This document shows positions 1-64,000 of a stretch of DNA of 64,000 nt, piece after piece. The stretch's first letter is position 1; each line of letters begins with the position of its first letter. The notes beneath the pieces are model-generated. The model worked only from the letters and a program-made list of their open reading frames with translations, ran no database searches and was not told where the DNA came from. The DNA lies in assembly GCF_009017255.1 (NCBI RefSeq), contig NZ_WBZB01000013.1:62001-126000 (forward strand). The letters are read 5' to 3'. Origin of the DNA: Alkaliphilus serpentinus. GTDB taxonomy: Bacteria > Bacillota > Clostridia > Peptostreptococcales > Natronincolaceae. Position numbers and translations under genes: made by a program.

Positions 1-617
1 AAAAATCCAACTGAAGAGGGCTTGTGATCCTCTACTTCAACTTCAACCAGTTCCTTCTCTAACAAACCAGTCTCCAATTGCTTTTTAATTTGCTCCCTCT
101 TTAATTTTTTATCAGTATCCTTTACATCAGAATTTGATGGATTGTCATCTTCTTTACCTCTAAAAAACATATCTAAAGGATTATAGGAGGTGTCCTTTCG
201 GGGAGATGGATCCAATAGATTAATAAGCCTTTCATTAGATAAAAGTTTTGCCTTTTCATAGTTCTTTTCAATATAGATGCTTTTAGTCATTCTTATTGAG
301 GCTTCCACTAAATCCCTTATCATAGATTCAACATCTCTTCCCACATAACCTACTTCTGTAAATTTGGTAGCTTCTACCTTTACGAAGGGTACCATAACCA
401 ACTTAGCCAATCTTCGGGCAATTTCTGTTTTCCCAACTCCAGTAGGGCCAATCATCAGAATATTTTTGGGCTTTACCTCCTCTTTAAATTCTGATGGAAT
501 GAGACTTCGCCTGTACCTGTTTCTTAAGGCCACTGCAACAGCTTTTTTAGCCGAATGTTGACCTATAATATATTTATCCAACTCCTCAACAATTTGCTTC
601 GGTGTAAAATTACTCAT
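1..617 (-). CDS. hslU: HslU (ClpY), ATPase subunit of HslUV protease, 3' end outside window
   Basis: HslU is the AAA+ unfoldase that feeds substrates into the HslV peptidase in the cytoplasm. The start is an ATG at 617, giving [20 protein letters not shown], and about 205 residues are visible before the left edge. The Walker A motif GPTGVGKT is at residues 57-64, followed by the HslU-typical [20 protein letters not shown] stretch and a charged insertion (I-domain region). The start is 22 nt downstream of the hslV stop, so the two are cotranscribed. Only the N-terminal part of the usual roughly 450-residue protein is present. Identification is secure. Confidence 0.97.
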
Positions 618-639
618 TAAATCACCTCACATACAATTA

Positions 640-1173
640 CTATAACACTTCAACACTAATATTACTATTGGTGTAAACACATATATTTGCAGCAATCTCT
701 AAAGATTTTGTAACGATATCCTTTGCATTAAGGTTGGTATTTTGACTTAAGGCGATGGCAGCAGACAAAGCATATGCACCTCCTGAACCAATGGCAATAA
801 CATCTTCATCGGGTTCAATTACTTCACCTGTACCACTTATTATCAACATACCATCTTTATTTAATGCAATTAGCATAGCTTCCAATTTAGTAAGGATCTT
901 ATCTCTCCTCCAGCTTTGGGCAAGCTCTACAGCTGCACGTTTAAGATTTCCTCCATGTTTTTCGAGATAGTTTTCGAACTTCTCAGCCAGAGTAAAGGCA
1001 TCTGCCACAGAACCTGCAAAGCCTATAAGTACTTCATCATTGTAGATCTTTCGTATCTTTTTCGCATGATTCTTAATCACAATTTTTTCTCCAAGGGTAA
1101 CCTGCCCATCACCTGCTATAGCGCAGTCAATGCCATTTATTCTAGCAGCAACTATTGTTGTCCCTTTAATCAT
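640..1173 (-). CDS. hslV: HslV (ClpQ), threonine-type peptidase of HslUV
   Basis: HslV is the proteasome-like peptidase of the HslUV protease and assembles as a double hexamer capped by HslU. The 177-residue protein starts [11 protein letters not shown]. Removal of the four-residue leader MIKG would expose Thr5 as the N-terminal nucleophile, unlike B. subtilis ClpQ, which uses serine. The family blocks [33 protein letters not shown] and SGTGEVIEP are all present. It follows topA with a 92-nt gap and precedes hslU by 22 nt. The trmFO and xerC genes often found between topA and hslV in Firmicutes are absent here. Confidence 0.97.
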
Positions 1174-1265
1174 TCCCTCACCCCCGGTTATTTAGTAGGT
1201 CCAACTGAATATTACCACAATATGTTGATTTCTTCAACTATATTTAGCAAAATTTCTAAATTTTT

Positions 1266-3335
1266 TTAATTTTCTATGATTTCTTCATATCCACAATCTT
1301 TGTTTAAACAAGTTAAGCTTTCTTTTTTCTTTGTTTTCTTATAAACCAGTATTTCATTGCATTTAGGACAACGTTTATCTACGGGCTTATTCCAAGAAAC
1401 AAATCTACATTTTGGAAAATTACTACAACCATAGAAGAGTCTACCCTTTTTAGATCTTCTCTCTATGATATCACCATCTTCACAATGGGGACATTTTACC
1501 CCGATTTTATTTAGGATTGCTTCTGTATGGGTGCACTCTGGATAGTTACTGCAGGCTAAAAACTTTCCATACCTACCATGCTTAATTAACATTCTTTCTC
1601 CACATTCCTTACAGAGTTCATCACTCTCTTCAACCAGGTCTATTTCCTCCATATCCTTATCGGCGATTTTAAGCATTTCCTCAAAGGAATCATAGAAGGT
1701 TTTTATGATGCTCTTCCAATCCTGATTTCCATCCTCTATTTCATCTAATCTCTTTTCTAAGTCTGCCGTAAAATGAGTATCTAAAATTTCAGAAAAGTAG
1801 TTTTCCAATATTTCTGTTACGATAAATCCTAGTTCCGTCGGCTTTAAGTATCTGCTTTCCTTTTCAACGTATCCTCGGGCTAAGATGGTAGAGATTGTAG
1901 GTGAATAGGTACTTGGTCTTCCTATTCCCAGTTCCTCCATTGCCTTTACTAAAGAAGCCTCTGTATATCTAGCAGGGGGTTGTGTAAAGTGCTGTTTGGG
2001 CTCCTCTTTAATAATTTTTAGTTCTTCTCCTTCGGTAACTAAAGGTAGATAAACCTCCTCAGAAATAGAAGCATGACTATATACCTTTAAAAATCCGTCA
2101 AATTTTAGTCTTGAACCAGAAGCTCTAAATTGGATGCCCTCCACCAATAACTCAAGGGATAAAGTATCATATACTGCTGGAGTCATAAAACTGGCAACGA
2201 ATCTTTCCCAAATAAGTTTGTATAGGTTATACTGGTCCTTTGTAAGAGAGGACTTTATTTTTTCTGGGCTTCTAGCTACATCTGTTGGTCTTACAGCTTC
2301 ATGGGCATCTTGTATATCCTTTTTTTCGATTTTTTTTGCTACCTTATCTGAGGTATATTCTTTTCCGTATTGATGTGTTATATAGGCTATCGCTTTATCC
2401 TTGGCTTCATTGGAAATCCTTGTTGAATCCGTTCTCATATAGGTAATAAGACCAACGGTTCCCTCTTTATCAACATCTATCCCCTCATAAAGCTGTTGGG
2501 CAATAGACATAGTTTTTTTAGTTGAGTAACCTAGCTTATTAGATGCTTCTTGCTGTAGGGTACTTGTAATAAAGGGTAGGTATGGATTTCTTTTCTTTTC
2601 ACTGGTTTTTACAGACTCAACAGTTAGTTTTTTTCCCTTTATTCTGTTTAAAATGCCATCTACTGCATCCTTATTGGGTAACTCCTTATGATCCTCTTCA
2701 TCACTATGAAACTTTATCATAAGGGCTTCTTTGCTTTTCGATTCAGCTTTAAGGAATAAACTCCAGTATTCTTCGGACTTAAAGTTTGTAATTTCCTCTT
2801 CTCGATCCTTTATAAGTTTTGTAGCTACCGATTGAACTCTACCAGCACTTAATCCCTTTCTAATATTTCTCCATAATAGGGGGCTAATTTGGTAGCCAAC
2901 CAGACGATCCAAAACCCGTCTTGCCTGCTGGGCATCTACAAGATTTTTATCTATTTTCCTAGGCTTTTTGATTGCATTTTTAATAGCATTTTTTGTAATT
3001 TCATTAAACTCAATTCTACAGGGTTTATTCTCATCGATATTTAAAGCATTGGCTAGATGCCACGATATTGCTTCCCCTTCTCTATCGGGGTCAGTTGCTA
3101 GCAGTATTCTATCTGCTTTTTTTGCCTCTTGTCTAATGTCTTTAAGTACGGGACCTTTACCTCTTATGGTAATGTACTCAGGCTCAAAGTTCTGTTCTAT
3201 ATCAACACCAAGCTTACTTTTAGGTAAATCAATTATATGTCCTATGGATGCTTTAACGACATAATTTCTACCCAAAAATTTCTTTATTGTTTTAGCCTTA
3301 GCGGGTGATTCTACTATTACTAACGATTTTGTCAA
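1266..3335 (-). CDS. topA: DNA topoisomerase I (type IA)
   Basis: This enzyme relaxes negatively supercoiled DNA by transient single-strand cleavage. The 689-residue protein has an N-terminal Toprim domain (Glu9 and the TDPDREGEA motif with Asp82 and Asp84). The catalytic tyrosine is Tyr299 in GLITYMRTDSTRIS. The C-terminus carries three four-cysteine zinc modules (CKEC..., CPHC... and CPKC...). Length and layout match Firmicute TopA. It lies 69 nt downstream of dprA and upstream of hslVU, probably in one operon. Confidence 0.98.
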   Translation of the reverse strand: MTKSLVIVESPAKAKTIKKFLGRNYVVKASIGHIIDLPKSKLGVDIEQNFEPEYITIRGKGPVLKDIRQEAKKADRILLATDPDREGEAISWHLANALNIDENKPCRIEFNEITKNAIKNAIKKPRKIDKNLVDAQQARRVLDRLVGYQISPLLWRNIRKGLSAGRVQSVATKLIKDREEEITNFKSEEYWSLFLKAESKSKEALMIKFHSDEEDHKELPNKDAVDGILNRIKGKKLTVESVKTSEKKRNPYLPFITSTLQQEASNKLGYSTKKTMSIAQQLYEGIDVDKEGTVGLITYMRTDSTRISNEAKDKAIAYITHQYGKEYTSDKVAKKIEKKDIQDAHEAVRPTDVARSPEKIKSSLTKDQYNLYKLIWERFVASFMTPAVYDTLSLELLVEGIQFRASGSRLKFDGFLKVYSHASISEEVYLPLVTEGEELKIIKEEPKQHFTQPPARYTEASLVKAMEELGIGRPSTYSPTISTILARGYVEKESRYLKPTELGFIVTEILENYFSEILDTHFTADLEKRLDEIEDGNQDWKSIIKTFYDSFEEMLKIADKDMEEIDLVEESDELCKECGERMLIKHGRYGKFLACSNYPECTHTEAILNKIGVKCPHCEDGDIIERRSKKGRLFYGCSNFPKCRFVSWNKPVDKRCPKCNEILVYKKTKKKESLTCLNKDCGYEEIIEN

Positions 3336-3404
3336 TTAATACACCTCCATACTAAAATTCCTAATGGAAAGATTAGTAAAAATCATAATTACAATTATAT
3401 CAGC

Positions 3405-4496
3405 TTATTTAGCTACTGTAAATCTTTTACCAGAAAGTTGAGTTATTAGTCCCTTTAATTCTAGAATTGATAAAATTCCATTTAGTCTTTTAATATCTAA
3501 CTTGCTATTATATAAAATCAAATCTATGTGAATCGGTTCTTCTTTAATGATATTATATACAATCATTTCATCTTCACTTAATATTTCTTCCCTCATATCA
3601 TTATCAACCTTATTCTCAAGGGGATATATCCTTGTTAAGTCCTGTATGATGTCTTCAGCTTCAAGGACAATTTTGGCACCATCTCTAATTAACCTGTTGG
3701 TACCTTTACTCTGGCCAGAATTGATATTTCCAGGTAATGCATAGATATCTTTCCCCTGATCTAAAGCAAAATCCACAGTTATAAGGGCACCGCTTTTCTC
3801 AGCAGCTTCAATAACCAGCACTCCATCGGATAAACCACTTATAATTCTATTCCTTGCAGGAAAATAGTACTTTTGAGGTTGTCTCCCTGGAGGATACTCA
3901 GAAATTATACAGCCCTTTTCATGGATCTCTTCTAATAACCCTCGATTAGATGCAGGATAGCATTGATCTATACCAAAGCCCAAAACCCCTATGGTATAGC
4001 CCTTTTCTTCTAAAGCTCCCCTATGACCTTCTGAATCAATTCCTGATGCTAAACCACTTACGATGCTAATTCCCCACTGACTTAATTCTCTAGCTAAATT
4101 ATATGCTGCCCATCTACCATAGGCTGTTGCTTTTCTTGATCCCACTATTGCAATCGTTGGAAGGTTCAACTCACTCCTACCTTTTATATATATTACCTGT
4201 GGTGGATCGTATATGCGTTTTAATTTTTCGGGATAACCATCATCCGCAATTGTTAATGTCTTTATCTGAAGCTCTGTTAGCTTAGACGTTATCTCCTGTA
4301 AATATGTTTCATTTCTATTTTTAATCAATTTTTCTGCAATTATGCTATTATTACTAAAGGCTTCCTTTATATATTCATCCTTTCCATACCAAAAATCCTG
4401 TAAAGAACCAAAATAATCATAAAGTAAATTTATGTGCTTAAAATCAGTTAAACCCATATGATTTAGAGCAATTAATATTTCTCTATCCTTTAGCAC
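3405..4496 (-). CDS. dprA: DNA-processing protein DprA
   Basis: DprA binds incoming single-stranded DNA and loads RecA during natural transformation; most Clostridia keep it whether or not they are known to be competent. The 363-residue protein has an N-terminal SAM-like helical region, a Rossmann domain starting at GSRKATAYGRWAA, then SGLASGIDSEGHRGAL, EYPPG and PARNRIISGLSDGVLVIEA. The C-terminal roughly 60 residues form the DprA winged helix. It is the first gene of dprA-topA-hslVU. In many relatives dprA directly follows yifB; here a 3.3-kb block separates them. Confidence 0.96.
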   Translation of the reverse strand: MLKDREILIALNHMGLTDFKHINLLYDYFGSLQDFWYGKDEYIKEAFSNNSIIAEKLIKNRNETYLQEITSKLTELQIKTLTIADDGYPEKLKRIYDPPQVIYIKGRSELNLPTIAIVGSRKATAYGRWAAYNLARELSQWGISIVSGLASGIDSEGHRGALEEKGYTIGVLGFGIDQCYPASNRGLLEEIHEKGCIISEYPPGRQPQKYYFPARNRIISGLSDGVLVIEAAEKSGALITVDFALDQGKDIYALPGNINSGQSKGTNRLIRDGAKIVLEAEDIIQDLTRIYPLENKVDNDMREEILSEDEMIVYNIIKEEPIHIDLILYNSKLDIKRLNGILSILELKGLITQLSGKRFTVAK

Positions 4497-4708
4497 TGTA
4501 AAGCCCCCCTAGATCAATAATATAAGGGATGTTGATCTTTAAAAATCCCTTTTACTAAAATTTCAAAACCATCAAAAAATAAATATTTTTCAAATTTTAA
4601 CCAATACACATTATATACTATATAGTAATTTAAATAAATAGCAAAAAGATTAATAAATAATAATTATTTAATAGGTATTTATACACAATAACCTTCTTCT
4701 TTAGTAAT

Positions 4709-4758
4709 AAAACCCAGCAGGGTACGTATAACATATATACGTTAGCTCTCTGGGTTTT
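4709..4758 (-). terminator. Intrinsic terminator of the acyltransferase gene
   Basis: An inverted repeat AAAACCCAG (4709-4717) / CTGGGTTTT (4750-4758) encloses a second perfect inverted repeat ACGTATA / TATACGT, so the RNA would form a long two-part hairpin. It begins six bases after the stop codon at 4765 and is followed on the minus strand by a T-rich run. The rest of 4497-4708 is AT-rich upstream sequence of dprA, with only a small AAGGGAT/ATCCCTT hairpin at 4524-4551. Confidence 0.8.
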
Positions 4759-4764
4759 TAGTAT

Positions 4765-5577
4765 TTATTTTACACTATTATTTAATTCCCATCCTTTAAT
4801 TTCCTCATCTATGAAATCAACAATATGATTATGCTCATCTTTTCCATTTCCTTCTATTGTAAGTGCTTCTCCTATTGCAATATATATTGGTCTATTTCTG
4901 TATATGGGACCTAAATCCTTCATAATCTTGCCATTCTCCCAAAAATCGGTTTTAATCGCTATTGGTACTACCTGAACATTATTTTTTTTAGCAAGCTTCA
5001 CCCCCAAGCTATTGAACTCTTCAGGAATGAAATTCGTCGTTCTTGTGCTCTGGGGAAAGATAATTAAAGAATATCCTTTTTCAAGCCTGTCCTGGCCTTC
5101 CCTCATTACAGTTTGCAAATCTTCTCTAGGATTTTTTCTTCCAACTACTACTGGTTCTCTAGATCTTACTATTGGTCCAAATACAAAATGCTTCACAAGA
5201 CTATCCTTAACAACGAAGGTTGAGTCTAAATAGGGAGCGATGATAGATGGAAACACCATCGTTTCAAGAGTACTCATATGATTACTGACAAAAACCACAG
5301 GGCCTTGAATTTTGGCTAAATTGTCTATACCTGTTATATGGAATTTTCCACCACAGCCTTCAATTAGCTTAAATATCTCGTAAGAAGCCTGGGCCCACTC
5401 TTCTCTATTTAACCTTTCGATTCCTTTGTCCTTAATAGTCTTTCGAACCTTTAAAAGGATATTTACAAACTTTGTTATAAAATAGAATCTTGTATTTAAA
5501 AATAACCGATCCCCTAATAACCTAGGCTGGCTATCACTGGTGTGATATTCACCTTTTGGAAAGTACTTTATCATCAT
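4765..5577 (-). CDS. PlsC-like lysophospholipid acyltransferase with altered catalytic motifs
   Basis: The 270-residue protein looks like a 1-acyl-glycerol-3-phosphate acyltransferase family (LPLAT) member, which would acylate a lysophospholipid at the inner membrane face. Motif I reads SNHMSTLETM, so the usual NHX4D catalytic pair becomes His100-X4-Glu105. The substrate motif normally written FPEGTR is FPQSTR at 174-179. The flanking fold-typical strands (GPVVFVSNH, YSLIIFP, VQVVPIAIKT) are intact. The gene has its own promoter (5601-5629) and terminator (4709-4758). It could be a divergent, possibly specialised acyltransferase; its substrate cannot be read from sequence. Confidence 0.8.
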   Translation of the reverse strand: MMIKYFPKGEYHTSDSQPRLLGDRLFLNTRFYFITKFVNILLKVRKTIKDKGIERLNREEWAQASYEIFKLIEGCGGKFHITGIDNLAKIQGPVVFVSNHMSTLETMVFPSIIAPYLDSTFVVKDSLVKHFVFGPIVRSREPVVVGRKNPREDLQTVMREGQDRLEKGYSLIIFPQSTRTTNFIPEEFNSLGVKLAKKNNVQVVPIAIKTDFWENGKIMKDLGPIYRNRPIYIAIGEALTIEGNGKDEHNHIVDFIDEEIKGWELNNSVK

Positions 5578-5600
5578 CTCATCTCCTTTTATCTAAGGAA

Positions 5601-5629
5601 ATTATAACAGTATATTTTAAGGTGGGCAA
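5601..5629 (-). promoter_or_regulatory. Sigma-A type promoter for the acyltransferase gene
   Basis: On the minus strand TTGCCC (5629-5624) is separated by 17 bp from a perfect TATAAT (5606-5601), 24 bp upstream of the ATG at 5577. The AAGGAGAT ribosome-binding site sits just before the start. Confidence 0.7.
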
Positions 5630-5682
5630 TTATAATTTGAATTTAAATAATATTGCCTTGGAAATAGTAAAATTTCAACATA

Positions 5683-6489
5683 TTATTCAGTTGATGTCGA
5701 ATTATCCGAAAAATTCCTTTGGGTTGGGATTTTAGTTGAACAAGGTTGATTTACAACACACTTCCCACATACATCAGCCAAACCTATATCTTTAAGATTA
5801 TCAGCATTTTCAAGACACATTTCATAGCATTTAAATCGATTAAAGGAATCCGGTGAAAGAGCATCCATAACGCAGCTTTTTACACAGGTTAAACAGCTTC
5901 CATTTGCCTTATATAGGCAATTCTCCCCTTCACCTCTTATTGTTGGGGGAATCTCTAAATCCGTTACAATACTGCCTATTCTTCCACAGCAACCTTTGGA
6001 GGTTATGAGCATTCTATTAACCCCAAAGGTTCCTAATCCTGCTATATATCCTACATGCCTATGGGACCAATGACTAACAAGTTTTTCTTCATCAAAATTA
6101 TGGGTAGCCGGTATGATAGAGGAGTTATATCCCAGCATTTTCAATTCTTTATTGATAAACTCATTTAAATCTCTTATGAGCTGGTTGGTTTCAATATAGG
6201 ATATACCCCATAGTTCAGAGCTAAAACGTCCACCTACATTGCTTTTAACCACCACCTCGTCAAAGGGAATAAAATAGGCAATAACCGTTTTAGGATTATC
6301 CATAAAATCCTTTGGCAGTTGATGTTGGGGGTCAACGATTTTCTTAAGTTCCAAAAAAATGGGATCTTCAGACCAGGCATAGGTGATTAGGGGTTCCTTC
6401 CAGTTACAGATTGTAGCTTTTTCTTCCTTATACCCCCTCACAAACTCATTAATTGAAACTTCTAATTGATCCTTATATTCTTTCAACAT
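5683..6489 (-). CDS. QueG-like 4Fe-4S protein (epoxyqueuosine-reductase-related)
   Basis: The 268-residue protein resembles the epoxyqueuosine reductase QueG family: an N-terminal cobalamin-binding-type region, then a ferredoxin-like double-cluster domain at the C-terminus. Visible motifs are GGRFSSELWGISYIET, GYIAGLGTFGVNRMLIT and cysteine clusters around CLYKANGSCLTCVKSC, CYEMC and CGKCVVNQPC. It is shorter than canonical QueG (about 310-380 residues) and lacks its C-terminal HEAT-like repeats, so it is probably a QueG-like reductase of unknown substrate rather than QueG itself. The next gene upstream in transcription, 138 bp away, encodes a metal-dependent hydrolase of the cyclase family. 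Confidence 0.75.
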   Translation of the reverse strand: MLKEYKDQLEVSINEFVRGYKEEKATICNWKEPLITYAWSEDPIFLELKKIVDPQHQLPKDFMDNPKTVIAYFIPFDEVVVKSNVGGRFSSELWGISYIETNQLIRDLNEFINKELKMLGYNSSIIPATHNFDEEKLVSHWSHRHVGYIAGLGTFGVNRMLITSKGCCGRIGSIVTDLEIPPTIRGEGENCLYKANGSCLTCVKSCVMDALSPDSFNRFKCYEMCLENADNLKDIGLADVCGKCVVNQPCSTKIPTQRNFSDNSTSTE

Positions 6490-6627
6490 TTTTTAACTCC
6501 TTTCTCATTGAGTAATTACGATGTCACCGCTGTAAATTGCTGTTTTGAAGGACTGAGGAGGAGGCCTTGGCCATCACTAATTTCTCCTTTATCCTTTATC
6601 CCATCTCCCCATAATCCTTCAGTATAT

Positions 6628-7260
6628 CTATATCATAGCAATAGCCCTTATTGGTGAACCATCTGAATCAACAACTTTTAAGGGCAAGCAAGAAAATATA
6701 AATTCTCCCCTTACCTCCAAAAGGTTGGTTAAGTTTTCAATAATTAAAAAATTCTTCTTCATGAAGGTATTATGTATAGGAAAACCTATAGAAGTCATTG
6801 CATCAACGGAAATTGCATCCACACCAATGCCCTTGAGATTATAGTTCATTAACCACTGGGCAGCTTCAACTCCCAAAGCTGGAAAATCCTCAAAGTATTT
6901 TGAGGTTCCCCAATACTCACTCCATCCCGTATGAATAATTAGAAAATCAGCAGTCTCAAGCTGATCTTTATATTTTAATAAATCCTCAACACCAATTTCA
7001 CCCTTTGGTTTATCGAGAAAATCTATCTTAACAGCCTTCCCAATGAAAGAGTCTGCAGAATATTGGTCTAAGGATTTCCCCCCTTCTATCATATGGGCAG
7101 GAGCATCCATATGGGTTCCTGTATGGGTATACATTGCCAATAGATGCTCTACAAACCCATTGTCTTCTAAGGTATTAGTCTGAGTGATATTGGGTCCCTT
7201 TGTACCTGGAAAAACAGGCATATTTTCTTCTATAAGCTGTGTTAAATCAATTATATTCAT
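6628..7260 (-). CDS. Cyclase family metal-dependent hydrolase (kynurenine formamidase-like)
   Basis: The 210-residue protein carries the signature HTGTHMDAPAHM, the HxGTHxDxPxH metal-binding motif of the cyclase/KynB family, which hydrolyses amides or lactones. N-terminal IIDLTQLIEENMPVFPG and LIIHTGWSEYW are also family-typical, and the length is normal. Kynurenine formamidase activity is not implied, because no tryptophan-degradation genes are nearby and the family has many unknown members. The ATG at 7260 follows an AGGAGGACT ribosome-binding site. Confidence 0.85.
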   Translation of the reverse strand: MNIIDLTQLIEENMPVFPGTKGPNITQTNTLEDNGFVEHLLAMYTHTGTHMDAPAHMIEGGKSLDQYSADSFIGKAVKIDFLDKPKGEIGVEDLLKYKDQLETADFLIIHTGWSEYWGTSKYFEDFPALGVEAAQWLMNYNLKGIGVDAISVDAMTSIGFPIHNTFMKKNFLIIENLTNLLEVRGEFIFSCLPLKVVDSDGSPIRAIAMI

Positions 7261-7290
7261 CTTTAGTCCTCCTAATATGTAGTAATATCT

Positions 7291-7455
7291 TTACTTTTTA
7301 AATAGCTTATCATAAATATCGAGAATCTCAATCATTTTTTCTGGATCTCCACCATGATCTGGATGGTATTTTTTTGCAAGGAGTCTAAACTTTTTCTTTA
7401 TTTCTTCGATTGTTGCCATTGGTGTTAATCCCAATGCTGCTAAAAGGTCTAGGCT
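7291..7455 (-). pseudogene. J-domain frame following an in-frame TAA of the upstream membrane gene
   Basis: Directly after the TAA that ends the membrane gene (7456-7458), the same frame stays open for 54 codons and reads as a clear J-domain: SLDLLAALGLTPMATIEEIK, then KKFRLLAKKYHPDHGGDPEK with the HPD tripeptide, ending at a TAA at 7291. It would stimulate an Hsp70 (DnaK). The only ATG in this stretch (7419, 42 residues) would remove helix I (LDLLAALGL) and has no convincing ribosome-binding site. The options are a nonsense-mutated 142-residue membrane-tethered J-protein, readthrough of the TAA, a separate small protein, or an assembly error. Confidence 0.6.
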
Positions 7456-7719
7456 TTAAATAAACATAGAAAACAAAGATCTTATTAAGTAAAATTCAAT
7501 GGCGATGGTTATGACACAAAGAAAGAATAAAAGACCTAATTTAAATTCGGCAATACGATCCCTTAAATATCTTCCCTTAAAGAGGGAAAAGACATCAGGG
7601 GTTATTAAAAACTTAAAGGCTTCACGAAATTCCTCGTCACTCTCAAAAAGCCACTCTTTGATGTATTTGTAGACTGGTATATTGATAATCGCAAGAATGA
7701 TAATGAGTATAATCTCCAT
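7456..7719 (-). CDS. Small membrane protein, N-terminal part of a split J-domain protein
   Basis: The 87-residue protein begins with a hydrophobic segment (MEIILIIILAIINIPVYKYI). A charged middle follows (about 20-60: LFESDEEFREAFKFLITPDV), then a second hydrophobic segment at about 65-85 ending SMFI. I do not recognise it as an independent family. Because the frame continues into a J-domain after the TAA, it most likely represents the membrane anchor of a membrane-bound J-protein. It lies 15 bp downstream of the lipoprotein gene. Confidence 0.7.
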   Translation of the reverse strand: MEIILIIILAIINIPVYKYIKEWLFESDEEFREAFKFLITPDVFSLFKGRYLRDRIAEFKLGLLFFLCVITIAIEFYLIRSLFSMFI

Positions 7720-7734
7720 ATAAATATCCCCTTC

Positions 7735-8022
7735 TTAATCCTTTTTTCTTCTAGCAAGGGAAATGCCCCCAAAACCACTTATTACTGCTATGTAAAAGCC
7801 AAAATCGTACCAAAAACCAGTATTTACCACTTCGTATAATCGGTAACCATCCTTAAAAAAGCTTAAAATAAGAGAAATTGGAGCTATCCAACCATGCCAT
7901 ACTCCCCACAAAAAACCAGCGGGATCCTCTGGGGTATAGCTTCCATCCCCTGGTACACAGCCAGTTAATACAAAGGAAACCATCATTAATAATAGTGTAA
8001 TTTTAAAAACTTTCATTTTCAT
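7735..8022 (-). CDS. Small lipoprotein with C-terminal membrane segments
   Basis: The 95-residue protein has a type II signal peptide (KVFKITLLLMMVSFVLTGC) with lipobox VLTGC, so Cys22 is the predicted lipidated residue. The rest reads GFLWGVWHGWIAPISLILS followed by a short loop and another hydrophobic segment ending in positively charged RRKKD. I know this layout only as an uncharacterised membrane lipoprotein family and assign no function. It is probably cotranscribed with the downstream membrane/J-domain frame. Confidence 0.75.
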   Translation of the reverse strand: MKMKVFKITLLLMMVSFVLTGCVPGDGSYTPEDPAGFLWGVWHGWIAPISLILSFFKDGYRLYEVVNTGFWYDFGFYIAVISGFGGISLARRKKD

Positions 8023-8060
8023 CTTAAATCTTCCTTTCTTTTAAGTGAGGGAATTAGTAA

Positions 8061-8115
8061 TTTTCACTTTTTATTTTACACTTTTCACTTTTCACTTTTC
8101 ACTTTTCACTTTTCC
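8061..8115. repeat. Heptanucleotide tandem repeat (CTTTTCA type)
   Basis: At least six near-identical 7-bp units (TTTTCAC) stand in tandem, with degenerate units at the left end. The array fills the gap between the lipoprotein gene and yifB. It is one member of the period-7 family seen in many intergenic regions of this window. Confidence 0.9.
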
Positions 8116-8160
8116 TTATATCTATAACTATGATAATATAAATCCCAATAGAAAACAAAA

Positions 8161-9714
8161 TTAAAACTTAAAAAACTGACTTCCATTTCTATATTGAAGG
8201 GCTTCAGAAATATGTTCTACTTGGATTGATGGACTGCCATCAAGATCCGCAATAGTTCTTGCAACCTTTAATACTCGATTATAACCCCTTCCACTTAGCT
8301 TTAGCTTATTAAAGGCTACCTCCATTAGGTTTTTAGCCTCTGAATCAAGCTTACAATGCTTTCTTATGGCTGCTGGGGTTAGCTGAGAGTTATTTAAAAA
8401 CCCAGATTCCTCATAACGTTTCCTTTGGGCCTCTCTAGCGGCCTCTACTCTATTTCTAATTGTTTCTGAGGATTCAGATTTACTTTTCCCTGCAAGATCC
8501 ACAAATTCCACGGATGCTGTTTCAACAATTAAGTCAATTCGGTCTAGCAATGGTCCTGAAATCTTTCCAAGATATCTTTTAATGTGTTGATGGGAGCAGC
8601 TACATTGATTTTCTGATTTGGTTCCAAAAAAACCACAGGGACATGGATTCATAGATGCCACCAACATAAACTTTGAAGGAAAGGTGAAGGAACCATTAAC
8701 CCTAGATACGCTTATTTCGCCATCTTCAATAGGTTGTCTTAAAACTTCTAGGGCCATTTTATTAAACTCTGGTAGCTCATCTAAAAACAATACCCCATTA
8801 TGGCTTAAACTAACTTCACCTGGTTTAGGAATTCTTCCCCCACCAGTTAGAGCTACATTGGATATGGTATGATGGGGAGACCTAAAAGGTCGTAAACTTA
8901 CTAAACCCTCTTTAGGATCTAATAGACCTGCCACACTATAGATTTTTGTTACCTCTATAGCCTCCTCATAGGACATCCTAGGTAATATAGAGGGTAATCT
9001 CCTTGCAGCCATTGTCTTACCTGAACCTGGGGGACCAATCATCAGGAGGTTGTGGCTTCCTGCTGCAGCGATCTCCATAGCCCTTTTAAGATTTTCCTGA
9101 CCCATAATATCATTAAAATCCAAAACTCCTTCTATCATTTTAAAATTTTCAGTTCTTCTACCAATTTGTACTGAAAGCTCCAATTCACCATTAAGATAAT
9201 CGACTAAGTCTTTAAGGGTTTCTACCCCTATACATTCTATTCCAGGTACATACTTCCCTTCTGAAAGATTATCCATTGGCAATAATACCTTCGAAATCCC
9301 TATACCTTGCATTCCCAGCAGCATAGGCAAAACCCCTTTAATTCTATTAATTTTCCCATCAAGGGACAGTTCCCCCAGAATAAAATGATCCTCTATTGCA
9401 AGTTCCTTCTTAATTTGACCTGATGCTTTAAGGATTCCTATGGCAATAGGCAAATCATAATGGGTACCTTCTTTTTTTGCATCTGCTGGAGCTAAATTTA
9501 TGGTAATTCTTTTTAATGGAAACTCAAAGGAGCTATTTTTTATTGCTGCTCGAACCCTTTCCTTAGATTCCTTCACCTCTATATCTGCCAATCCTACTAT
9601 GTTCATGGCAGGTAAACCATTTGATAAGTCAACCTCCACATCAATGGGACTTACATCCAAACCGCTAAAGGAGGAGGATTTGATCTTTGATAACATAACT
9701 TCACATCCAGTCAT
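8161..9714 (-). CDS. YifB family Mg-chelatase-like AAA ATPase (ComM type)
   Basis: The 517-residue protein has an N-terminal Lon-like fold domain (VEVDLSNGLPAMNIVGLAD...RITINLAPAD). The Mg-chelatase AAA core carries Walker A GPPGSGKT and RPFRSPHHTIS, and a C-terminal Mg_chelatase_C domain (SGRGYNRVLKVARTIADLDG) follows. Gram-negative ComM is a branch-migration helicase used in transformation; the role in Clostridia is untested. ATG 9714 was kept, but family alignment suggests the conserved protein may start at the ATG at 9696 (MLSKIKSSSFSG). In many Clostridia the next gene is dprA. Confidence 0.93.
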   Translation of the reverse strand: MTGCEVMLSKIKSSSFSGLDVSPIDVEVDLSNGLPAMNIVGLADIEVKESKERVRAAIKNSSFEFPLKRITINLAPADAKKEGTHYDLPIAIGILKASGQIKKELAIEDHFILGELSLDGKINRIKGVLPMLLGMQGIGISKVLLPMDNLSEGKYVPGIECIGVETLKDLVDYLNGELELSVQIGRRTENFKMIEGVLDFNDIMGQENLKRAMEIAAAGSHNLLMIGPPGSGKTMAARRLPSILPRMSYEEAIEVTKIYSVAGLLDPKEGLVSLRPFRSPHHTISNVALTGGGRIPKPGEVSLSHNGVLFLDELPEFNKMALEVLRQPIEDGEISVSRVNGSFTFPSKFMLVASMNPCPCGFFGTKSENQCSCSHQHIKRYLGKISGPLLDRIDLIVETASVEFVDLAGKSKSESSETIRNRVEAAREAQRKRYEESGFLNNSQLTPAAIRKHCKLDSEAKNLMEVAFNKLKLSGRGYNRVLKVARTIADLDGSPSIQVEHISEALQYRNGSQFFKF

Positions 9715-9831
9715 TTAAATTCTTTCTTCCTTTTTCGTCATAATCATTTCAATTTCCTGCTATTAATCCTATATTCTTCCTTATTTTTAAAAATAAAATG
9801 ATTTTTCCAAAAAGTAATAACTTTGTCCAAT

Positions 9832-9860
9832 TTGACATAATAATGAAAATATAATATAAT
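9832..9860 (+). promoter_or_regulatory. Perfect-consensus sigma-A promoter upstream of eam
   Basis: TTGACA (9832-9837), a 17-bp spacer and TATAAT (9855-9860) match the sigma-A consensus at all twelve positions. The promoter points toward eam and would give a leader of about 180 nt. Nothing on the opposite strand in this 333-bp gap looks like a gene. Confidence 0.85.
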
Positions 9861-9866
9861 TTAAGA

Positions 9867-10048
9867 CTAACGAAACATTTCAAACTGCAATTGTCATACA
9901 TCCCTTCGTGACATATCTTAATATCAAACATTAATTTCCTAAAAAAAATAATAATCAAATTCTGTGTTAATAATAATGATTGACACCTTATTTTGTGATA
10001 CCTTTTTTACGATTATTTTTACATTAATATAAGAAGGAGGAGAGGGTT
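9867..10048 (+). other. Long 5' leader of eam
   Basis: About 180 nt lie between the predicted start site and the eam ATG. They contain a small inverted repeat (TGTCA ... TGACA near 9893-9914), a second TTGACA (9980-9985) without a well-placed -10, and a strong ribosome-binding site AAGGAGGAGAGG just before the ATG. I recognise no known riboswitch class in it. Confidence 0.45.
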
Positions 10049-11326
10049 ATGGAAGAAAAAATTTTTGAAAAAACCCCAAGGGAAATATCTTTAAGCAGAG
10101 CTGCCCAGTTAAAATCAAGAATCGAAGATTATCTAGATATAAGGGATAAGATTCCCAAAGGCATGTCGGCTGAACAACAGGAAAAAATGAAGGTTAAAAA
10201 AGAAAAGATCCTTAAGCTTTTTAATGCCACGGAAGAGGACTGGAAGGACTGGAAGTGGCAGCTTAAGAACAGAATATCTGATGTTGACACTTTAACAAAG
10301 ATCATTAATCTTGATGAAAAGGAAATTAAGGCTGTTCAACAGGTACAGAAAAAATTTAGATGGTCTATTTCTCCCTATTATCTTTCATTAATCGATGATG
10401 ACAATAAATTTGATCCTATAAAGCTTATGGCTATACCTACAAAATTAGAAATAGAGAAAAAGTCAGGAAAATCAGACCCTCTAAATGAGGAATTTACCAA
10501 TCCTGCTGGATCGATTACCAGAAGATATCCCGATAGACTGATTATAAACGTAACAAATGAATGTGCTATGTATTGTAGACATTGTCAAAGAAGAAGGAAT
10601 ATTGGTAGCGATGACTTACATCAATCTAGGGAGATAATTCAGGAATCCCTTGATTATATTAGAGGGAATCCAGAAATCAGAGACGTTTTAATAACCGGAG
10701 GAGATCCCTTCACCCTCTCAGATGAAATGCTGGATTGGCTATTGGGAGAGCTCCACGCTATTCCTACTGTAGAATATATTAGACTAGGTACCAGAACAAT
10801 CGTTACGATGCCCCAGCGTGTTTCTGATGAGCTATGTAATATTTTAAAGAAGTATCATCCTATTTTTATCAATACCCATTTCAACAGTCCGATAGAAATC
10901 ACTTCCGAGGCTAAAGAGGCCTGCGAAAAGTTAGCCAATATAGGAATCCCTTTAGGAAACCAAGCTGTTCTACTAAATGGGGTAAATAACGATAAATTTG
11001 TTATGAGATTGTTAAACCACGAACTGTTAAAATGTCGTGTAAAACCCTACTATATCTTCCATGCTAAGAAGGTAGTTGGTACTTTACACTTTAATACCTC
11101 CGTCGATGAAGGCATGGAAATTATGGAGTACTTAAGGGGTTATACCTCAGGTATGGCAATACCAACCTACATAATTAATGCTCCAGGTGGCTATGGTAAA
11201 ACACCAGTATTACCCCAATATATATTATCCCATGGAAAAAATCACGTAAAAATCCGGACATGGGAAGGTAGAGTGTTGGATTATCCTAGCATACCATCTA
11301 AGCCAATTGAAGAGCTATTAAAATAA
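10049..11326 (+). CDS. eam: Glutamate 2,3-aminomutase (radical SAM, PLP-dependent)
   Basis: The enzyme converts L-glutamate to beta-glutamate, a compatible solute, using a 4Fe-4S cluster, SAM and PLP. The cluster motif is Cys172-X3-Cys176-X2-Cys179 (CAMYCRHC) and the PLP lysine is Lys384 in GGYGKTPV. Lysine 2,3-aminomutase binds its substrate amine with two aspartates (Asp293 and Asp330 in the clostridial enzyme). Here those positions are Lys340 (FHAKK) and Asn377 (IINAPGG), the replacements reported for glutamate 2,3-aminomutase, with the same 37-residue spacing. The 425-residue length fits. It is a single-gene unit between yifB and yraN on the opposite strand. Confidence 0.88.
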   Translation: MEEKIFEKTPREISLSRAAQLKSRIEDYLDIRDKIPKGMSAEQQEKMKVKKEKILKLFNATEEDWKDWKWQLKNRISDVDTLTKIINLDEKEIKAVQQVQKKFRWSISPYYLSLIDDDNKFDPIKLMAIPTKLEIEKKSGKSDPLNEEFTNPAGSITRRYPDRLIINVTNECAMYCRHCQRRRNIGSDDLHQSREIIQESLDYIRGNPEIRDVLITGGDPFTLSDEMLDWLLGELHAIPTVEYIRLGTRTIVTMPQRVSDELCNILKKYHPIFINTHFNSPIEITSEAKEACEKLANIGIPLGNQAVLLNGVNNDKFVMRLLNHELLKCRVKPYYIFHAKKVVGTLHFNTSVDEGMEIMEYLRGYTSGMAIPTYIINAPGGYGKTPVLPQYILSHGKNHVKIRTWEGRVLDYPSIPSKPIEELLK

Positions 11327-11334
11327 GTATAAAC

Positions 11335-11360
11335 AAAGACCAGTCTAGTGACTGGTCTTT
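11335..11360. terminator. Bidirectional terminator between eam and yraN
   Basis: A 10-bp perfect stem AAAGACCAGT (11335-11344) / ACTGGTCTTT (11351-11360) lies between the converging stop codons, with AT-rich sequence on both sides. Confidence 0.85.
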
Positions 11361-11381
11361 ATACTATTATTTTGCCATCGT

Positions 11382-11729
11382 CTAAAATGCATTCATTATG
11401 TGATTAATACTATACTCTTCACCCTTTTTGATAATTTCTATAACATCAAATCGATAATCTGCTTCTGCAACAGGATTATTTTGAACATAATGAAGGGCTA
11501 GTCTTTGATAATTCATTTGTTTTTTATAATTTATGGATTCTCTGGGCTGCCCATATACTGTTGATGTTCTAGTTTTCACCTCAACAAAGACTATTAGATT
11601 TCCCTTCTTCGCGATAATATCCATTTCCCCAAACCTTGTCCTATAATTATTAAAGAGAATATGGTATCCTTCTCTAATCAAATAGCTTCTGGCAAAGGCT
11701 TCTCCATCCTTACCTAAAGATTTTTTCAT
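11382..11729 (-). CDS. YraN family (UPF0102) endonuclease-like protein
   Basis: The 115-residue protein shows the YraN core: GEAFARSYLIREGYHILFNN, RTRFGEMDIIAKKGN and VFVEVKTRTS. That is a PD-(D/E)xK-type nuclease arrangement (E...D...ExK) of the kind found in Holliday-junction resolvase-like folds. Its function in cells is not established. It follows rnhB by 15 bp, the standard order in Firmicutes and Clostridia, and shares the terminator with eam. Confidence 0.92.
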   Translation of the reverse strand: MKKSLGKDGEAFARSYLIREGYHILFNNYRTRFGEMDIIAKKGNLIVFVEVKTRTSTVYGQPRESINYKKQMNYQRLALHYVQNNPVAEADYRFDVIEIIKKGEEYSINHIMNAF

Positions 11730-11744
11730 AGCATTGTCCCGACC

Positions 11745-12356
11745 CTAAAGAATCTTCTTTAGAAAGCTCTTTCTATGGAGCTGACTTGGTCCGAATTTTA
11801 ATAATGCCTCCACATGGAGCTTTGTACCATAACCCTTGTGTTGTTCTAATCCATAATTGGGATATTGAACTGCCCATTTCAGACACATTCTATCCCTTAT
11901 AACCTTTGCAACAATAGAAGCTGCAGCAATACCATGGGAGGTATCATCTCCTTTAATAATGGAACTTTGGGGAATATCCATATGGATTGATTCTGCATCA
12001 ATCAATAAATAATCAGGTTTTATGATGCTACCCGACTGATCCTTTAAGCTTAAAACAGCCCTTTTCATTGCTAAACGGGTTGCATTTTTTATATTAATTT
12101 CATCTATTACCTCTGGGGTAACTGTACCCACACCAATGGCAATGGCATTTGCTTTAATGATTTCGTAAAGGGCCTCTCTTTTCTTGGGAGTTAGCTTTTT
12201 AGAATCCCTAACACCTTCAATTATGTAATTCTTTGGCATGATAACGGCTGCCGCCAGTACACTACCAAATAAACAGCCCCGTCCTACTTCATCTATACAG
12301 GCTATGTATTCATAGCCCTCATCCCATAGCTGGCTCTCCAGCTGTAGCATCTCCAA
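11745..12356 (-). CDS. rnhB: Ribonuclease HII
   Basis: RNase HII removes RNA from RNA/DNA hybrids and single ribonucleotides misincorporated in DNA. The 203-residue protein has the signature ACIDEVGRGCLFGSV with catalytic Asp22 and Glu23. Further acidic catalytic residues lie in DYLLIDAE, and HGIAAASIVAKVIRDR is also family-typical. It sits between rbgA and yraN. Confidence 0.97.
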   Translation of the reverse strand: MEMLQLESQLWDEGYEYIACIDEVGRGCLFGSVLAAAVIMPKNYIIEGVRDSKKLTPKKREALYEIIKANAIAIGVGTVTPEVIDEINIKNATRLAMKRAVLSLKDQSGSIIKPDYLLIDAESIHMDIPQSSIIKGDDTSHGIAAASIVAKVIRDRMCLKWAVQYPNYGLEQHKGYGTKLHVEALLKFGPSQLHRKSFLKKIL

Positions 12357-12370
12357 GATAAAACCCCCCT

Positions 12371-12410
12371 TTGAAATTGAAAATTGAATATTGAAAATTT
12401 AAAATTAAAG
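12371..12410. repeat. Heptanucleotide tandem repeat (TTGAAAA type)
   Basis: Degenerate 7-bp units (TTGAAAA, TTGAATA, TTGAAAA, TTTAAAA, TTAAAGA) stand in tandem just upstream of rnhB. It is the inverted counterpart of the array at 12565-12603; the two flank a 154-bp segment that also contains a CTAAAACA/TGTTTTAG hairpin (12512-12549). Confidence 0.85.
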
Positions 12411-12564
12411 ACAACATTAAAAGAATAGAGATGTTGTACTACGTAAAACTTTTAAGCTGAAGATTGCTAGCAGAAAATTAAAGACGAAAGTTATAATAGA
12501 TTATAAAAGCTCTAAAACAACAAAACATTCTAATGAAGTGGTGTTTTAGCACTTTATTCTATGG

Positions 12565-12603
12565 TTTTCATTTTCCATTTTTCATTTTCAACTTTCAATT
12601 TGT
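12565..12603. repeat. Heptanucleotide tandem repeat (TTTTCAT type), overlaps end of rbgA
   Basis: Five 7-bp units (TTTTCAT, TTTCCAT, TTTTCAT, TTTCAAC, TTTCAAT) run to 12603. The rbgA stop codon (TGA, 12595-12597) lies inside the last unit, so the array ends or interrupts the gene. Confidence 0.85.
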
Positions 12604-13458
12604 AATATTTACTTCCTCCGGATACTCCAAAGTGATCCTTCCAATTTTTCCACCTCTAAATTCATCCAATATAATATTGGCAACCCTGGAAAAATCAATT
12701 TCTCCACCCTTTATTAAGCAGCCTCTAACACGGGCTATTTCATTCATTGTTTCTAAGGGGGTCTCAGGAACTTCTTTTAGAGAGTATCTTTCCATTAACT
12801 TATCCATATGTAAGGGGATCAGAACTTCTATTAGTTTAAGGGCAAGGGTTTCAATATCCATAATCTCATCCTTAATAGCACCCGTATAGGCCAATTTCAT
12901 TGCAACATCTTGATCCTCGAATTTAGGCCATAGTATTCCCGGGGTATCCAGTAACTCCATATTACCCTTTAAGCGTATCCATTGTTTCCCCTTTGTCACA
13001 CCAGGCCTATCCCCGGTTTGAGCACTTTTCTTACCAGCCAGTTGATTAATCATAGAGGATTTCCCTACATTGGGTATACCCACCATCATAATTCTAATGG
13101 CTCTATTCCTTCTACCCTTCTTAAGTAAAGCTTCCCTTTTTTCTTTGGTGGCCTCTTCTGCCTGTTGTATCACATTTCTTAAACCCTTACCGCTGATTGT
13201 ATTGACAGGAATGGCGGTTATATTTTTACTTTTATAATAATGAATCCATTTAGTTGTTGCACCTTCATCGGCTAGATCAGCTTTGTTTAATACAACTACC
13301 CTAGGTTTAGAGCCTATCATTTGGTCTATTTCAGGATTTTTGCTACTAAAAGGGATTCTAGCATCTAAAAGTTCGAAAACAACATCTACAAGCTTTAGTT
13401 GTTCCTTTAAAAGCTCTCTAGTCTTCTTCATATGACCTGGAAACCAATTTATATTCAT
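12595..13458 (-). CDS. rbgA: Ribosome biogenesis GTPase RbgA (YlqF)
   Basis: RbgA is a circularly permuted GTPase needed for late assembly of the 50S subunit. The motif order is permuted as expected: NKAD (58-61) precedes GIPNVGKSS (127-135) and DTPG (171-174). The start INWFPGHMKKTRELL is family-typical and 287 residues is normal. The last residues EEVNITN run into a heptanucleotide repeat, which supplies the TGA stop. It is the first gene after the rplS terminator. Confidence 0.97.
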   Translation of the reverse strand: MNINWFPGHMKKTRELLKEQLKLVDVVFELLDARIPFSSKNPEIDQMIGSKPRVVVLNKADLADEGATTKWIHYYKSKNITAIPVNTISGKGLRNVIQQAEEATKEKREALLKKGRRNRAIRIMMVGIPNVGKSSMINQLAGKKSAQTGDRPGVTKGKQWIRLKGNMELLDTPGILWPKFEDQDVAMKLAYTGAIKDEIMDIETLALKLIEVLIPLHMDKLMERYSLKEVPETPLETMNEIARVRGCLIKGGEIDFSRVANIILDEFRGGKIGRITLEYPEEVNITN

Positions 13459-13498
13459 GAGTTTTCACCTACCCTTAATAAAACCTTTCATTATAAAT

Positions 13499-13522
13499 AA
13501 AGGGACTGAAAACAGTCCCTTT
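13499..13522 (-). terminator. Intrinsic terminator downstream of rplS
   Basis: A 10-bp stem AAAGGGACTG / CAGTCCCTTT with a four-base loop lies immediately after the rplS stop codon and is followed by a T-rich run on the minus strand. It separates the rplS transcript from rbgA-rnhB-yraN. Confidence 0.88.
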
Positions 13523-13524
13523 TA

Positions 13525-13881
13525 TTATTTGCTATACTTTTTCTTTTCTTTAATCTTGAAGGCTGCCTTACCAACTCTATCCCTTAGATAGAATAACTTA
13601 GCTCTTCTAACCTTACCTCTTGTTACAACATCAATCTTTTCGATTTTAGGAGAGTGCACTGGGAATGTTCTTTCAACTCCTACACCATAAGAAATTCTTC
13701 TTACAGTAAAGGTCTCAGCGATTCCGCCACCTTGTCTTTTTATAACAATTCCTTCGAAAACCTGAACTCTTTCACGAGAACCTTCTTTGATTCTAACATG
13801 TACTTTTACAGTGTCACCTGTACCGAACTCAACCATATCCTTCTTAAGTTGTTCAGTTTCAATTGCTTTTATTAAATCCAT
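13525..13881 (-). CDS. rplS: 50S ribosomal protein L19
   Basis: L19 lies at the interface between the 30S and 50S subunits. The 118-residue protein shows [40 protein letters not shown] and the basic end [11 protein letters not shown]. It has its own promoter (13952-13980), a leader of about 65 nt and a terminator, so it can be transcribed apart from trmD. Confidence 0.98.
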
Positions 13882-13946
13882 ATATGTCCCTCCTCTCTTC
13901 CTAGACGTTCATATGACTCCAACATAGAGGACCGCCCGTAATACCT
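13882..13946 (-). ncRNA. Probable L19 leader (ribosomal protein autoregulation element)
   Basis: The leader between the predicted start site and the rplS ATG contains a GC-rich segment TTACGGGCGGTCCTCTATG followed by purine-rich sequence and the AGGAGG ribosome-binding site. Firmicute rplS genes often carry a structured L19 leader at this position. The assignment rests on location and the conserved-looking core, not on a covariance search. Confidence 0.45.
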
Positions 13947-13951
13947 TTGTA

Positions 13952-13980
13952 ATTATATCATAACCAATCTTCATTGGCAA
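13952..13980 (-). promoter_or_regulatory. Sigma-A promoter of rplS
   Basis: TTGCCA (13980-13975) and a perfect TATAAT (13957-13952) are 17 bp apart on the minus strand, between trmD and rplS. Confidence 0.8.
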
Positions 13981-14027
13981 TAGAAAGCTTATAAAGTTTG
14001 TGGATTAATTTCAGCATTATTTTCAGC

Positions 14028-14780
14028 TTATTTTCTATCCTTTTCTTCTATAGTAATTTTCTTAAAGAGCTTTTCTTTATCCTTAGGGACAACAAAGTCC
14101 TTTAGAAGATCCGGTCTTCTATTTCTGGTCAGCTCCACTGATTGTCGAAACCTCCACTCATCAATATCCTTATGGTTCCCAGAAGTTAGAACATCTGGAA
14201 CAGTCATCCCTCTAAAATCCTGCGGTCTTGTATATTGAGGATACTCCAATAATCCATTATAAAAGGACTCATCCTTATAGGATTCCTCCTGTGATAATAC
14301 TCCTGGAATTAACCTTGCTACAGCATCCACAACAGCCATAGCAGGAATTTCTCCTCCAGTTAATACATAGTCTCCAATGGATATTTCATCTGTTACTAAG
14401 GTGTCAATAATCCTTTGATCGATTCCTTCATAATGACCACAGATGAAAATTAAGGCCTTCTCCTTTGAGAGCTCTTGAGCCAGCTTCTGATTGAAAACCT
14501 TACCCTTAGGAGACATATATATTGTCCTTGGGGCCTCTATAGAATCAAGATTTTCTAGAGCTTGCTTATGACAATCAAAAACCGGCTGTGGGGTCATAAC
14601 CATTCCAGGGCCACCACCGTATGGATAATCATCCACCTTTTTATGCTTACTATCAGAAAAATCCCTGATATTCAATGATTGAATATCCAAATATCCATTG
14701 TCTATAGCCCTTTGAAGAATACTAGAACCAAGGGTTTTATCAAACATCTCTGGAAATAAGGTTAGTATTCTTATTTTCAT
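14028..14780 (-). CDS. trmD: tRNA (guanine-N1)-methyltransferase TrmD
   Basis: TrmD methylates G37 of tRNAs, preventing +1 frameshifting. The 250-residue SPOUT enzyme shows IRILTLFPEMF, DYPYGGGPGMVM, FICGHYEGIDQRI and the trefoil-knot segment EISIGDYVLTGGEIPAM. It overlaps rimM by 4 nt (ATGA type), indicating translational coupling. Confidence 0.98.
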   Translation of the reverse strand: MKIRILTLFPEMFDKTLGSSILQRAIDNGYLDIQSLNIRDFSDSKHKKVDDYPYGGGPGMVMTPQPVFDCHKQALENLDSIEAPRTIYMSPKGKVFNQKLAQELSKEKALIFICGHYEGIDQRIIDTLVTDEISIGDYVLTGGEIPAMAVVDAVARLIPGVLSQEESYKDESFYNGLLEYPQYTRPQDFRGMTVPDVLTSGNHKDIDEWRFRQSVELTRNRRPDLLKDFVVPKDKEKLFKKITIEEKDRK

Positions 14781-15274
14781 TCAATCATTCCTTCAATTGG
14801 CTTAACAACGATTCTTTTATTATCAATATCGATAATAGGGATGAACTCCTTTACCGAGGGAATCATATATTCTTTTCCTTCGTCATTGCCAATAACATAT
14901 ACTTCACTAGGTCCTGTTTGTATTATGTCCTTAACTTTACCTAAGTAGACATCCTTATCTGTGTAAACATCAATTCCAATAATATCGGCTATATAGTAGG
15001 TATCCTCAGGCAGCTTTCTTCTTTGGCTCTCATCAATAAACAATTCCTTACCCTTTAGCCTTTCCACTTGATTGATATCGTTAAACTCTTTAAAGGTAAG
15101 AATCACCATATTTTTTTGGTATTGAACATTGTTTATAATGAGCTTATCGGTCTTATCTAGATAAACATATTTTAGCTCTTCAAATCGTTCTGGATAATCA
15201 GTTGTAGGAAAAACCTTTACAGCACCTTTAATACCGTGGGTGCTTGCAATCTTACCTACCCTTAGATATTTCAT
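14777..15274 (-). CDS. rimM: 16S rRNA processing protein RimM
   Basis: RimM assists 30S head maturation and binds S19. The protein has an N-terminal RimM barrel (YLRVGKIASTHGIKGAVKVF) and a C-terminal PRC-barrel (DTYYIADIIGIDVYTDKD...VYVIGNDEGKEYMIPSV). The ATG at 15274 is preferred over the one 6 nt upstream because AGGTGA lies 6 nt before it and the family starts MKYLRVGKI. It overlaps trmD by 4 nt. Confidence 0.96.
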   Translation of the reverse strand: MKYLRVGKIASTHGIKGAVKVFPTTDYPERFEELKYVYLDKTDKLIINNVQYQKNMVILTFKEFNDINQVERLKGKELFIDESQRRKLPEDTYYIADIIGIDVYTDKDVYLGKVKDIIQTGPSEVYVIGNDEGKEYMIPSVKEFIPIIDIDNKRIVVKPIEGMIE

Positions 15275-15309
15275 CTTCATTCACCTGCCTATTTCCCTTG
15301 ATTGTTGCA

Positions 15310-15360
15310 AAAACCTAGCAGCCTATCGTATTCAATTAGATACTTTAGGTACTAGGTTTT
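15310..15360 (-). other. Large hairpin between khpA and rimM
   Basis: AAAACCTAG (15310-15318) pairs with CTAGGTTTT (15352-15360), with inner complementary blocks CCTA/TAGG. On the minus strand it is followed by TTTTTGC, so it resembles a weak terminator or attenuator inside an otherwise continuous operon. It fills most of the 113-bp gap upstream of rimM. Confidence 0.5.
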
Positions 15361-15387
15361 ACGGAGCTTAAATTAAAAGTTTTTTAA

Positions 15388-15615
15388 TTAGATAATCTCT
15401 ACTATAACTCGTTTATTGTCCTTAGTAGCTGCAGCCTTAACTACAGTTCTAATGGCTTTAGCAATTCTTCCTTGCTTTCCAATAACTTTTCCCATATCCT
15501 CTGGGGCAACCTTCAGTTCAACAATAATGGATTGATTACCTTCAACTTCATTAACAACAACTTCCTCAGGATTGTCTACCAAAGCTTGTGCAATTACTTT
15601 AACTAATTCGCCCAT
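15388..15615 (-). CDS. khpA: RNA-binding KH-domain protein KhpA (YlqC)
   Basis: KhpA is a small single-KH-domain RNA-binding protein that partners KhpB in streptococci and is linked to cell elongation and sRNA binding. The 75-residue protein starts MGELVKVIAQALVDNPEEV and carries the KH loop GKVIGKQGRIAKAIR. The start at 15615 is chosen because an AGGGGGTT ribosome-binding site lies eight bases before it; a longer ATG at 15636 adds only seven unconserved residues. It lies between rpsP and rimM. Confidence 0.95.
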   Translation of the reverse strand: MGELVKVIAQALVDNPEEVVVNEVEGNQSIIVELKVAPEDMGKVIGKQGRIAKAIRTVVKAAATKDNKRVIVEII

Positions 15616-15638
15616 TTTCGTTAACCCCCTAAACATTA

Positions 15639-15884
15639 TTATTCAATAATGCCGCTCTTTTTAAGTAGATATTTTACAGTATCAGTAGGTTGTGCGCCAT
15701 TGTTTAACCACTTTGTTGCCTTTTGGTCATCTATTTTAATTTCCTTTGGCTCGGAAACTGGATTATAATATCCGATTTCTTCGATGAATCTACCATCCCT
15801 TGGTGCACGAGAATCAGCTACTACTATTCTGTAGAAGGGTCTTTTATGCGCTCCCATTCTCTTTAATCTGATCTTAACTGCCAT
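15639..15884 (-). CDS. rpsP: 30S ribosomal protein S16
   Basis: S16 is an early-binding 30S protein. The 81-residue protein starts [20 protein letters not shown] and includes [20 protein letters not shown]. The ATG at 15884 follows AAAGGAGGTGAAATAT; a longer frame to 15929 would overlap ffh and is not supported. It is followed after 23 nt by khpA. Confidence 0.98.
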
Positions 15885-15918
15885 ATATTTCACCTCCTTT
15901 AAATAGTAAAATGAAAAA

Positions 15919-17265
15919 TTATCTTCCAAAGAAAGGTAGTTTAAACTTTCCTCCCTTTTTCATTTTGTCCATATCTGCAAACTGCTTCATCATTTTTCTT
16001 GTTTGTTCAAATTGTTTTAATAATCTATTAACCTGTTGAACATTGGTTCCGCTTCCTGCAGCAATACGTTTTCTTCTGCTACCATTGATTATTGATGGGT
16101 TCTGTCTTTCCTCTTTTGTCATGGATTGTATTATGGCCTGAATATGAACAAGCTCCTTTTCATCTACATCCATACCCTTTAGCTGTTTACCTGCTCCTGG
16201 GATCATCTCCAAAAGCTGACTAATGGATCCCATGCTTTTTACCTGCTGTAGCTGATCAAGGAAATCATCAAAGGTAAAGGATTGACTTTTAATTTTCTTT
16301 TCTAGCTCCATTGCCTTTTTTGCATCAAAATTTGCTTGGGCCTTTTCAATTAGGCTTAATACGTCACCCATGCCAAGGATTCTTGAAGCCATTCTATCGG
16401 GATGGAAAACCTCAATACTGTTTTCATTAAGTTTTTCACCTAATCCAACAAATTTTATCGGCTTACCTGTAACAGCCCTCACAGATAGGGCTGCCCCGCC
16501 CCTTGTATCTCCATCTAGCTTTGTTAGAATCACTCCATCTATTCCAAGCTTTTCATTAAAATGCTCTGCAACATTAACTGCATCTTGACCTGTCATAGCA
16601 TCCACAACTAACAGAATTTCATGGGGCTTTACATTTGATTTTATGTTTTGCAGCTCACCCATTAAGTCGTCATCTATATGAAGTCGTCCAGCAGTGTCAA
16701 TAATCACAAAATCATTTCCATGATCAAGGGCATGCTTAATACCTTCATTTGCAATTTTTACTGGATTTTCTTTATCTCCAAGGGTGAAGACGGGTACATC
16801 CACCTGTCCCCCAACAATTTGTAATTGTTTGATGGCTGCCGGACGATAAATGTCACAAGCCACCAACAGAGGACGTTTTCCTTGCTTCTTAAACATATTG
16901 GCTAATTTCCCACCCATGGTGGTTTTTCCTGCCCCCTGTAAACCCACCAGCATTAATATGGTAGGAGGCTTGGATGAAAAATTTATTTTACTTTGGGTTG
17001 TACCCATTAAAGCCGTTAGTTCTTCATTTACAATTTTGATAATTTGCTGCCCAGGAGTTAAGCTTTCTAAAACCTCGGCTCCAACAGCTCTTTCTTTAAC
17101 CTTATTTATAAAATCCTTTACAACCTTAAAGTTAACATCAGCCTCCAGCAATGCCATTTTTACTTCCCTCATTGCCTCAGTTACATCCTTTTCGCTGACC
17201 TTACCTTTCCCCTTAAGCTTTTGTAAAGTACTTTGAAGTTTTTCTGCTAAGCCTTCAAATACCAT
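15919..17265 (-). CDS. ffh: Signal recognition particle protein Ffh
   Basis: Ffh is the SRP GTPase that binds signal sequences and 4.5S RNA and delivers ribosomes to FtsY at the membrane. The 448-residue protein has an N-domain, a G-domain with P-loop GLQGAGKTT (108-116) and [13 protein letters not shown], and a methionine-rich M-domain ending [18 protein letters not shown]. It lies between ylxM and rpsP, in the usual order. Confidence 0.98.
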
Positions 17266-17283
17266 TTTGAAACCTCCTTGGGT

Positions 17284-17658
17284 TTAGTTCAACATTTCCA
17301 TCAATAACTCTTTAATGGATGCAATTTTTAATTCCAACTGATTATTAGAGGATCCTGATTTGATCATTTCCTCTAAAACAATGATCTCTTTTAAAGCCCC
17401 TTCAACATTTTGAGTTTTATCCGAAAACAATTGAATGAGTTTCAGCTTTTCTTCATATTGGTATAATATTTTTTCTGTTCTCTTTATTGTATCGTATACC
17501 GCTTGTCTAGAAATATCAAAAGTTTCAGCTATTTCCCCTAGGGATAAATCCTGATTATAGTATAGGTCAATCATATCGCGTTGTCTTTCTGTTAATAGCT
17601 GATTATAAAAATCAAATAGCATAGAGATTTCTATGGTTTTTTCAATCATGGAGAACAC
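17284..17658 (-). CDS. ylxM: YlxM family putative helix-turn-helix protein
   Basis: The 124-residue protein begins with an RNA-polymerase sigma-region-4-like helix-turn-helix: [20 protein letters not shown], then [21 protein letters not shown] coiled C-terminal half follows. YlxM is classically encoded immediately upstream of ffh and was implicated in SRP function in streptococci, possibly by enhancing GTPase activity. A promoter and an inverted repeat lie directly upstream, 18 nt separates it from ffh, and it heads the ylxM-ffh-rpsP transcript. Confidence 0.95.
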
Positions 17659-17669
17659 TCCCCAGCAGT

Positions 17670-17697
17670 TACTGTAAAGGTTTTTTACTTTACAGTA
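17670..17697. promoter_or_regulatory. 10-bp inverted repeat at the ylxM start site
   Basis: TACTGTAAAG (17670-17679) and CTTTACAGTA (17688-17697) form a perfect inverted repeat with an 8-base spacer. It covers the predicted transcription start of the promoter at 17700-17728 and has no T-tract, so an operator is more likely than a terminator. The outer halves TACTGT/ACAGTA recur at the rnf promoter. Confidence 0.55.
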
Positions 17698-17699
17698 GT

Positions 17700-17728
17700 A
17701 TTCTATACTAAAACCCTAGTGGTGTCAA
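17700..17728 (-). promoter_or_regulatory. Sigma-A promoter of ylxM-ffh-rpsP
   Basis: TTGACA (17728-17723) and TAGAAT (17705-17700) are separated by 17 bp in the gap between ftsY and ylxM. Confidence 0.75.
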
Positions 17729-17736
17729 CACTTTTA

Positions 17737-18963
17737 TTATTCCTGTCCAAATAGAGCATTTACAAAGGCCTTTGAATCAAATTCTTGTAGATCCTCCTTT
17801 TGCTCTCCTACTCCAATAAATTTAACGGGGACCTTTAGCTCTCTACTGATGCCTATCACTACCCCACCCTTAGCTGTACCATCCAATTTGGTGAGAATAA
17901 GGCCTGTAATATCAGCAGCTTCATTAAATATCTTAGCCTGTTGAATGGCATTTTGCCCTGTGGTGGCATCTAAAACCAACAACACCTCCCTGGTGGCATT
18001 GGAGTATTCCCGCTCAACTACTCTAAAGATCTTTTCCAGCTCCATCATTAGGTTCTTCTTATTATGAAGTCTACCAGCTGTATCACAAATTAGAACTTCA
18101 GCATTTCTTGCCCTAGCTGCCTGTATGGCATCATATATAACGGCTGCTGGGTCTGAGCCCTCTTGATGATGAATTACTTCAACCCCTGCCCTTTTTCCCC
18201 ATACCTGAAGTTGATCGATGGCGGCTGCTCTAAAGGTGTCGCCAGCTGCTAATAAAACCTTCTTTCCTTCTCCTTTTAATCGGTGGGCAATCTTTCCAAT
18301 GGAGGTGGTTTTACCCACTCCATTAACCCCCACAACAAGGATTATAGCTGGTGAAGGTTCTATTTTAAGCTTCTCATCATCAGATAATTCATTCAGAATT
18401 TCGAATAACTGCTCCTTTAATAACTCTTTAATAGCCAAGGGGTCTTTAATTTTTTCTGACTTAACCTTATCTTTTATTGCATCTATGATATCCATAGTAG
18501 TTTGAACACCGATATCTGCGGTAATAAGGATTTCCTCCAGCTCATCGAATAGATCATCATCGATTTTTTGGTAGGATTTAATCAACTCATCCACCTTACC
18601 GGTTATTCCTTGCTTTGTTTTGGCTAAGCCCTCTTTGAGGCGTTGGAATAGACTTACCTTTGTAGGAGGCTGTTGTTGGGGTTCCTCTTCTAAAATTACA
18701 GGCTCTTCCTCTTCCTCTTGAACCTCAAATTCCTTCGCTATTTCTTCATAGTCTTCATCCAGTTCTTCTTCATATTCCTCAATTTCTTCATAGCCTTCCT
18801 GAACTTCCTGTCTTATCTCTTCCTCTTCAGCTTCTAAGATTTCTTCAGGCATGCTACTACCCTCAAGTTCTTCTAACTCATGGGAAAGATATTCTAGATC
18901 TTGATCCTTTTCTTTTTCGATAGTCTCTTTATTGGTTAATTTATTGAATAGCTTTTTAAACAC
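17737..18963 (-). CDS. ftsY: Signal recognition particle receptor FtsY
   Basis: FtsY is the SRP receptor GTPase that docks SRP-ribosome complexes at the membrane. The 408-residue protein has the NG core with P-loop GVNGVGKTT (212-220), DTAGRLHNKKNLM and TKLDGTAKGG. An unusually acidic N-terminal region spans residues 15-95, rich in Glu and Asp with runs such as AEEEEIRQEV and VQEEEEEPVI, comparable to the A-domain of E. coli FtsY and longer than in B. subtilis. Confidence 0.97.
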   Translation of the reverse strand: MFKKLFNKLTNKETIEKEKDQDLEYLSHELEELEGSSMPEEILEAEEEEIRQEVQEGYEEIEEYEEELDEDYEEIAKEFEVQEEEEEPVILEEEPQQQPPTKVSLFQRLKEGLAKTKQGITGKVDELIKSYQKIDDDLFDELEEILITADIGVQTTMDIIDAIKDKVKSEKIKDPLAIKELLKEQLFEILNELSDDEKLKIEPSPAIILVVGVNGVGKTTSIGKIAHRLKGEGKKVLLAAGDTFRAAAIDQLQVWGKRAGVEVIHHQEGSDPAAVIYDAIQAARARNAEVLICDTAGRLHNKKNLMMELEKIFRVVEREYSNATREVLLVLDATTGQNAIQQAKIFNEAADITGLILTKLDGTAKGGVVIGISRELKVPVKFIGVGEQKEDLQEFDSKAFVNALFGQE

Positions 18964-18989
18964 TTTGAAAACCCCTTTCGGAAATTGAT

Positions 18990-19140
18990 AAGTAGATAAC
19001 CCAATCTCTGATTGATGTTAGTCACTTAGCTAGGGATTTGTCATTAAAATTTCAATGGTTTTATATGGGTATTTTATGACAAATTAACTAGCTTCCTGAA
19101 TCTTTTCTAAATGTTGAATGTTGAATGTTGAATGTTGAAT
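18990..19140. repeat. Dispersed structured intergenic element, copy A
   Basis: The left 51 bp (18990-19040) match copy B (43632-43682) at 43 of 51 positions without gaps. A hairpin follows: AGCTAG (19028-19033) with ATTTGTCAT pairs with ATGACAAAT and CTAGCT (ending 19093). The right end is a heptanucleotide array of four GTTGAAT units (19113-19140). It fills most of the ftsY-smc gap. Another short repeat (two 14-bp units of AATTACTCATT type) is at 19198-19225. Confidence 0.8.
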
Positions 19141-19234
19141 TGATGTGGAAATTTTCATAGAAAATTTCTTATTTTTTCTTAAACAATTATCCATATTAAT
19201 TACTCATTTCTAATTACTCATTGGTTTTCTAAAT

Positions 19235-22200
19235 CTAGCTGGCCATCTCATCCTCTTCCTGATCCATTAGCTTAACTGAAACCAGTTTAGATACCCCTTC
19301 CTCTTCCATCGTAACTCCATATAAGACATCTGCTATTTCCATAGTACCCTTTCTATGGGTAACAATAATAAACTGTGTGGTTTCCGAAAGCTCCTTTAGA
19401 AATGCTGCAAATCTGTGAACATTGGAGTCATCAAGGGCAGCTTCAATTTCGTCTAGAATACAAAAGGGACTTGGTTTAACCAGCAATATTGCAAAGAGCA
19501 GTGAAATTGCCGTTAGGGCCCTTTCACCTCCTGAAAGTAATGAAAGGTTTTGAAGCTTTTTACCCGGAGGTTGGGCAATGATTTCAACACCAGATTTTAA
19601 AACGTTCCCTTCTTCTTCAAGGACTAGATCAGCCCGGCCCCCTCCGAATAGTTTGGTAAATACTGTATTAAAATTCTCTTTTATAATCTGAAATTGTTGT
19701 GTAAATTGCTTCTCCATAGTTTTTTCCATATCCTTAATAATTTCATTAAGGGAATCTTGGGCCTGAAGTAAATCCTCCTGTTGCTTTCTTAAAAACTCAA
19801 ATCTCTCCTTAACTCGATCATACTCCTCTATGGAATCAATATTTACACTGCCTAGGGCTTTAATTTCATCCTTATAATTCTTAATATCTTTATTTGATTG
19901 TGAGATATCTTCTATTTCAATCTTCATCTCAACAGCACTTTGATAGGTTAGCTCATACTCCTCCCATAGCCTATTATAATAGCTCTGCTGCTGCATATCT
20001 AGCTTGGTCCTTTTTAGCTCCAATTTATGAAAATCTTCTTGAAGCTTTGCGAGATCCTCTTCAAAGGAAGTAATTTCAGAATGTATTTTTGCCTCTGCCT
20101 CTAATATAGTATTCTTTTTATCTTTCTTTTCATTCAACTGTTGATCTAAGATTGAAGCTCTTTGAGTTAACATTTCTAACTGTTGTTCACTGGATTTCAA
20201 TTGATGGGTTAAATCAATAAAACGTTGATTGGTATCAACTACTTCCATCTGCTTATTTAAGATAGTGCCTTCATTTTTTTGGATGGTTTGCTGTAGATAT
20301 TCAATCTCCTGAAGAATTGATTGTTTTTTACCCTCAATGGAGGCTACCTTAACCTTCTCACCAGTTATTTCACTATTTAACTCCTCAAGCTTTGTTTTTT
20401 CTAGTTGCAGCAAATCGTGAATACTATTAATAGAATCCTTTGTATTAGAAATTTTGACTTCTAACTCTTGAATTTCTTTTTCTCTTAATTGAAGCTTGCT
20501 ATAGGACTCCTCCTTAACCTTTTTCAACTGAATAATTTCAGCCAACAATTGCTTGTTTACTCCTTCTAATGAATCCTTTTCCTTTTTAGCCTGTTGAATT
20601 TGATTGATAAGGGTAGCCTCTTTGATCCTGGCATCCTGTCTTCTTAGATTTAATCCACTAAGATTTTCACTTATGAATTCCCGATTATCCTTTAATGTGT
20701 GAACCTCTTGATTCTTTTTATTGTAGCTATTAGCTGCTAAATTTATGTCTTCCAGCAGATCCTCTAACTCTCGCTTTCTACCCAATATTCCAGAGGTATT
20801 CTTGATACTGCTTCCACCAGTGAGGGAACCACCAATATTTAGCACATCCCCATCAAGGGTAACAATTTTAAAGCGATAATTCAGTTTTTTAGCAGCTTCA
20901 ACTCCAGCTTCAATATTAGGTACCACTAAAACCCTTGATAAAAGACTAGAAAAGATTTTTTTGAATTTTGGATCTATATCAACAATATCAAAGGCAATCT
21001 TGACATTTGAAAGCTGATCTATAATCGAAAGCTCATCTGAGGTTATGCTTCTACTTTGGATGGTGTTGATTGGCAGTATGGTTATTCGACCCAAATTTTT
21101 ATTTTTCATATGGAGTATTAGCCTTTTAGCCTCTTCATCCTTATCGCAAACAATATTTTGAATGGCAGGACCTAAGGCAATTTCTATAGCTGTTTCGTAG
21201 CCCTTAGGAACCTTTATAAGGTCAGCCACTACTCCATGAACACCCCTACCTAGGGAGGGGTTTTCTTTACAGGCTTGAAGAATGTTTTTTACACTCTTGT
21301 TAAATCCCTCATGCTCTTTTTCCATCTCTTCAAGTACATTTTTTCTTGATTGAAGATGGTTCATTTTATTCTTTAGGGCCTCTAGCCCTTTATACCCTTC
21401 AGTTATTTCATCATCCAAGGTTTTAAGTTCCTCTTTGTGAGTCTCCTCTTGGTGTAAAATCAATTTCATTTCCTCAGATAATTGTCTATGTTCGTCATCC
21501 AGTATAACAATTTCATCCTGATTTTCCCTAAGTTTTTGAATATTGGTGTCATTTTCTCCTTCCACTTGAAGGAGTCTATCCTCCATGGTTTGCAGAAGGG
21601 TCTTTAGACTATTTAATTCACTTTTTTTATCACTTATACGATTAAGGGTGTCAATGATATAGGATTTAGAATCCTCCATTTCCCTTTCCTTTTCACTGTT
21701 TTTAATGGCCTTAGCTTCGTAATCCTCCAGCTTGATTGTTAAACCCCGTTGAAGTTCATTTAGTTGCTGACATATTTCCTCTAAGAGAATCAGCTTTTCC
21801 TCCAACTGGAATTTAACCTCTTGATGGTTTTCCTCAGCTTGCCTTATTTCATCCTTTAAACGCTTGACATTTTCATCGTTGTTGGACAGCTTTTCCTTAA
21901 AGAGCTGAAGGTCACCCTCCTTCTGCTTCATTTCATTTTCCGTTTGATGGAAGGCTCCCTGTAACTGAGAATACTCTATATCCCATTGGTTTAGTTGTTG
22001 TTTAATATTCTCTATACCCTCAGCATGCCTTTGCTTTTCTAATCTGCCTTCTTCTAATGATTCAGTGACCTTCTTTAATTGGTTATTAATATTATTAAGC
22101 TCCACTTCAATTTTATCAATTTCTCTGATAAAAAGATTTACCTCTAAGGTTAATAATTTTCCTTTAAGCTCTTGATATTTTTTTGCTTTAACGCTTTGTC

Positions 22201-22819
22201 TTCTTAAGGGCTCCAATTGATTTTCCAGTTCATGAAGGATGTCTGCAACCCTTAGCAAATTATCCTTGGTGGAGGTTAATTTTTTTTCTGCTTCATCTCT
22301 TCGGGTTTTGTATTTAATAATTCCTGCCGCCTCTTCGAATATTAATCTTCTATCCTCAGCCTTACTGCTTAAAATTTCATCGATTTTTCCTTGTCCAATA
22401 ATTGAGTAGCCTTCTTTTCCGATTCCGGTATCCATAAGGAGCTCTCTAATATCCTTTAGTCTACAGGCGGATTTATTTAAGTAGTACTCACTTTCACCTG
22501 ATCGATAAACCCTTCTTGTAATGGTTATTTCACCATAATCAATGGGCATCTTTCTAGAAGCATTATCTAGAGTAATGGATACCTCCGCCATCCCTACAGG
22601 TCTTCTGGAGGCTGTTCCAGCAAATATTACATCTTCCATTTTACTACCCCTAAGGGACTTTGGACTCTGCTCCCCTAAAACCCATCGAATGGAATCTGAG
22701 ATATTGCTTTTGCCACTACCATTGGGTCCTACCACACCAGTAATTCCATTTTCATACTGCATCTCTATTTTATCAGCAAAAGATTTAAATCCTTGAATTT
22801 CTAAGCGTTTTAAATACAA
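19235..22819 (-). CDS. smc: Chromosome segregation ATPase SMC
   Basis: SMC with ScpA/ScpB condenses and segregates the chromosome. The protein (about 1194 residues) has the N-terminal Walker A GPNGSGKSN (31-39) and two long coiled coils. A central hinge carries GVHGVVADLIKVPKGYETAI and GRITILPINTI. The C-terminal head has signature LSGGERALTAISLL and Walker B FCILDEIEAALDD. The start is most likely TTG at 22819, giving M-YLKRLEIQGFKSF, because GGGGTGA lies 5 nt before it; an in-frame GTG at 22828 is an alternative. The gene is separated from rnc and the radical SAM gene by a terminator. Confidence 0.97.
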   Translation of the reverse strand: MYLKRLEIQGFKSFADKIEMQYENGITGVVGPNGSGKSNISDSIRWVLGEQSPKSLRGSKMEDVIFAGTASRRPVGMAEVSITLDNASRKMPIDYGEITITRRVYRSGESEYYLNKSACRLKDIRELLMDTGIGKEGYSIIGQGKIDEILSSKAEDRRLIFEEAAGIIKYKTRRDEAEKKLTSTKDNLLRVADILHELENQLEPLRRQSVKAKKYQELKGKLLTLEVNLFIREIDKIEVELNNINNQLKKVTESLEEGRLEKQRHAEGIENIKQQLNQWDIEYSQLQGAFHQTENEMKQKEGDLQLFKEKLSNNDENVKRLKDEIRQAEENHQEVKFQLEEKLILLEEICQQLNELQRGLTIKLEDYEAKAIKNSEKEREMEDSKSYIIDTLNRISDKKSELNSLKTLLQTMEDRLLQVEGENDTNIQKLRENQDEIVILDDEHRQLSEEMKLILHQEETHKEELKTLDDEITEGYKGLEALKNKMNHLQSRKNVLEEMEKEHEGFNKSVKNILQACKENPSLGRGVHGVVADLIKVPKGYETAIEIALGPAIQNIVCDKDEEAKRLILHMKNKNLGRITILPINTIQSRSITSDELSIIDQLSNVKIAFDIVDIDPKFKKIFSSLLSRVLVVPNIEAGVEAAKKLNYRFKIVTLDGDVLNIGGSLTGGSSIKNTSGILGRKRELEDLLEDINLAANSYNKKNQEVHTLKDNREFISENLSGLNLRRQDARIKEATLINQIQQAKKEKDSLEGVNKQLLAEIIQLKKVKEESYSKLQLREKEIQELEVKISNTKDSINSIHDLLQLEKTKLEELNSEITGEKVKVASIEGKKQSILQEIEYLQQTIQKNEGTILNKQMEVVDTNQRFIDLTHQLKSSEQQLEMLTQRASILDQQLNEKKDKKNTILEAEAKIHSEITSFEEDLAKLQEDFHKLELKRTKLDMQQQSYYNRLWEEYELTYQSAVEMKIEIEDISQSNKDIKNYKDEIKALGSVNIDSIEEYDRVKERFEFLRKQQEDLLQAQDSLNEIIKDMEKTMEKQFTQQFQIIKENFNTVFTKLFGGGRADLVLEEEGNVLKSGVEIIAQPPGKKLQNLSLLSGGERALTAISLLFAILLVKPSPFCILDEIEAALDDSNVHRFAAFLKELSETTQFIIVTHRKGTMEIADVLYGVTMEEEGVSKLVSVKLMDQEEDEMAS

Positions 22820-22935
22820 CAAAATCACCCCAAAATTAAATGAATGGAATCTTACTGATTTATTTTATCACAAAGCCATGGATAACTCTAGTAAAATCAT
22901 AAGGATAGGCCCTTAAGCCCCAGAATCTATAAAAC

Positions 22936-22968
22936 AAAAAATGACAGTTAATTATCGCTGTCATTTTT
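22936..22968 (-). terminator. Terminator overlapping the end of the radical SAM gene
   Basis: AAAAATGACAG (22936-22946) pairs with CTGTCATTTTT (22958-22968). The right arm lies inside the last codons of the radical SAM gene, whose stop is at 22948-22950. On the minus strand it is followed by TTTTTTGTTTT, a good termination tract. Confidence 0.8.
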
Positions 22969-23976
22969 AACCACCAACTCACCTTCCATTAATTGGTCTG
23001 TAATTTTTATTTTAAGGGACTTTAATTTGTATTTATGCGTAAAATAATCTTTATTGGATTTTTTATATCCAGCAACCTTTGATGGATCCCTTTTATTACA
23101 ATAAATAACAATTTCTTGGGAGTTCTTAATATCTTCTTTATCGAATTCTCTTTGAATTTTATCCCGAAAAATTTCCGTTTCCACCAGCTCCCGATAGGCT
23201 GGATGATAGGGGCCAGCCACAATTCCCACGCCATAGGTGATTTCTTCCGTTGATTGTAGACCCATTCTGATAACTGGAATATTAGCAGTATTAAAGGCCA
23301 ACAAAGCATCCTTTCCTATGCTTATGACTTCTTCAAGATCCATTGGTTTGTATATACCCAAATTATACAGTTCCTCAAGATGGGTATCCTTTATCACAAT
23401 TGTTGGATAAATTCTAACAAAGTTTGGCCTCCATTTAATAAAATCCTTGACGGTTTCAGCAATGGTTTCGGGTGTGTCTCCCAATAAGCCGATCATCATT
23501 TGTAGCCCCAGTTGTATATTGTAGGCTTTTATAAGATTTACAGCCATCTCTACATCTTGGCTGCTATGGCCCCTTAGATTTTTAATTAAAACCTCATCAT
23601 TGGTGGATTGAACCCCCAATTCAATGGTTGACACTCCTAATTTATAAATTTCTGATAGCACTTTATCATTAATATAGTCTGGTCGAGTAGAAAGCCTGAT
23701 ATCATCTATTTTGCCTGCTTCTTTCGCCCTATAGGCTGGCATCAATAATTCCCGTTGGTTATCAAGGGGCAATCCAGTAAAGCTTCCACCATAAAAGGCC
23801 ACTTCTATGGAAGCCTTATCATTGGTTATGGTTGAGAGGTAGGTATCTATTGTTTCAGAAAGCTCCTTACCACTCACTTCCCGTCTTTCACCAGCGATTC
23901 TTTTTTGATTGCAAAAGCTACAGTCATGGGGACAGCCAACATGGGGAATAAAAATAGGGATGATAGATTTATTCAT
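22948..23976 (-). CDS. Elp3-like radical SAM protein
   Basis: The 342-residue protein has the radical SAM cluster motif CPHDCSFC near the N-terminus (residues 14-21). GGSFTGLP, LSTRPDYIND, ELGVQSTNDEVL and MMIGLLGDTPETI resemble the Elp3-like HCP-type family found beside rnc and smc in Clostridia. Eukaryotic Elp3 modifies tRNA wobble uridines; the acetyltransferase domain of Elp3 is not present, so substrate and reaction are unknown. It overlaps rnc by 8 nt, and its last codons are part of a terminator hairpin. Confidence 0.88.
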   Translation of the reverse strand: MNKSIIPIFIPHVGCPHDCSFCNQKRIAGERREVSGKELSETIDTYLSTITNDKASIEVAFYGGSFTGLPLDNQRELLMPAYRAKEAGKIDDIRLSTRPDYINDKVLSEIYKLGVSTIELGVQSTNDEVLIKNLRGHSSQDVEMAVNLIKAYNIQLGLQMMIGLLGDTPETIAETVKDFIKWRPNFVRIYPTIVIKDTHLEELYNLGIYKPMDLEEVISIGKDALLAFNTANIPVIRMGLQSTEEITYGVGIVAGPYHPAYRELVETEIFRDKIQREFDKEDIKNSQEIVIYCNKRDPSKVAGYKKSNKDYFTHKYKLKSLKIKITDQLMEGELVVKNDSDN

Positions 23977-24685
23977 ACTTATGGATTTCCTTTTCTATTG
24001 CCTCTTCTGCAGCATTTTGTTCTGCTTCCTTTTTACTCTTTCCCCTTCCCCTACCAAGAAGTTGATGATCTAAGTATACCTCAACACTAAAGATTTTTGC
24101 ATGGTCTGGTCCCTCTTCATTGACGACTTGATAGCTTATTTTTCCGTTGGTTTTACTTTGAAGAATCTCCTGTAGCTGTGTTTTAAAATCTTTGAACAAG
24201 TTACCTTGAACGGCTAGCTCCACTAAATCTGAAAGGTTGCTTAAAACAAATTCCCTAGCAGCTTGAAAGCCCCCATCTATATATAGGGCACCGATAATTG
24301 CTTCAAAGGCATCAGCCAGTATTGAACCCCTTTGTCTTCCACCAGTATTTTCTTCTCCCTTACCCAATAGCATATAATCGCCAACCATTAAATTTTTAGC
24401 CTTTATGGCAAGGGAAGGCTCGCATACAACATTGGCCCTTACCTTGGTAAGGTCTCCCTCTGGTAAATGCTTATACTGATGAAATATATAATCGCTTATT
24501 GCTAAGCTTAATATTGAATCACCTAAAAATTCTAATCTTTCGTTATGTATCACATTTTTATTCTTCATTTCATTGGCATAGGAGCTATGGGTTAAAGCAG
24601 TGTTTAATAGCTGCAGATTTTGAAAGCTATATAGGATTTTCCTTTGAAACTCCTCAAGCTGCATTCTTCTGTTTTTATGAATCAT
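23969..24685 (-). CDS. rnc: Ribonuclease III
   Basis: RNase III cleaves double-stranded RNA in rRNA precursors, scRNA and mRNAs. The 238-residue protein has the signature NERLEFLGDSILSLAISDY, second metal site DAFEAIIGALYID, and a C-terminal double-stranded RNA-binding domain (FKTQLQEILQSK...GRGKSKKEAEQNAAEEAI). It has its own strong promoter and is translationally coupled to the radical SAM gene. Confidence 0.98.
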   Translation of the reverse strand: MIHKNRRMQLEEFQRKILYSFQNLQLLNTALTHSSYANEMKNKNVIHNERLEFLGDSILSLAISDYIFHQYKHLPEGDLTKVRANVVCEPSLAIKAKNLMVGDYMLLGKGEENTGGRQRGSILADAFEAIIGALYIDGGFQAAREFVLSNLSDLVELAVQGNLFKDFKTQLQEILQSKTNGKISYQVVNEEGPDHAKIFSVEVYLDHQLLGRGRGKSKKEAEQNAAEEAIEKEIHKYE

Positions 24686-24741
24686 ATGATATCCTCCCTT
24701 AGATATAGCCTTTAAATAGAATTCCCAATTCCTTATTTAGT

Positions 24742-24769
24742 ATTATAATTAAAATCTCCAGTATGTCAA
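24742..24769 (-). promoter_or_regulatory. Sigma-A promoter of rnc
   Basis: Perfect TTGACA (24769-24764) and perfect TATAAT (24747-24742) are 16 bp apart, just downstream of the fab operon terminator and 57 bp before the rnc start. Confidence 0.82.
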
Positions 24770-24780
24770 CAATATATAAA

Positions 24781-24810
24781 AGGTGACAGTAGGACTATCC
24801 CCTGTCACCT
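24781..24810 (-). terminator. Terminator of the fatty acid operon
   Basis: A 9-bp stem AGGTGACAG / CTGTCACCT lies 6 bp after the fabF stop codon, followed on the minus strand by TTTTATATATTG. Confidence 0.87.
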
Positions 24811-24816
24811 AATGTT

Positions 24817-26061
24817 TTAAGCTTCTAAATATTTTTTCACTATGATGGTTGCATTATGACCACCAAAGCCTAAAGAATTGGAAAGGGCATAATCAACAGT
24901 TCTATTCTTTTTCTCATTTGGTACATAGTCAAGGTCACAATCTGGATCTGGGTTTTCTAAATTGATTGTAGGTGGTATGACATTGTTTTTTGAAGCTAAA
25001 ATACAAGCAATTGCCTCTATGCTACCTGCAGCACCTAACAAATGTCCAGTCATAGACTTCGTTGAGCTTACAGATAATTCATAAGCATGCTCCTTGAATA
25101 CTGTTTTTATGGCCATAGTTTCAAATTTATCATTGTAAGGTGTACTAGTACCATGGGCATTAATATAATCTATGCTGGTATAGGGGATATTGGCATCCTC
25201 AAGGGCAGCCACCATTGATCTAGCAGCTCCTTCTCCCTCTGGCGATGGCGCTGTAATATGATAGGCATCTGCACTCATGCCATAGCCAACAATCTCTGCA
25301 TAAATTTTGGCCCCTCTTTTTTTAGCATGCTCTAGATCTTCAATAATTAGAATACCTGAACCTTCACCCATTACAAAGCCGTCCCTGTTAAGATCGAAGG
25401 GCCTGCTTGCCTTTTGTGGCTCTTCATTATGGGTAGACATGGCCTTCATGGAGCAAAAACCTCCAATGGATAATGGTGTTATAGATGCCTCCATACCGCC
25501 GGTTACCATAATGTCTGCGGCTCCCCTTTGAATAAGCTTAAAGGCTTCTCCTATAGCATTGGTTGAGGATGCACATGCGGTAACAACTGTAGTATTTGGC
25601 CCCTTAGCTCCTAGAGTCATGGAAACATATCCAGCCCCAATATTGGTAATCATCATAGGGATCATAAAGGGGCTGATTCTCTTAACTCCCTTTTCCATCA
25701 ACTTTTGATGCTGCTCCTCAAGGGTTTCTATTCCCCCAATACCAGAGCCCAAAATAACACCAAATTTCTCTGCCTGAATCTCTTCTACCCTGAGGTTTGC
25801 ATCCTTCATAGCCATCATTGAGGCTGCTACTGCATACTGCGTAAATCGATCCATCCTCTTAGCTTCTTTTTTATCTATATAATCCTCGGGGTTAAAATCC
25901 TTCACCTGTGCTGCTATCTTTGTGGGAAAGTCTGTTGCATCAAATCTATCTATTAAATCGATTCCCGATTTTCCATTTAACAAAGAGTTCCAAAATTCTT
26001 CAACGGTGTTTCCTAAAGGGGTGATACATCCCAAACCTGTCACAACAACTCTTCTACTCAT
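24817..26061 (-). CDS. fabF: 3-oxoacyl-ACP synthase II
   Basis: FabF condenses malonyl-ACP with growing acyl-ACP during fatty acid elongation. The 414-residue protein has the catalytic triad Cys163 ([13 protein letters not shown]), His303 ([11 protein letters not shown]) and His340 ([11 protein letters not shown]). It is the last gene of the fab operon, 101 bp after acpP, and is followed by a terminator. Confidence 0.98.
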
Positions 26062-26162
26062 ATTAAATTGCCTCCCTTACAAATTACCTTATCAGCATAA
26101 TGTCAGCCGCTTCATTACTACCTTAGGGCTGACATTACACTTAAGATCTCTTTAAAATGTCT

Positions 26163-26393
26163 TTACTTATTTGCCTCCACATATTTCACGATGTCACCGA
26201 TGTTTTTAAACTTCTCAGCTTCATCATCGGGAATTTCTACACCAAACTCATCTTCAATTGCCATAATGATTTCTACCGCATCTAAAGAATCTGCTTCTAA
26301 ATCATTAATTAATGAAGTAGCTGGGGTAATTGCGTCTACATCCTCTACACCTAATTGTTCTACAATAATTTCTACTATTTTGTTAAATACCAT
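26163..26393 (-). CDS. acpP: Acyl carrier protein
   Basis: The 76-residue acidic protein carries acyl chains on a phosphopantetheine arm attached to Ser36 in EADSLDAVEIIMA. It is flanked by fabG and fabF, so its supply is tied to the synthesis enzymes. Confidence 0.98.
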   Translation of the reverse strand: MVFNKIVEIIVEQLGVEDVDAITPATSLINDLEADSLDAVEIIMAIEDEFGVEIPDDEAEKFKNIGDIVKYVEANK

Positions 26394-26450
26394 TTTGATA
26401 TTCCTCCTTGAATTTTTATGATTTATTTTTTAAAATGAACTTTACCAAAA

Positions 26451-27194
26451 TTACATGGCCATTCCGCCATCAACATGGATTACCTGACCAGTGATATATT
26501 GTGACGCCTCACTGCTTAAAAATACAACTAGATTTGCAATATCCTCAGGTTTACCATATTTTTTCATTGGAATATGGTTTATCATCTGATCCTTAACATT
26601 ATCTGATAGAACAGCAGTCATGTCGGTGTCAATGAAACCTGGTGCAATGGCATTTACATTGATTCCCTTGGGAGCAAGCTCCTTTGCTAAGGATTTTGTC
26701 ATTCCAATTACTCCTGCCTTTGATGCACAATAGTTGGCTTGACCAGCATTACCCATTACTCCAACAACAGATGACATATTTATTATTTTGCCATATTTCT
26801 GCTTCATCATCCGTCTAACTACAGCTTTGGTACAATAAAATAAGCCATTTAAGTTTACATCCATCACCTGCTGCCATTCTTCATCCTTCATCCTCATAAA
26901 TAAATTATCTCTAGTGATGCCTGCATTATTTATAAGAATATCTACACCTTCAAGCTTTTCTTCAATTTCATCCATCATAGCCTTTACTTCATGGGGATTT
27001 GCAACATTAGCCTTTATGGCCAAAGCCTTTACTCCAAGACCTTCTAGTTCTTTAACCACCTCATCTGCTACTTGACTATTGCTGGTGTAATTAATGATAA
27101 TGTTTGCACCCTCATTTGCAAGGGCGATGGCAATTGCCTTTCCAATGCCTCTGGTACCACCTGTTACCAATGCATTTCTTCCCTTTAGGCTCAT
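26451..27194 (-). CDS. fabG: 3-oxoacyl-ACP reductase
   Basis: FabG reduces 3-ketoacyl-ACP with NADPH. The 247-residue short-chain dehydrogenase has the cofactor motif TGGTRGIGKAIA, NNAGITRD, the catalytic serine in INMSSVVGVMG and the YCASKAG Tyr-X3-Lys pair. It lies 10 bp after fabD. Confidence 0.98.
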   Translation of the reverse strand: MSLKGRNALVTGGTRGIGKAIAIALANEGANIIINYTSNSQVADEVVKELEGLGVKALAIKANVANPHEVKAMMDEIEEKLEGVDILINNAGITRDNLFMRMKDEEWQQVMDVNLNGLFYCTKAVVRRMMKQKYGKIINMSSVVGVMGNAGQANYCASKAGVIGMTKSLAKELAPKGINVNAIAPGFIDTDMTAVLSDNVKDQMINHIPMKKYGKPEDIANLVVFLSSEASQYITGQVIHVDGGMAM

Positions 27195-27204
27195 AACCTA
27201 CCTC

Positions 27205-28149
27205 CTAATTCAGCGTATTTAAGATTTCTTTAACTCCATCTATATCTTCCACATTTAAGGTTTCTACCTTTAAACTCATATTCTTAGCAATTTTTTTGAT
27301 AAAGGCACTTAAGGTTTTACCAGGCCCTATTTCTATGAAGGTATCTACACCCTCATTGATCATAAATTCTACTGAGTCCTGCCATAATACTGAACTACTT
27401 ACCTGTTTCACTAAGCTAGGTAGGACTGCATCCTTACCTTCAAGATACCTAGCCTCCACATTGGTGATTACTCCAATCTCAGGATTATTGATTTTATAGT
27501 TTGCTAGATCAGCCTTTAGCCTCTCTCCTGCAGGCTTTAGAAGACTACAATGAAAGGGAGCGCTTACAGGTAATATTACTGCCTTTTTAGCTCCTAATTC
27601 AATGGCTCTGCCAACTGCTGATTTTACAGCATCAACTTCACCTGAAATTACAATTTGACCTGGGCTGTTTAAATTGGCAGTTTCTACAATTCCGTATTGT
27701 TGAGAATCCTTAAGACATTTTTCTAATTCAGTTCTTGGCAGACCCAAAATAGCAGCCATTGTACCCACACCGGCTGGAACAGCCTCTTGCATATATTTTC
27801 CCCGATTTTTTACGATTTTTACAGCATCACCAAAGGAGAAAACATTAGATTTTACTAATGAGGCATATTCACCCAAGCTTAAGCCTGCCGTCATATCACA
27901 AGCTATCCCTTCCTTTTCTAAAACCCTTAAAGCTGCAATGCTTGCAGTTAGTATGGCAGGTTGGGTGTTTTCAGTTTTAATTAATTCTTCATCAGGCCCT
28001 TCAAAGCATAGCTTCTTCATATCATAATTCAGTTGATGACTGGCCTCTTCAAAAGCTTCCTTCGCTACCTGAAAATTATCTACTAGGGTTTTGCCCATAC
28101 CAACATATTGAGCACCCTGACCTGGGAATACAAAAGCCCTTTTACCCAT
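27205..28149 (-). CDS. fabD: Malonyl CoA-ACP transacylase
   Basis: FabD loads malonyl groups onto ACP. The 314-residue protein has FPGQGAQYVGMG, catalytic Ser91 in AGLSLGEYASL and the histidine in VSAPFHCSLLKPA. The residue before the nucleophile is Leu rather than the commoner His (GHSLGEY), a variant I believe is frequent in Clostridia. The next gene, fabG, starts 10 bp later. Confidence 0.97.
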   Translation of the reverse strand: MGKRAFVFPGQGAQYVGMGKTLVDNFQVAKEAFEEASHQLNYDMKKLCFEGPDEELIKTENTQPAILTASIAALRVLEKEGIACDMTAGLSLGEYASLVKSNVFSFGDAVKIVKNRGKYMQEAVPAGVGTMAAILGLPRTELEKCLKDSQQYGIVETANLNSPGQIVISGEVDAVKSAVGRAIELGAKKAVILPVSAPFHCSLLKPAGERLKADLANYKINNPEIGVITNVEARYLEGKDAVLPSLVKQVSSSVLWQDSVEFMINEGVDTFIEIGPGKTLSAFIKKIAKNMSLKVETLNVEDIDGVKEILNTLN

Positions 28150-28151
28150 TT

Positions 28152-29102
28152 TTATACCTCCTTACCTTGCTTTAACAGCTCTTTTAGCTGATTATTACCT
28201 TCAAGAATGATTTCTTCTATAACTTCTTTACAGGATTTGATATCCTTCACCATAGCCGCCACTTGGCCAGCCATTACTGAACCTTCATGTATATCCCCAT
28301 CTACTACTGCTAATTTTAGCCTTCCTGATCCAAGGGCCTCAAGCTCTTCTATAGAAGCCCCTTCCTTTTCTAGCTTAGCAAAGTCCTTTGATAGCTTATT
28401 TTTCAGCACTCTTACCGGATGCCCCGTGCCCCTTGCTGTAACAACTGCATCTCTATCCTTAGCCTTTAGAACAGCCTCTTTATAATTATCATGGGCAGTA
28501 CATTCATGGGTACAAATAAATCTTGTTCCAATCTGTACCCCATCTGCTCCTAAGGCTAAAGCCGCCAGAAAACTACTTCCATTGGCAATTCCCCCGGCTG
28601 CAATAACAGGAATATTTACCTCTTCTACAATTTGGGGCACAAGGACCATTGTAGTTAACTCTCCAATATGACCACCTGCTTCAGTTCCTTCAACTATGAT
28701 GGCATCTGCACCTAGCTTCTCCATCCTTTTGGCTAATGCCACTGAAGGGACTACAGGAATTACCTTTGTACCTATTTCCTTAAATCTATCAATATATTTA
28801 CCGGGATTTCCAGCACCCGTGGTGATTACCGGAATCCTCTCACGATAAATTACATCCACCACCTCTTCGACAAAGGGGGATAGAAGCATTACATTTACTC
28901 CAAAGGGCTTATTGGTCAATTCTTTAGCTTTCTTTATCTCTTTCTCCACTATTTCAGCAGGGGCGTTTCCTGCAGCGATAATTCCTAAACCTCCAGCTTC
29001 TGAAACGGCAGCAGCCAATTCAGCTGTAGCCACCCAAGCCATTCCCCCTTGTATTATAGGGTATTTTATATTTAATAAATCACAAATTCTCGTATGAAAC
29101 AT
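28152..29102 (-). CDS. fabK: Enoyl-ACP reductase II (FMN-dependent FabK)
   Basis: FabK performs the last reduction of each elongation cycle using FMN and NAD(P)H. It is unrelated to FabI and is insensitive to triclosan. The 316-residue TIM-barrel protein shows YPIIQGGMAWVATAELAAAV, VIVEGTEAGGHIGE and IAAGGIANGSSFLAALALGA. No fabI is present. It lies directly between fabH and fabD, with 2 bp before fabD. Confidence 0.96.
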   Translation of the reverse strand: MFHTRICDLLNIKYPIIQGGMAWVATAELAAAVSEAGGLGIIAAGNAPAEIVEKEIKKAKELTNKPFGVNVMLLSPFVEEVVDVIYRERIPVITTGAGNPGKYIDRFKEIGTKVIPVVPSVALAKRMEKLGADAIIVEGTEAGGHIGELTTMVLVPQIVEEVNIPVIAAGGIANGSSFLAALALGADGVQIGTRFICTHECTAHDNYKEAVLKAKDRDAVVTARGTGHPVRVLKNKLSKDFAKLEKEGASIEELEALGSGRLKLAVVDGDIHEGSVMAGQVAAMVKDIKSCKEVIEEIILEGNNQLKELLKQGKEV

Positions 29103-29119
29103 AGCCTACCTCCTAATAT

Positions 29120-30115
29120 TTAAATGCACCATTTAACCACTGATGATCCCCAGGTTAAGCCACCTCCAAAGGCAACTAAAACCACAATATCCTCCTTTTT
29201 AATATTTCCCATACGATAGGCTTCGTCTAAGGCAACAGGAACAGATGCTGCCGACATGTTGCCATATTTATCAAGGTTTACAAAGACCTTTTCTATAGGA
29301 AGCTTTAATCTTTTGGCTGCAGCATCGATAATCCTTATATTGGCCTGATGGGGCACTAAATAATCAATATCATCGATGGTAAGATCACATTTCTTTAAGG
29401 CCTCCATAGCAGCTTTACCCATTACTCTGACTGCGAACTTAAAAACCTCACTACCATCCATTTGAACATAGTGGAGTTTTTTTTCCAGGGTTTCTAAAGA
29501 GGCGGGCATTCTTGAGCCTCCTGCTGGCTGGGTTAAAACTTCTCCACTACTACCATCAGCTCCAAGATAGGAGGATAGTATTCCATATCCTTCCTCCACC
29601 CTTTCTACTACTACCGCCCCGGCACCATCACCAAATAATACACAGGTGTTGCGGTCTTCCCAGTTTAGGATTTTTGATAGGGTTTCTGCCCCAATTATTA
29701 GAGCATTTTTATAAAACCCATTCTTAATAAACTGCTCACTTATGGTTAAGCCATATAAAAATCCTGAGCAAGCAGCCTCGATATCAAGGGCAGCCGCCTT
29801 AGTAGCACCCAAATTTTTCTGCACGATACAAGCAGTCGATGGAAATGCCATATCCGGCGTAACGGTGGCAACGATTATTAAGTCTAAATCTTCCGCCTTT
29901 AAGCCAGCATCCGCCATAGCCTTTAGTGCGGCTTCTGTTGCCAAATCAGAGGTGGCTTTATCAGCTTCTACAACCCTTCTACAGGATATTCCTGTTCTGG
30001 TTCTAATCCACTCATCTGTAGTATCCACCATTTTTTCAATATCATAGTTTGTTACTTCTTTTTCCGGTAATGCACTTCCTGTACCAGTAATGCCAACGGA
30101 ATACCAATTATTCAA
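29120..30115 (-). CDS. fabH: 3-oxoacyl-ACP synthase III
   Basis: FabH starts fatty acid synthesis by condensing acyl-CoA with malonyl-ACP. The 331-residue protein has the triad Cys116 ([11 protein letters not shown]), His256 ([10 protein letters not shown]) and Asn286 ([10 protein letters not shown]). It overlaps plsX by 8 nt, indicating coupled translation. Confidence 0.98.
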
Positions 30116-31115
30116 CTATATCAGCTCCTAGATTTTTGATTTCCTCTTCTATTTTTTTAACAACTTGGTTTTCAACTAAAGTTTTTGCTTGGCGAATAGC
30201 ATTCATAATTGCCTTTGCATCAGAACTACCATGGGCCTTCACCAAGGCACCCTGAACCCCTAAAAATGGAGCCCCTCCATATTCTGTATAATCAAAGCGT
30301 TTTTTAAACCCCATAAGGCCAGATTTTATCAATAGGGCCCCTAGCTTTCTTAATGGATTTTTAGTAAGCTCTTCCTTCAAAACTTTAAATATCATCATAG
30401 CTACACCCTCTGTAAGCTTTAAAATTACGTTTCCAGTGAAGCCATCACACAAAATTACATCTGTGTATCCAGAAGGAATATCCCTTGCCTCAACATTACC
30501 CTGGAAGTTAAAGGGGGCCTTTTTACAAATCTTGTAGGCTTCCTTGGTGCTTTCATTACCCTTTCCTTCCTCAATGCCTATGTTTACAAGACAAACTCTT
30601 GGAGTCTTTATGCCTAAAACCATTTCTGCATAGATGCTTCCCATTATCCCAAACTCAATATAATTTCTTGCTTTAATATCCGTATTAGCTCCTCCATCAA
30701 TTAATACAGAGGCTCCCTTATAGTTAGGGATCACTGGCGCTAGAGCTGGCCTGTCAATTCCTTCAATTCTCCCTAATACAAACAAGCCTCCTGCCAATAG
30801 GGCTCCTGTATTACCAGCAGATATAATTGCATCTGCCCTTCCATCCTTAACAATATTTAAAGCAACCACCATAGAAGAATCCTTCTTTTTTCTAATGGCA
30901 GCCACTGGTTTATCTTCGTTTTCTACGATCTCACTAGTATGTACGATCTCGATTTTTTCCTTAGGATATTGAAATTTTTTTAATTCTGAATCTAATGTTT
31001 TCTTATCTCCTGTTAAAATTAAATTAACACCATATTGATTAACAGCATCAACGGCACCCTTCACCGTTACCTTAGGACCATGATCCCCTCCCATGGCATC
31101 TAATACGATTTTCAT
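30108..31115 (-). CDS. plsX: Phosphate acyltransferase PlsX
   Basis: PlsX converts acyl-ACP to acyl-phosphate, the donor for PlsY in phospholipid synthesis. The 335-residue protein starts [12 protein letters not shown] and has [36 protein letters not shown] and [15 protein letters not shown]. It follows fapR after a 204-bp gap that holds an inverted pair of heptanucleotide repeats. Confidence 0.98.
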
Positions 31116-31152
31116 TTTTAATCATTCCTTTCCCTTACAACTAAAAGATAAA

Positions 31153-31180
31153 TTGAAAATTGAAAATTGAGAATTGAAAG
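31153..31180. repeat. Heptanucleotide tandem repeat (TTGAAAA type)
   Basis: Four units (TTGAAAA, TTGAAAA, TTGAGAA, TTGAAAG) lie upstream of plsX. They are complementary to the array at 31281-31315, so the two could form a long hairpin around a 100-bp centre. Confidence 0.85.
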
Positions 31181-31280
31181 TAAAAGCATATAATTGATCG
31201 CTACAGAAAACATTATTAATTAGTTCCGTTTATTTAATAGCTAGAAAATCACTAGAATTATCAGAATTTCTTCTTTTAAA

Positions 31281-31315
31281 TTTTCCATTTTCCATTTTCA
31301 ATTTTCAATTTTTAT
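31281..31315. repeat. Heptanucleotide tandem repeat (TTTTCCA type)
   Basis: Five units (TTTTCCA twice, TTTTCAA twice, TTTTTAT) end five bases from the fapR stop codon. This is the inverted partner of 31153-31180. Confidence 0.85.
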
Positions 31316-31319
31316 TTGA

Positions 31320-31889
31320 TTATCTTGCCTTTATCGCCACCAAAATAAACTTCCCTCGAAAGACTTGGTTTTGATTTACAGAGATTTTAACATGAACAAA
31401 GTGCTTATTACCCCTTACCCTTACAACCTCTGCTTTAGCCACCAGCTTTTCGCCAGCATGGACGGGGCTTAAGTATTTTATATTAGAAACACCCGTTAAA
31501 GCAACCTCTGCATCAATAACTGACATTGCTAAGGATTCTGCCTGCGAGAAAATATGATGACCCCTTACTAGGTTGGTTTTCTTAAAGGCCATACCCTCGG
31601 TAGTTTCAAGGATGGAGATGCCACTGGTTCCTAGATTAAGATCAATTAGTTCTCCTATAATCTCTGTACCTATAATACTTCTAACCTTTTGATAGTTCTT
31701 CTCTGCCACAAGCTTTACCCTTTCCCTTAGTTCAGGAATCCCTAGCTCAAGGCGATCTAAGCGTATTGTTTGTATGCTTACATTAAATTTCTCAGATAGC
31801 TCCTCATCTGTCACAAAGGGATCTTCTGTTAATAACTCTAACAGCTCCTTTTGTCTATTTGATTTACTTATTCTTCCCATACCCTTCAC
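31320..31889 (-). CDS. fapR: Fatty acid and phospholipid biosynthesis repressor FapR
   Basis: FapR represses fab and pls genes and is released by malonyl-CoA. The protein (189 residues from GTG) has a DeoR-like helix-turn-helix ([20 protein letters not shown]) followed by [17 protein letters not shown] and a hotdog-fold effector domain ([20 protein letters not shown]). The GTG at 31889 is chosen because GGAGTGA lies 5 nt upstream; an ATG 9 nt further in lacks a well-spaced site. Its own promoter is overlapped by a FapR operator, implying autoregulation. Confidence 0.95.
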
Positions 31890-31918
31890 ATATATCACTC
31901 CAATAGTTAGTACTTATA

Positions 31919-31937
31919 ATTAGTACCTGATACTAAT
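31919..31937. promoter_or_regulatory. FapR operator
   Basis: ATTAGTACCTGATACTAAT is a near-perfect palindrome matching the FapR box described in Bacillus (TTAGTACC-N-TACTAA type). It starts five bases downstream of the -10 and would cover the start site. A partial second site (TTAGTAC, about 31906-31912) lies next to it. Confidence 0.9.
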
Positions 31938-31941
31938 ATTT

Positions 31942-31970
31942 AGTATATATTACTCCTTTATAAAAATCAA
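31942..31970 (-). promoter_or_regulatory. Sigma-A promoter of fapR and the fab operon
   Basis: TTGATT (31970-31965) and TATACT (31947-31942) are 17 bp apart; the FapR operator begins just downstream. Confidence 0.75.
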
Positions 31971-32211
31971 TAGTTATCGGTTTATTTTACTTGTACTTTT
32001 TAAGGTCGTCATTTGAAAAATTAAATTCCGTCCTAGGGATATTTATAGGTTTTAAAGGACATCCGTTAATAATTTAAGGTTTTCTATAATTTGATTTTAA
32101 TATTCAAACTAGCAGTATTTAAAACTTCAGAATGTCATTAAAAATTACTATTTAAGTAGACTTTGTTTACAGAAAAATTCGTCATATAGGATTCCTTCTT
32201 AGTTCTTAGCA
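31971..32211. other. Intergenic region upstream of the fapR promoter
   Basis: About 240 bp of AT-rich sequence between the rpmF terminator and the fapR promoter. I see no reading frame with a ribosome-binding site and no convincing structured RNA in it. Confidence 0.5.
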
Positions 32212-32218
32212 ATAAAAA

Positions 32219-32245
32219 AATAGTAATGAATAACTCATTACTATT
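32219..32245 (-). terminator. Terminator of yceD-rpmF
   Basis: An 11-bp perfect stem AATAGTAATGA / TCATTACTATT with a 5-base loop is followed on the minus strand by TTTTTTTATT, 19 bp after the rpmF stop. Confidence 0.92.
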
Positions 32246-32263
32246 TCTAAAATGATATCTTTA

Positions 32264-32443
32264 TTATTTTGCTGCTACTACCTCTTTATTTCTATAATAT
32301 CCACACTCTCCGCAAACCCTATGGGGTAGCTTTGGCTCATGGCATTGTGGACATTTAACATATCCAACAGCAACATATTTTGAGTTTGCAGCTCTTCTCA
32401 TGTTTTTCTTTGATTTACTGGTTCTGCGCTTTGGTACTGCCAT
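32264..32443 (-). CDS. rpmF: 50S ribosomal protein L32
   Basis: The 59-residue protein starts [20 protein letters not shown] and carries a zinc-binding pair CPQC / CGECGYY, so it is the zinc-containing (C+) form of L32. AAGGAGGTGTAAAT precedes the ATG at 32443. It follows yceD by 12 bp, the widely conserved order yceD-rpmF. Confidence 0.97.
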
Positions 32444-32455
32444 ATTTACACCTCC

Positions 32456-32986
32456 TTAATCTTGTTGTAGCAATTTCTTAAGTTTAGCCAGTCGAGGATC
32501 AATTCCATCATCGTGGTTTTCTTCAGTAATACATTTGCATTCTTTGTCATTCAAATCTTCGCCACAACCGGCACATATACCCTTACAAGCTTCACTACAT
32601 AACAGTTGAATGGGTATATTCATGATAATATTTTCCTTTACAATATCTTCAAGACTAATTATTCCATCATGATAAAAGAAAATGTCTTCTAGATCATCAT
32701 CTTCATTAAGAACTTCTTTTTCCTCCACCAGTTGAACATTAATCTTAGAACTGTAATCATAAGTAAATGGTTTTAAACATCTACTACAGCTTACCTCCAT
32801 TAGGGTTTTCACCTGACAGGCTAGAAAAAACTCATTACTCACATTATAAATTTTCCCTTCAAGCGAAATTGGGTTTGGTAATAAAAATTTATCGCCATAA
32901 TAATTAATGGTATCAAGATTTAGTTGCAAATTCAAGTCAACTTGGTTCTTTTTTTCCTTTTTCAGTAGATTTAAATCAACCTTCAT
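32456..32986 (-). CDS. YceD family (DUF177) protein
   Basis: DUF177/YceD proteins are encoded next to rpmF across bacteria and are linked to 23S rRNA or large-subunit metabolism in plants and bacteria. The protein (about 176 residues) has paired cysteines VSCSRCLKPFTY and CSEACKGICAGCGEDL that could bind zinc. The ATG at 32986 is preferred over the GTG 9 nt upstream, because GAGGTGA lies 5 nt before it. Its promoter is at 33018-33046. Confidence 0.93.
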   Translation of the reverse strand: MKVDLNLLKKEKKNQVDLNLQLNLDTINYYGDKFLLPNPISLEGKIYNVSNEFFLACQVKTLMEVSCSRCLKPFTYDYSSKINVQLVEEKEVLNEDDDLEDIFFYHDGIISLEDIVKENIIMNIPIQLLCSEACKGICAGCGEDLNDKECKCITEENHDDGIDPRLAKLKKLLQQD

Positions 32987-33017
32987 TCTTGTCACCTCTT
33001 AACCATCGCTAAATTTG

Positions 33018-33046
33018 ATTATACAAACGATAAAAAGCTTTGTCAA
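33018..33046 (-). promoter_or_regulatory. Perfect sigma-A promoter of yceD-rpmF
   Basis: TTGACA (33046-33041), a 17-bp spacer and TATAAT (33023-33018) match the consensus at all twelve positions, about 30 bp upstream of yceD. Confidence 0.88.
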
Positions 33047-33081
33047 GTATTTTATCTTGATACCTCTATTAAAAGAGAAAA

Positions 33082-33099
33082 GGTAGGATAAATCCTACC
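33082..33099 (-). terminator. Terminator of ackA
   Basis: A 7-bp stem GGTAGGA / TCCTACC with a 4-base loop is followed on the minus strand by TTTTCTCTTTT, between ackA and the yceD promoter. Confidence 0.78.
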
Positions 33100-33183
33100 C
33101 CAAACTGACCCATCCTATTCTTTGCTGTTACAAAAATGTTTTGAACAGTCTGCTTGATGTTGAAACTTCCAACAACGATTATA

Positions 33184-34377
33184 TTATTTTAGCAATTCTT
33201 TTGTTTCCCTTGCAATCATCAATTCTTCATTGGTAGGTATTAGCAATACCTTTACTTTTGAATCTTCAGTTGAAACAATGGTTTCTTTTCCTCTAACCTT
33301 ATTTTTACCTGCATCGATTTTTATGCCTAAGAAATCAAGATTATTACAAACTTCTTCACGGGTTTCAGGTGAATTTTCACCAAGACCAGCTGTAAATATT
33401 ACTGCATCTAGGCCACCCATTTCTGCTGCATAGGCACCAATATATTTCTTAACTCTTTTATAATATACATCTAAGGCCAGTTGAGCTCTTTCATTTCCTG
33501 AAGCGGCTGCACCTTCAATGTCTCTAAAGTCATTGCTTACACCTGAAATACCTAATACTCCAGATTTTTTATTCATGATATTGTTAACATCAGATGAAGA
33601 AATATGCTCCTTCTCCATAATAAAGGTTACAATAGCAGGATCGATATCTCCGCAACGAGTACCCATTACTAAACCCTCTAATGGAGTAAAGCCCATGCTG
33701 GTATCAACGGATTTTCCTCCATCAACTGCAGCTACACTGGCACCATTTCCTAAATGGCAGGTTACCATCTTCAATTCTTCAATAGGTTTGCCCAATACTT
33801 CCGCAGCCTTCATGGCTACATATTTATGGGAGGTACCATGGAAGCCATATCTTCTAATTTTATATTTATCATATAATTCGTAGGGTAATGCATATAAATA
33901 GGATGATTTAGGCATTGTTTGATGGAAGGCTGTATCAAATACCCCAACCATTGGTACATTCGGTAGAATCTCTTCACATGCATAAATACCCATTAAGTTT
34001 GGAGGATTATGTAATGGTGCTAGTTCAGAGCACTCTTCTAGGGTCTTTTTAACCTCATCATTGATAATTACTGATTGAGCAAATTTTTCTCCACCATGGA
34101 CAACCCTATGGCCTACAGCTGCAATTTCATTCATTTCCTTAATTGCACCATGCTGAGGGTGAACTAAGCAATCTAATACAATACGAATAGCAGATTTGTG
34201 GGTTCCCATGTTTTCTTCAATAATCACCTTGTCCTTACCGATTGCTTCATGCTTTACAAATGCATCTTCTATACCTATTCTTTCAGCTACACCTTTTGCA
34301 AGAACCTCTTCAGTATTCATATTAATCAATTGATATTTTAATGAAGAGCTGCCACAATTTAAAACCAATACTTTCAT
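33184..34377 (-). CDS. ackA: Acetate kinase
   Basis: Acetate kinase interconverts acetyl phosphate + ADP and acetate + ATP, the ATP-yielding step of acetate fermentation. The 397-residue protein starts [18 protein letters not shown] and has [41 protein letters not shown] and [17 protein letters not shown]. No pta (phosphotransacetylase) is adjacent, although pta-ackA is the usual clostridial pair. A 16-bp palindrome lies in its leader. Confidence 0.98.
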
Positions 34378-34403
34378 TTGTTAACCTCCTGTAAAATATA
34401 TTT

Positions 34404-34419
34404 TGACAAAACTTTGTCA
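34404..34419. promoter_or_regulatory. 16-bp palindrome in the ackA leader
   Basis: TGACAAA-AC-TTTGTCA is a perfect 7+2+7 palindrome between the ackA promoter and its ribosome-binding site (AGGAGG at 34385-34390). It looks like a dimeric repressor operator; I cannot name the regulator. Confidence 0.5.
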
Positions 34420-34441
34420 TTCGTGTTTTTCTATCATTACA

Positions 34442-34470
34442 ATCATAATAAATTTTTGAGGGTTTTTCAA
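34442..34470 (-). promoter_or_regulatory. Sigma-A promoter of ackA
   Basis: TTGAAA (34470-34465) and TATGAT (34447-34442) are 17 bp apart on the minus strand, giving a leader of about 55 nt that contains the palindrome. Confidence 0.65.
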
Positions 34471-34513
34471 GCTAAAGGTCATTTATTTTTCGAAACATAA
34501 TTTCTTTTCCTGT

Positions 34514-34542
34514 TTGACAGGATATAAAATAAACTATACTAT
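34514..34542 (+). promoter_or_regulatory. Probable promoter of tmcAL
   Basis: Perfect TTGACA (34514-34519) is followed at 17-bp spacing by TACTAT (34537-34542); overlapping alternatives are TATACT at 15 bp and TATAAT at 20 bp. It points to tmcAL, divergent from ackA. Confidence 0.55.
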
Positions 34543-34603
34543 AATTAGTAGTTTCTACAATTTTAAAATATTTAAGCAGAAATTTTTTAGGAGGTAAACC
34601 TAT

Positions 34604-35866
34604 ATGAAGGTTTTAGGTTTAATAACAGAATATAATCCCTTTCACAATGGGCATCTATACCATTTAGAGGAATCTATTAAGCTAACCAACAGCACCCATT
34701 CTATTGCTGTTATGAGTGGAAACTTTCTACAAAGGGGAGAACCAGCCTTAATACATAAATGGGCCAGAGCAGAAATGGCCGTTAGAGCAGGTGTAGATTT
34801 AATTTTAGAAATTCCTACGGTGTATGCATCCTCCTCTGCTGAATGGTTTGCCTATGGATCTGTTAAGCTTCTAGATCAATTAGGAATTGTAGATACCATT
34901 TGCTTTGGAAGCGAAGAGGGAGATTTGGAGCTGCTTAAGGAAATCGCTAAGGTATTTGTTGATTCACCAGCCTCATTTGAAGGATTCCTAAAGGAGTTAT
35001 TAAAGGAGGGTTTATCCTTTCCCGTTGCTAGAAGTAAAGGTTTAATTCAATACCTAAGGGAGAAAGGAACTTATAATCAAAAGATTCTCGATAAAGTACA
35101 GGATTTAGTGGAAACTCCTAATAATATATTGTCTATTGAATACTTAAAGGTTTTAAGAGAAATGAATAGTAGTATTATCCCCTATACAATTCTAAGAAAA
35201 AAAGCTCCCTATCATTCCACCAGCTTAGAAGGGAACATAGCCAGCGCCACCGCCATAAGGGAGTTTTTGAAAAAGGATAACCTCTTATTGGGAATAAAAC
35301 ATACTGTACCAGAGACTACATACAACCTATTAACCGTATCCTTTAAAGATGGCATAGGTCCAGTTTTTGCAGATGATTTTCAACAGAGTATATTTACCCT
35401 ATTACGAAGGGCTTCCTTCGAAGAGCTTAGAGAAATCCAAGACGTGGTGGAGGGCTTAGAAAATAAAATCAAGGATAGTAGTCTGAACTGCAGTTCATTA
35501 CAGGAGCTTTTTAACTTGGTTAAAAGCAAACGCTACACCTACACACGACTCCAAAGAATTATCATACATTTACTTCTAAGTATCAAAAAGCAGGATATCA
35601 TAGAATTTAAAGAGGCAGGAGGCCCGCAGTATATAAGAATTTTAGCCTTTAATGATAGGGGCCGAGAATTATTAAAGCGGATGAAGGATAAAGCCTCCCT
35701 TCCCATTATTAATAAGATTCCACAGTTGGAGAACCTAACTCCAATAGCTAAAAGGATGTTGGAGATTGATATTGGAGCCACTAATATCTATTCCCTTGCC
35801 ATCAACAATAAGGAATTATCTGATAAGCAGCTGGATTATTATATCAGTCCGGTGTATGTAAAGTAA
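34604..35866 (+). CDS. tmcAL: tRNA(Met) cytidine acetate ligase TmcAL (YlbM)
   Basis: TmcAL forms N4-acetylcytidine at the wobble base of elongator tRNA-Met using acetate and ATP. The 420-residue protein has the nucleotidyltransferase motif NPFHNGH (residues 11-17) and LGLITEYNPF at the start. AVMSGNFLQRGEPALIHKWA and LEIPTVYASSSAEWFAYG follow. AGGAGG lies 7 nt before the ATG. It stands divergent from acetate kinase, which makes acetate, a plausible though unproven functional link. A strong terminator follows. Confidence 0.94.
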   Translation: MKVLGLITEYNPFHNGHLYHLEESIKLTNSTHSIAVMSGNFLQRGEPALIHKWARAEMAVRAGVDLILEIPTVYASSSAEWFAYGSVKLLDQLGIVDTICFGSEEGDLELLKEIAKVFVDSPASFEGFLKELLKEGLSFPVARSKGLIQYLREKGTYNQKILDKVQDLVETPNNILSIEYLKVLREMNSSIIPYTILRKKAPYHSTSLEGNIASATAIREFLKKDNLLLGIKHTVPETTYNLLTVSFKDGIGPVFADDFQQSIFTLLRRASFEELREIQDVVEGLENKIKDSSLNCSSLQELFNLVKSKRYTYTRLQRIIIHLLLSIKKQDIIEFKEAGGPQYIRILAFNDRGRELLKRMKDKASLPIINKIPQLENLTPIAKRMLEIDIGATNIYSLAINNKELSDKQLDYYISPVYVK

Positions 35867-35871
35867 CGAAT

Positions 35872-35900
35872 AAAGGGTTGATCCTATGGATCAACCCTTT
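35872..35900 (+). terminator. Terminator of tmcAL
   Basis: A 13-bp perfect stem AAAGGGTTGATCC / GGATCAACCCTTT with a 3-base loop begins 5 bp after the stop codon. The hairpin at 36044-36070 is a near copy. Confidence 0.85.
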
Positions 35901-35916
35901 AAAGTCATCTAGATTA

Positions 35917-36042
35917 CAGACTGATCAAAAGTCCTTAGATTCGAGGCGCAAGCAAAACCAGCGATTGCGGCGTATACAGAAAATACGTAAGATTGCTGAT
36001 TTTGTGAAGCAACAAAGAATATGAGGGTTTTTCATCAGTCTG
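35917..36042. repeat. MITE-like palindromic element with terminal inverted repeats
   Basis: CAGACTGATCAAAA (35917-35930) is matched by TTTTCATCAGTCTG at the right end (36029-36042), a 14-bp terminal inverted repeat with one mismatch. The interior is also palindromic: CAAAACCAGCGATTG near 35956 pairs with the AGATTGCTGATTTTG segment near 35991. The 126-bp element has no open frame and would fold into one long imperfect hairpin. It lies between tmcAL and rpmA, enclosed by two related hairpins. Confidence 0.78.
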
Positions 36043-36043
36043 A

Positions 36044-36070
36044 AGGGTTGACCCTATTGGATCAACCCCT
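36044..36070 (-). terminator. Hairpin downstream of rpmA, near copy of the tmcAL terminator
   Basis: AGGGTTGACC pairs with GGATCAACCCCT (one bulge). It lies 13 bp after the rpmA stop codon. The T-tract on the minus strand is poor, so termination is likely but weaker than at 35872-35900. Confidence 0.55.
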
Positions 36071-36082
36071 ATTGTTTATAAA

Positions 36083-36370
36083 TTATGCTTCTTTAGTATA
36101 TATACTTACCTGTTTCTTATCTTTACCTTTTCTTTCGAACTTAACGATTCCATCAATCATTGCGAAAAGAGTGTCATCAGAACCCTTTCCTACATTGTTT
36201 CCAGGATGTATTTTTGTTCCTCTTTGTCTTACAAGGATGTTTCCAGCACTAACAAATTGCCCATCAGCTCTTTTCACGCCTAATCTCTTAGCAATACTGT
36301 CACGACCGTTTTTGGAGCTACCAACACCCTTTTTACTAGCGAATAACTGAAGATCCATTACAAATAACAT
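36083..36370 (-). CDS. rpmA: 50S ribosomal protein L27 with cleavable N-terminus
   Basis: L27 reaches the peptidyl-transferase centre with its N-terminus. The 95-residue precursor starts [22 protein letters not shown]. In Firmicutes L27 is cleaved after the motif LQ(F/L)FA by the protease Prp, here exposing Ser12. The start ATG has AAGGAGGTG upstream at 8 nt spacing, so the leader is genuinely encoded. The prp gene is immediately upstream in the same operon. Confidence 0.97.
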
Positions 36371-36373
36371 GAC

Positions 36374-36706
36374 TTACACCTCCTTGTCATGAAGCTCTAT
36401 ATACTTTGGGTAACCAATCACTAAACTTTTTAAGCCCAATACCATTGTTTCTAAAAGAATATTGGCATCCTCCCTTTTACTTTGAGGAAGATTATCTGGT
36501 ATTCTACAATAGATATCGCCCTTCTCCCGCTGATGGTCTAATTCTATCTTAAGAATCTCATAAAGACCCAATAGGGTTGTTTGAGATAGCACCGAAACAG
36601 CTGCACAGACAATATCTTCTCCAGCCTTAGCTGAAGATGCATGGCCCTTTATATCAAACTCAGATATATTACCATTCTCATTTCTTTTAATTACTATCTT
36701 TATCAT
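36374..36706 (-). CDS. prp: Ribosomal-processing cysteine protease Prp (YsxB)
   Basis: Prp removes the N-terminal extension of L27, which is essential where the extension exists. The 110-residue protein has catalytic His22 (KGHASSAKAGEDIVC) and Cys34 (DIVCAAVSVLSQTT). It lies between rplU and rpmA, 9 bp after rplU, the standard arrangement rplU-prp-rpmA. Confidence 0.97.
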   Translation of the reverse strand: MIKIVIKRNENGNISEFDIKGHASSAKAGEDIVCAAVSVLSQTTLLGLYEILKIELDHQREKGDIYCRIPDNLPQSKREDANILLETMVLGLKSLVIGYPKYIELHDKEV

Positions 36707-36715
36707 AGTACCATC

Positions 36716-37027
36716 CTAAGCATTGATTTTTTCAATAAGAAGCTTTGTGTATGGTTGTCTATGACCTTGCTTTTTTCTGTAGTCTTTTTTAGGCTTGTAC
36801 TTGAAGATTACAACCTTCTTTCCTTTGCCCTGAGCAGCAACCTTTGCTTCTACCTTAGCTCCTTCTACAACAGGAGTTCCTAAGGTTAATACTCCATCCT
36901 TAGATACAGCTAATACAGTATCAAGAACTACAACTTCTCCTTCTGCTGCATTTAATTTCTCAACAAAAAGTGTATCGCCTTCTTGAACTCTGTATTGCTT
37001 ACCACCAGTCTCAACTATTGCGTACAT
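36716..37027 (-). CDS. rplU: 50S ribosomal protein L21
   Basis: The 103-residue protein starts [20 protein letters not shown] and ends with [20 protein letters not shown], both L21 signatures. It is the first gene of rplU-prp-rpmA and is preceded by a promoter and a probable autoregulatory leader. Confidence 0.98.
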
Positions 37028-37104
37028 AATTACACCTCCTCAACCCAGTCTCGCCAGGTACTAGGTACTTTCGTTTAAAACCCGACCCGTGCGGCTACTT
37101 ACAG
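37028..37104 (-). ncRNA. L21 leader (ribosomal protein autoregulation element)
   Basis: The leader reads, in part, GGGTCGGGTTTTAAACG then AGTACCTAGTACCTGGCGAG and ACTGGGTTGAGGAGGTG up to the rplU start. The conserved-looking core and its position match my memory of the Firmicute L21 leader (Rfam family of that name). No covariance search was possible. Confidence 0.68.
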
Positions 37105-37110
37105 AAATAT

Positions 37111-37139
37111 ATGATATCATAGCTGTCTATATATGTCAA
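37111..37139 (-). promoter_or_regulatory. Sigma-A promoter of rplU-prp-rpmA
   Basis: TTGACA (37139-37134) and TATCAT (37116-37111) are 17 bp apart, directly upstream of the L21 leader. Confidence 0.78.
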
Positions 37140-37272
37140 TACTTTACTTCTACACTTCTACCATCATGTTTTATTCCTTAATTGAAAAAGTAAAATCCAC
37201 CCCTGCCGGAAAACCCGATTATTATGAATCATTAACGGTTCTTAGAGTTCGTTTTAATTTCGTTTTTAACCT

Positions 37273-38796
37273 TTAATTATAATCATCCATTTCCTTCTTA
37301 TTTTGCTCCTTTAATTGACCCTCAATAAGTTCTTGATTACCCATCATCTTAACCTTAATTTCTCCCAAGGTCAGCTGAGGATTTTCAATAAAGAAGGCCT
37401 TTATATCAGTAGTCTTTTCCATTTCCTCGATTATATCCTTTTCACCTTCAAGCTCCTTTAAGGATTCAGGATTTATTTCAAATAGAACAGCCCTACTGGT
37501 GGTATGATTCTTTGTTCTCTTAAAATGCTTTTCTAGTTTATGAAGAAGGCTATATTCTGATAGAACCTTCCCTGTTCCATCACAATGATTACAACGTTTT
37601 TGAAGGTGGGATTCTAAACGCTGCCGTACTTTTTTACGGGTTATTTCCACCAAACCAAGGTGGGTCATCCCCATAATTTTTGTTTTGGTACGATCCTTTT
37701 CTAGGGCTAATTCCAGCTCCTTTAATACCCTTTTCTCGTATTCCTCATTGGTCATATCAATAAAATCAACAATTATGATACCACCAATATCTCTAAGCCT
37801 TAGCTGCTTTGCAATTTCCACAGCTGCCTCTAAATTGGTTCTAAAAACTGTATCCTCTAAATCTACGCTTCCTACGTATTTCCCAGTATTCACATCTACA
37901 ACTGTTAAGGCCTCAGTGGTATCAATCACAATATACCCACCGCTTTTAAGCCAAATTCTTCTGGAAACTCCCTTTCCAATTTGGCCTTCTACACAATATT
38001 CCTGAAATACTTCTGCAGAATCCTCCACCAATTGAAGGCGGTCCTTTAAGGAAGGAGAACTTAATTCTATTAATTCCCTAGCCCTATTATATTCCTCCTC
38101 ATCATTTATGATAAATCTACTGATGTCATTGGTGAATATGTCCCTAATGGATCTGTTTACCAAGTCAAAGTCCTTATGTATAAGACGGGGAGCAAATCCC
38201 AGTTTCTTTTCTTTTTCAATTTTTTGCCATAGCTTTAGCAAAAACCGAATATCATCTTTAAAATCCTCTTTATTCCTACCCTCCGCAACAGTTCTTACGA
38301 TTATCCCCATGTTGTGAGGCTTTAATTCTTCAATTTCTAAGCGAAGTCTTTCCCTTTCACCTTCATCAGCAATTCTTCTTGAAACCCCTATATAATCGGT
38401 ATAGGGCATTAAAACCAAGTATCTCCCAGGAAGGGTTATATGGGTAGTTACTCTGGCTCCCTTTGTGCCTATGGGTTCCTTAATAACCTGAAGGATGATT
38501 TCTTGACCCGGCTTTAAAACCTCCTTTATAGACATCTCCTTATAGACTTCAGTCTCTTCATTAGATAGATCTTGAGGCAGGGCATCCTTCACATATAAAA
38601 AACTATTTTTATCTAAACCAATATCTACAAAGGCAGCCTGCATTCCCGGTAGCACATTGGTGACTCTACCCTTATATATGTTTCCAACGATTCTTTTATT
38701 ATTTTTTCTTTCTATATATAGTTCAACTAAATCTTTGTCCTCTAAAATTGCTAATCTTGTTTCAGCAATTCCTACATCAACAATAATTTCATTCAT
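37273..38796 (-). CDS. rng: Ribonuclease E/G family protein (RNase G type)
   Basis: RNase G/E endonucleases process rRNA and decay mRNA. The 507-residue protein has an S1 domain (NIYKGRVTNVLPGMQAAFVD), the catalytic magnesium site VVDVNTGKYVGSVDLEDT and IIIVDFIDM. A zinc-link-like CNHCDGTG near residue 405 is followed by a short C-terminal domain. It lacks the long scaffold tail of E. coli RNase E. It lies upstream of rplU in the conserved block with the TIGR03960/TIGR03936 genes. Confidence 0.94.
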   Translation of the reverse strand: MNEIIVDVGIAETRLAILEDKDLVELYIERKNNKRIVGNIYKGRVTNVLPGMQAAFVDIGLDKNSFLYVKDALPQDLSNEETEVYKEMSIKEVLKPGQEIILQVIKEPIGTKGARVTTHITLPGRYLVLMPYTDYIGVSRRIADEGERERLRLEIEELKPHNMGIIVRTVAEGRNKEDFKDDIRFLLKLWQKIEKEKKLGFAPRLIHKDFDLVNRSIRDIFTNDISRFIINDEEEYNRARELIELSSPSLKDRLQLVEDSAEVFQEYCVEGQIGKGVSRRIWLKSGGYIVIDTTEALTVVDVNTGKYVGSVDLEDTVFRTNLEAAVEIAKQLRLRDIGGIIIVDFIDMTNEEYEKRVLKELELALEKDRTKTKIMGMTHLGLVEITRKKVRQRLESHLQKRCNHCDGTGKVLSEYSLLHKLEKHFKRTKNHTTSRAVLFEINPESLKELEGEKDIIEEMEKTTDIKAFFIENPQLTLGEIKVKMMGNQELIEGQLKEQNKKEMDDYN

Positions 38797-38812
38797 AAGC
38801 CTACCCCCAACA

Positions 38813-39544
38813 TCATATCCTCTTTAAAACATCCAACGGAGTTACCCACTGACCCTCTACCTCTTTATATAATTCTAAACGTTGAATTCTAATACTCTCA
38901 ACATCAATTGGTAGTAAAGAATCCTCCTTCAATTTCTTCACAACTACCTCTGGTTTTAAATTGGCCACACTACCAGTAGCAAGATTCATCTTCAGAATTA
39001 CGGTATTTTCCTCTACAGAAAGGAGCTGCATCTGATAAATATTGGGTCTAATATTTTTTCTTTGAATCTTAACATCATATTTTCTACCCTTAATCTTTTT
39101 TTCCTTTTCTTCAATGATTTCTTCTCTAGATAAAAATTCATCGATTGCAGCATGAACTACATTAAAATCAATATTTTCGGTTATTTTAAATTTAACCATG
39201 TAAAGGGAGCGACTAATAATAGACATTAGTGAATCCTCGTCCTTTGATATATATTTGGATTCAATAATTTTCAAGCCCTTGGGCAAAACAGCATTTAAGG
39301 TGGTTTTAAATTCTTCTGTATGGACTTCTTTATCCAGCTGTATATCAATGTACTCTCCTTGACTACTGACACCAACCCCTAAAGCTGTAGCAAAGGCCAT
39401 GATAGGATGAGGATTGAAGCCCTTAGAATAGGATATTGGTATATTACCCCTTCGCATTGCCCTTTCAAATACCCTGACTAAATCAAGGTGAGATATAAAA
39501 ATTATATCATCCTCTTTAACGAATCTACTACGAATTTTAAACAT
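38813..39544 (-). CDS. TIGR03936 family radical-SAM-linked protein (DUF2344)
   Basis: The 243-residue protein starts MFKIRSRFVKEDDIIFISHL and contains DLVRVFERAMRRGNIPISYS and GFNPHPIMAFATALGVGVSS, typical of the DUF2344 family always encoded after TIGR03960 radical SAM proteins, sometimes fused to them. The ATG at 39544 shares its A with the TGA stop of the upstream gene (TGATG), so translation is coupled. Function unknown; a tRNA- or ribosome-linked role is often guessed from its neighbours. Confidence 0.92.
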   Translation of the reverse strand: MFKIRSRFVKEDDIIFISHLDLVRVFERAMRRGNIPISYSKGFNPHPIMAFATALGVGVSSQGEYIDIQLDKEVHTEEFKTTLNAVLPKGLKIIESKYISKDEDSLMSIISRSLYMVKFKITENIDFNVVHAAIDEFLSREEIIEEKEKKIKGRKYDVKIQRKNIRPNIYQMQLLSVEENTVILKMNLATGSVANLKPEVVVKKLKEDSLLPIDVESIRIQRLELYKEVEGQWVTPLDVLKRI

Positions 39545-41382
39545 CAACAAACTCCTCCTATAAAGCCTTGATTAATACCACAGCCTGAGCAATTGGTTCT
39601 ACAATCAACCGTCAACTTCCCTTCCTTAGCCTTTTCATTTTCCCTTATTAAGAATTCTTTGGTTACCCCGACGTCAATATGATCCCAGGGTAATATTTCT
39701 TCATAGTTCCTACTTCTATTGGCATAAAAGCTTGGGTCTACAGCTGTTTCTTCAAAGACCCTCATCCATCTATCAAAGTTGAAATGCTCTCCCCATCCGT
39801 CAAACTTACAGCCTTCTTCGATTGCATGGGCTAATACCTTAGAAAGCCTTCGATCTCCCCTAGCAAAAACTCCTTCTAAAAAGCTGGTTTTTGCATCATG
39901 ATAATTAAAGGTGATTTTCTTGTGCCTCAGCTCATCTACTAGGGTTTTCTGTTTTTTATTGATTTCTTCTAAAGAATTTTGGGGCACCCATTGGAAGGGG
40001 GTAAAGGGCTTGGGAACAAAGTTAGAGGCGCTTACGGTTACGTTTAAGCCCTTACCTCTTTTTTCCTTATCAGTTCTATGATAACAATCCACCACCATAT
40101 AGGCTAATTCCTTTATACCCACTAAATCTTCATTGGTTTCTGTTGGTAGGCCAATCATAAAATATAGCTTAACACTACTCCATCCTAAGCTAAAGGCTTT
40201 TTCAACAGCATTTCTTAAGTCCTCCTCTGTGATTCCTTTGTTGATTACGTCCCTTAGACGTTGACTACCGGCTTCTGGCGCAAAGGTCAATCCTGATTTT
40301 CTAATTTTTTGAACCTCTTCCATGATTTCAAAGGTAATATTATCTAATCTTAGGGATGGCAGGGAAATTCCCACCCTATCCTTTTCATATTCAGAAATCA
40401 AATGTCTAACAAGCTTGTCCAGATTAGAAAAATCGCTGGTACTTAAGGAGGCTAAGGAAATTTCCTCATAGCCAGTATTTTTAAGAAGGCTTTTTGAAAG
40501 CTCCTGGAGCCTTTCCAAACCCTTTTCCCTAATGGGCCTATAAATCATCCCGGCTTGGCAAAATCGGCATCCCCTTGTACAGCCCCTAAAAACCTCCAGC
40601 ATCACTCTATCATGGACAGTATCTATGAAGGGGACAATAATCTTATCGGGATAAAAAACCTCGTCCATATCTTCAATGATTCTTTTTTGAACCCTTTCAG
40701 GAACCCCCTCATACTTAGGCTTGACGGCCTTAAGAGTACCATCTAGATTATATTCCACAGTGTATAAGGAAGGTATATATACCCCTTGGATTGAGGAAAC
40801 TTCTATTAAAAAATCTTCACGTTTATAATGTCTGCCTTTATATTTCTCGTATACTTCTAAAACCTCTGGCAGAACCTCTTCTGCCTCCCCTAAAATAACA
40901 ATATCCACGAAATCTGCTATGGGCTCTGGGTTATAGGCGCATGGGCCACCTACAATGATATATGGATGCTTTTCTCCTCGATCCTTTGAGAAGAGAGGAA
41001 TCCTTGCCAAGTTCAACATATTTAAAATATTGGTATAGCTTAATTCATACTGTAGTGTAAATCCAACAAAATCAAACTCTTCGATAGACTCTCTGCTCTC
41101 CAACCCAAACAAGGGTATATTACTCCGCCTCATTCGATCTTCCATATCTGTTGCTGGAGCAAAAACCCTTTCACAAAAGACGTTCTCCTGCTTATTCAGA
41201 AAAAAATATAGGATTTGCATTCCCAAATGGCTCATGCCTATTTCATATATATCAGGGAAGCAAAATGCAAATCTTATCGTATTCTCATCAACAGTTTTAT
41301 GTACACTATTTAACTCATTTCCTAGATACCGCCCCGGCTTTTCAACGGTATAAAGAATATCTTCAATATCAACCCTTTTCAT
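39544..41382 (-). CDS. TIGR03960 family B12-binding-domain radical SAM protein
   Basis: The protein (about 612 residues) has an N-terminal cobalamin-binding-like region (FCFPDIYEIGMSHLGMQILY), the radical SAM cluster motif FRGCTRGCRFCQAG, LASLSTSDFSNL and FAPEAGSQRLRDVINKG. The C-terminus holds a cysteine group CRTNCSGCGINQGF. ATG 41382 is preferred because GGAGG lies 7 nt upstream; the frame opens 18 nt earlier. Substrate unknown. It forms a fixed pair with the following DUF2344 gene. Confidence 0.93.
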   Translation of the reverse strand: MKRVDIEDILYTVEKPGRYLGNELNSVHKTVDENTIRFAFCFPDIYEIGMSHLGMQILYFFLNKQENVFCERVFAPATDMEDRMRRSNIPLFGLESRESIEEFDFVGFTLQYELSYTNILNMLNLARIPLFSKDRGEKHPYIIVGGPCAYNPEPIADFVDIVILGEAEEVLPEVLEVYEKYKGRHYKREDFLIEVSSIQGVYIPSLYTVEYNLDGTLKAVKPKYEGVPERVQKRIIEDMDEVFYPDKIIVPFIDTVHDRVMLEVFRGCTRGCRFCQAGMIYRPIREKGLERLQELSKSLLKNTGYEEISLASLSTSDFSNLDKLVRHLISEYEKDRVGISLPSLRLDNITFEIMEEVQKIRKSGLTFAPEAGSQRLRDVINKGITEEDLRNAVEKAFSLGWSSVKLYFMIGLPTETNEDLVGIKELAYMVVDCYHRTDKEKRGKGLNVTVSASNFVPKPFTPFQWVPQNSLEEINKKQKTLVDELRHKKITFNYHDAKTSFLEGVFARGDRRLSKVLAHAIEEGCKFDGWGEHFNFDRWMRVFEETAVDPSFYANRSRNYEEILPWDHIDVGVTKEFLIRENEKAKEGKLTVDCRTNCSGCGINQGFIGGVC

Positions 41383-41458
41383 TTGTTGTCCTCCATTCAA
41401 TGATCCTCACTTGCCTTTTATAAGTATATGATAACATAAAAACCTTTAAAATATGTTT

Positions 41459-42355
41459 TTAAGAGGTTTCTTTTTCCCTTATAAAGTCTAAATACATTGA
41501 AAGGTTTATGTCACCACCGTAAATACTAATACCATCAATGATTTGACTCTCAGTTATGGAAGCCACCAATTCTCCATTGGAATTAATAACTCCTATATAG
41601 TGATATTTTCCCGAAGAAAAGTATTTAAACACGGTCTTTAAATCAACTGTCTCCATAACAGTTAAATGTTTACTATCCATGATTCCTTGCTTGACTAAAG
41701 TCTTCTTCCGATGTAATATCTCTCTCACCAGGATGTATATAGACATCTGTCTTTCTTTATTGGATTGATGGTATATATATATAGCTATAAAAACTACATA
41801 AAGGTAGGAATAAGAGTAATAAACAAGATAAGCTCCTGAAACAAACAGTATCAGGCTTAATAGCTTTCCAATACCAATTGTAATTAATGTAGCTTTATGA
41901 TTACCTAATTTTCTTGAGAGATATGCCCTCAAGATTCTTCCCCCATCTAGAGGAAATACTGGAATTAGATTAAAGCCACCAATTATTATATTACTAAACA
42001 TAAAAAAATGAAAGAAGTAATCTTGAACTATATTAAAATATATAAGTATAAAGGACAACAAAGAAAACAAGATGTTTATCATTGGCCCTGCCAAGGAAAT
42101 GATCATTTCCTCTATGGGTTTAATATGATAAACCTCCTTTAATCTTACCACTCCCCCTAAAGGAAAAAGTTCAATCTCTAAAATTTGGATATTATAGTAT
42201 CTTGCTACTATTGTGTGGGATAACTCGTGTAGGAAGGTTATCCCGAAAACAATGATTATTTCCCATAGGAATCCAAATATCCAGTAGAATATAAAAACCA
42301 GTAATAGAAAGGGATTGAACCTTATTAAGATACCACCCAACTGTAATTCCTTCAT
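41459..42355 (-). CDS. spoIVFB: M50 site-2-protease family protein, SpoIVFB-like
   Basis: SpoIVFB cleaves pro-sigma-K in the mother cell of sporulating Bacilli. The 298-residue protein is hydrophobic with the zinc motif HELSH (His43, Glu44, His47) and the third ligand Asp137 in FPLDGGRILRA. The C-terminal roughly 90 residues resemble a CBS-type domain. It overlaps the SpoIVFA-like operon context (10 bp gap), and both neighbours support a sporulation role. Confidence 0.85.
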   Translation of the reverse strand: MKELQLGGILIRFNPFLLLVFIFYWIFGFLWEIIIVFGITFLHELSHTIVARYYNIQILEIELFPLGGVVRLKEVYHIKPIEEMIISLAGPMINILFSLLSFILIYFNIVQDYFFHFFMFSNIIIGGFNLIPVFPLDGGRILRAYLSRKLGNHKATLITIGIGKLLSLILFVSGAYLVYYSYSYLYVVFIAIYIYHQSNKERQMSIYILVREILHRKKTLVKQGIMDSKHLTVMETVDLKTVFKYFSSGKYHYIGVINSNGELVASITESQIIDGISIYGGDINLSMYLDFIREKETS

Positions 42356-42365
42356 GGCACCACCA

Positions 42366-43061
42366 CTATAAATTGGTTATGGCATCCAAATTAATGAACT
42401 CCATGGGATCCTGGGGTTCCTTTCGATACCACACTTCGTATAAGAGCTTATTGGAAGTCCTCCCCAATATATCTCCTTTGTTGACACGCTGATTGATCTC
42501 TACATAAACCTCCTCAAGATACTTATAAACAGAAATTAACTCCCCTTTATGCTTAAGGACGATATAGTGTCCATAGGTTTTGTTATGATTTTTTTCTAAT
42601 ATAACCCCCTCCTCAGATACTAAAACCTTATCATCATTACCCTGTATTAAAATACCCTTTAAGGGATTATCACCCTGAGATGCCACATCCTTAAATCTCG
42701 ATACGATTGTACCTGACATTGGTAGTATGAACTCCTTTTTATTACCATCAATGTTAAAGACGGAAACTACCCGCTGGCTTCTCAGAACAATTTTTTCTCC
42801 CCAACCAACAACAGCATTATAGGTTCCCTTGTAATTAAAGCTCCTATTTAAACCTCCCTGTATATTATCAAAAAGACTCTTTTCAAATTTATTGTCAATG
42901 AACCTGATGGTTAATAAACAGCAAAATATCATTATTGCCGTTATAGCTTGAGCTATGAATCTCTTTGGATAAGATTTTATAAAAAGCTGTAGGGGAGGTT
43001 GATATTTATCCTTAAAATTACTACTATAATAACCTATAGGCCTCCTTTTCAACCCCTTCAT
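42366..43061 (-). CDS. spoIVFA: SpoIVFA-like protein with degenerate M23 (LytM) domain
   Basis: The 231-residue protein has one membrane segment (about 37-55) and a C-terminal LytM-like domain. SRFKDVASQGDNPLKGILIQ and LLYEVWYRKEPQDPMEFI align with M23 peptidases, but the zinc ligands (HxxxD and HxH) are missing. Loss of catalysis fits SpoIVFA, which holds SpoIVFB inactive. It is immediately upstream of spoIVFB. Confidence 0.8.
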   Translation of the reverse strand: MKGLKRRPIGYYSSNFKDKYQPPLQLFIKSYPKRFIAQAITAIMIFCCLLTIRFIDNKFEKSLFDNIQGGLNRSFNYKGTYNAVVGWGEKIVLRSQRVVSVFNIDGNKKEFILPMSGTIVSRFKDVASQGDNPLKGILIQGNDDKVLVSEEGVILEKNHNKTYGHYIVLKHKGELISVYKYLEEVYVEINQRVNKGDILGRTSNKLLYEVWYRKEPQDPMEFINLDAITNL

Positions 43062-43097
43062 CCTTGGCCACTCCCTTCCTTTAGATTAATATAATAT

Positions 43098-43128
43098 ATT
43101 TATATGATAAATAGATTATTACTTATCC
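43098..43128 (-). promoter_or_regulatory. Possible sigma-E promoter of spoIVFA-spoIVFB
   Basis: GGATAAGT (43128-43121) is followed after 14 bp by CATATAAAT (43106-43098), a spacing and -10 resembling the mother-cell sigma-E consensus. The -35 match is moderate. Confidence 0.35.
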
Positions 43129-43150
43129 CTTGGAAGGAAAGAGGAAATAA

Positions 43151-43176
43151 AAAAGACTATTCATTAATAGCCTTTT
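43151..43176 (-). terminator. Terminator of mgsA
   Basis: AAAAGGCTATT / AATAGTCTTTT on the minus strand (one G-U pair) with a short loop is followed by TTTTTTATTTCC, 13 bp after the mgsA stop. Confidence 0.8.
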
Positions 43177-43188
43177 AATCGTAATGTT

Positions 43189-43587
43189 TTAATCTCTAAC
43201 ATGTTTTCTCCATTCAATGTCTCCTCGTTCAAGCCCTCTAATTAAAATTTCAGCAGTTGCAAGATTTGTTGCAACAGGAATCACATGCACATCACATAAT
43301 CTTATTAATGCTTGGATATCAGGCTCATGGGGCTGAGGAGTCATAGGATCCCTTAGAAAAATCACCATATCCATTCTATTTTCGGCAATTACCGCTCCTA
43401 TTTGTTGGTCGCCGCCAAGGGGTCCCGATTGAAATCGATGAACCTTTAGACTTGTAACCTCCATGACTCTTTTTCCCGTTGTACCCGTAGAGAATAAGTT
43501 ATGGTTCTTTAGGATATTTTCATAGGCAATTACAAAATTCATCATTAATTCCTTTTTATTATCATGGGCGATTAATGCTACGTTCAT
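43189..43587 (-). CDS. mgsA: Methylglyoxal synthase
   Basis: MgsA converts dihydroxyacetone phosphate to methylglyoxal and phosphate, a bypass of glycolysis under phosphate limitation. The 132-residue protein has [29 protein letters not shown] with catalytic Asp60, and MTPQPHEPD with His87. It lies in the conserved clostridial stretch between the min genes and spoIVFA and ends in its own terminator. Confidence 0.97.
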
Positions 43588-43631
43588 ATTTAAACCAATC
43601 CTTTCGCATCAAGGAAATGAAAAGTGAAAAT

Positions 43632-43774
43632 AAGTAGATGACCAAATCTCTGATTTGAGTCAGTCACTTAGCTAGGAACTTGATACAAACTTTCCTTGTC
43701 ATACTTCCGTAGTTTGTAGCGAATTAACTAGCACCCTTAATTCAACATTCAACATTTAACATTCATCATTAACT
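43632..43774. repeat. Dispersed structured intergenic element, copy B
   Basis: The left 51 bp match copy A (18990-19040) at 43 positions without gaps. The hairpin is AGCTAG (43670-43675) with TACAAACT (43684-43691) pairing to AGTTTGTA (43711-43718) and CTAGC (43728-43732). The stem sequence differs from copy A but is again complementary. The right end is a heptanucleotide array of five units (ATTCAAC, ATTCAAC, ATTTAAC, ATTCATC, ATTAACT; 43740-43774). Confidence 0.8.
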
Positions 43775-43794
43775 TAATCTTTTTACTATAGCCC

Positions 43795-44076
43795 TTATCG
43801 ATATCGATCCTTCATCTTCTTTATGGGTATATTTGCAACTAAGGCTGGTATGGTTGACTCATCTATTTCCCTCTTGGTTTTTGTGATCTTAATGTCTAAG
43901 CCCTCTTCATCAATTTCCATATAATCAGAAATAACTCTAATGATATCACCCTTCACCATTTCAAGAAAATGAGGAGAACAATTTGTTCTGTCATGTACCA
44001 AAACCAACTTTAATCTTTCTTTTGCTACATTTTTGCTTGTCCCACTATCTCTGCTTAAAAATTTAAAAAGATCCAT
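43795..44076 (-). CDS. minE: Cell division topological specificity factor MinE
   Basis: MinE stimulates MinD ATPase and drives Min oscillation, directing the division site to midcell. The 93-residue protein shows SKNVAKERLKLVLVHDRTNC (anti-MinCD helix/strand) and a C-terminal topological domain ending VANIPIKKMKDRYR. It is 20 bp after minD. Presence of MinE rather than DivIVA alone fits Clostridia of this type. Confidence 0.96.
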   Translation of the reverse strand: MDLFKFLSRDSGTSKNVAKERLKLVLVHDRTNCSPHFLEMVKGDIIRVISDYMEIDEEGLDIKITKTKREIDESTIPALVANIPIKKMKDRYR

Positions 44077-44096
44077 GATATCTCCCCTTTCTGAAG

Positions 44097-44891
44097 CTAT
44101 TTTAATCCAAATATTTTTCTTAGTTTTGAAACAAAACCTGTATCAGTTTCCATATTTAAAAATGGTACAGTTTCTCCAGTTAATCTCTTTGTAATATTTC
44201 TATAGGCTTGACCGGCCATAGAACTAGAATCCGTTACTACTGGTTCTCCCTTATTGGTAGAAATAACGATGGACTCATCATCCGGCACTACTCCTAAAAG
44301 GTCTATTGCTAGAATATCAATCATATCTTCGATATTCATCATATCTCCCTTTTTTACCATATCAATACGTATACGATTGATAATTAATTGAGGATCTCTA
44401 AGTTCAGCTGCTTCCAATAACCCTATGATTCTATCAGCATCTCTTACTGCTGATATTTCAGGAGTTGTAACAACGATTGCTTTATCAGCTCCTGCTATGG
44501 CATTTTTAAAGCCTTGCTCAATTCCAGCTGGACAATCAATCAAAACAAAATCGAACATTTCTTTAAGGGATTCAGTAAGCCTTTGCATTTGTTCGGGATT
44601 AACTGCATTTTTATCTCTAGTTTGAGCAGCTGGCAATAAAAATAAACCTTCATATCTTTTATCTTTAATCAATGCCTGCTTTATACGACATACACCCTCT
44701 ACTACATCAACTATGTCATATACAATACGGTTTTCTAAACCCATTACCACATCTAGATTTCTTAAACCGATATCTGCATCTACCACCACTACCTTGTAAC
44801 CCAATTGTGCTAGGCCTGTTCCTAAATTAGCTGTTGTTGTAGTTTTTCCTACTCCACCTTTGCCTGATGTAACTACTATAACTTGTGACAT
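44097..44891 (-). CDS. minD: Septum site-determining ATPase MinD
   Basis: MinD is the membrane-cycling ATPase of the Min system. The 264-residue protein starts MSQVIVVTSGKGGVGKTTTT with the deviant Walker A at 11-18 and ends in the amphipathic membrane helix FVSKLRKIFGLK. The ATG at 44891 is chosen because AGGAGGTC lies six bases before it; a frame to 44909 would place the ribosome-binding site inside the gene. Confidence 0.98.
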   Translation of the reverse strand: MSQVIVVTSGKGGVGKTTTTANLGTGLAQLGYKVVVVDADIGLRNLDVVMGLENRIVYDIVDVVEGVCRIKQALIKDKRYEGLFLLPAAQTRDKNAVNPEQMQRLTESLKEMFDFVLIDCPAGIEQGFKNAIAGADKAIVVTTPEISAVRDADRIIGLLEAAELRDPQLIINRIRIDMVKKGDMMNIEDMIDILAIDLLGVVPDDESIVISTNKGEPVVTDSSSMAGQAYRNITKRLTGETVPFLNMETDTGFVSKLRKIFGLK

Positions 44892-44919
44892 TAATTGACC
44901 TCCTATCATATCCTTAAAT

Positions 44920-45543
44920 TTACTTTCTTCCTAAGTAGGGTTCTATAAAAACTGCATTATTGATTATTCTAGCCATTTCTGGAACAGAAGGCTTATCATA
45001 ATATCCATCAGGTGACCTTGCAATTATATCCGCAATCCTTAGTTGGGTAGGTGCTAGATAAAAAGCTGCTACACAGGCCTCCTTATTTCCATTACTACCC
45101 GCATGGGCGATACCCCTTAAACTTCCCATAATGATGATGTTTCCTTGAGCAATCACCTCTGCTCCAGGATTTACATCCCCTAAAACTACTAGGTTTCCAG
45201 GATAATTTATCCTTTGCCCAGATCTCAGGGTACCATGGTGAAACTTCGTCTTCCCTTCGTAAATACCATTAAAAACCTTAAGGGTAGAATGTGCTACATC
45301 TTCCTCCTTATGAATAATCATTTGATAACGTGTAGACATCAAAGCCTCAAGCTCAACCTTCTCATTCTGGGTCATGGTATCACATAAAATATCCAAAATC
45401 TTTGCTCCTTTAAAAAAGGAGTTAGTAGCCTCTAGCTTACTGATCAACTGATCTTTAATTAAGTCAAAGTCAAGGCCTGGCTTAATATATACATATAAAC
45501 CTTTGCCTGTACCCTTAAACTCTATAACATTTTCTTGAACCAT
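44920..45543 (-). CDS. minC: Septum site-determining protein MinC
   Basis: MinC inhibits FtsZ polymerisation when bound to MinD. The 207-residue protein has an N-terminal FtsZ-interacting domain and a C-terminal beta-helix: HGTLRSGQRINYPGNLVVLG then DVNPGAEVIAQGNIIIMGSL and RGIAHAG. It heads minCDE, downstream of the PBP2 terminator. Confidence 0.96.
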   Translation of the reverse strand: MVQENVIEFKGTGKGLYVYIKPGLDFDLIKDQLISKLEATNSFFKGAKILDILCDTMTQNEKVELEALMSTRYQMIIHKEEDVAHSTLKVFNGIYEGKTKFHHGTLRSGQRINYPGNLVVLGDVNPGAEVIAQGNIIIMGSLRGIAHAGSNGNKEACVAAFYLAPTQLRIADIIARSPDGYYDKPSVPEMARIINNAVFIEPYLGRK

Positions 45544-45661
45544 TGACGATTACCTCCACCAAACTCTACTCGGTTTATCCTATTTACATTCTCCAAATAA
45601 GCCTTAAATCCTGCATTTTTGTTTAAAAAAACTTAGGTACTTTGGTCCATATTAAATATAC

Positions 45662-45688
45662 AAAAAAACACCCATTGAGTGTTTTTTT
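45662..45688 (-). terminator. Terminator of the mre-PBP2 operon
   Basis: AAAAAAACAC / GTGTTTTTTT forms a 10-bp stem 24 bp after the PBP2 stop codon, with a long T-run on the minus strand. Confidence 0.85.
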
Positions 45689-45711
45689 TATATATATATT
45701 TGATATTGTAT

Positions 45712-48516
45712 TTATCTTGTAAAGGTATTGTCTAAGGCATTGTAGCTTTGGGTCTCTATAAAGTTTAATCCCATATATTCTGCAATAACTTCCCTTACAA
45801 TTGGTCCTCCATAGCCTCCAGAGCCACCTTGAAAAATAAGGACGGAAATGGCTATTTCAGGGTTTTCGTAGGGAGCAAAGGCTGTAAACCAAGCATAGTT
45901 ATCATAATCCTCTTTATATTCATCTAAATCCACAATCCTCAATTTTCTAGGGCTAAGTTGAATTATGGCCAGCTTCATAGCATAGATATCGTCCTTATAC
46001 AAGTCATCCTCTGGATTTTCAAGCCTTAGCTCTACCATTCTAGCTTCAACAGCCGCCTCACCTACACCAAATCTGTGAAGATTATCCTTTAAATATTGTA
46101 TTTCATCTACAGGAGGAATTTTCCCTGATCTTTGGGCGGTACCGGTTTTACCAGCCACATCTACTGGAAAATTGGTAAAGGAGGTTCTGGCGGTTCCGGT
46201 TTTTGTTACCTCCAACATTCCTAAATTAACATGATCTAGGTTGCTATAATCATTTAATTTCACCCGTTCAATAAGTTCTGGTGGATCTTCTAAAACTAGC
46301 TGTCCGTTGGAATCATTAATTTTTCTTAATACACTTGAACTGTAACGATATCCGCCATTGGCTAGAATCGACATATAGCTAGCCATTTGAATGGGGGTAT
46401 AGGCATGTTCCCCTTGACCTATGGAAAAGTTCATTGTATCTGCAATACTCCAGCTTGCCTGTTTGAAGTAGGTATGAACGATAAGATCTGCATAGGTACC
46501 TGCAATATCGGGGTTAATTCCTTTATCGACAATTCTATTGTAGACAACTCCCCTAGAGGGGTTTTCTTCTATCCAGCCTATGATTTCCTCAATTAGGGCA
46601 TTGATATTTTCCTCAGTAGGATTGATAATGGTGGCATCAAAATCCTGAGGCTTTAAAAGTCTTTTTAGCTGTCTTTCCAAAAGAACCTTTATGGTTGATG
46701 TCTTCCTTTCAATATTAGGGACTCCTCCTGAGAATTCCGTTGGTATATCAATTTCGATACCGGTTTTTTCGTCCAATCCAAAACGATTGGTATAATCAAT
46801 CATGGTATGAACATCCATTTTTGCAGGTAATGGTTTATTTGATCCATAATTCCACCCTGTTCCTAAGGAGTAAAAATATATGTTATTTGAATCAGCGATG
46901 GCCTCATAAAGATTTTGGTATCCAGCAGTTGTTTTACTCTGATTCCATCTCCAGTTACCAAAGGAATGTCCACCAATTTTAATATATCCTATATCAAGAA
47001 TTTCATAGGTTGGGCTTAACCCCTGCTCTAAGGCTGCCAATCCAACCAAGGGTTTATAAATGGAGCCAGGCTGTACAGCTGTTCTCATGGCAATATTATT
47101 AAGGGGTCTTGGCGCCAAGGGATCCCTTTCATTTTCAGGCATTAGGCCCTCCCAATCAGAAGAGCTTATCCCTGTTGCAAACAGATTTGGATCATAGGAT
47201 GGATAGTTAGCCAATGCCAATACCTCTCCAGTTTTGACATCCATAACTACTGTTGAAGCTGATGTAGCATTTTTCCTCGGGCCGCTTGTAGTAGATACAA
47301 AGGTATTCTTTCCCCATTGGGTTTCATAAACCCCACCAACCCGTATTTCAGCTAGAACATCCTTTACTACTTCCTCTGCTTTCTTTTGTAGATTTAAGTC
47401 GATGGTTAAAAATAATGTATTACCAGGAATAGGTTCCTTCGTTTCCAAAACCCTTATTAACCTTCCATTGGAATCTACAATAACCTTTTGATAACCATCC
47501 TCCCCTTTAAGATATTCTTCAAACTTATGCTCTACTCCTGTTTTTCCAATTAAATCTCCAGGTGCATAGTCAAGCTCTTTAATATATTTATCGATTTCCC
47601 ACTGCTGAGAGATTTTACCAACATAGCCAAGTACATGGGCAGCTGTCTCTCCCTCTGGATAAATTCTCACGGGTTCAATCGCTACATTTATTCCTGGAAA
47701 TTCGTTAATATTTTCTTCAATTTGAACCACCGATTGCTGGGATATATCCTTTGCAATTTTTACAGGCTGAAATTGAAGATAGCTCTGCTTCCTTAGCTGC
47801 TCCCTAATAGCCATAATTTTTCGTGCATCTTCATTAGAGTATTCCTCTGGTAGCTTATATATTTTCTCTCTAACAGTTAAGAAGGCCTCTTCTGCTGATA
47901 TTGAGAAATCCTTTATACGATGGTCTACTAACCAGTTTTCTTTTTTCATTTCATCAGTAAATTTCCAAGTTTGTACTGAAATTGGGATGGATCCCATAAC
48001 CTCTATTAGCTGTCTTTGGGCTTCAAATTTATCTTCCCCCTCTTGTATGTTATGGCGTTCTAACAAAATTTCGAAGGCTTCTTCTGCAGAAGTTACCTCC
48101 TCCAGCAGATTGTTTTCCTTCCAAGCCCTAAGCTCTGTATCATAGGTGAATTCATATTGTCCTGTTTCAGACAACACAATAGGAAATTCATCTGTATATT
48201 TATCATCATTGGACTCGAGAATCTTAACAATATTCATAACAACCTCATTGATTCTTTCGTCAACAATTTCACTCTTCATGATTTGCACAGTAAAGCTAGG
48301 TCTATTGCCTGCCAGTAGGCGACCATATCTGTCTCTTATTTCCCCCCTGGGTGCTGTTAAAGGAATGGTTTTAAAGATTCTATTTTCTGCTTCTTCTCTA
48401 TAGGTCGCACCTTGAACAATCATAATGGAAGCCAAGCGAAAAAAAATCACGATTATTACAATTATAAAAGCAATTAATACAACGTTAAACCTATCCTTTA
48501 GTTTTTTCAAAATCAT
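45712..48516 (-). CDS. mrdA: Penicillin-binding protein 2 (class B transpeptidase)
   Basis: PBP2 crosslinks peptidoglycan during elongation together with RodA and MreBCD. The 934-residue protein has an N-terminal membrane anchor (13-33), dimerisation domain and transpeptidase motifs SIYK (Ser485-Lys488), SNN (543-545) and KTG (790-792). It is longer than the 600-720 residues usual for the family. Extra sequence lies at about 95-250 and at about 600-690 (between SNN and the GQGE region), plus a segment after KTG. A decoy-like TKTGTART stretch occurs at 771-778. It closes the mreBCD operon. Confidence 0.95.
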   Translation of the reverse strand: MILKKLKDRFNVVLIAFIIVIIVIFFRLASIMIVQGATYREEAENRIFKTIPLTAPRGEIRDRYGRLLAGNRPSFTVQIMKSEIVDERINEVVMNIVKILESNDDKYTDEFPIVLSETGQYEFTYDTELRAWKENNLLEEVTSAEEAFEILLERHNIQEGEDKFEAQRQLIEVMGSIPISVQTWKFTDEMKKENWLVDHRIKDFSISAEEAFLTVREKIYKLPEEYSNEDARKIMAIREQLRKQSYLQFQPVKIAKDISQQSVVQIEENINEFPGINVAIEPVRIYPEGETAAHVLGYVGKISQQWEIDKYIKELDYAPGDLIGKTGVEHKFEEYLKGEDGYQKVIVDSNGRLIRVLETKEPIPGNTLFLTIDLNLQKKAEEVVKDVLAEIRVGGVYETQWGKNTFVSTTSGPRKNATSASTVVMDVKTGEVLALANYPSYDPNLFATGISSSDWEGLMPENERDPLAPRPLNNIAMRTAVQPGSIYKPLVGLAALEQGLSPTYEILDIGYIKIGGHSFGNWRWNQSKTTAGYQNLYEAIADSNNIYFYSLGTGWNYGSNKPLPAKMDVHTMIDYTNRFGLDEKTGIEIDIPTEFSGGVPNIERKTSTIKVLLERQLKRLLKPQDFDATIINPTEENINALIEEIIGWIEENPSRGVVYNRIVDKGINPDIAGTYADLIVHTYFKQASWSIADTMNFSIGQGEHAYTPIQMASYMSILANGGYRYSSSVLRKINDSNGQLVLEDPPELIERVKLNDYSNLDHVNLGMLEVTKTGTARTSFTNFPVDVAGKTGTAQRSGKIPPVDEIQYLKDNLHRFGVGEAAVEARMVELRLENPEDDLYKDDIYAMKLAIIQLSPRKLRIVDLDEYKEDYDNYAWFTAFAPYENPEIAISVLIFQGGSGGYGGPIVREVIAEYMGLNFIETQSYNALDNTFTR

Positions 48517-48530
48517 AGGATCACCTTTAC

Positions 48531-49028
48531 CTAATATCTTTTTTTCAACCGATTTGTTTTATATAGCTTCGAAATAAGAAGATAAATGAATATAGATAAG
48601 AATGAATTATAAAGAACTTCAATGATTAGCATGTTCTTAAAAACATTAAAAAGCTCAATTCTATACCGCATTAAATATAAAAAAACCATATTAATCGTCT
48701 CGAAGGCTACTGTTGAAGCAGCAGTTAAAAGAATGGGTACTATCGGATTATCTTTATACAATTTTTCATTGATGGATCCCATTGTATACCCAATTAGCAT
48801 ATAAATCATGGCATTTAACCCTACCATCTTTCCAAAAATAATATCTTGAAGCAACCCCGCTACAAAGCCAGTAATTGCCCCCTTACCCTTTCCAGTAAAA
48901 ATACTGATGGAAACAATTAATACTAAGGCAGTATTGGGCAAAACTCCAAAAATAGCAAAGTATTGGAATAATGTAGATTGTAAAATTAAGTTAATAATTA
49001 ATAAAATACCTATGATCGTAGCCTTCAC
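48531..49028 (-). CDS. mreD: Rod shape-determining protein MreD
   Basis: MreD is an integral membrane component of the elongasome. The 165-residue protein is almost wholly hydrophobic with about five membrane segments and the family-typical GKGKGAITGFVAGLLQDIIF. It lies 14 bp after mreC and 14 bp before mrdA. Confidence 0.92.
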   Translation of the reverse strand: MKATIIGILLIINLILQSTLFQYFAIFGVLPNTALVLIVSISIFTGKGKGAITGFVAGLLQDIIFGKMVGLNAMIYMLIGYTMGSINEKLYKDNPIVPILLTAASTVAFETINMVFLYLMRYRIELFNVFKNMLIIEVLYNSFLSIFIYLLISKLYKTNRLKKRY

Positions 49029-49042
49029 TTGCTTTTCCCCTT

Positions 49043-49873
49043 TTACTCTATTACTGTGGGCTTCATCACTAAAACCTTTGTTATACGCTTGAAGTTAACA
49101 GCAGGTTCAATTTCTATATTCTTCGTTAGCTGATTGCCCGATTGATTAATCCCTTTAATCTCTCCAATAAGAATTCCTTTTGGATAAATTCCTATTCCAG
49201 AGGTAATCAGCTTGTCCCCAATCATCACATCAGCCATAGTATCAAATAAATAACCTGATAATTCGTTGGATATACTACCTGATATAATCCCTTGAATACT
49301 GTTATCCCTTAGTATTTGAAAGCTTACAGAGCTGTTATTATCAATTATAGAAACAACCTTGGCCCAGTTTCCTCCTACTTCATAAACCTTGCCTACTAAA
49401 CCATTTGCTGCAACAATAATACTATCCTTTGTAACACCATCCATTGTACCAACATCAATGGTAAACACATTAAACCAATTACTAGGAGATTTTGCAATTA
49501 CATTGGCCACCATCGATTGATAGTTTTCTTCCTCTTCAAACTGATTTAACGTAAACCGAAGGGATCTTAGTTCCTCTAATTCATCCCTTTCTAGCCTAAG
49601 GTTTATCACTTCGCTTTGTAGCTCTTCTAGCTGTTTTTTCAATTCTTTGTTTTCTTTATTGATTTTACTAAAATTGAACAGAGAGCCAAAGCCTTCTCCC
49701 AAAGCATTTACGCCGGTACTAAAGACTCCTTGAACTGGTGAAATAATATTCCCCACCCATTCTTCAATTTTAGTTAATCCCTCTCTCTGTCCAGCAGTAA
49801 CTCCCATTATGATAATGAGAATGATAGCGACTATTGCCACTATCATTGCTGTTCGATCTTTAGCAGTTCTCAT
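49043..49873 (-). CDS. mreC: Rod shape-determining protein MreC
   Basis: MreC links MreB to the extracytoplasmic synthases. The 276-residue protein has a membrane segment (11-26), a coiled coil (about 66-105) and beta-domains with NWFNVFTIDVGTMDGVTKDS and VAANGLVGKVYEVG. It is 12 bp after mreB. Confidence 0.95.
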   Translation of the reverse strand: MRTAKDRTAMIVAIVAIILIIIMGVTAGQREGLTKIEEWVGNIISPVQGVFSTGVNALGEGFGSLFNFSKINKENKELKKQLEELQSEVINLRLERDELEELRSLRFTLNQFEEEENYQSMVANVIAKSPSNWFNVFTIDVGTMDGVTKDSIIVAANGLVGKVYEVGGNWAKVVSIIDNNSSVSFQILRDNSIQGIISGSISNELSGYLFDTMADVMIGDKLITSGIGIYPKGILIGEIKGINQSGNQLTKNIEIEPAVNFKRITKVLVMKPTVIE

Positions 49874-49885
49874 GTCCCCACCAAC

Positions 49886-50908
<1,023 letters not shown>

Positions 50909-50934
50909 TTATTATTGCTCCTTCCTATTTATGC

Positions 50935-51633
50935 CTACATGAATGCCTTTTCCTTTAGACTAATATAAATACCATCACCTATAATGATATGATCTAATAC
51001 TTTAATTCCAAGTAAATCTCCAGCCTCTAGTAAACGCTTAGTTATATTGATATCCTCTTTGCTAGGAGTTGGATCTCCACTAGGATGATTATGAACTAGA
51101 ATAATTGATGAACTACTTCTTTTTATTGCACTAATAAAAACCTCCCTTGGGTGAACAATAGATGAACTTAAATTACCAACTGATATGTTCTCTATCGATA
51201 TAACTTCATTTTTTGTATTTAAAAGGAATATGTTAAAATACTCTTTTTTTAAGTAACGCATTTCTTCCATGATTAAAGCTGTCACATCTTCAGGACCTTT
51301 TATTTTATAATTATTAGCCTTTGTTGATAATGCTATACGCTTACCAAGCTCTACTGCAGCAATTAATTGTGAAGATTTGGCCAATCCAATTCCCTTTATT
51401 TTACTTAACTCTTGTACGGTTGAATTGGTTAAAACCCTTAGGCCCTCATCCTGTGCTAAAATCTTTTCGGCCAAAGAAATGGCCGACTGCTCTTTATAAC
51501 CAGTTGATAAAAGAATAGCCAATAGTTCAGAATTAGATAGTTTATTTGCTCCATAATTTAAGAGCTTTTCCCTTGGTCTTTCCCATTCAGGGAGTTTTTT
51601 TATCCCTACTGTTCTGTAGCCATCCAGCTTCAT
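50935..51633 (-). CDS. radC: RadC family (JAB) protein
   Basis: RadC proteins carry a JAMM metalloprotease-like fold (HNHPSGDPTPSKED) and an N-terminal helix-hairpin-helix (LSKIKGIGLAKSSQLIAA). The old link to DNA repair is doubtful and the function is unsettled. The ATG at 51633 (GGTGA 4 nt upstream) is taken as start; a GTG at 51645 overlapping maf is possible. It is upstream of mreB, a common clostridial order maf-radC-mreB. Confidence 0.93.
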   Translation of the reverse strand: MKLDGYRTVGIKKLPEWERPREKLLNYGANKLSNSELLAILLSTGYKEQSAISLAEKILAQDEGLRVLTNSTVQELSKIKGIGLAKSSQLIAAVELGKRIALSTKANNYKIKGPEDVTALIMEEMRYLKKEYFNIFLLNTKNEVISIENISVGNLSSSIVHPREVFISAIKRSSSSIILVHNHPSGDPTPSKEDINITKRLLEAGDLLGIKVLDHIIIGDGIYISLKEKAFM

Positions 51634-51637
51634 TTCT

Positions 51638-52231
51638 TCACCCACTTATCCTAGGTAATAAAGAGATTTTAAAATCCTTTTCCATCCTGTTGTTAAGCTT
51701 AAAAAGGGGTAATCCTACTACATTAAAATAGTCTCCCTCAATTCTTTCTACCAATAGAGACCCATAACCTTGAATACCGTAGCCTCCAGCCTTGTCCATA
51801 GGCTCACCAGTGGCCACATATCTTGCTATTTCCTCAGGGCTTAACTTTTTAAAATAGACATTTGTAGTTTCAGAGTCAAGAACTTCTTTGCCATTAGCTG
51901 TTGAAATAATTGCAAAGCCTGTAATGACCTGATGTTTTTTACCCGAAAGGATGGTTATCATATTATACGCATCCTCTTTGTCTTTTGGTTTTGCCAAGAA
52001 CCCATTACAATATACGACGGTATCTGCAGCTATGATGATTCCATCTTCATCGAGGTCCTCTTTAACCTTTAGGGCCTTTCTATATGCAATCTCCTGTGCC
52101 AGCTTTACTGGATTAGGATTCTTAATTTCTTCTTCATTTATATTACTAACCATGGTTTTAATTGGTACACCAAGATTTGAAAGAAGTTCCCTTCTTCTTG
52201 GAGATTTAGAGGCCAATATCAGCTGTAACAT
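51638..52231 (-). CDS. maf: Maf family nucleotide pyrophosphatase
   Basis: Maf proteins hydrolyse non-canonical or UTP/dTTP nucleoside triphosphates and have been tied to septation. The 197-residue protein starts LQLILASKSPRRRELLSNLG and has IIAADTVVYCNG and DKAGGYGIQGYGSLLVERIE. It is 8 bp after the DUF4321 gene. Confidence 0.95.
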   Translation of the reverse strand: MLQLILASKSPRRRELLSNLGVPIKTMVSNINEEEIKNPNPVKLAQEIAYRKALKVKEDLDEDGIIIAADTVVYCNGFLAKPKDKEDAYNMITILSGKKHQVITGFAIISTANGKEVLDSETTNVYFKKLSPEEIARYVATGEPMDKAGGYGIQGYGSLLVERIEGDYFNVVGLPLFKLNNRMEKDFKISLLPRISG

Positions 52232-52239
52232 ATAATCAC

Positions 52240-52488
52240 CTACAATCTATTAAATATAACTACTGCCAAAAGCAAACCAATTAAACTTGCTACATTTATT
52301 TTAATAAGTAAAGAAAAATTTAAATAAATAACACTTAAATCTAACTGAAAGTTATTGATCCCTAAAGGACCCGGTCCATAGGATAAAAAGGGAAGCAGAT
52401 CCCCCAGGGCATCCCCTATTAAACTGCCTAAAACAACCCCTGTTATGATTAATAATACCAAAAGCCATGGATTACGATATTTGCTCAT
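52240..52488 (-). CDS. DUF4321 small membrane protein
   Basis: The 82-residue protein has two hydrophobic segments (about 9-30 and 58-80) and the internal GDLLPFLSYGPGPLGINNFQ that I associate with DUF4321. It is encoded just before maf-radC-mreBCD in Clostridia. Function unknown. Confidence 0.75.
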   Translation of the reverse strand: MSKYRNPWLLVLLIITGVVLGSLIGDALGDLLPFLSYGPGPLGINNFQLDLSVIYLNFSLLIKINVASLIGLLLAVVIFNRL

Positions 52489-52510
52489 GTGTAAAAATGC
52501 CCCCCCAACA

Positions 52511-52545
52511 GAAAATTGAAAATGGAAAATTGAAAGTTGAAAATT
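52511..52545. repeat. Heptanucleotide tandem repeat (GAAAATT type)
   Basis: Exactly five 7-bp units: GAAAATT, GAAAATG, GAAAATT, GAAAGTT, GAAAATT. A short run of eight Cs and this array mark the upstream end of the maf-mre operon. Confidence 0.92.
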
Positions 52546-52591
52546 ACTTGAAGAAAATGTTCTAAGTGTTTTAAGAATTCATATAATCAAT

Positions 52592-52605
52592 GTTGAATGT
52601 TGAAT
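52592..52605. repeat. Two-unit heptanucleotide repeat (GTTGAAT)
   Basis: Two GTTGAAT units followed by TGATG and GAAATTTCTT, matching the right flank of dispersed element copy A (19127-19170). It may be a remnant of that element. Confidence 0.6.
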
Positions 52606-52684
52606 TGATGAAGAAATTTCTTAAGCAAATTCCGACAAGGTTTTTAGTTTTAAATTTTCTGACTGCAATTTACCCTCATCATTT

Positions 52685-52719
52685 TTAACTATTCACTATT
52701 AACTATTAGTTATTCACTA
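52685..52719. repeat. Heptanucleotide tandem repeat (TTAACTA type)
   Basis: Five units: TTAACTA, TTCACTA, TTAACTA, TTAGTTA, TTCACTA. It ends one base before the stop codon of the Gx-family gene. Confidence 0.9.
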
Positions 52720-52720
52720 C

Positions 52721-53224
52721 CTAAAAATGAGGTTTTACCTTCCCCACTGTAAAGTTAGAAGTAATTCCTATAAATATTCCAGTCACTATACTAACCATCA
52801 TCATAACCGGCAAATAGCTAAATATTTTTATGTTATTAATGATTAAACTGGCAACTGTTAATTGAGCGATATTATGACCTGCGGCACCGACTACGCTAAT
52901 GCCAATTAAACTAAAGGTCTTTTTAAAAAACCTATAGACAATCCACATTAAAATCGTACTAACGAATGCACCTGCCATACTGTAAATCATAGAAGTTACT
53001 GCACCTGTTGCTAGTCCACCGATTAGACTTCTTAAAAGATTGACAGATAATGCATATTTTAAACCAAAGACTACTAAGGTAATTAATCCAATGATATTTG
53101 CCAAACCCAGCTTTGCTCCTGGTGCTATACCGATAAAGGGATTAGGGATAAATCCTTCAATTATATGAAGGGCAAGTCCCAATGAGGTTAACATAGCCAA
53201 TTGTACCAATTTACGAGTATTCAT
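52721..53224 (-). CDS. Gx transporter family membrane protein
   Basis: The 167-residue protein has five or six membrane segments and the family core GLALHIIEGFIPNPFIGIAP then GAKLGLANIIGLITLVVFGL. It resembles the Gx/heptaprenyl-diphosphate-synthase component I group of small ECF-S-like transporters, often found beside rnf genes with an FMN transferase. No substrate can be assigned. It is 327 bp from rnfB, separated by the rnf terminator. Confidence 0.82.
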   Translation of the reverse strand: MNTRKLVQLAMLTSLGLALHIIEGFIPNPFIGIAPGAKLGLANIIGLITLVVFGLKYALSVNLLRSLIGGLATGAVTSMIYSMAGAFVSTILMWIVYRFFKKTFSLIGISVVGAAGHNIAQLTVASLIINNIKIFSYLPVMMMVSIVTGIFIGITSNFTVGKVKPHF

Positions 53225-53426
53225 TAAAATCCCACTCTCTGCTAATTATATGTGCTTGATTACCTATTCATTTTAACACAATTTATGGATAATTAGAATT
53301 CTTTAAAAAACTATTTAATTCCTCTAAACTCCTGATAATTCTTTATAAAAACCAATCATTAAAAGTTTAACATTAATGCTTTTATCTTACAAGTAGTAAA
53401 TCTTAGCTATATTTAATTAAATCTAT
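53225..53426. other. Intergenic region upstream of the Gx gene
   Basis: About 200 bp of AT-rich DNA that must hold the promoter of the Gx-type gene. I see no reading frame with a ribosome-binding site. Confidence 0.4.
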
Positions 53427-53490
53427 CACAATAAGAAGTTGGTCATCCATGAATGAGAGATTGCTAATGGGTCTTTAGAACCTTATTGTG
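53427..53490. other. 64-bp stem-bounded element upstream of the rnf terminator
   Basis: CACAATAAG (53427-53435) pairs perfectly with CTTATTGTG (53482-53490), with a further CCAT/ATGG inside. It lies just beyond the rnfB terminator and has no open frame. Confidence 0.45.
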
Positions 53491-53499
53491 TTCACAAAT

Positions 53500-53541
53500 A
53501 ATAGTAGGAGGCGAATAAAAGATTATCCGCCTCCTACTATT
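53500..53541 (-). terminator. Terminator of the rnf operon
   Basis: A 14-bp perfect stem AATAGTAGGAGGCG / CGCCTCCTACTATT begins 10 bp after the rnfB stop codon. The rnf operon therefore ends at rnfB. Confidence 0.92.
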
Positions 53542-53551
53542 ATTTGATTAA

Positions 53552-54382
53552 TTACATTGCTTCTTTGTTTTTATCTCTTCTTTCGAAGTTTCCTTCAATA
53601 GCTTTAGTTGGGCATTTTTCTACACAAACAAAGCAATTGGTACACTTCTCATAATTAATAAAGGCTAAGTTATTTTCAAAGTCTATAGCTTCGTATGGAC
53701 AAGCCTTTACGCAAATTTTACATGCTATACAAGCTACACTACATTTAGGTCTAACAACCTTACCAGTTTCCTTATTGTTACAGGTAATCACAACATCTTG
53801 CTCATAAGGAACCATATCTATTACAGACTTAGGGCATACCTCTATACATTTACCACAGGCAGTACATTTTTCCGGAATAATTTTTGCAATTCTTCCATCA
53901 ACAATTTCGATTGCATCAAAGGGGCAAGCCCTTACACAGGTTCCAAGACCCAAGCAGCCATACTGACAGCTTTTGCTTCCGCCAGCCACCATTGTAGCTG
54001 CAACGCAGTCTTCGATCCCTTCATACTCGAATTTTTCTTTGCATTTTACTGTATCGCCATTACAGATTACCTTGGCAACCTTTTTAACCCCTGCAGTTGC
54101 CTCTACTCCCATGATTTCTGACAGTGCAACAACACACTCATTGCCACCTACTGGACAGCCCTCAATTGGAGCTTCACCTTTACAAATAGCTTTTGCAAAG
54201 CTATCACAACCGGGATAACCGCAGCCACCACAATTTGCTCCAGGTAGGGCATCCCTTACTGCCATAAACTTAGGGTCAACCTCAATAGCAAATTTTTGAG
54301 AAGCATAGGCTAGACCTGCACCAAATAATAAACCAAGGCCCCCCAGACTCACTATAGGATAAACAATAGTTTGTAAATTCAT
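53552..54382 (-). CDS. rnfB: Rnf complex subunit B (ferredoxin-accepting Fe-S protein)
   Basis: RnfB accepts electrons from reduced ferredoxin and passes them into the ion-pumping Rnf complex. The 276-residue protein has an N-terminal membrane anchor, the PGANCGGCGYPGCDSFAKAI cluster motif, and four ferredoxin-like cysteine groups (CLGLGTCVRACP, CTACGKCIEVCP, CIACKICVKACP, CTNCFVCVEKCP). It is the last gene of rnfCDGEAB, which fits the Acetobacterium-type order. Confidence 0.97.
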   Translation of the reverse strand: MNLQTIVYPIVSLGGLGLLFGAGLAYASQKFAIEVDPKFMAVRDALPGANCGGCGYPGCDSFAKAICKGEAPIEGCPVGGNECVVALSEIMGVEATAGVKKVAKVICNGDTVKCKEKFEYEGIEDCVAATMVAGGSKSCQYGCLGLGTCVRACPFDAIEIVDGRIAKIIPEKCTACGKCIEVCPKSVIDMVPYEQDVVITCNNKETGKVVRPKCSVACIACKICVKACPYEAIDFENNLAFINYEKCTNCFVCVEKCPTKAIEGNFERRDKNKEAM

Positions 54383-54395
54383 CTATATCACTCCT

Positions 54396-54977
54396 TTATA
54401 CCAATCCAGCAAATCCTAAAAAAGCTAGAGACATTAAGCCAGCAGTAATTAATGCAATAGGAAAGCCTTTAAAAACCTCAGGTACATTATATAATTCAAT
54501 TTTTTCACGGATTGCTGCAAATAGTACGATTGCTAAGGTAAAACCAAGGGCAGCACCAATACCATGAACTACTGAACTTATTAAGTTTAATTTTTCTTGA
54601 ATGTTTAATATAGCTAATCCCAAAACAGCACAATTGGTGGTTATTAAAGGCAAGTACACACCAAGGGACTGATATAGGGTAGGACTAGTCTTTTCAATTA
54701 CCATTTCAACAAATTGAACCAGGGCTGCAATTACCAATATAAAGGCAATCGTTTGAAGATACTCGAGACCTAAATTTTCTAATATTGCAACCTGTATGAT
54801 ATAGGTAATTAGAGCAGCCATTGCCATAACAAAGGTAACCGCCATCCCCATTCCAAAGGCCGTTTCTACCTGCTTGGAAACACCCAAGAATGGACATATA
54901 CCTAAGAACCTAGATAATACAAAGTTATTTACTAATATTGAGCTAACTAATAATAAAAATATACTCGTTACCGACAA
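54396..54977 (-). CDS. rnfA: Rnf complex subunit A (membrane)
   Basis: RnfA is a six-helix membrane subunit homologous to NqrE and lies in the ion channel. The 193-residue protein has [20 protein letters not shown] and [17 protein letters not shown]. It is 13 bp after rnfE. Confidence 0.97.
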
Positions 54978-54990
54978 ATCCTACACCTCC

Positions 54991-55593
54991 TTATAGTTCA
55001 TTTAATTCTTTTGAAGTAATTCTATTAAATAAAGCTAGTAATAGACCTAGGGCGATAAAGGCTCCAGGAGGCATTGCCATTACCCTTGCAGGGATAAAGG
55101 ATTCTCCTAATATAGCTGCACCAAATACTGTACCAGCACCTGTAATCTCCCTTACTATACCTAAAATAACTAAAGCAATTGTAAATCCTAAGCCCATTCC
55201 TACTCCATCAACGATAGACTTAAAAGGTGAGCTTTTAGAGGCGAAGGCTTCAGCCCTAGCTAATATTAAACAGTTAACAACTATTAACGGAATAAAAATA
55301 CCTAATGCTTCATATAAAGCAGGTAAATATGCATTCATCAACATACCAACCACCGTTACAAAGGTTGCTATAACAACTATAAATGCTGGTATTCTTATTT
55401 TAGAAGGGATAAAGCCCTTAATTAAAGAAATTACAAAATTCGATCCTAATAATACAGCTGTAGTTGCTAAGCCCATGCCAAGCCCATTAAAGGCTGAATT
55501 GGTAACGGCTAGGGTGGGACACATTCCCAAAAGCTGTACGAATACGGGATTGTCAAATACTAAACCTCTTGAAAAAATTCTACCCAGTTTCAT
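54991..55593 (-). CDS. rnfE: Rnf complex subunit E (membrane)
   Basis: RnfE is the NqrD-type membrane subunit paired with RnfA. The 200-residue protein has [20 protein letters not shown] and [20 protein letters not shown]. It lies between rnfG and rnfA. Confidence 0.97.
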
Positions 55594-55610
55594 ATCAAAA
55601 CACCTCCACC

Positions 55611-56171
55611 TTACCGATTCTTCAGCTTATCATTAAATAAGCTACCAGCACTGTTGACACCAGAAACAACAGCATTACTTGATACCGTAGCACTGGTTAC
55701 AGCCTGTATTTGTTGATCTTCTGTTGGATTATCTTTTGTAACAACAAACTCTTGTGTTATATCCTTACCAATATATTGATTAATATAGGCTGCATCTGCA
55801 ATTTTTGTTCCTAGACCTGGAGTTTCCGTATTTTGTCCAATTTTAACACCTACGATTTCTCCAGCCTTTGTAACACCTACTAAAACCTCAACAGTTCCAT
55901 TATAACCATTAGGAGTAGTTTTAATTGTGTAGCCTACAACGTTACCATTGGCAAAACCTTCATACACTTCTACTATTATATCACCCTCTACACCTTCTAC
56001 CATTATAAATTCATCGGCTTCAGGAAGTAAAGCTTCTATCGATTTAATATTCTCTGCCTCTAATCGCGCATTAATTACACCCTGTGTAATATCATTGGTG
56101 ATTCCTAAAACAAAAGCAGCAACTGATGTTATTAGTAATAGTATTAGACCTAATTTAATAACTTCACGCAT
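55611..56171 (-). CDS. rnfG: Rnf complex subunit G (covalent FMN protein)
   Basis: RnfG carries a covalent FMN on a threonine outside the membrane. The 186-residue protein has an N-terminal membrane helix, [20 protein letters not shown] and the flavinylation site at Thr162 (AVTSATVSS). The usual S/T-G-A-T reads T-S-A-T here, with Ser160 in place of glycine. It overlaps rnfD by 8 nt. No apbE-type flavin transferase is encoded in the window. Confidence 0.95.
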
Positions 56172-57117
56172 TTTGCTTATTCACCTCCCCAAAAACTCTT
56201 GGGCTTGTAAATCTTTCGATAAGTGGTGCTGCAACATTCATTAATAGGATTGCAAATCCAACCCCTTCATTATAGGCACCAAAAATTCTAATCATTGCAG
56301 TAATGATACCGCATCCCAAGGCAAATATAATTCTACCCTTCTTTGTGATCGGTGAAGAAGCATAATCAGTTGCCATATAAATGGCACCAATAAATAGTCC
56401 ACCAGATAATACATGGTATAGCATAAATTGAAGATCAAATTGACCATAGATAAAGGTTATTATAGCAACTGTACCAATAAATATTCCTGGTATTGTAATG
56501 GAGATAACCCCTCTATATATTAAATATAGTCCTCCAAGGGCTAAAAGTATAGCAGAAGTTTCTCCCATTGATCCAGCTATATTCCCAAAGCCTATATCGA
56601 ATAATGAAGGTGCATTTGCTGGTAGCGCTGTAGCTCCCTTAACAAAGCTTAATGGAGTTGCACCAGTTACTGCATCGGCTCCTGGCTTAATCCATCCAGT
56701 CATAGGCCCAGTGAAAGATAAGGTTAAGAATATTCTAGCTGCCAAAGCTGGATTCATAAAGTTTTGGCCAATACCGCCAAATAATTGTTTAACAATTCCA
56801 ATAGCAAAGGCAGACCCAATGACGGGAATCCACCATGGAGCTGAGGCAGGTATATTTAGTGCTAACAAAAGCCCCGTAATAACAGCACTAAAATCATTTA
56901 TTGTAACAGGATGTCTTCGAATTTTTTGTATAATCAACTCCGTAGCTAAAGCTGTAGCTATGGACAATGCGATTAATATTGCAGCATTACTTCTAAAGAA
57001 GAAGATTGCAGCTATAGTTGCTGGCAATAATGCAATAACAACATCTAGCATTATTTTTTGTGTAGTATTTTCTGATCGAATATGTGGAGAAGAAGATACA
57101 GTTAATCTTTCTACCAT
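56164..57117 (-). CDS. rnfD: Rnf complex subunit D (membrane, covalent FMN)
   Basis: RnfD is a multi-helix membrane subunit with a covalent FMN on Thr154 in VTGATPLSFVK. The 317-residue protein has SPHIRSENTTQKIMLDVVIA and FGGIGQNFMNPALAARIFL. It is part of the ion-translocation pathway and is 22 bp after rnfC. Confidence 0.97.
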   Translation of the reverse strand: MVERLTVSSSPHIRSENTTQKIMLDVVIALLPATIAAIFFFRSNAAILIALSIATALATELIIQKIRRHPVTINDFSAVITGLLLALNIPASAPWWIPVIGSAFAIGIVKQLFGGIGQNFMNPALAARIFLTLSFTGPMTGWIKPGADAVTGATPLSFVKGATALPANAPSLFDIGFGNIAGSMGETSAILLALGGLYLIYRGVISITIPGIFIGTVAIITFIYGQFDLQFMLYHVLSGGLFIGAIYMATDYASSPITKKGRIIFALGCGIITAMIRIFGAYNEGVGFAILLMNVAAPLIERFTSPRVFGEVNKQNA

Positions 57118-57139
57118 CGTTTTCTTTCCCTCCTATCAA

Positions 57140-58468
57140 TTACTTATTTTGTTTTCTTTTTTTGGCTATAATGTATCTCTTAGCCAAACGAATGCCCTGT
57201 AATAAATTAATCTTTGAAGGGCAAACATATGAACAGGAACCACATTCTATACAATCAAGAGCTCTATATTTTTCTGCAGACTCCATCATATCTTTTCTTG
57301 CAAAATTATTAATGTGGACAGGTTGAATAAAGGCTGGACATATTTCCACGCACTTACCACATCTAATACAGGCCTTTTCATCAGGTAGCTTTGCTTCCTC
57401 TTCAGTAAAGAATAATAGTCCTGAAGAGCCCTTTGTAAGACTAACCTCATCATTATGCTGAGCAATTCCCATCATTGGACCACCCATAATAATTTTACTA
57501 GGTGCCACATGATAACCACCACATTCTTCAACAATATCCTTAATGGATACACCCACTTTAATAAGAAGGTTTTTAGGGTTTTTAATAGCTTTACCGGATA
57601 CAGTGGTTATTCTCTCCACAAGAGGCATACCAGTTTTTAGGGTCTTAGCCACCTGTGCTGCAGTACCAACATTGTTAACGATTACCCCAACATCCATTGG
57701 TAATCTGCCAGATGGCACTTCCTTCTTTACGCAAGCCCATATAAGCTGTTTTTCAGCTCCTTGAGGATACTTGGTATGAAGGCCAACCACTTGGATATTT
57801 GGATAGTTAGCTACGGCCTTTTTCATAACATCGATGGCGTCAGGCTTGTTGGATTCTATACCAATATAACCCTTTTCGACACCAACTACCTTCATCATTG
57901 CCCTTAAACCATAAACTACATCCTCTGGAGTTTCCAACATAAGCCTATGATCGGCAGTTAAATAGGGCTCACACTCTGCACCATTTAAGATGATGGTATC
58001 AACCTTCTTATCTGGTGGTGGTGATAGCTTAACATGGGTTGGGAAGGTAGCACCACCCATACCAACAATTCCTGCTTCCTTGATAATTTCAAGGATTTCA
58101 GCAGCTTTCAAATCTTCAAGTTTTCCCTTTGGTGAAACTGAAGGATGCACTTCATTTTTACCATCAGCTTCTATTACAATTGACAATACATCCTCACCAC
58201 TTACTGAAGGTCTTTTTTCAATAGCCTTAACAGTACCTGAAACACTAGAGTGTACAGGTGATGAAACAAATCCTTTGGCTTCACCAATTTTTTGTCCAAT
58301 AGCCACGGTGTCACCAACAGCAACTATCGCTTCAGCTGGAGCACCAATGTGCTGCTGTAAAGGAATTACAACTACTTTGGGCTCTACAGCCTTTTCAATC
58401 GGTAGATGAGCAGTAGGTTCTTTAAATTCAGGCGGATGTATGCCACCTTTAAAGGTTAAAAAACTCAT
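57140..58468 (-). CDS. rnfC: Rnf complex subunit C (NADH-binding Fe-S flavoprotein)
   Basis: RnfC transfers electrons to NAD+ and is the cytoplasmic entry of the Rnf complex. The protein (442 residues from ATG 58468) has MSFLTFKGGIHPPEFK, the NADH/FMN region GIVGMGGATFPTHVKL and two 4Fe-4S motifs (CIRCGKCVEICP, CIECGSCSYVCP). AGGGGTGA precedes the chosen start; a longer frame to 58510 lies in the leader. It is the first rnf gene. Confidence 0.97.
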   Translation of the reverse strand: MSFLTFKGGIHPPEFKEPTAHLPIEKAVEPKVVVIPLQQHIGAPAEAIVAVGDTVAIGQKIGEAKGFVSSPVHSSVSGTVKAIEKRPSVSGEDVLSIVIEADGKNEVHPSVSPKGKLEDLKAAEILEIIKEAGIVGMGGATFPTHVKLSPPPDKKVDTIILNGAECEPYLTADHRLMLETPEDVVYGLRAMMKVVGVEKGYIGIESNKPDAIDVMKKAVANYPNIQVVGLHTKYPQGAEKQLIWACVKKEVPSGRLPMDVGVIVNNVGTAAQVAKTLKTGMPLVERITTVSGKAIKNPKNLLIKVGVSIKDIVEECGGYHVAPSKIIMGGPMMGIAQHNDEVSLTKGSSGLLFFTEEEAKLPDEKACIRCGKCVEICPAFIQPVHINNFARKDMMESAEKYRALDCIECGSCSYVCPSKINLLQGIRLAKRYIIAKKRKQNK

Positions 58469-58493
58469 ATTTTTTTCACCCCTTACATAAATT

Positions 58494-58510
58494 TTGTGAA
58501 AAATTAACAA
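58494..58510. promoter_or_regulatory. Rex-like palindrome in the rnfC leader (one base short)
   Basis: TTGTGAA-AAA-TTAACAA resembles the clostridial Rex operator TTGTTAANNNNTTAACAA, but its spacer is 3 rather than 4 bases. It lies 26 bp upstream of the rnfC ATG. Control of rnf by a NADH-sensing repressor would be sensible; the match is imperfect. Confidence 0.3.
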
Positions 58511-58569
58511 CCTATATTATTTCTACATAATTATGAGATTACCTTTTAACATAAAAATAAAAATATCGC

Positions 58570-58596
58570 ATACTGTATTCTGATTTGAACAGTATA
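58570..58596 (-). promoter_or_regulatory. Probable rnf promoter -10 with overlapping palindrome
   Basis: TATACT (58596-58591) is a good -10, with a weak -35 (TTCAAC) 17 bp upstream. It overlaps the palindrome ATACTGT (58570-58576) / ACAGTAT (58589-58595), whose TACTGT/ACAGTA halves recur at the ylxM start site. A repressor site is likely. Confidence 0.4.
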
Positions 58597-58693
58597 CTAT
58601 ATTTTATTGATGGGTTGAAATAGTAATTTATCATAACTATTAGCCAATAATATTTCTTGTTACTATGCTCCTTATATAATATTACAAAATTAA

Positions 58694-59236
58694 TTACTTA
58701 ACAAGCATTTTTACTGATTCTTCTAAATACTCCTTAATCCATCCAATTATCTGCACATCTGTTATTGGAACACCTTCAATGGATTTTTTGATTTCCGAAG
58801 TACTAAAAAAAAGTTTTTTTTGATTATAAATATGCATGTATTCCACATCAATCTCCTCACCAGAAAGGATTAATGTGATTATTGTGTCAACAATATTCCC
58901 TAGAGGAACCCTATCTATATGGCTATGCTGAAAATAAACCTTTACCTTAGTGCCAATATTTTTTTGAGAAGTTATAGCTAAGTCTCCTTCACATTGCTGA
59001 GCAGCAGCTTTAAAAAGAGATAGACCTAATCCTACCCTTCTTGTAGTTCTTGAGGTTACAAAGGGGTCTAGAACTTTATCCAATAGCTCCTTCTCCATAC
59101 CAATTCCATTATCTTCAATAATAATTTCCATTAAATCCTGTTGTATATCCTCTATGATCGTTAGTTTTATAATAGAGGCTTTTGCCCTTATAGAATTCTC
59201 TGCAACATCTAGAATATGTAGAGCAAGTTCCTTCAT
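58694..59236 (-). CDS. GHKL-type ATP-binding protein (histidine-kinase-like ATPase domain)
   Basis: The 180-residue protein consists of a GHKL ATPase domain without an evident histidine phosphoacceptor: N-box LALHILDVAENSIRA, G1 EDNGIGME, and G2 VGLGLSLFKAA. A tail of about 80 residues follows. Such orphan ATPases cluster with PHP and DRTGG proteins upstream of NAD-linked hydrogenase genes in Clostridia. Here the next downstream operon is rnf. It is likely a signalling or anti-sigma-type protein; partner unknown. Confidence 0.8.
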   Translation of the reverse strand: MKELALHILDVAENSIRAKASIIKLTIIEDIQQDLMEIIIEDNGIGMEKELLDKVLDPFVTSRTTRRVGLGLSLFKAAAQQCEGDLAITSQKNIGTKVKVYFQHSHIDRVPLGNIVDTIITLILSGEEIDVEYMHIYNQKKLFFSTSEIKKSIEGVPITDVQIIGWIKEYLEESVKMLVK

Positions 59237-59274
59237 AAATAATCAGTCCTTCCTTGGAAGCTAATGGTATGTAT

Positions 59275-59302
59275 ATTAAATGTTAAATGTTGAAGATTGG
59301 AT
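59275..59302. repeat. Heptanucleotide tandem repeat (ATTAAAT type)
   Basis: Units ATTAAAT, GTTAAAT, GTTGAAG, ATTGGAT lie just upstream of the GHKL ATPase gene. Short and degenerate. Confidence 0.65.
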
Positions 59303-59381
59303 TTGTCTAATCAAAAGGTTTATTATTTTTATAGCTTGCATTTACTGAAGGTATATCTATCATTACCAATCCTTAAGTATC

Positions 59382-59416
59382 ATTTTCAATTCTTAATTCT
59401 TAATTCTCAATTTTCT
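59382..59416. repeat. Heptanucleotide tandem repeat (ATTCTTA type), overlaps end of PHP gene
   Basis: Five units: ATTTTCA, ATTCTTA, ATTCTTA, ATTCTCA, ATTTTCT. The TGA stop of the PHP gene (59407-59409) lies in the fourth unit. Confidence 0.88.
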
Positions 59417-60129
59417 TTTTTACTTCTTAACTTATCTATTACCGCTTCAGCCGTTAACCTTTCAACTTCTAGAAAGGATTGTCTTTCTAATATGCTACCC
59501 AAGTGGTGGGCATCGGAATTTACTATATATCTATAGTCTTTTAGATATGGATACTTCTCATTAAACTCTACTAAATTGCACCCCATGGTTATTTCTAATG
59601 TTGTAAGCATTAAATTAGGGGATATAAAACCAAGATTCGATAGGATACTATAGGAATGTCGATCTATGTGGGCGGGAATTACTGCTCCGTTTAATGAGTA
59701 TACCCTTTGAATAATTTCTTCTAAAGATAGAGATAGAGTATTATTAAGGAGAAATTCATATTCTCCTATTATCTCGTCCCTTTCATTGTATAATCTCTGA
59801 TTTCCAAAGATTTTTGTATTATTATCATCTTGAGGAAGATATTGATTAATAATTTTTTGAAAATCATTTGCTTCTTCCATCCCACTAAATAGAGTCAGTA
59901 GATGGACCTCTTCTTTAGAGGTAATCTCTGCCCCAGGTATAATTAATATTTCTTTTTTATCGGCTACCTTTAGAAATGCCTGTAAATTTAAAGTGCTGTT
60001 ATGGTCGGTTATTGCAATAACGTCAAGACCCTTTAATTTAGCCATATTAATAACATTGTTAGGAGTCATCTCATCTTCAGAGCAGGGGGACAAGCCGCTA
60101 TGGATATGAAAATCATAGGCTATCTTCAT
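59407..60129 (-). CDS. PHP domain metal-dependent phosphoesterase-like protein
   Basis: The 240-residue protein has PHP metal motifs DFHIHSGLSPCS (His8, His10), DVIAITDHNSTLN, IIPGAEITSKEEVHLLTLF, PAHIDRHSYS and a final DAHHLGS. These ligands suggest an active metallo-phosphoesterase, possibly acting on a nucleotide or phosphorylated protein. The C-terminus is set by a heptanucleotide repeat. It overlaps the DRTGG gene by 4 nt. Confidence 0.88.
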   Translation of the reverse strand: MKIAYDFHIHSGLSPCSEDEMTPNNVINMAKLKGLDVIAITDHNSTLNLQAFLKVADKKEILIIPGAEITSKEEVHLLTLFSGMEEANDFQKIINQYLPQDDNNTKIFGNQRLYNERDEIIGEYEFLLNNTLSLSLEEIIQRVYSLNGAVIPAHIDRHSYSILSNLGFISPNLMLTTLEITMGCNLVEFNEKYPYLKDYRYIVNSDAHHLGSILERQSFLEVERLTAEAVIDKLRSKKEN

Positions 60130-60461
60130 TCTAATCTGCTCAATTCTTTAATCTTTAAAGCTAATTGATAGGCAGTTAATGTACTTCTTAACAATGGTAT
60201 ACCTTCTTCATTAGCCTTAGAAATGGTGTTTTCATCAATAGCGGCACCTTCTGGGATAATGATACATGCTGCCTCTGCCAACAGAGCTACAGCAACAATA
60301 TTCACATGGGTTTGTATGGTTATCCATATGCTTCCCGGTTGAAGTTTAGCCATTACCCAGCTTAATAAGTCACTGATATAAACCCCTGTATATTTGTTAT
60401 TGAGCCCATTGGCTCCACCTACCACTTCCAAGCCAAGCTCTTCCACCAGTATCTTAACCAT
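60126..60461 (-). CDS. DRTGG domain protein
   Basis: The 111-residue protein starts MVKILVEELGLEVVGGANGL and belongs to the DRTGG-domain group, a fold of unclear function often attached to phosphotransacetylase or CBS proteins. It lies between the second GHKL protein and the PHP protein, with 4-nt overlap to the latter. Its small size and lack of catalytic motifs suggest a ligand-sensing module. Confidence 0.75.
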   Translation of the reverse strand: MVKILVEELGLEVVGGANGLNNKYTGVYISDLLSWVMAKLQPGSIWITIQTHVNIVAVALLAEAACIIIPEGAAIDENTISKANEEGIPLLRSTLTAYQLALKIKELSRLE

Positions 60462-60472
60462 TTCAATTCCTC

Positions 60473-60907
60473 CTAATCATTTGCTTTTTTTAAGTAGATA
60501 ATCATTGTAACAATAGTAGGGCTGCTTTCTGAGGATTGGATATCGAAACAATCGGAGCACCTCTTCATATTCGGTAGCCCCATACCAGCACCAAAGCCTA
60601 ATTCCCTTATTTCACTTGTGGCTGTCGAATAACCCTCCTTCATGGCTAGCGAGATATCCTTTATTCCAGGACCTTTATCCTTTGCCACAACCTTAACCTT
60701 GTCCACATCAACGGTAAGCTCAATTACGCCTCCTTCAGAATGTATGATGATATTCATCTCAGCCTCATAGGTGGCAACAGCAGCCTTCCTTACTGTATCG
60801 GAGGGTATTCCCAACTGCTTTAAAACTTTTTTAATATTACTGGAGGCTTCCCCTGCCTTTGAGAAATCATGTTGAATAATATCAAAAGATATTTTTATAT
60901 TTTCCAA
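60473..60907 (-). CDS. Anti-sigma-factor-like GHKL ATPase
   Basis: The 144-residue protein resembles RsbW/SpoIIAB-type serine kinases: N-box EAEMNIIIHSEGG, G1 VKVVAKDKGPGIKD and G2 GFGAGMGLPNMKR. No sigma factor or antagonist with an STAS domain is present nearby, so the target is unknown. It is sandwiched between two DRTGG genes. Confidence 0.82.
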   Translation of the reverse strand: MENIKISFDIIQHDFSKAGEASSNIKKVLKQLGIPSDTVRKAAVATYEAEMNIIIHSEGGVIELTVDVDKVKVVAKDKGPGIKDISLAMKEGYSTATSEIRELGFGAGMGLPNMKRCSDCFDIQSSESSPTIVTMIIYLKKAND

Positions 60908-60918
60908 AGCAGCCCCTC

Positions 60919-61275
60919 CTATTTGTGAACTATATTGGCACCATAAAGACCATTGCTATAGAGTATACCACAGCTTGCGAATAAAATATGCCTTGTTACT
61001 AGAATGGTGATTCCATTCTCCTTAGCCAATTCTAAAGTTTCGACATCTGGCATCTTTCCTCTTACAAATACAATAGCATTAATATCAATCATTTCTGCAG
61101 TTCTTATAGTATGGGGATTCACTAGTCCAGTTAAAAGTATGGTCTTGTCCGATTCAAAGGTAAGGACATCACTCATCAAATCACAAGCAAAGGCCGTCCT
61201 AATCTCACGGTCTAAGGTATCTTCCCCCGTTAATACATCTGCCTCCAACAAACGCTGCACATCCTTTAAATTCAT
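60919..61275 (-). CDS. Second DRTGG domain protein
   Basis: The 118-residue protein starts MNLKDVQRLLEADVLTGEDT and has CDLMSDVLTFESDKTILLTG and ITILVTRHILFASCGILYSN. It is a divergent paralogue of the 60126-60461 protein and lies 11 bp before the GHKL gene. Ligand unknown. Confidence 0.78.
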   Translation of the reverse strand: MNLKDVQRLLEADVLTGEDTLDREIRTAFACDLMSDVLTFESDKTILLTGLVNPHTIRTAEMIDINAIVFVRGKMPDVETLELAKENGITILVTRHILFASCGILYSNGLYGANIVHK

Positions 61276-61299
61276 TTAGTAACCCCTCCAAAATTTTTG

Positions 61300-62184
61300 T
61301 CATTTGATTACTTCAACTATTCTAAATAGACTATCAAGGTATAAACTATAAAGTCTATATTCTTCTATTTCAGCGGCTCCCTCCAACAGCTCCAGAGATT
61401 TATTTATGTTGCTATCCTGGTAATGAATCATTTTATCTATAGCCATCTTGTCTGGTAGGCCTTTTATATCACCCACCTTATCAATTCCGTCCTTCAGAGC
61501 TCCAAGAATAGTTTGTTGTTTTTTTAACAATTCGATATAGTTGGTTAAATCTCCTTCTTTTTGAAAAAAAATATACCACTCTTCTGATTGTTGATCTACG
61601 TTATCAATTAACTCATTTATAGCCATCACGATTCCATCAACAGTACTATGGTCCTCCTCACCAGCCATAACTTCTCTAATAGGTAAGTGCATTTCACTTA
61701 TATAGGCATCACTAAAAGTCTCTCTTAGGGAGGTTAAGCTTGCCTCTATATAAGCCCTCTTAGTATATCCTAAAGCATATACCTTATAGCTGTTATCAAT
61801 TTGATATGCAATATAAGACTTCTTATTTTGATTAAGCTGCGAAATCAACCTATCTAGGTTTTCTTTATCCGACAGACTGGCTATTTGTATCGTATAGATA
61901 GAAAAGGGGTTGATCTCACCTACTAGGGTTACATCACCAATAGGACTTTCTTGAGGCTCAGGACTCTCAGCCACTGGACTTGTCACGTCATCATTCTCCC
62001 CTTCACCCTCAAGGCCTAATTCATCCAACACATCTTCTGTATTAAGGGCTGGTAATACAAACCTCTCTGTAATATTTAACCCAATATAGATTGCCAATAA
62101 AGGTAGTACTATACAGAATAAAAAGGCTAGAATAAAACTACCCCTTCTTCTCCTTCGGTTAACCGTCAACCTGCTTCTTTTCAT
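61300..62184 (-). CDS. Membrane-anchored SPOR domain protein
   Basis: The 294-residue protein has a basic N-terminus (KRSRLTVNRRRRRG), one membrane segment (16-37) and a SPOR domain (about 105-165, YTIQIASLSDKENLDRLISQ), which in other proteins binds denuded septal glycan. The C-terminal 130 residues are helical and unassigned. It may act at sporulation or cell division septa. It heads the 61.3-58.7 kb cluster. Confidence 0.85.
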   Translation of the reverse strand: MKRSRLTVNRRRRRGSFILAFLFCIVLPLLAIYIGLNITERFVLPALNTEDVLDELGLEGEGENDDVTSPVAESPEPQESPIGDVTLVGEINPFSIYTIQIASLSDKENLDRLISQLNQNKKSYIAYQIDNSYKVYALGYTKRAYIEASLTSLRETFSDAYISEMHLPIREVMAGEEDHSTVDGIVMAINELIDNVDQQSEEWYIFFQKEGDLTNYIELLKKQQTILGALKDGIDKVGDIKGLPDKMAIDKMIHYQDSNINKSLELLEGAAEIEEYRLYSLYLDSLFRIVEVIK

Positions 62185-62501
62185 AAAATTTTCCTCCTAT
62201 CGACTTAATCCTCTTATTCACTTTCTATCCTTAGACTTGTCTTTCTATATATATAATATGAAATAGCTAAAATATTCCTTTTGAAAGTTTAAACAATATT
62301 CAAAAATTCGTAATAGAGTTAAAAGTATATGATTTAATGATCAACACTCCCTCACAACATTAGCTACTCTTAAATGTAACAGCTCAATTTAGACTTACTC
62401 TTGTAACCAAAATTTTCCTGACAATAATGAAATTTCCTTATTTATTATAAAAACGAAATATAATATAACAAGGTTATCTTCCTAAAGAGAGGGGCTAGCG
62501 G
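62185..62501. other. Divergent intergenic region
   Basis: 317 bp between the SPOR gene (minus) and the membrane protein gene (plus). A TATAAT (62459-62464) with no good -35 lies 38 bp before the plus-strand start. No other recognisable element. Confidence 0.4.
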
Positions 62502-62942
62502 ATGAAGAATTTTTTTAAGGGAACAATTGTTATAGTTTTTATATCCTTTGCATTATTTCTAATTCATGATTATTGGCAGGTTAAAAATTTTTCTAGTGAG
62601 TTTATTGGCTTTAAAGAAGTAGTAAGTTATGGAGTATTTGATGTTTTAATTTCCTTTATACTGTTTTTATTTATTACATTACTTAATAAAGATCTAAATT
62701 GGTTAATAAGGGGCTGGAAAATTAAAGACATGATCATTATTCTGCAGTTTAGCCTATTGATTGGTTTATTTAGCCAAAGTTTTGGGAAAATACCCTATGA
62801 ATACGGACAAACCTTACTTAATACTGATATTAAGTTCCTAGCATTATTGAGGTATATTATAATACCCCTGGCATTTTTTATCAGTAGCTTCATTTTAAAA
62901 ATCACCACTAGAAAGCAAGATAAATATCGTATAAAATTCTAA
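62502..62942 (+). CDS. Hypothetical membrane protein, four predicted helices
   Basis: The 146-residue protein has hydrophobic segments at about 5-22, 43-62, 75-95 and 112-132. I recognise no family. It is one of three plus-strand genes in the window and ends in a hairpin shared with the opposing gene. A ribosome-binding site GAGAGG lies upstream of the ATG. Confidence 0.65.
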   Translation: MKNFFKGTIVIVFISFALFLIHDYWQVKNFSSEFIGFKEVVSYGVFDVLISFILFLFITLLNKDLNWLIRGWKIKDMIIILQFSLLIGLFSQSFGKIPYEYGQTLLNTDIKFLALLRYIIIPLAFFISSFILKITTRKQDKYRIKF

Positions 62943-62963
62943 AACTGGCATTTAGCCAGTTTT
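62941..62963. terminator. Bidirectional terminator
   Basis: AAAACTGGC / GCCAGTTTT, a 9-bp stem with 5-base loop, overlaps the stop codons of the converging genes at 62942 and 62962. Confidence 0.83.
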
Positions 62964-63225
62964 AAATTTTATTAAACTCTTTATTAATATATTCCTTAAT
63001 CATTTTTTCTTCCTCTTTGGTAAATTCATATCCATGAACCGCCATCCCTTCATCCAACAATTGTACTGCCTCCAACTGCTTTTGACCGCTAGTAGAATAG
63101 GTAGCTTGAACCATTGGATTAACCAGCTCCCATCTTGAGGCAATCCTCTCTTCAGGGGTTACTTTCAAAAACACCTCCAGCTGATTATGACCATTTTCAA
63201 TACTTTCTATCCCTTCTATTTTCAT
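62962..63225 (-). CDS. Hypothetical 87-residue protein
   Basis: A small acidic soluble protein (MKIEGIESIENGHNQLEVFL) with a helical C-terminal half. GAGGTG lies 6 nt before the ATG. I recognise no family. Its neighbour upstream is a possible gene remnant and then an NlpC/P60 gene. Confidence 0.6.
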   Translation of the reverse strand: MKIEGIESIENGHNQLEVFLKVTPEERIASRWELVNPMVQATYSTSGQKQLEAVQLLDEGMAVHGYEFTKEEEKMIKEYINKEFNKI

Positions 63226-63296
63226 TTCAACACCTCTTTTTTACTTAGTTTAAGCAGAGTAATTAAAAATATAAGCTTAGATTTATTTTTCCATAC

Positions 63297-63473
63297 TCAT
63301 GGTATTATTATGATCCTGAACCTTTGATTTAACATGTCTACTGTCTTCTTAATATATATGGAATAAGGCCTGTAAAATAGAGGATCCTCGTAATTATGAA
63401 AAAACAGTGGGGTAAAACCTCCATCATTGCTGCCAACAATAAACAAAGCCCACCCATTTTTATATAGGTAGGC
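63297..63473 (-). pseudogene. Stop-flanked open segment after the NlpC/P60 gene, possible remnant
   Basis: In the frame of the NlpC/P60 gene, two stops (TAA 63480-63482, TAG 63474-63476) are followed by 58 open codons reading in part GWALFIVGSNDGGFTPLFFH and NYEDPLFYRPYSIYIKKTVD, ending TGA at 63297-63299. The composition looks protein-like, but there is no ATG near its start and no ribosome-binding site. It could be a decayed gene fragment or chance. Confidence 0.3.
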
Positions 63474-63479
63474 CTAATA

Positions 63480-64000
63480 TTAATCTGTTATTCTTCTTGC
63501 CTTCAAATATCGATTATAGTAATACCCAGAGTTCATTGTGGCTATTTCCACTTTACCGTTGGAGCCCGATTCTGCATGAATAAAACTTCCATCTCCAATG
63601 TAGATCCCTACATGAGATACCCCTCCATTTCTATTCCTGCTGGTATCGAAGAAGACCAAATCTCCCATTTTTAAATCCTTTTTTTCTATAGCGGTTCCAA
63701 TGGTTGCTTGCTCACTAGAGCTCCTTGGAAGCTTAATCTCTAACTGAGAAAAAACGTAGTATACAAAGCCAGAACAATCAAAGGCATTGGGGCCTGCTGA
63801 TGCCCATTTGTAGGGTTTACCAATTTCCTTCTTTGCCAACTCAAGGATTATATTGTCTCTTCCTCCACCCCTTGTTGCATAGGGATAATTCTTTAAGCTA
63901 ACAATCCCAGCACTAGGGTCTTCATCTTGGACTATATCAATGAATTCCTTCCTAATATATAGCTGATCATCATTAATCTGAATTTCATAATGGCCAGCTC
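63480..64000 (-). CDS. NlpC/P60 family peptidoglycan endopeptidase, 5' end outside window
   Basis: NlpC/P60 enzymes cleave gamma-D-Glu-diaminopimelate bonds in peptidoglycan. The visible C-terminal domain has the catalytic cysteine in NAFDCSGFVYYVFSQ and histidine in GGVSHVGIYIGDGSFIHAE, with LPRSSSEQ. The frame stays open to the right window edge through a further roughly 53 residues (HYEIQINDDQLYIRKEFIDI), resembling the end of an SH3-type domain. The true start is outside, so the TTG at 63839 is not a real start. Confidence 0.9.
   Translation of the reverse strand, partial: AGHYEIQINDDQLYIRKEFIDIVQDEDPSAGIVSLKNYPYATRGGGRDNIILELAKKEIGKPYKWASAGPNAFDCSGFVYYVFSQLEIKLPRSSSEQATIGTAIEKKDLKMGDLVFFDTSRNRNGGVSHVGIYIGDGSFIHAESGSNGKVEIATMNSGYYYNRYLKARRITD

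What the first reader, a model, noticed from the sequence alone, without database searches (positions are those of the whole stretch)
52511..52545. Family of degenerate heptanucleotide tandem repeats in intergenic DNA
At least twelve intergenic loci hold tandem arrays with a fixed 7-bp period: 8061-8115, 12371-12410, 12565-12603, 19113-19140, 31153-31180, 31281-31315, 43740-43774, 52511-52545, 52592-52605, 52685-52719, 59275-59302 and 59382-59416. The unit sequence differs between loci and orientations (TTTTCAC, GTTGAAT, GAAAATT, TTAACTA, ATTCTTA), but the period does not. Arrays are confined to gaps or gene ends, often at operon boundaries. This recalls cyanobacterial STRR heptanucleotide repeats. 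I know of no description in Clostridia. A duplication mechanism constrained to 7 bp, or a protein binding with 7-bp spacing, are possible explanations.
Basis: partly seen in the sequence, partly recalled or inferred. Interest (0 to 1): 0.62.

Follow-up and report, generated by a model that had tools for sequence, protein, structure and literature searches.

The report
Facing seven-base repeats flank DNA insertions
In this clostridial genome short runs of a repeated seven-base word mark the two ends of small pieces of extra DNA lying between genes, and almost always point toward each other, which suggests that DNA insertion or copying, rather than a gene switch, makes this common but unexplained kind of bacterial repeat.

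Summary
In 864 kb (26% of the genome) 75 period-7 arrays pass a strict test, all between genes; no other period from 3 to 20, except the harmonic 14, gives more than 8.

Three facts change the picture. (1) Within 60 nt of a gene boundary, 49 of 51 arrays carry G on the strand reading from the gene into the gap, whichever way the gene points; in gaps with both orientations the G strands face each other (26 of 26), though their units are unrelated. (2) Array gaps are lineage-specific insertions: fapR-plsX is 204 nt here, 8-25 nt in 18 of 18 scored relatives; all 5 testable window gaps exceed those of G017 and G007. (3) C is nearly excluded from the G strand.

The same placement is published for GGGNATC repeats of Xanthomonas and Nostoc; units here mostly hold one or two G, so quadruplexes cannot be its general cause. 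Best reading: heptamer arrays are junctions of small insertions, grown by 7-nt iteration. The enzyme is unknown; Ku, reverse transcriptase and Y1 transposase do not track array content.

The parts
8061..8115 (-). Array, unit TTTTCAC on +; G strand is -. Gap 8023-8160.
   Evidence: gap not testable for insertion (no syntenic pair in the fetched stretches)
12357..12594 (.). Inserted gap with facing arrays 12374-12406 (AAATTGA, G strand +) and 12565-12598 (TTTTCAT, G strand -); 238 nt here, 19 nt in G017 and 15 nt in G007.
18964..19234 (.). Gap with array 19110-19140 (AATGTTG, G strand +), a 9-bp stem at 19148-19168 seven nt inside it, and element X at 18988-19097 on the outer side.
   Evidence: insertion not testable
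31116..31319 (.). Insertion between fapR (31320-31898) and plsX (30108-31115) with facing arrays 31150-31177 (AAATTGA, G strand +) and 31280-31312 (ATTTTCC, G strand -).
   Evidence: 204 nt here, 8-25 nt in 18 of 18 scored family genomes; gene names
43588..43794 (.). Insertion between minE and the methylglyoxal synthase gene: array 43740-43770 (ATTCAAC, G strand -), element X 43630-43738, short TTTTCAC-like run.
   Evidence: 207 nt here; 18 nt G017, 20 nt G007, 22 nt N. peptidivorans; names
52489..52720 (.).
   Evidence: syntenic gap 259 nt (52462-52720) here against 71 (G017), 64 (G007), 70 (N. peptidivorans)
59237..59406 (.). Gap with weak array 59276-59291 (TTAAATG, G strand +) and array 59388-59412 (AATTCTT, G strand -), facing.
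   Evidence: 170 nt here; G017; G007; N. peptidivorans, only 33 nt shorter

Best explanation
The arrays are the two junctions of small DNA insertions, mostly about 90-220 bp longer than the empty gap, that entered gene junctions in this lineage. At each junction the chromosomal strand whose 3' end runs into the insert carries tandem heptamers made of A, G and T with almost no C. Shown: fixed period, intergenic confinement, longer gap than in relatives, facing orientation independent of gene direction, unrelated units at the two ends, near-absence of C. Inferred: the heptamers arise by iterative 7-nt copying (slippage) of the strand that grows toward the inserted, sometimes hairpin-bearing, DNA, at integration or at later replication, and then drift in copy number by 7-nt steps. 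Some inserts are or contain dispersed hairpin elements (my families H and X). The polymerase and the cause of the C exclusion are not known.
For: 75 of 75 arrays intergenic, no comparable period. Inward G strand in 49 of 51 arrays within 60 nt of a gene, 35 of 36 at 3' and 14 of 15 at 5' boundaries; stable over score thresholds 9 to 20 (68:4, 60:2, 49:2, 33:1, 20:1). Facing in 26 of 26 gaps, 35 of 35 pairs. Units of a pair no more alike than chance, 4.43 against 4.70. Controls: background skew at 5' boundaries is opposite; segments of array-free gaps 185 inward, 259 outward. Insertion: 204 nt against 8-25 nt in 18 of 18; own array gaps longer in 5 of 5 (G017), 5 of 5 (G007), 3 of 3 (N. peptidivorans), array-free gaps median difference 0, 0, -1. 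Relatives obey the rule: G007 6:0, G017 9:0; a set mostly of Omnitrophota 15:2. C exclusion: 8 C in 2342 bases, T>C 0 against A>G 44. 21 of 32 AATGTTG array inner ends are followed by a perfect stem, 15 exactly 7 nt inside, background 10%.
Against: The enzyme was not found. Many inserts have no clear hairpin: fold z of centres averages -1.56 (n=24) against -0.33 in controls (n=60) but spans +1.34 to -5.64, and the stem association is weak in G017 (1 of 6) and G007 (0 of 3). Of 5 array gaps found in the relatives, 3 are longer than the own gap (272 v 66, 635 v 168, 636 v 557) and 2 are not (51 v 57, 556 v 557). Recurrent units (AATGTTG in 22 of 75) fit mobile elements better than local slippage. 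Slippage does not explain the C exclusion. Rehm et al. found their repeats at unusually stable sites, 83% shared between two xanthomonads, and generally not near mobile elements (sections 13, 14). One of 5 opposite pairs in G007 and 1 of 6 in the Omnitrophota set face away.
Confidence: 0.45

Rival explanations
1. The arrays are built-in ends of non-autonomous mobile elements of REP/REPIN or MITE kind: outer heptamer array, 7-nt linker, palindrome, moved by an unidentified enzyme; the differing units at the two ends come from recombined or diverged families.
For: AATGTTG arrays share an inner linker and palindrome; element X has 19 full or partial copies, with an array within 90 nt of its 5' side in 11 of 19 and of its 3' side in 8 of 19, in four of these starting at the terminus itself; gaps are inserted.
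Against: Paired ends carry unrelated units; centres are mostly unrelated; Y1 transposase (PF01797) does not track array content: none in rich G034, 25 in poor G001; no target duplication could be tested.
Confidence: 0.3
2. Plain replication slippage favouring 7-nt steps in neutral intergenic DNA (the view of Mrazek et al. 2007, known to me through MacGregor 2015).
For: Fixed period 7 only; literature reports 7-nt length changes between related strains (MacGregor section 10).
Against: Does not predict inward G strands, facing pairs, longer gaps or T>C 0 against A>G 44.
Confidence: 0.12
3. Selected RNA feature: transcripts leaving the gap toward either gene are free of G with C every 7 nt, like a Rho loading site or an unstructured leader, and insulate the insert.
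For: G strand inward means G-free outward RNA; Rho (TIGR00767) is over the cut-off in all four rich genomes.
Against: Rho is over the cut-off in 38 of 41 genomes, rich or not; a terminator just before plsX inside its operon should be harmful; cyanobacteria, which show the rule, lack Rho as I recall it (no call settles this).
Confidence: 0.08
4. Binding sites of a protein with 7-bp spacing.
For: Constant spacing; MacGregor proposes S1, Csp or Csr proteins for TAACTGA repeats (abstract).
Against: 21 consensus units in 75 arrays and no tie to gene direction.
Confidence: 0.03

Closest known systems
GGGAATC / GGGGA(C/T)T heptameric repeats of Xanthomonas and Nostoc (Rehm et al. 2015, PMC4692102; abstract, sections 13, 14, 16 and passages seen)
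   Same: Period 7, mostly non-coding; G strand on the sense strand within 50 bp after stops and on the antisense strand within 50 bp before starts, i.e. inward; 70 and 75 convergent pairs in two xanthomonads.
   Different: Here units are AT-rich, mostly with one or two G and many different kinds, so quadruplexes cannot form in general; here the gaps are lineage-specific insertions, whereas theirs were 83% shared between two species and called stable; Nostoc had few pairs.
TAACTGA direct repeats of Beggiatoaceae, Cyanobacteria and Bacteroidetes (MacGregor 2015, PMC4679880; abstract, introduction, part of results, sections 10 and 24 read)
   Same: Intergenic heptamers, patchy distribution; some relatives have shorter gaps without repeats.
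   Different: One favoured unit with one G and one C, and in the main genome mostly sense-oriented just before start codons, a different rule; no facing pairs described in what I read.
Cyanobacterial STRR heptamers (recalled, Mazel et al. 1990; not read)
   Same: Tandem degenerate heptamers between genes.
   Different: Unit and orientation not compared here.
REP/REPIN and MITE elements (recalled)
   Same: Dispersed hairpins with a GTAG-like linker in many AATGTTG array ends; some inverted pairs of such ends.
   Different: Heptamer arrays outside the palindrome; Y1 genes do not track arrays.
GATAGRA satellites of Chloroflexus and GGACCGG / MTYCTGA elements of Geobacter metallireducens (passages)
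   Same: Heptamer tandem repeats in many loci.
   Different: Fixed units; no orientation rule seen in the passages.

Membership tests
Intergenic heptanucleotide repeats (LSSR / STRR class) | Tandem 7-nt units in excess of other periods | tested here: met
   75 arrays at period 7 against at most 8 at other periods from 3 to 20, 14 aside
Intergenic heptanucleotide repeats (LSSR / STRR class) | Mostly outside genes | tested here: met
   75 of 75 at score 12, 94 of 96 at score 10
Rehm-type oriented heptamers | G strand inward from both gene ends; convergent pairs | tested here: met
   49 of 51 and 35 of 35
Rehm-type oriented heptamers | G-tracts able to form quadruplexes | tested here: not met
   Consensus units mostly hold one or two G; only one of 21 has GGG
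TAACTGA repeats | Unit TAACTGA, sense strand before starts | tested here: not met
   Unit absent among 21 consensus units; arrays near starts carry the G strand antisense in 14 of 15
REP/REPIN | Palindrome with GTAG-like tetranucleotide, many copies | tested here: inconclusive
   21 of 32 AATGTTG array ends have a stem; linker only GTAG-like; other unit classes not examined for stems
REP/REPIN | Cognate Y1 (RAYT) transposase | tested here: inconclusive
   7 PF01797 matches here, but content does not track arrays over 41 genomes; flanks of the two genes inspected show no arrays or H ends
MITE | Terminal inverted repeats and target duplication | tested here: inconclusive
   Paired array units unrelated; no close empty site to test duplication
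Telomere-like or NHEJ/RT end addition | Ku or an intact reverse transcriptase in every rich genome | tested here: not met
   Ku in 1 of 4 rich genomes (G017) and 6 others; RVT_1 absent in G007 and G034, only pieces with stops here, one 96-aa piece in G017

The most novel reading that the evidence does not exclude
Bacteria of several phyla have a process that extends 3' DNA ends at breaks or insertion junctions by iterated heptamers poor in C, formally like telomere addition on both sides of a lesion, before the ends are joined around captured or mobile DNA. Intergenic heptamer repeats would be the scars of that process.
Probability: 0.12. Interest if true: 0.9.

Novelty: new variant of a known kind. 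Interest (0 to 1): 0.6.

Why it matters
Heptamer repeats were reported as the commonest class of long simple repeats in most genomes rich in them (Mrazek et al. 2007, as cited by MacGregor 2015) and have no agreed cause. The facing rule was known for G-rich repeats and discussed in terms of quadruplexes. Finding it in AT-rich units without quadruplex potential, at both gene ends, and showing that the repeats bracket lineage-specific insertions, points to an insertion or copying process and gives concrete tests. If right, the repeats record where short DNA entered bacterial genomes.

Tried and rejected
Y1 (HUH) transposase as generator: PF01797 in 41 genomes does not follow array content, and the flanks of the two such genes that I looked at hold no arrays. 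Ku-dependent end joining: absent from three of four rich genomes. Reverse transcriptase: no intact copy in own, G007 or G034. Inter-cistronic RNA stem or fold-back copying: needs matching units in a pair, not seen here, G017 or G007, though seen in the Omnitrophota set (6.00 against 4.34). Local base composition as source of the rule: opposite at 5' boundaries, control segments outward more often. Selection for extra stop codons after genes: the rule also holds at 5' ends, where it would be meaningless. Known RNA families: no Rfam match at gathering threshold in the window.

Limits. The G strand is named after the majority of G over C, which slightly favours few C; arrays with equal G and C were left out of strand counts. 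Three of 75 arrays were dropped from the boundary count because the stretch ended before the next gene. At score 10, T>C is seen in 3 of 91 own arrays against A>G in 24. Variants within an array are not independent events. The richness measure is one pattern; its backward control also has many hits (36 here, 165 in G007). G007, G017 and G034 stretches lie on contigs known to hold pattern hits or the syntenic genes. One of the 11 loci pooled as Omnitrophota (L108) is titled Lentisphaerae, and 3 of 24 arrays there are genic. G015 was left out of the fapR-plsX count because its plsX match is split. Over 80 mreB loci of many taxa period 7 gave 19 arrays, but period 9 gave 14, so the excess is not universal.

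Full report
What was checked. The window lies in an unnamed assembly of 3.29 Mb in 83 contigs. Its MreB is 85% identical to that of Natronincola peptidivorans, family Natronincolaceae, order Peptostreptococcales, class Clostridia. The closest genomes among 20 of the family searched are G017 and G007, with PlsX 83% and 78% identical.

Observation. All twelve listed places hold heptamer runs; nine pass a strict self-match test. In 864 kb, 26% of the genome, period 7 gives 75 arrays, all between genes, whereas no other period from 3 to 20, except the harmonic 14, gives more than 8.

Units. There are 21 consensus units in 75 arrays; the commonest, AATGTTG or its complement, is in 22. On the G-bearing strand of 63 arrays (score 14 or more) there are 8 C in 2342 bases, and 56 arrays have none. 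Among within-array variants A>G occurs 44 times, G>A 30, T>G 22, G>T 20, A>T 18, T>A 14, G>C 5, A>C 2 and T>C never. At score 10 or more, T>C is in 3 of 91 arrays and A>G in 24. Strand-symmetric mutation would give T>C about 0.6 times as often as A>G for these base counts. In G007 plus G017 there are 3 T>C and 41 A>G. The Omnitrophota set does contain C (84 of 733 bases), with G in excess. So the exclusion of C is strong in this clade and only a G excess there.

Orientation. For each array I asked which strand carries G when read from the nearest gene boundary into the gap. Within 60 nt it is the inward strand in 49 of 51; beyond 60 nt it is 11 of 21. It holds at 3' boundaries (35 of 36) and at 5' boundaries (14 of 15). 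In convergent and divergent gaps it is 9 of 11, the two exceptions lying 120 nt or more from the gene. In 59 gaps with 102 arrays of score 9 or more, 26 gaps hold both orientations, and in all 26 the G strands face each other (35 of 35 pairs); their units are no more alike than random pairs (4.43 against 4.70 matches of 7). Control segments in array-free gaps are inward in 185 and outward in 259, and the background skew at 5' boundaries is opposite to the rule.

Other genomes. Within 60 nt the inward count is 6 of 6 in G007 and 9 of 9 in G017; facing pairs are 4 of 5 and 11 of 11. A set mostly titled Omnitrophota gives 15 of 17 inward and 5 of 6 facing pairs; there the paired units do match (6.00 against 4.34). 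Rehm et al. 2015 (PMC4692102; abstract, sections 13, 14 and 16, passages) describe the same placement for G-rich heptamers in two xanthomonads and Nostoc, with 70 and 75 convergent pairs in the xanthomonads. Against the link, Rehm et al. report that 83% of repeats are shared between the two xanthomonads and that the sites are unusually stable. MacGregor 2015 (PMC4679880; parts read) reports for TAACTGA a different, mostly sense-before-start placement, and some relatives with shorter gaps and no repeats.

Insertions. The fapR-plsX gap is 204 nt here and 8-25 nt, hardly more than a ribosome-binding site, in 18 of 18 other family genomes that could be scored; 20 were searched, the own included, and one (G015) was dropped for a split match. 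In synteny with G017, G007 and N. peptidivorans, 5 of 5, 5 of 5 and 3 of 3 own array gaps are longer (by 96-219, 94-223 and 33-189 nt), while array-free gaps differ by a median of 0, 0 and -1 nt; no array gap is shared. In reverse, the relatives' five array gaps are longer than the own gap in three (272 v 66 with facing arrays, 635 v 168, 636 v 557) and not in two (51 v 57, 556 v 557). Two of the seven strict array gaps of the window (8023-8160 and 18964-19234) had no syntenic counterpart among the fetched stretches.

What is inserted. Centres between facing arrays are 13 to 158 nt. They fold somewhat better than control gap middles (mean z -1.56, n=24, against -0.33, n=60), with wide spread. 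Of 32 inner ends of AATGTTG arrays in the own sample, 21 are followed by a perfect stem of 5 bp or more, 15 of them exactly 7 nt inside, against 10% of random gap positions. Element X, about 110 nt, has 19 full or partial copies; 11 of 19 have an array within 90 nt on the 5' side and 8 of 19 on the 3' side, in four of these (L141, L144, L153, L157) starting at the terminus with differing units. In G017 and G007 the stem association is weak (1 of 6 and 0 of 3), so the hairpin is not a general requirement.

Mechanism. The geometry is that of two chromosomal 3' ends, each lengthened by heptamers toward the inserted DNA. Iterative 7-nt copying of the strand growing into the insert would give this, with independent units at the two ends. 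Ready-made arrays carried on mobile elements would also place arrays at both ends and better explain recurrent units, but not unrelated ends. Plain slippage explains neither facing nor insertion. Four candidate proteins were tested over 41 genomes: Y1 transposase, Ku, reverse transcriptase and Rho; none separates rich from poor genomes. Richness was judged by hits to one pattern: 69 here, 129 in G007, 80 in G017, 30 in G034, and at most 5 in each of the other 37; the backward control pattern, itself heptamer-like, also hits rich genomes (36 here, 165 in G007).

Verdict. The arrays are real, belong to the known heptanucleotide class, and are a new variant of it: AT-rich, nearly C-free on one strand, facing, and bracketing lineage-specific insertions.

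Noticed in passing
window 18988-19097 and 43630-43738; L140-L158: Element X: a dispersed ~110-nt sequence with two foldbacks ending in CTACTTAT-like letters, 19 full or partial copies in the genome, no Rfam match in the window at gathering threshold.
   Followed up: partly
own-genome gaps, e.g. L037 17907-18110, window 35867-36082: A second large family of non-coding repeats containing CAGACTGATGAAAAAC-like ends inside terminator-like palindromes; the largest cluster of similar gaps had 76 members, possibly mixing families.
   Followed up: no
L033 13019-13786: Y1-type transposase gene with GGGACAGG / CCTGTCCC-like repeats in its flanks, without heptamer arrays.
   Followed up: no
G000:C34:77032-77660: Reverse-transcriptase fragments with internal stops, apparently a decayed gene.
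   Followed up: no
G007:C7:21-89, G007:C42:159-178, G007:C46:62-81: Heptamer hits lie close to the numbered start of contigs, as if the arrays broke the assembly.
   Followed up: no
PMC6749651, passages only: Chloroflexus aurantiacus is reported to have 22 satellites of GATAGRA, again a heptamer without C on its G strand.
   Followed up: no
L099 6978-7052, L111 8621-8692, L125 12484-12666: In Omnitrophota loci paired arrays share the same unit, so there they are true inverted repeats, unlike in the own genome.
   Followed up: partly
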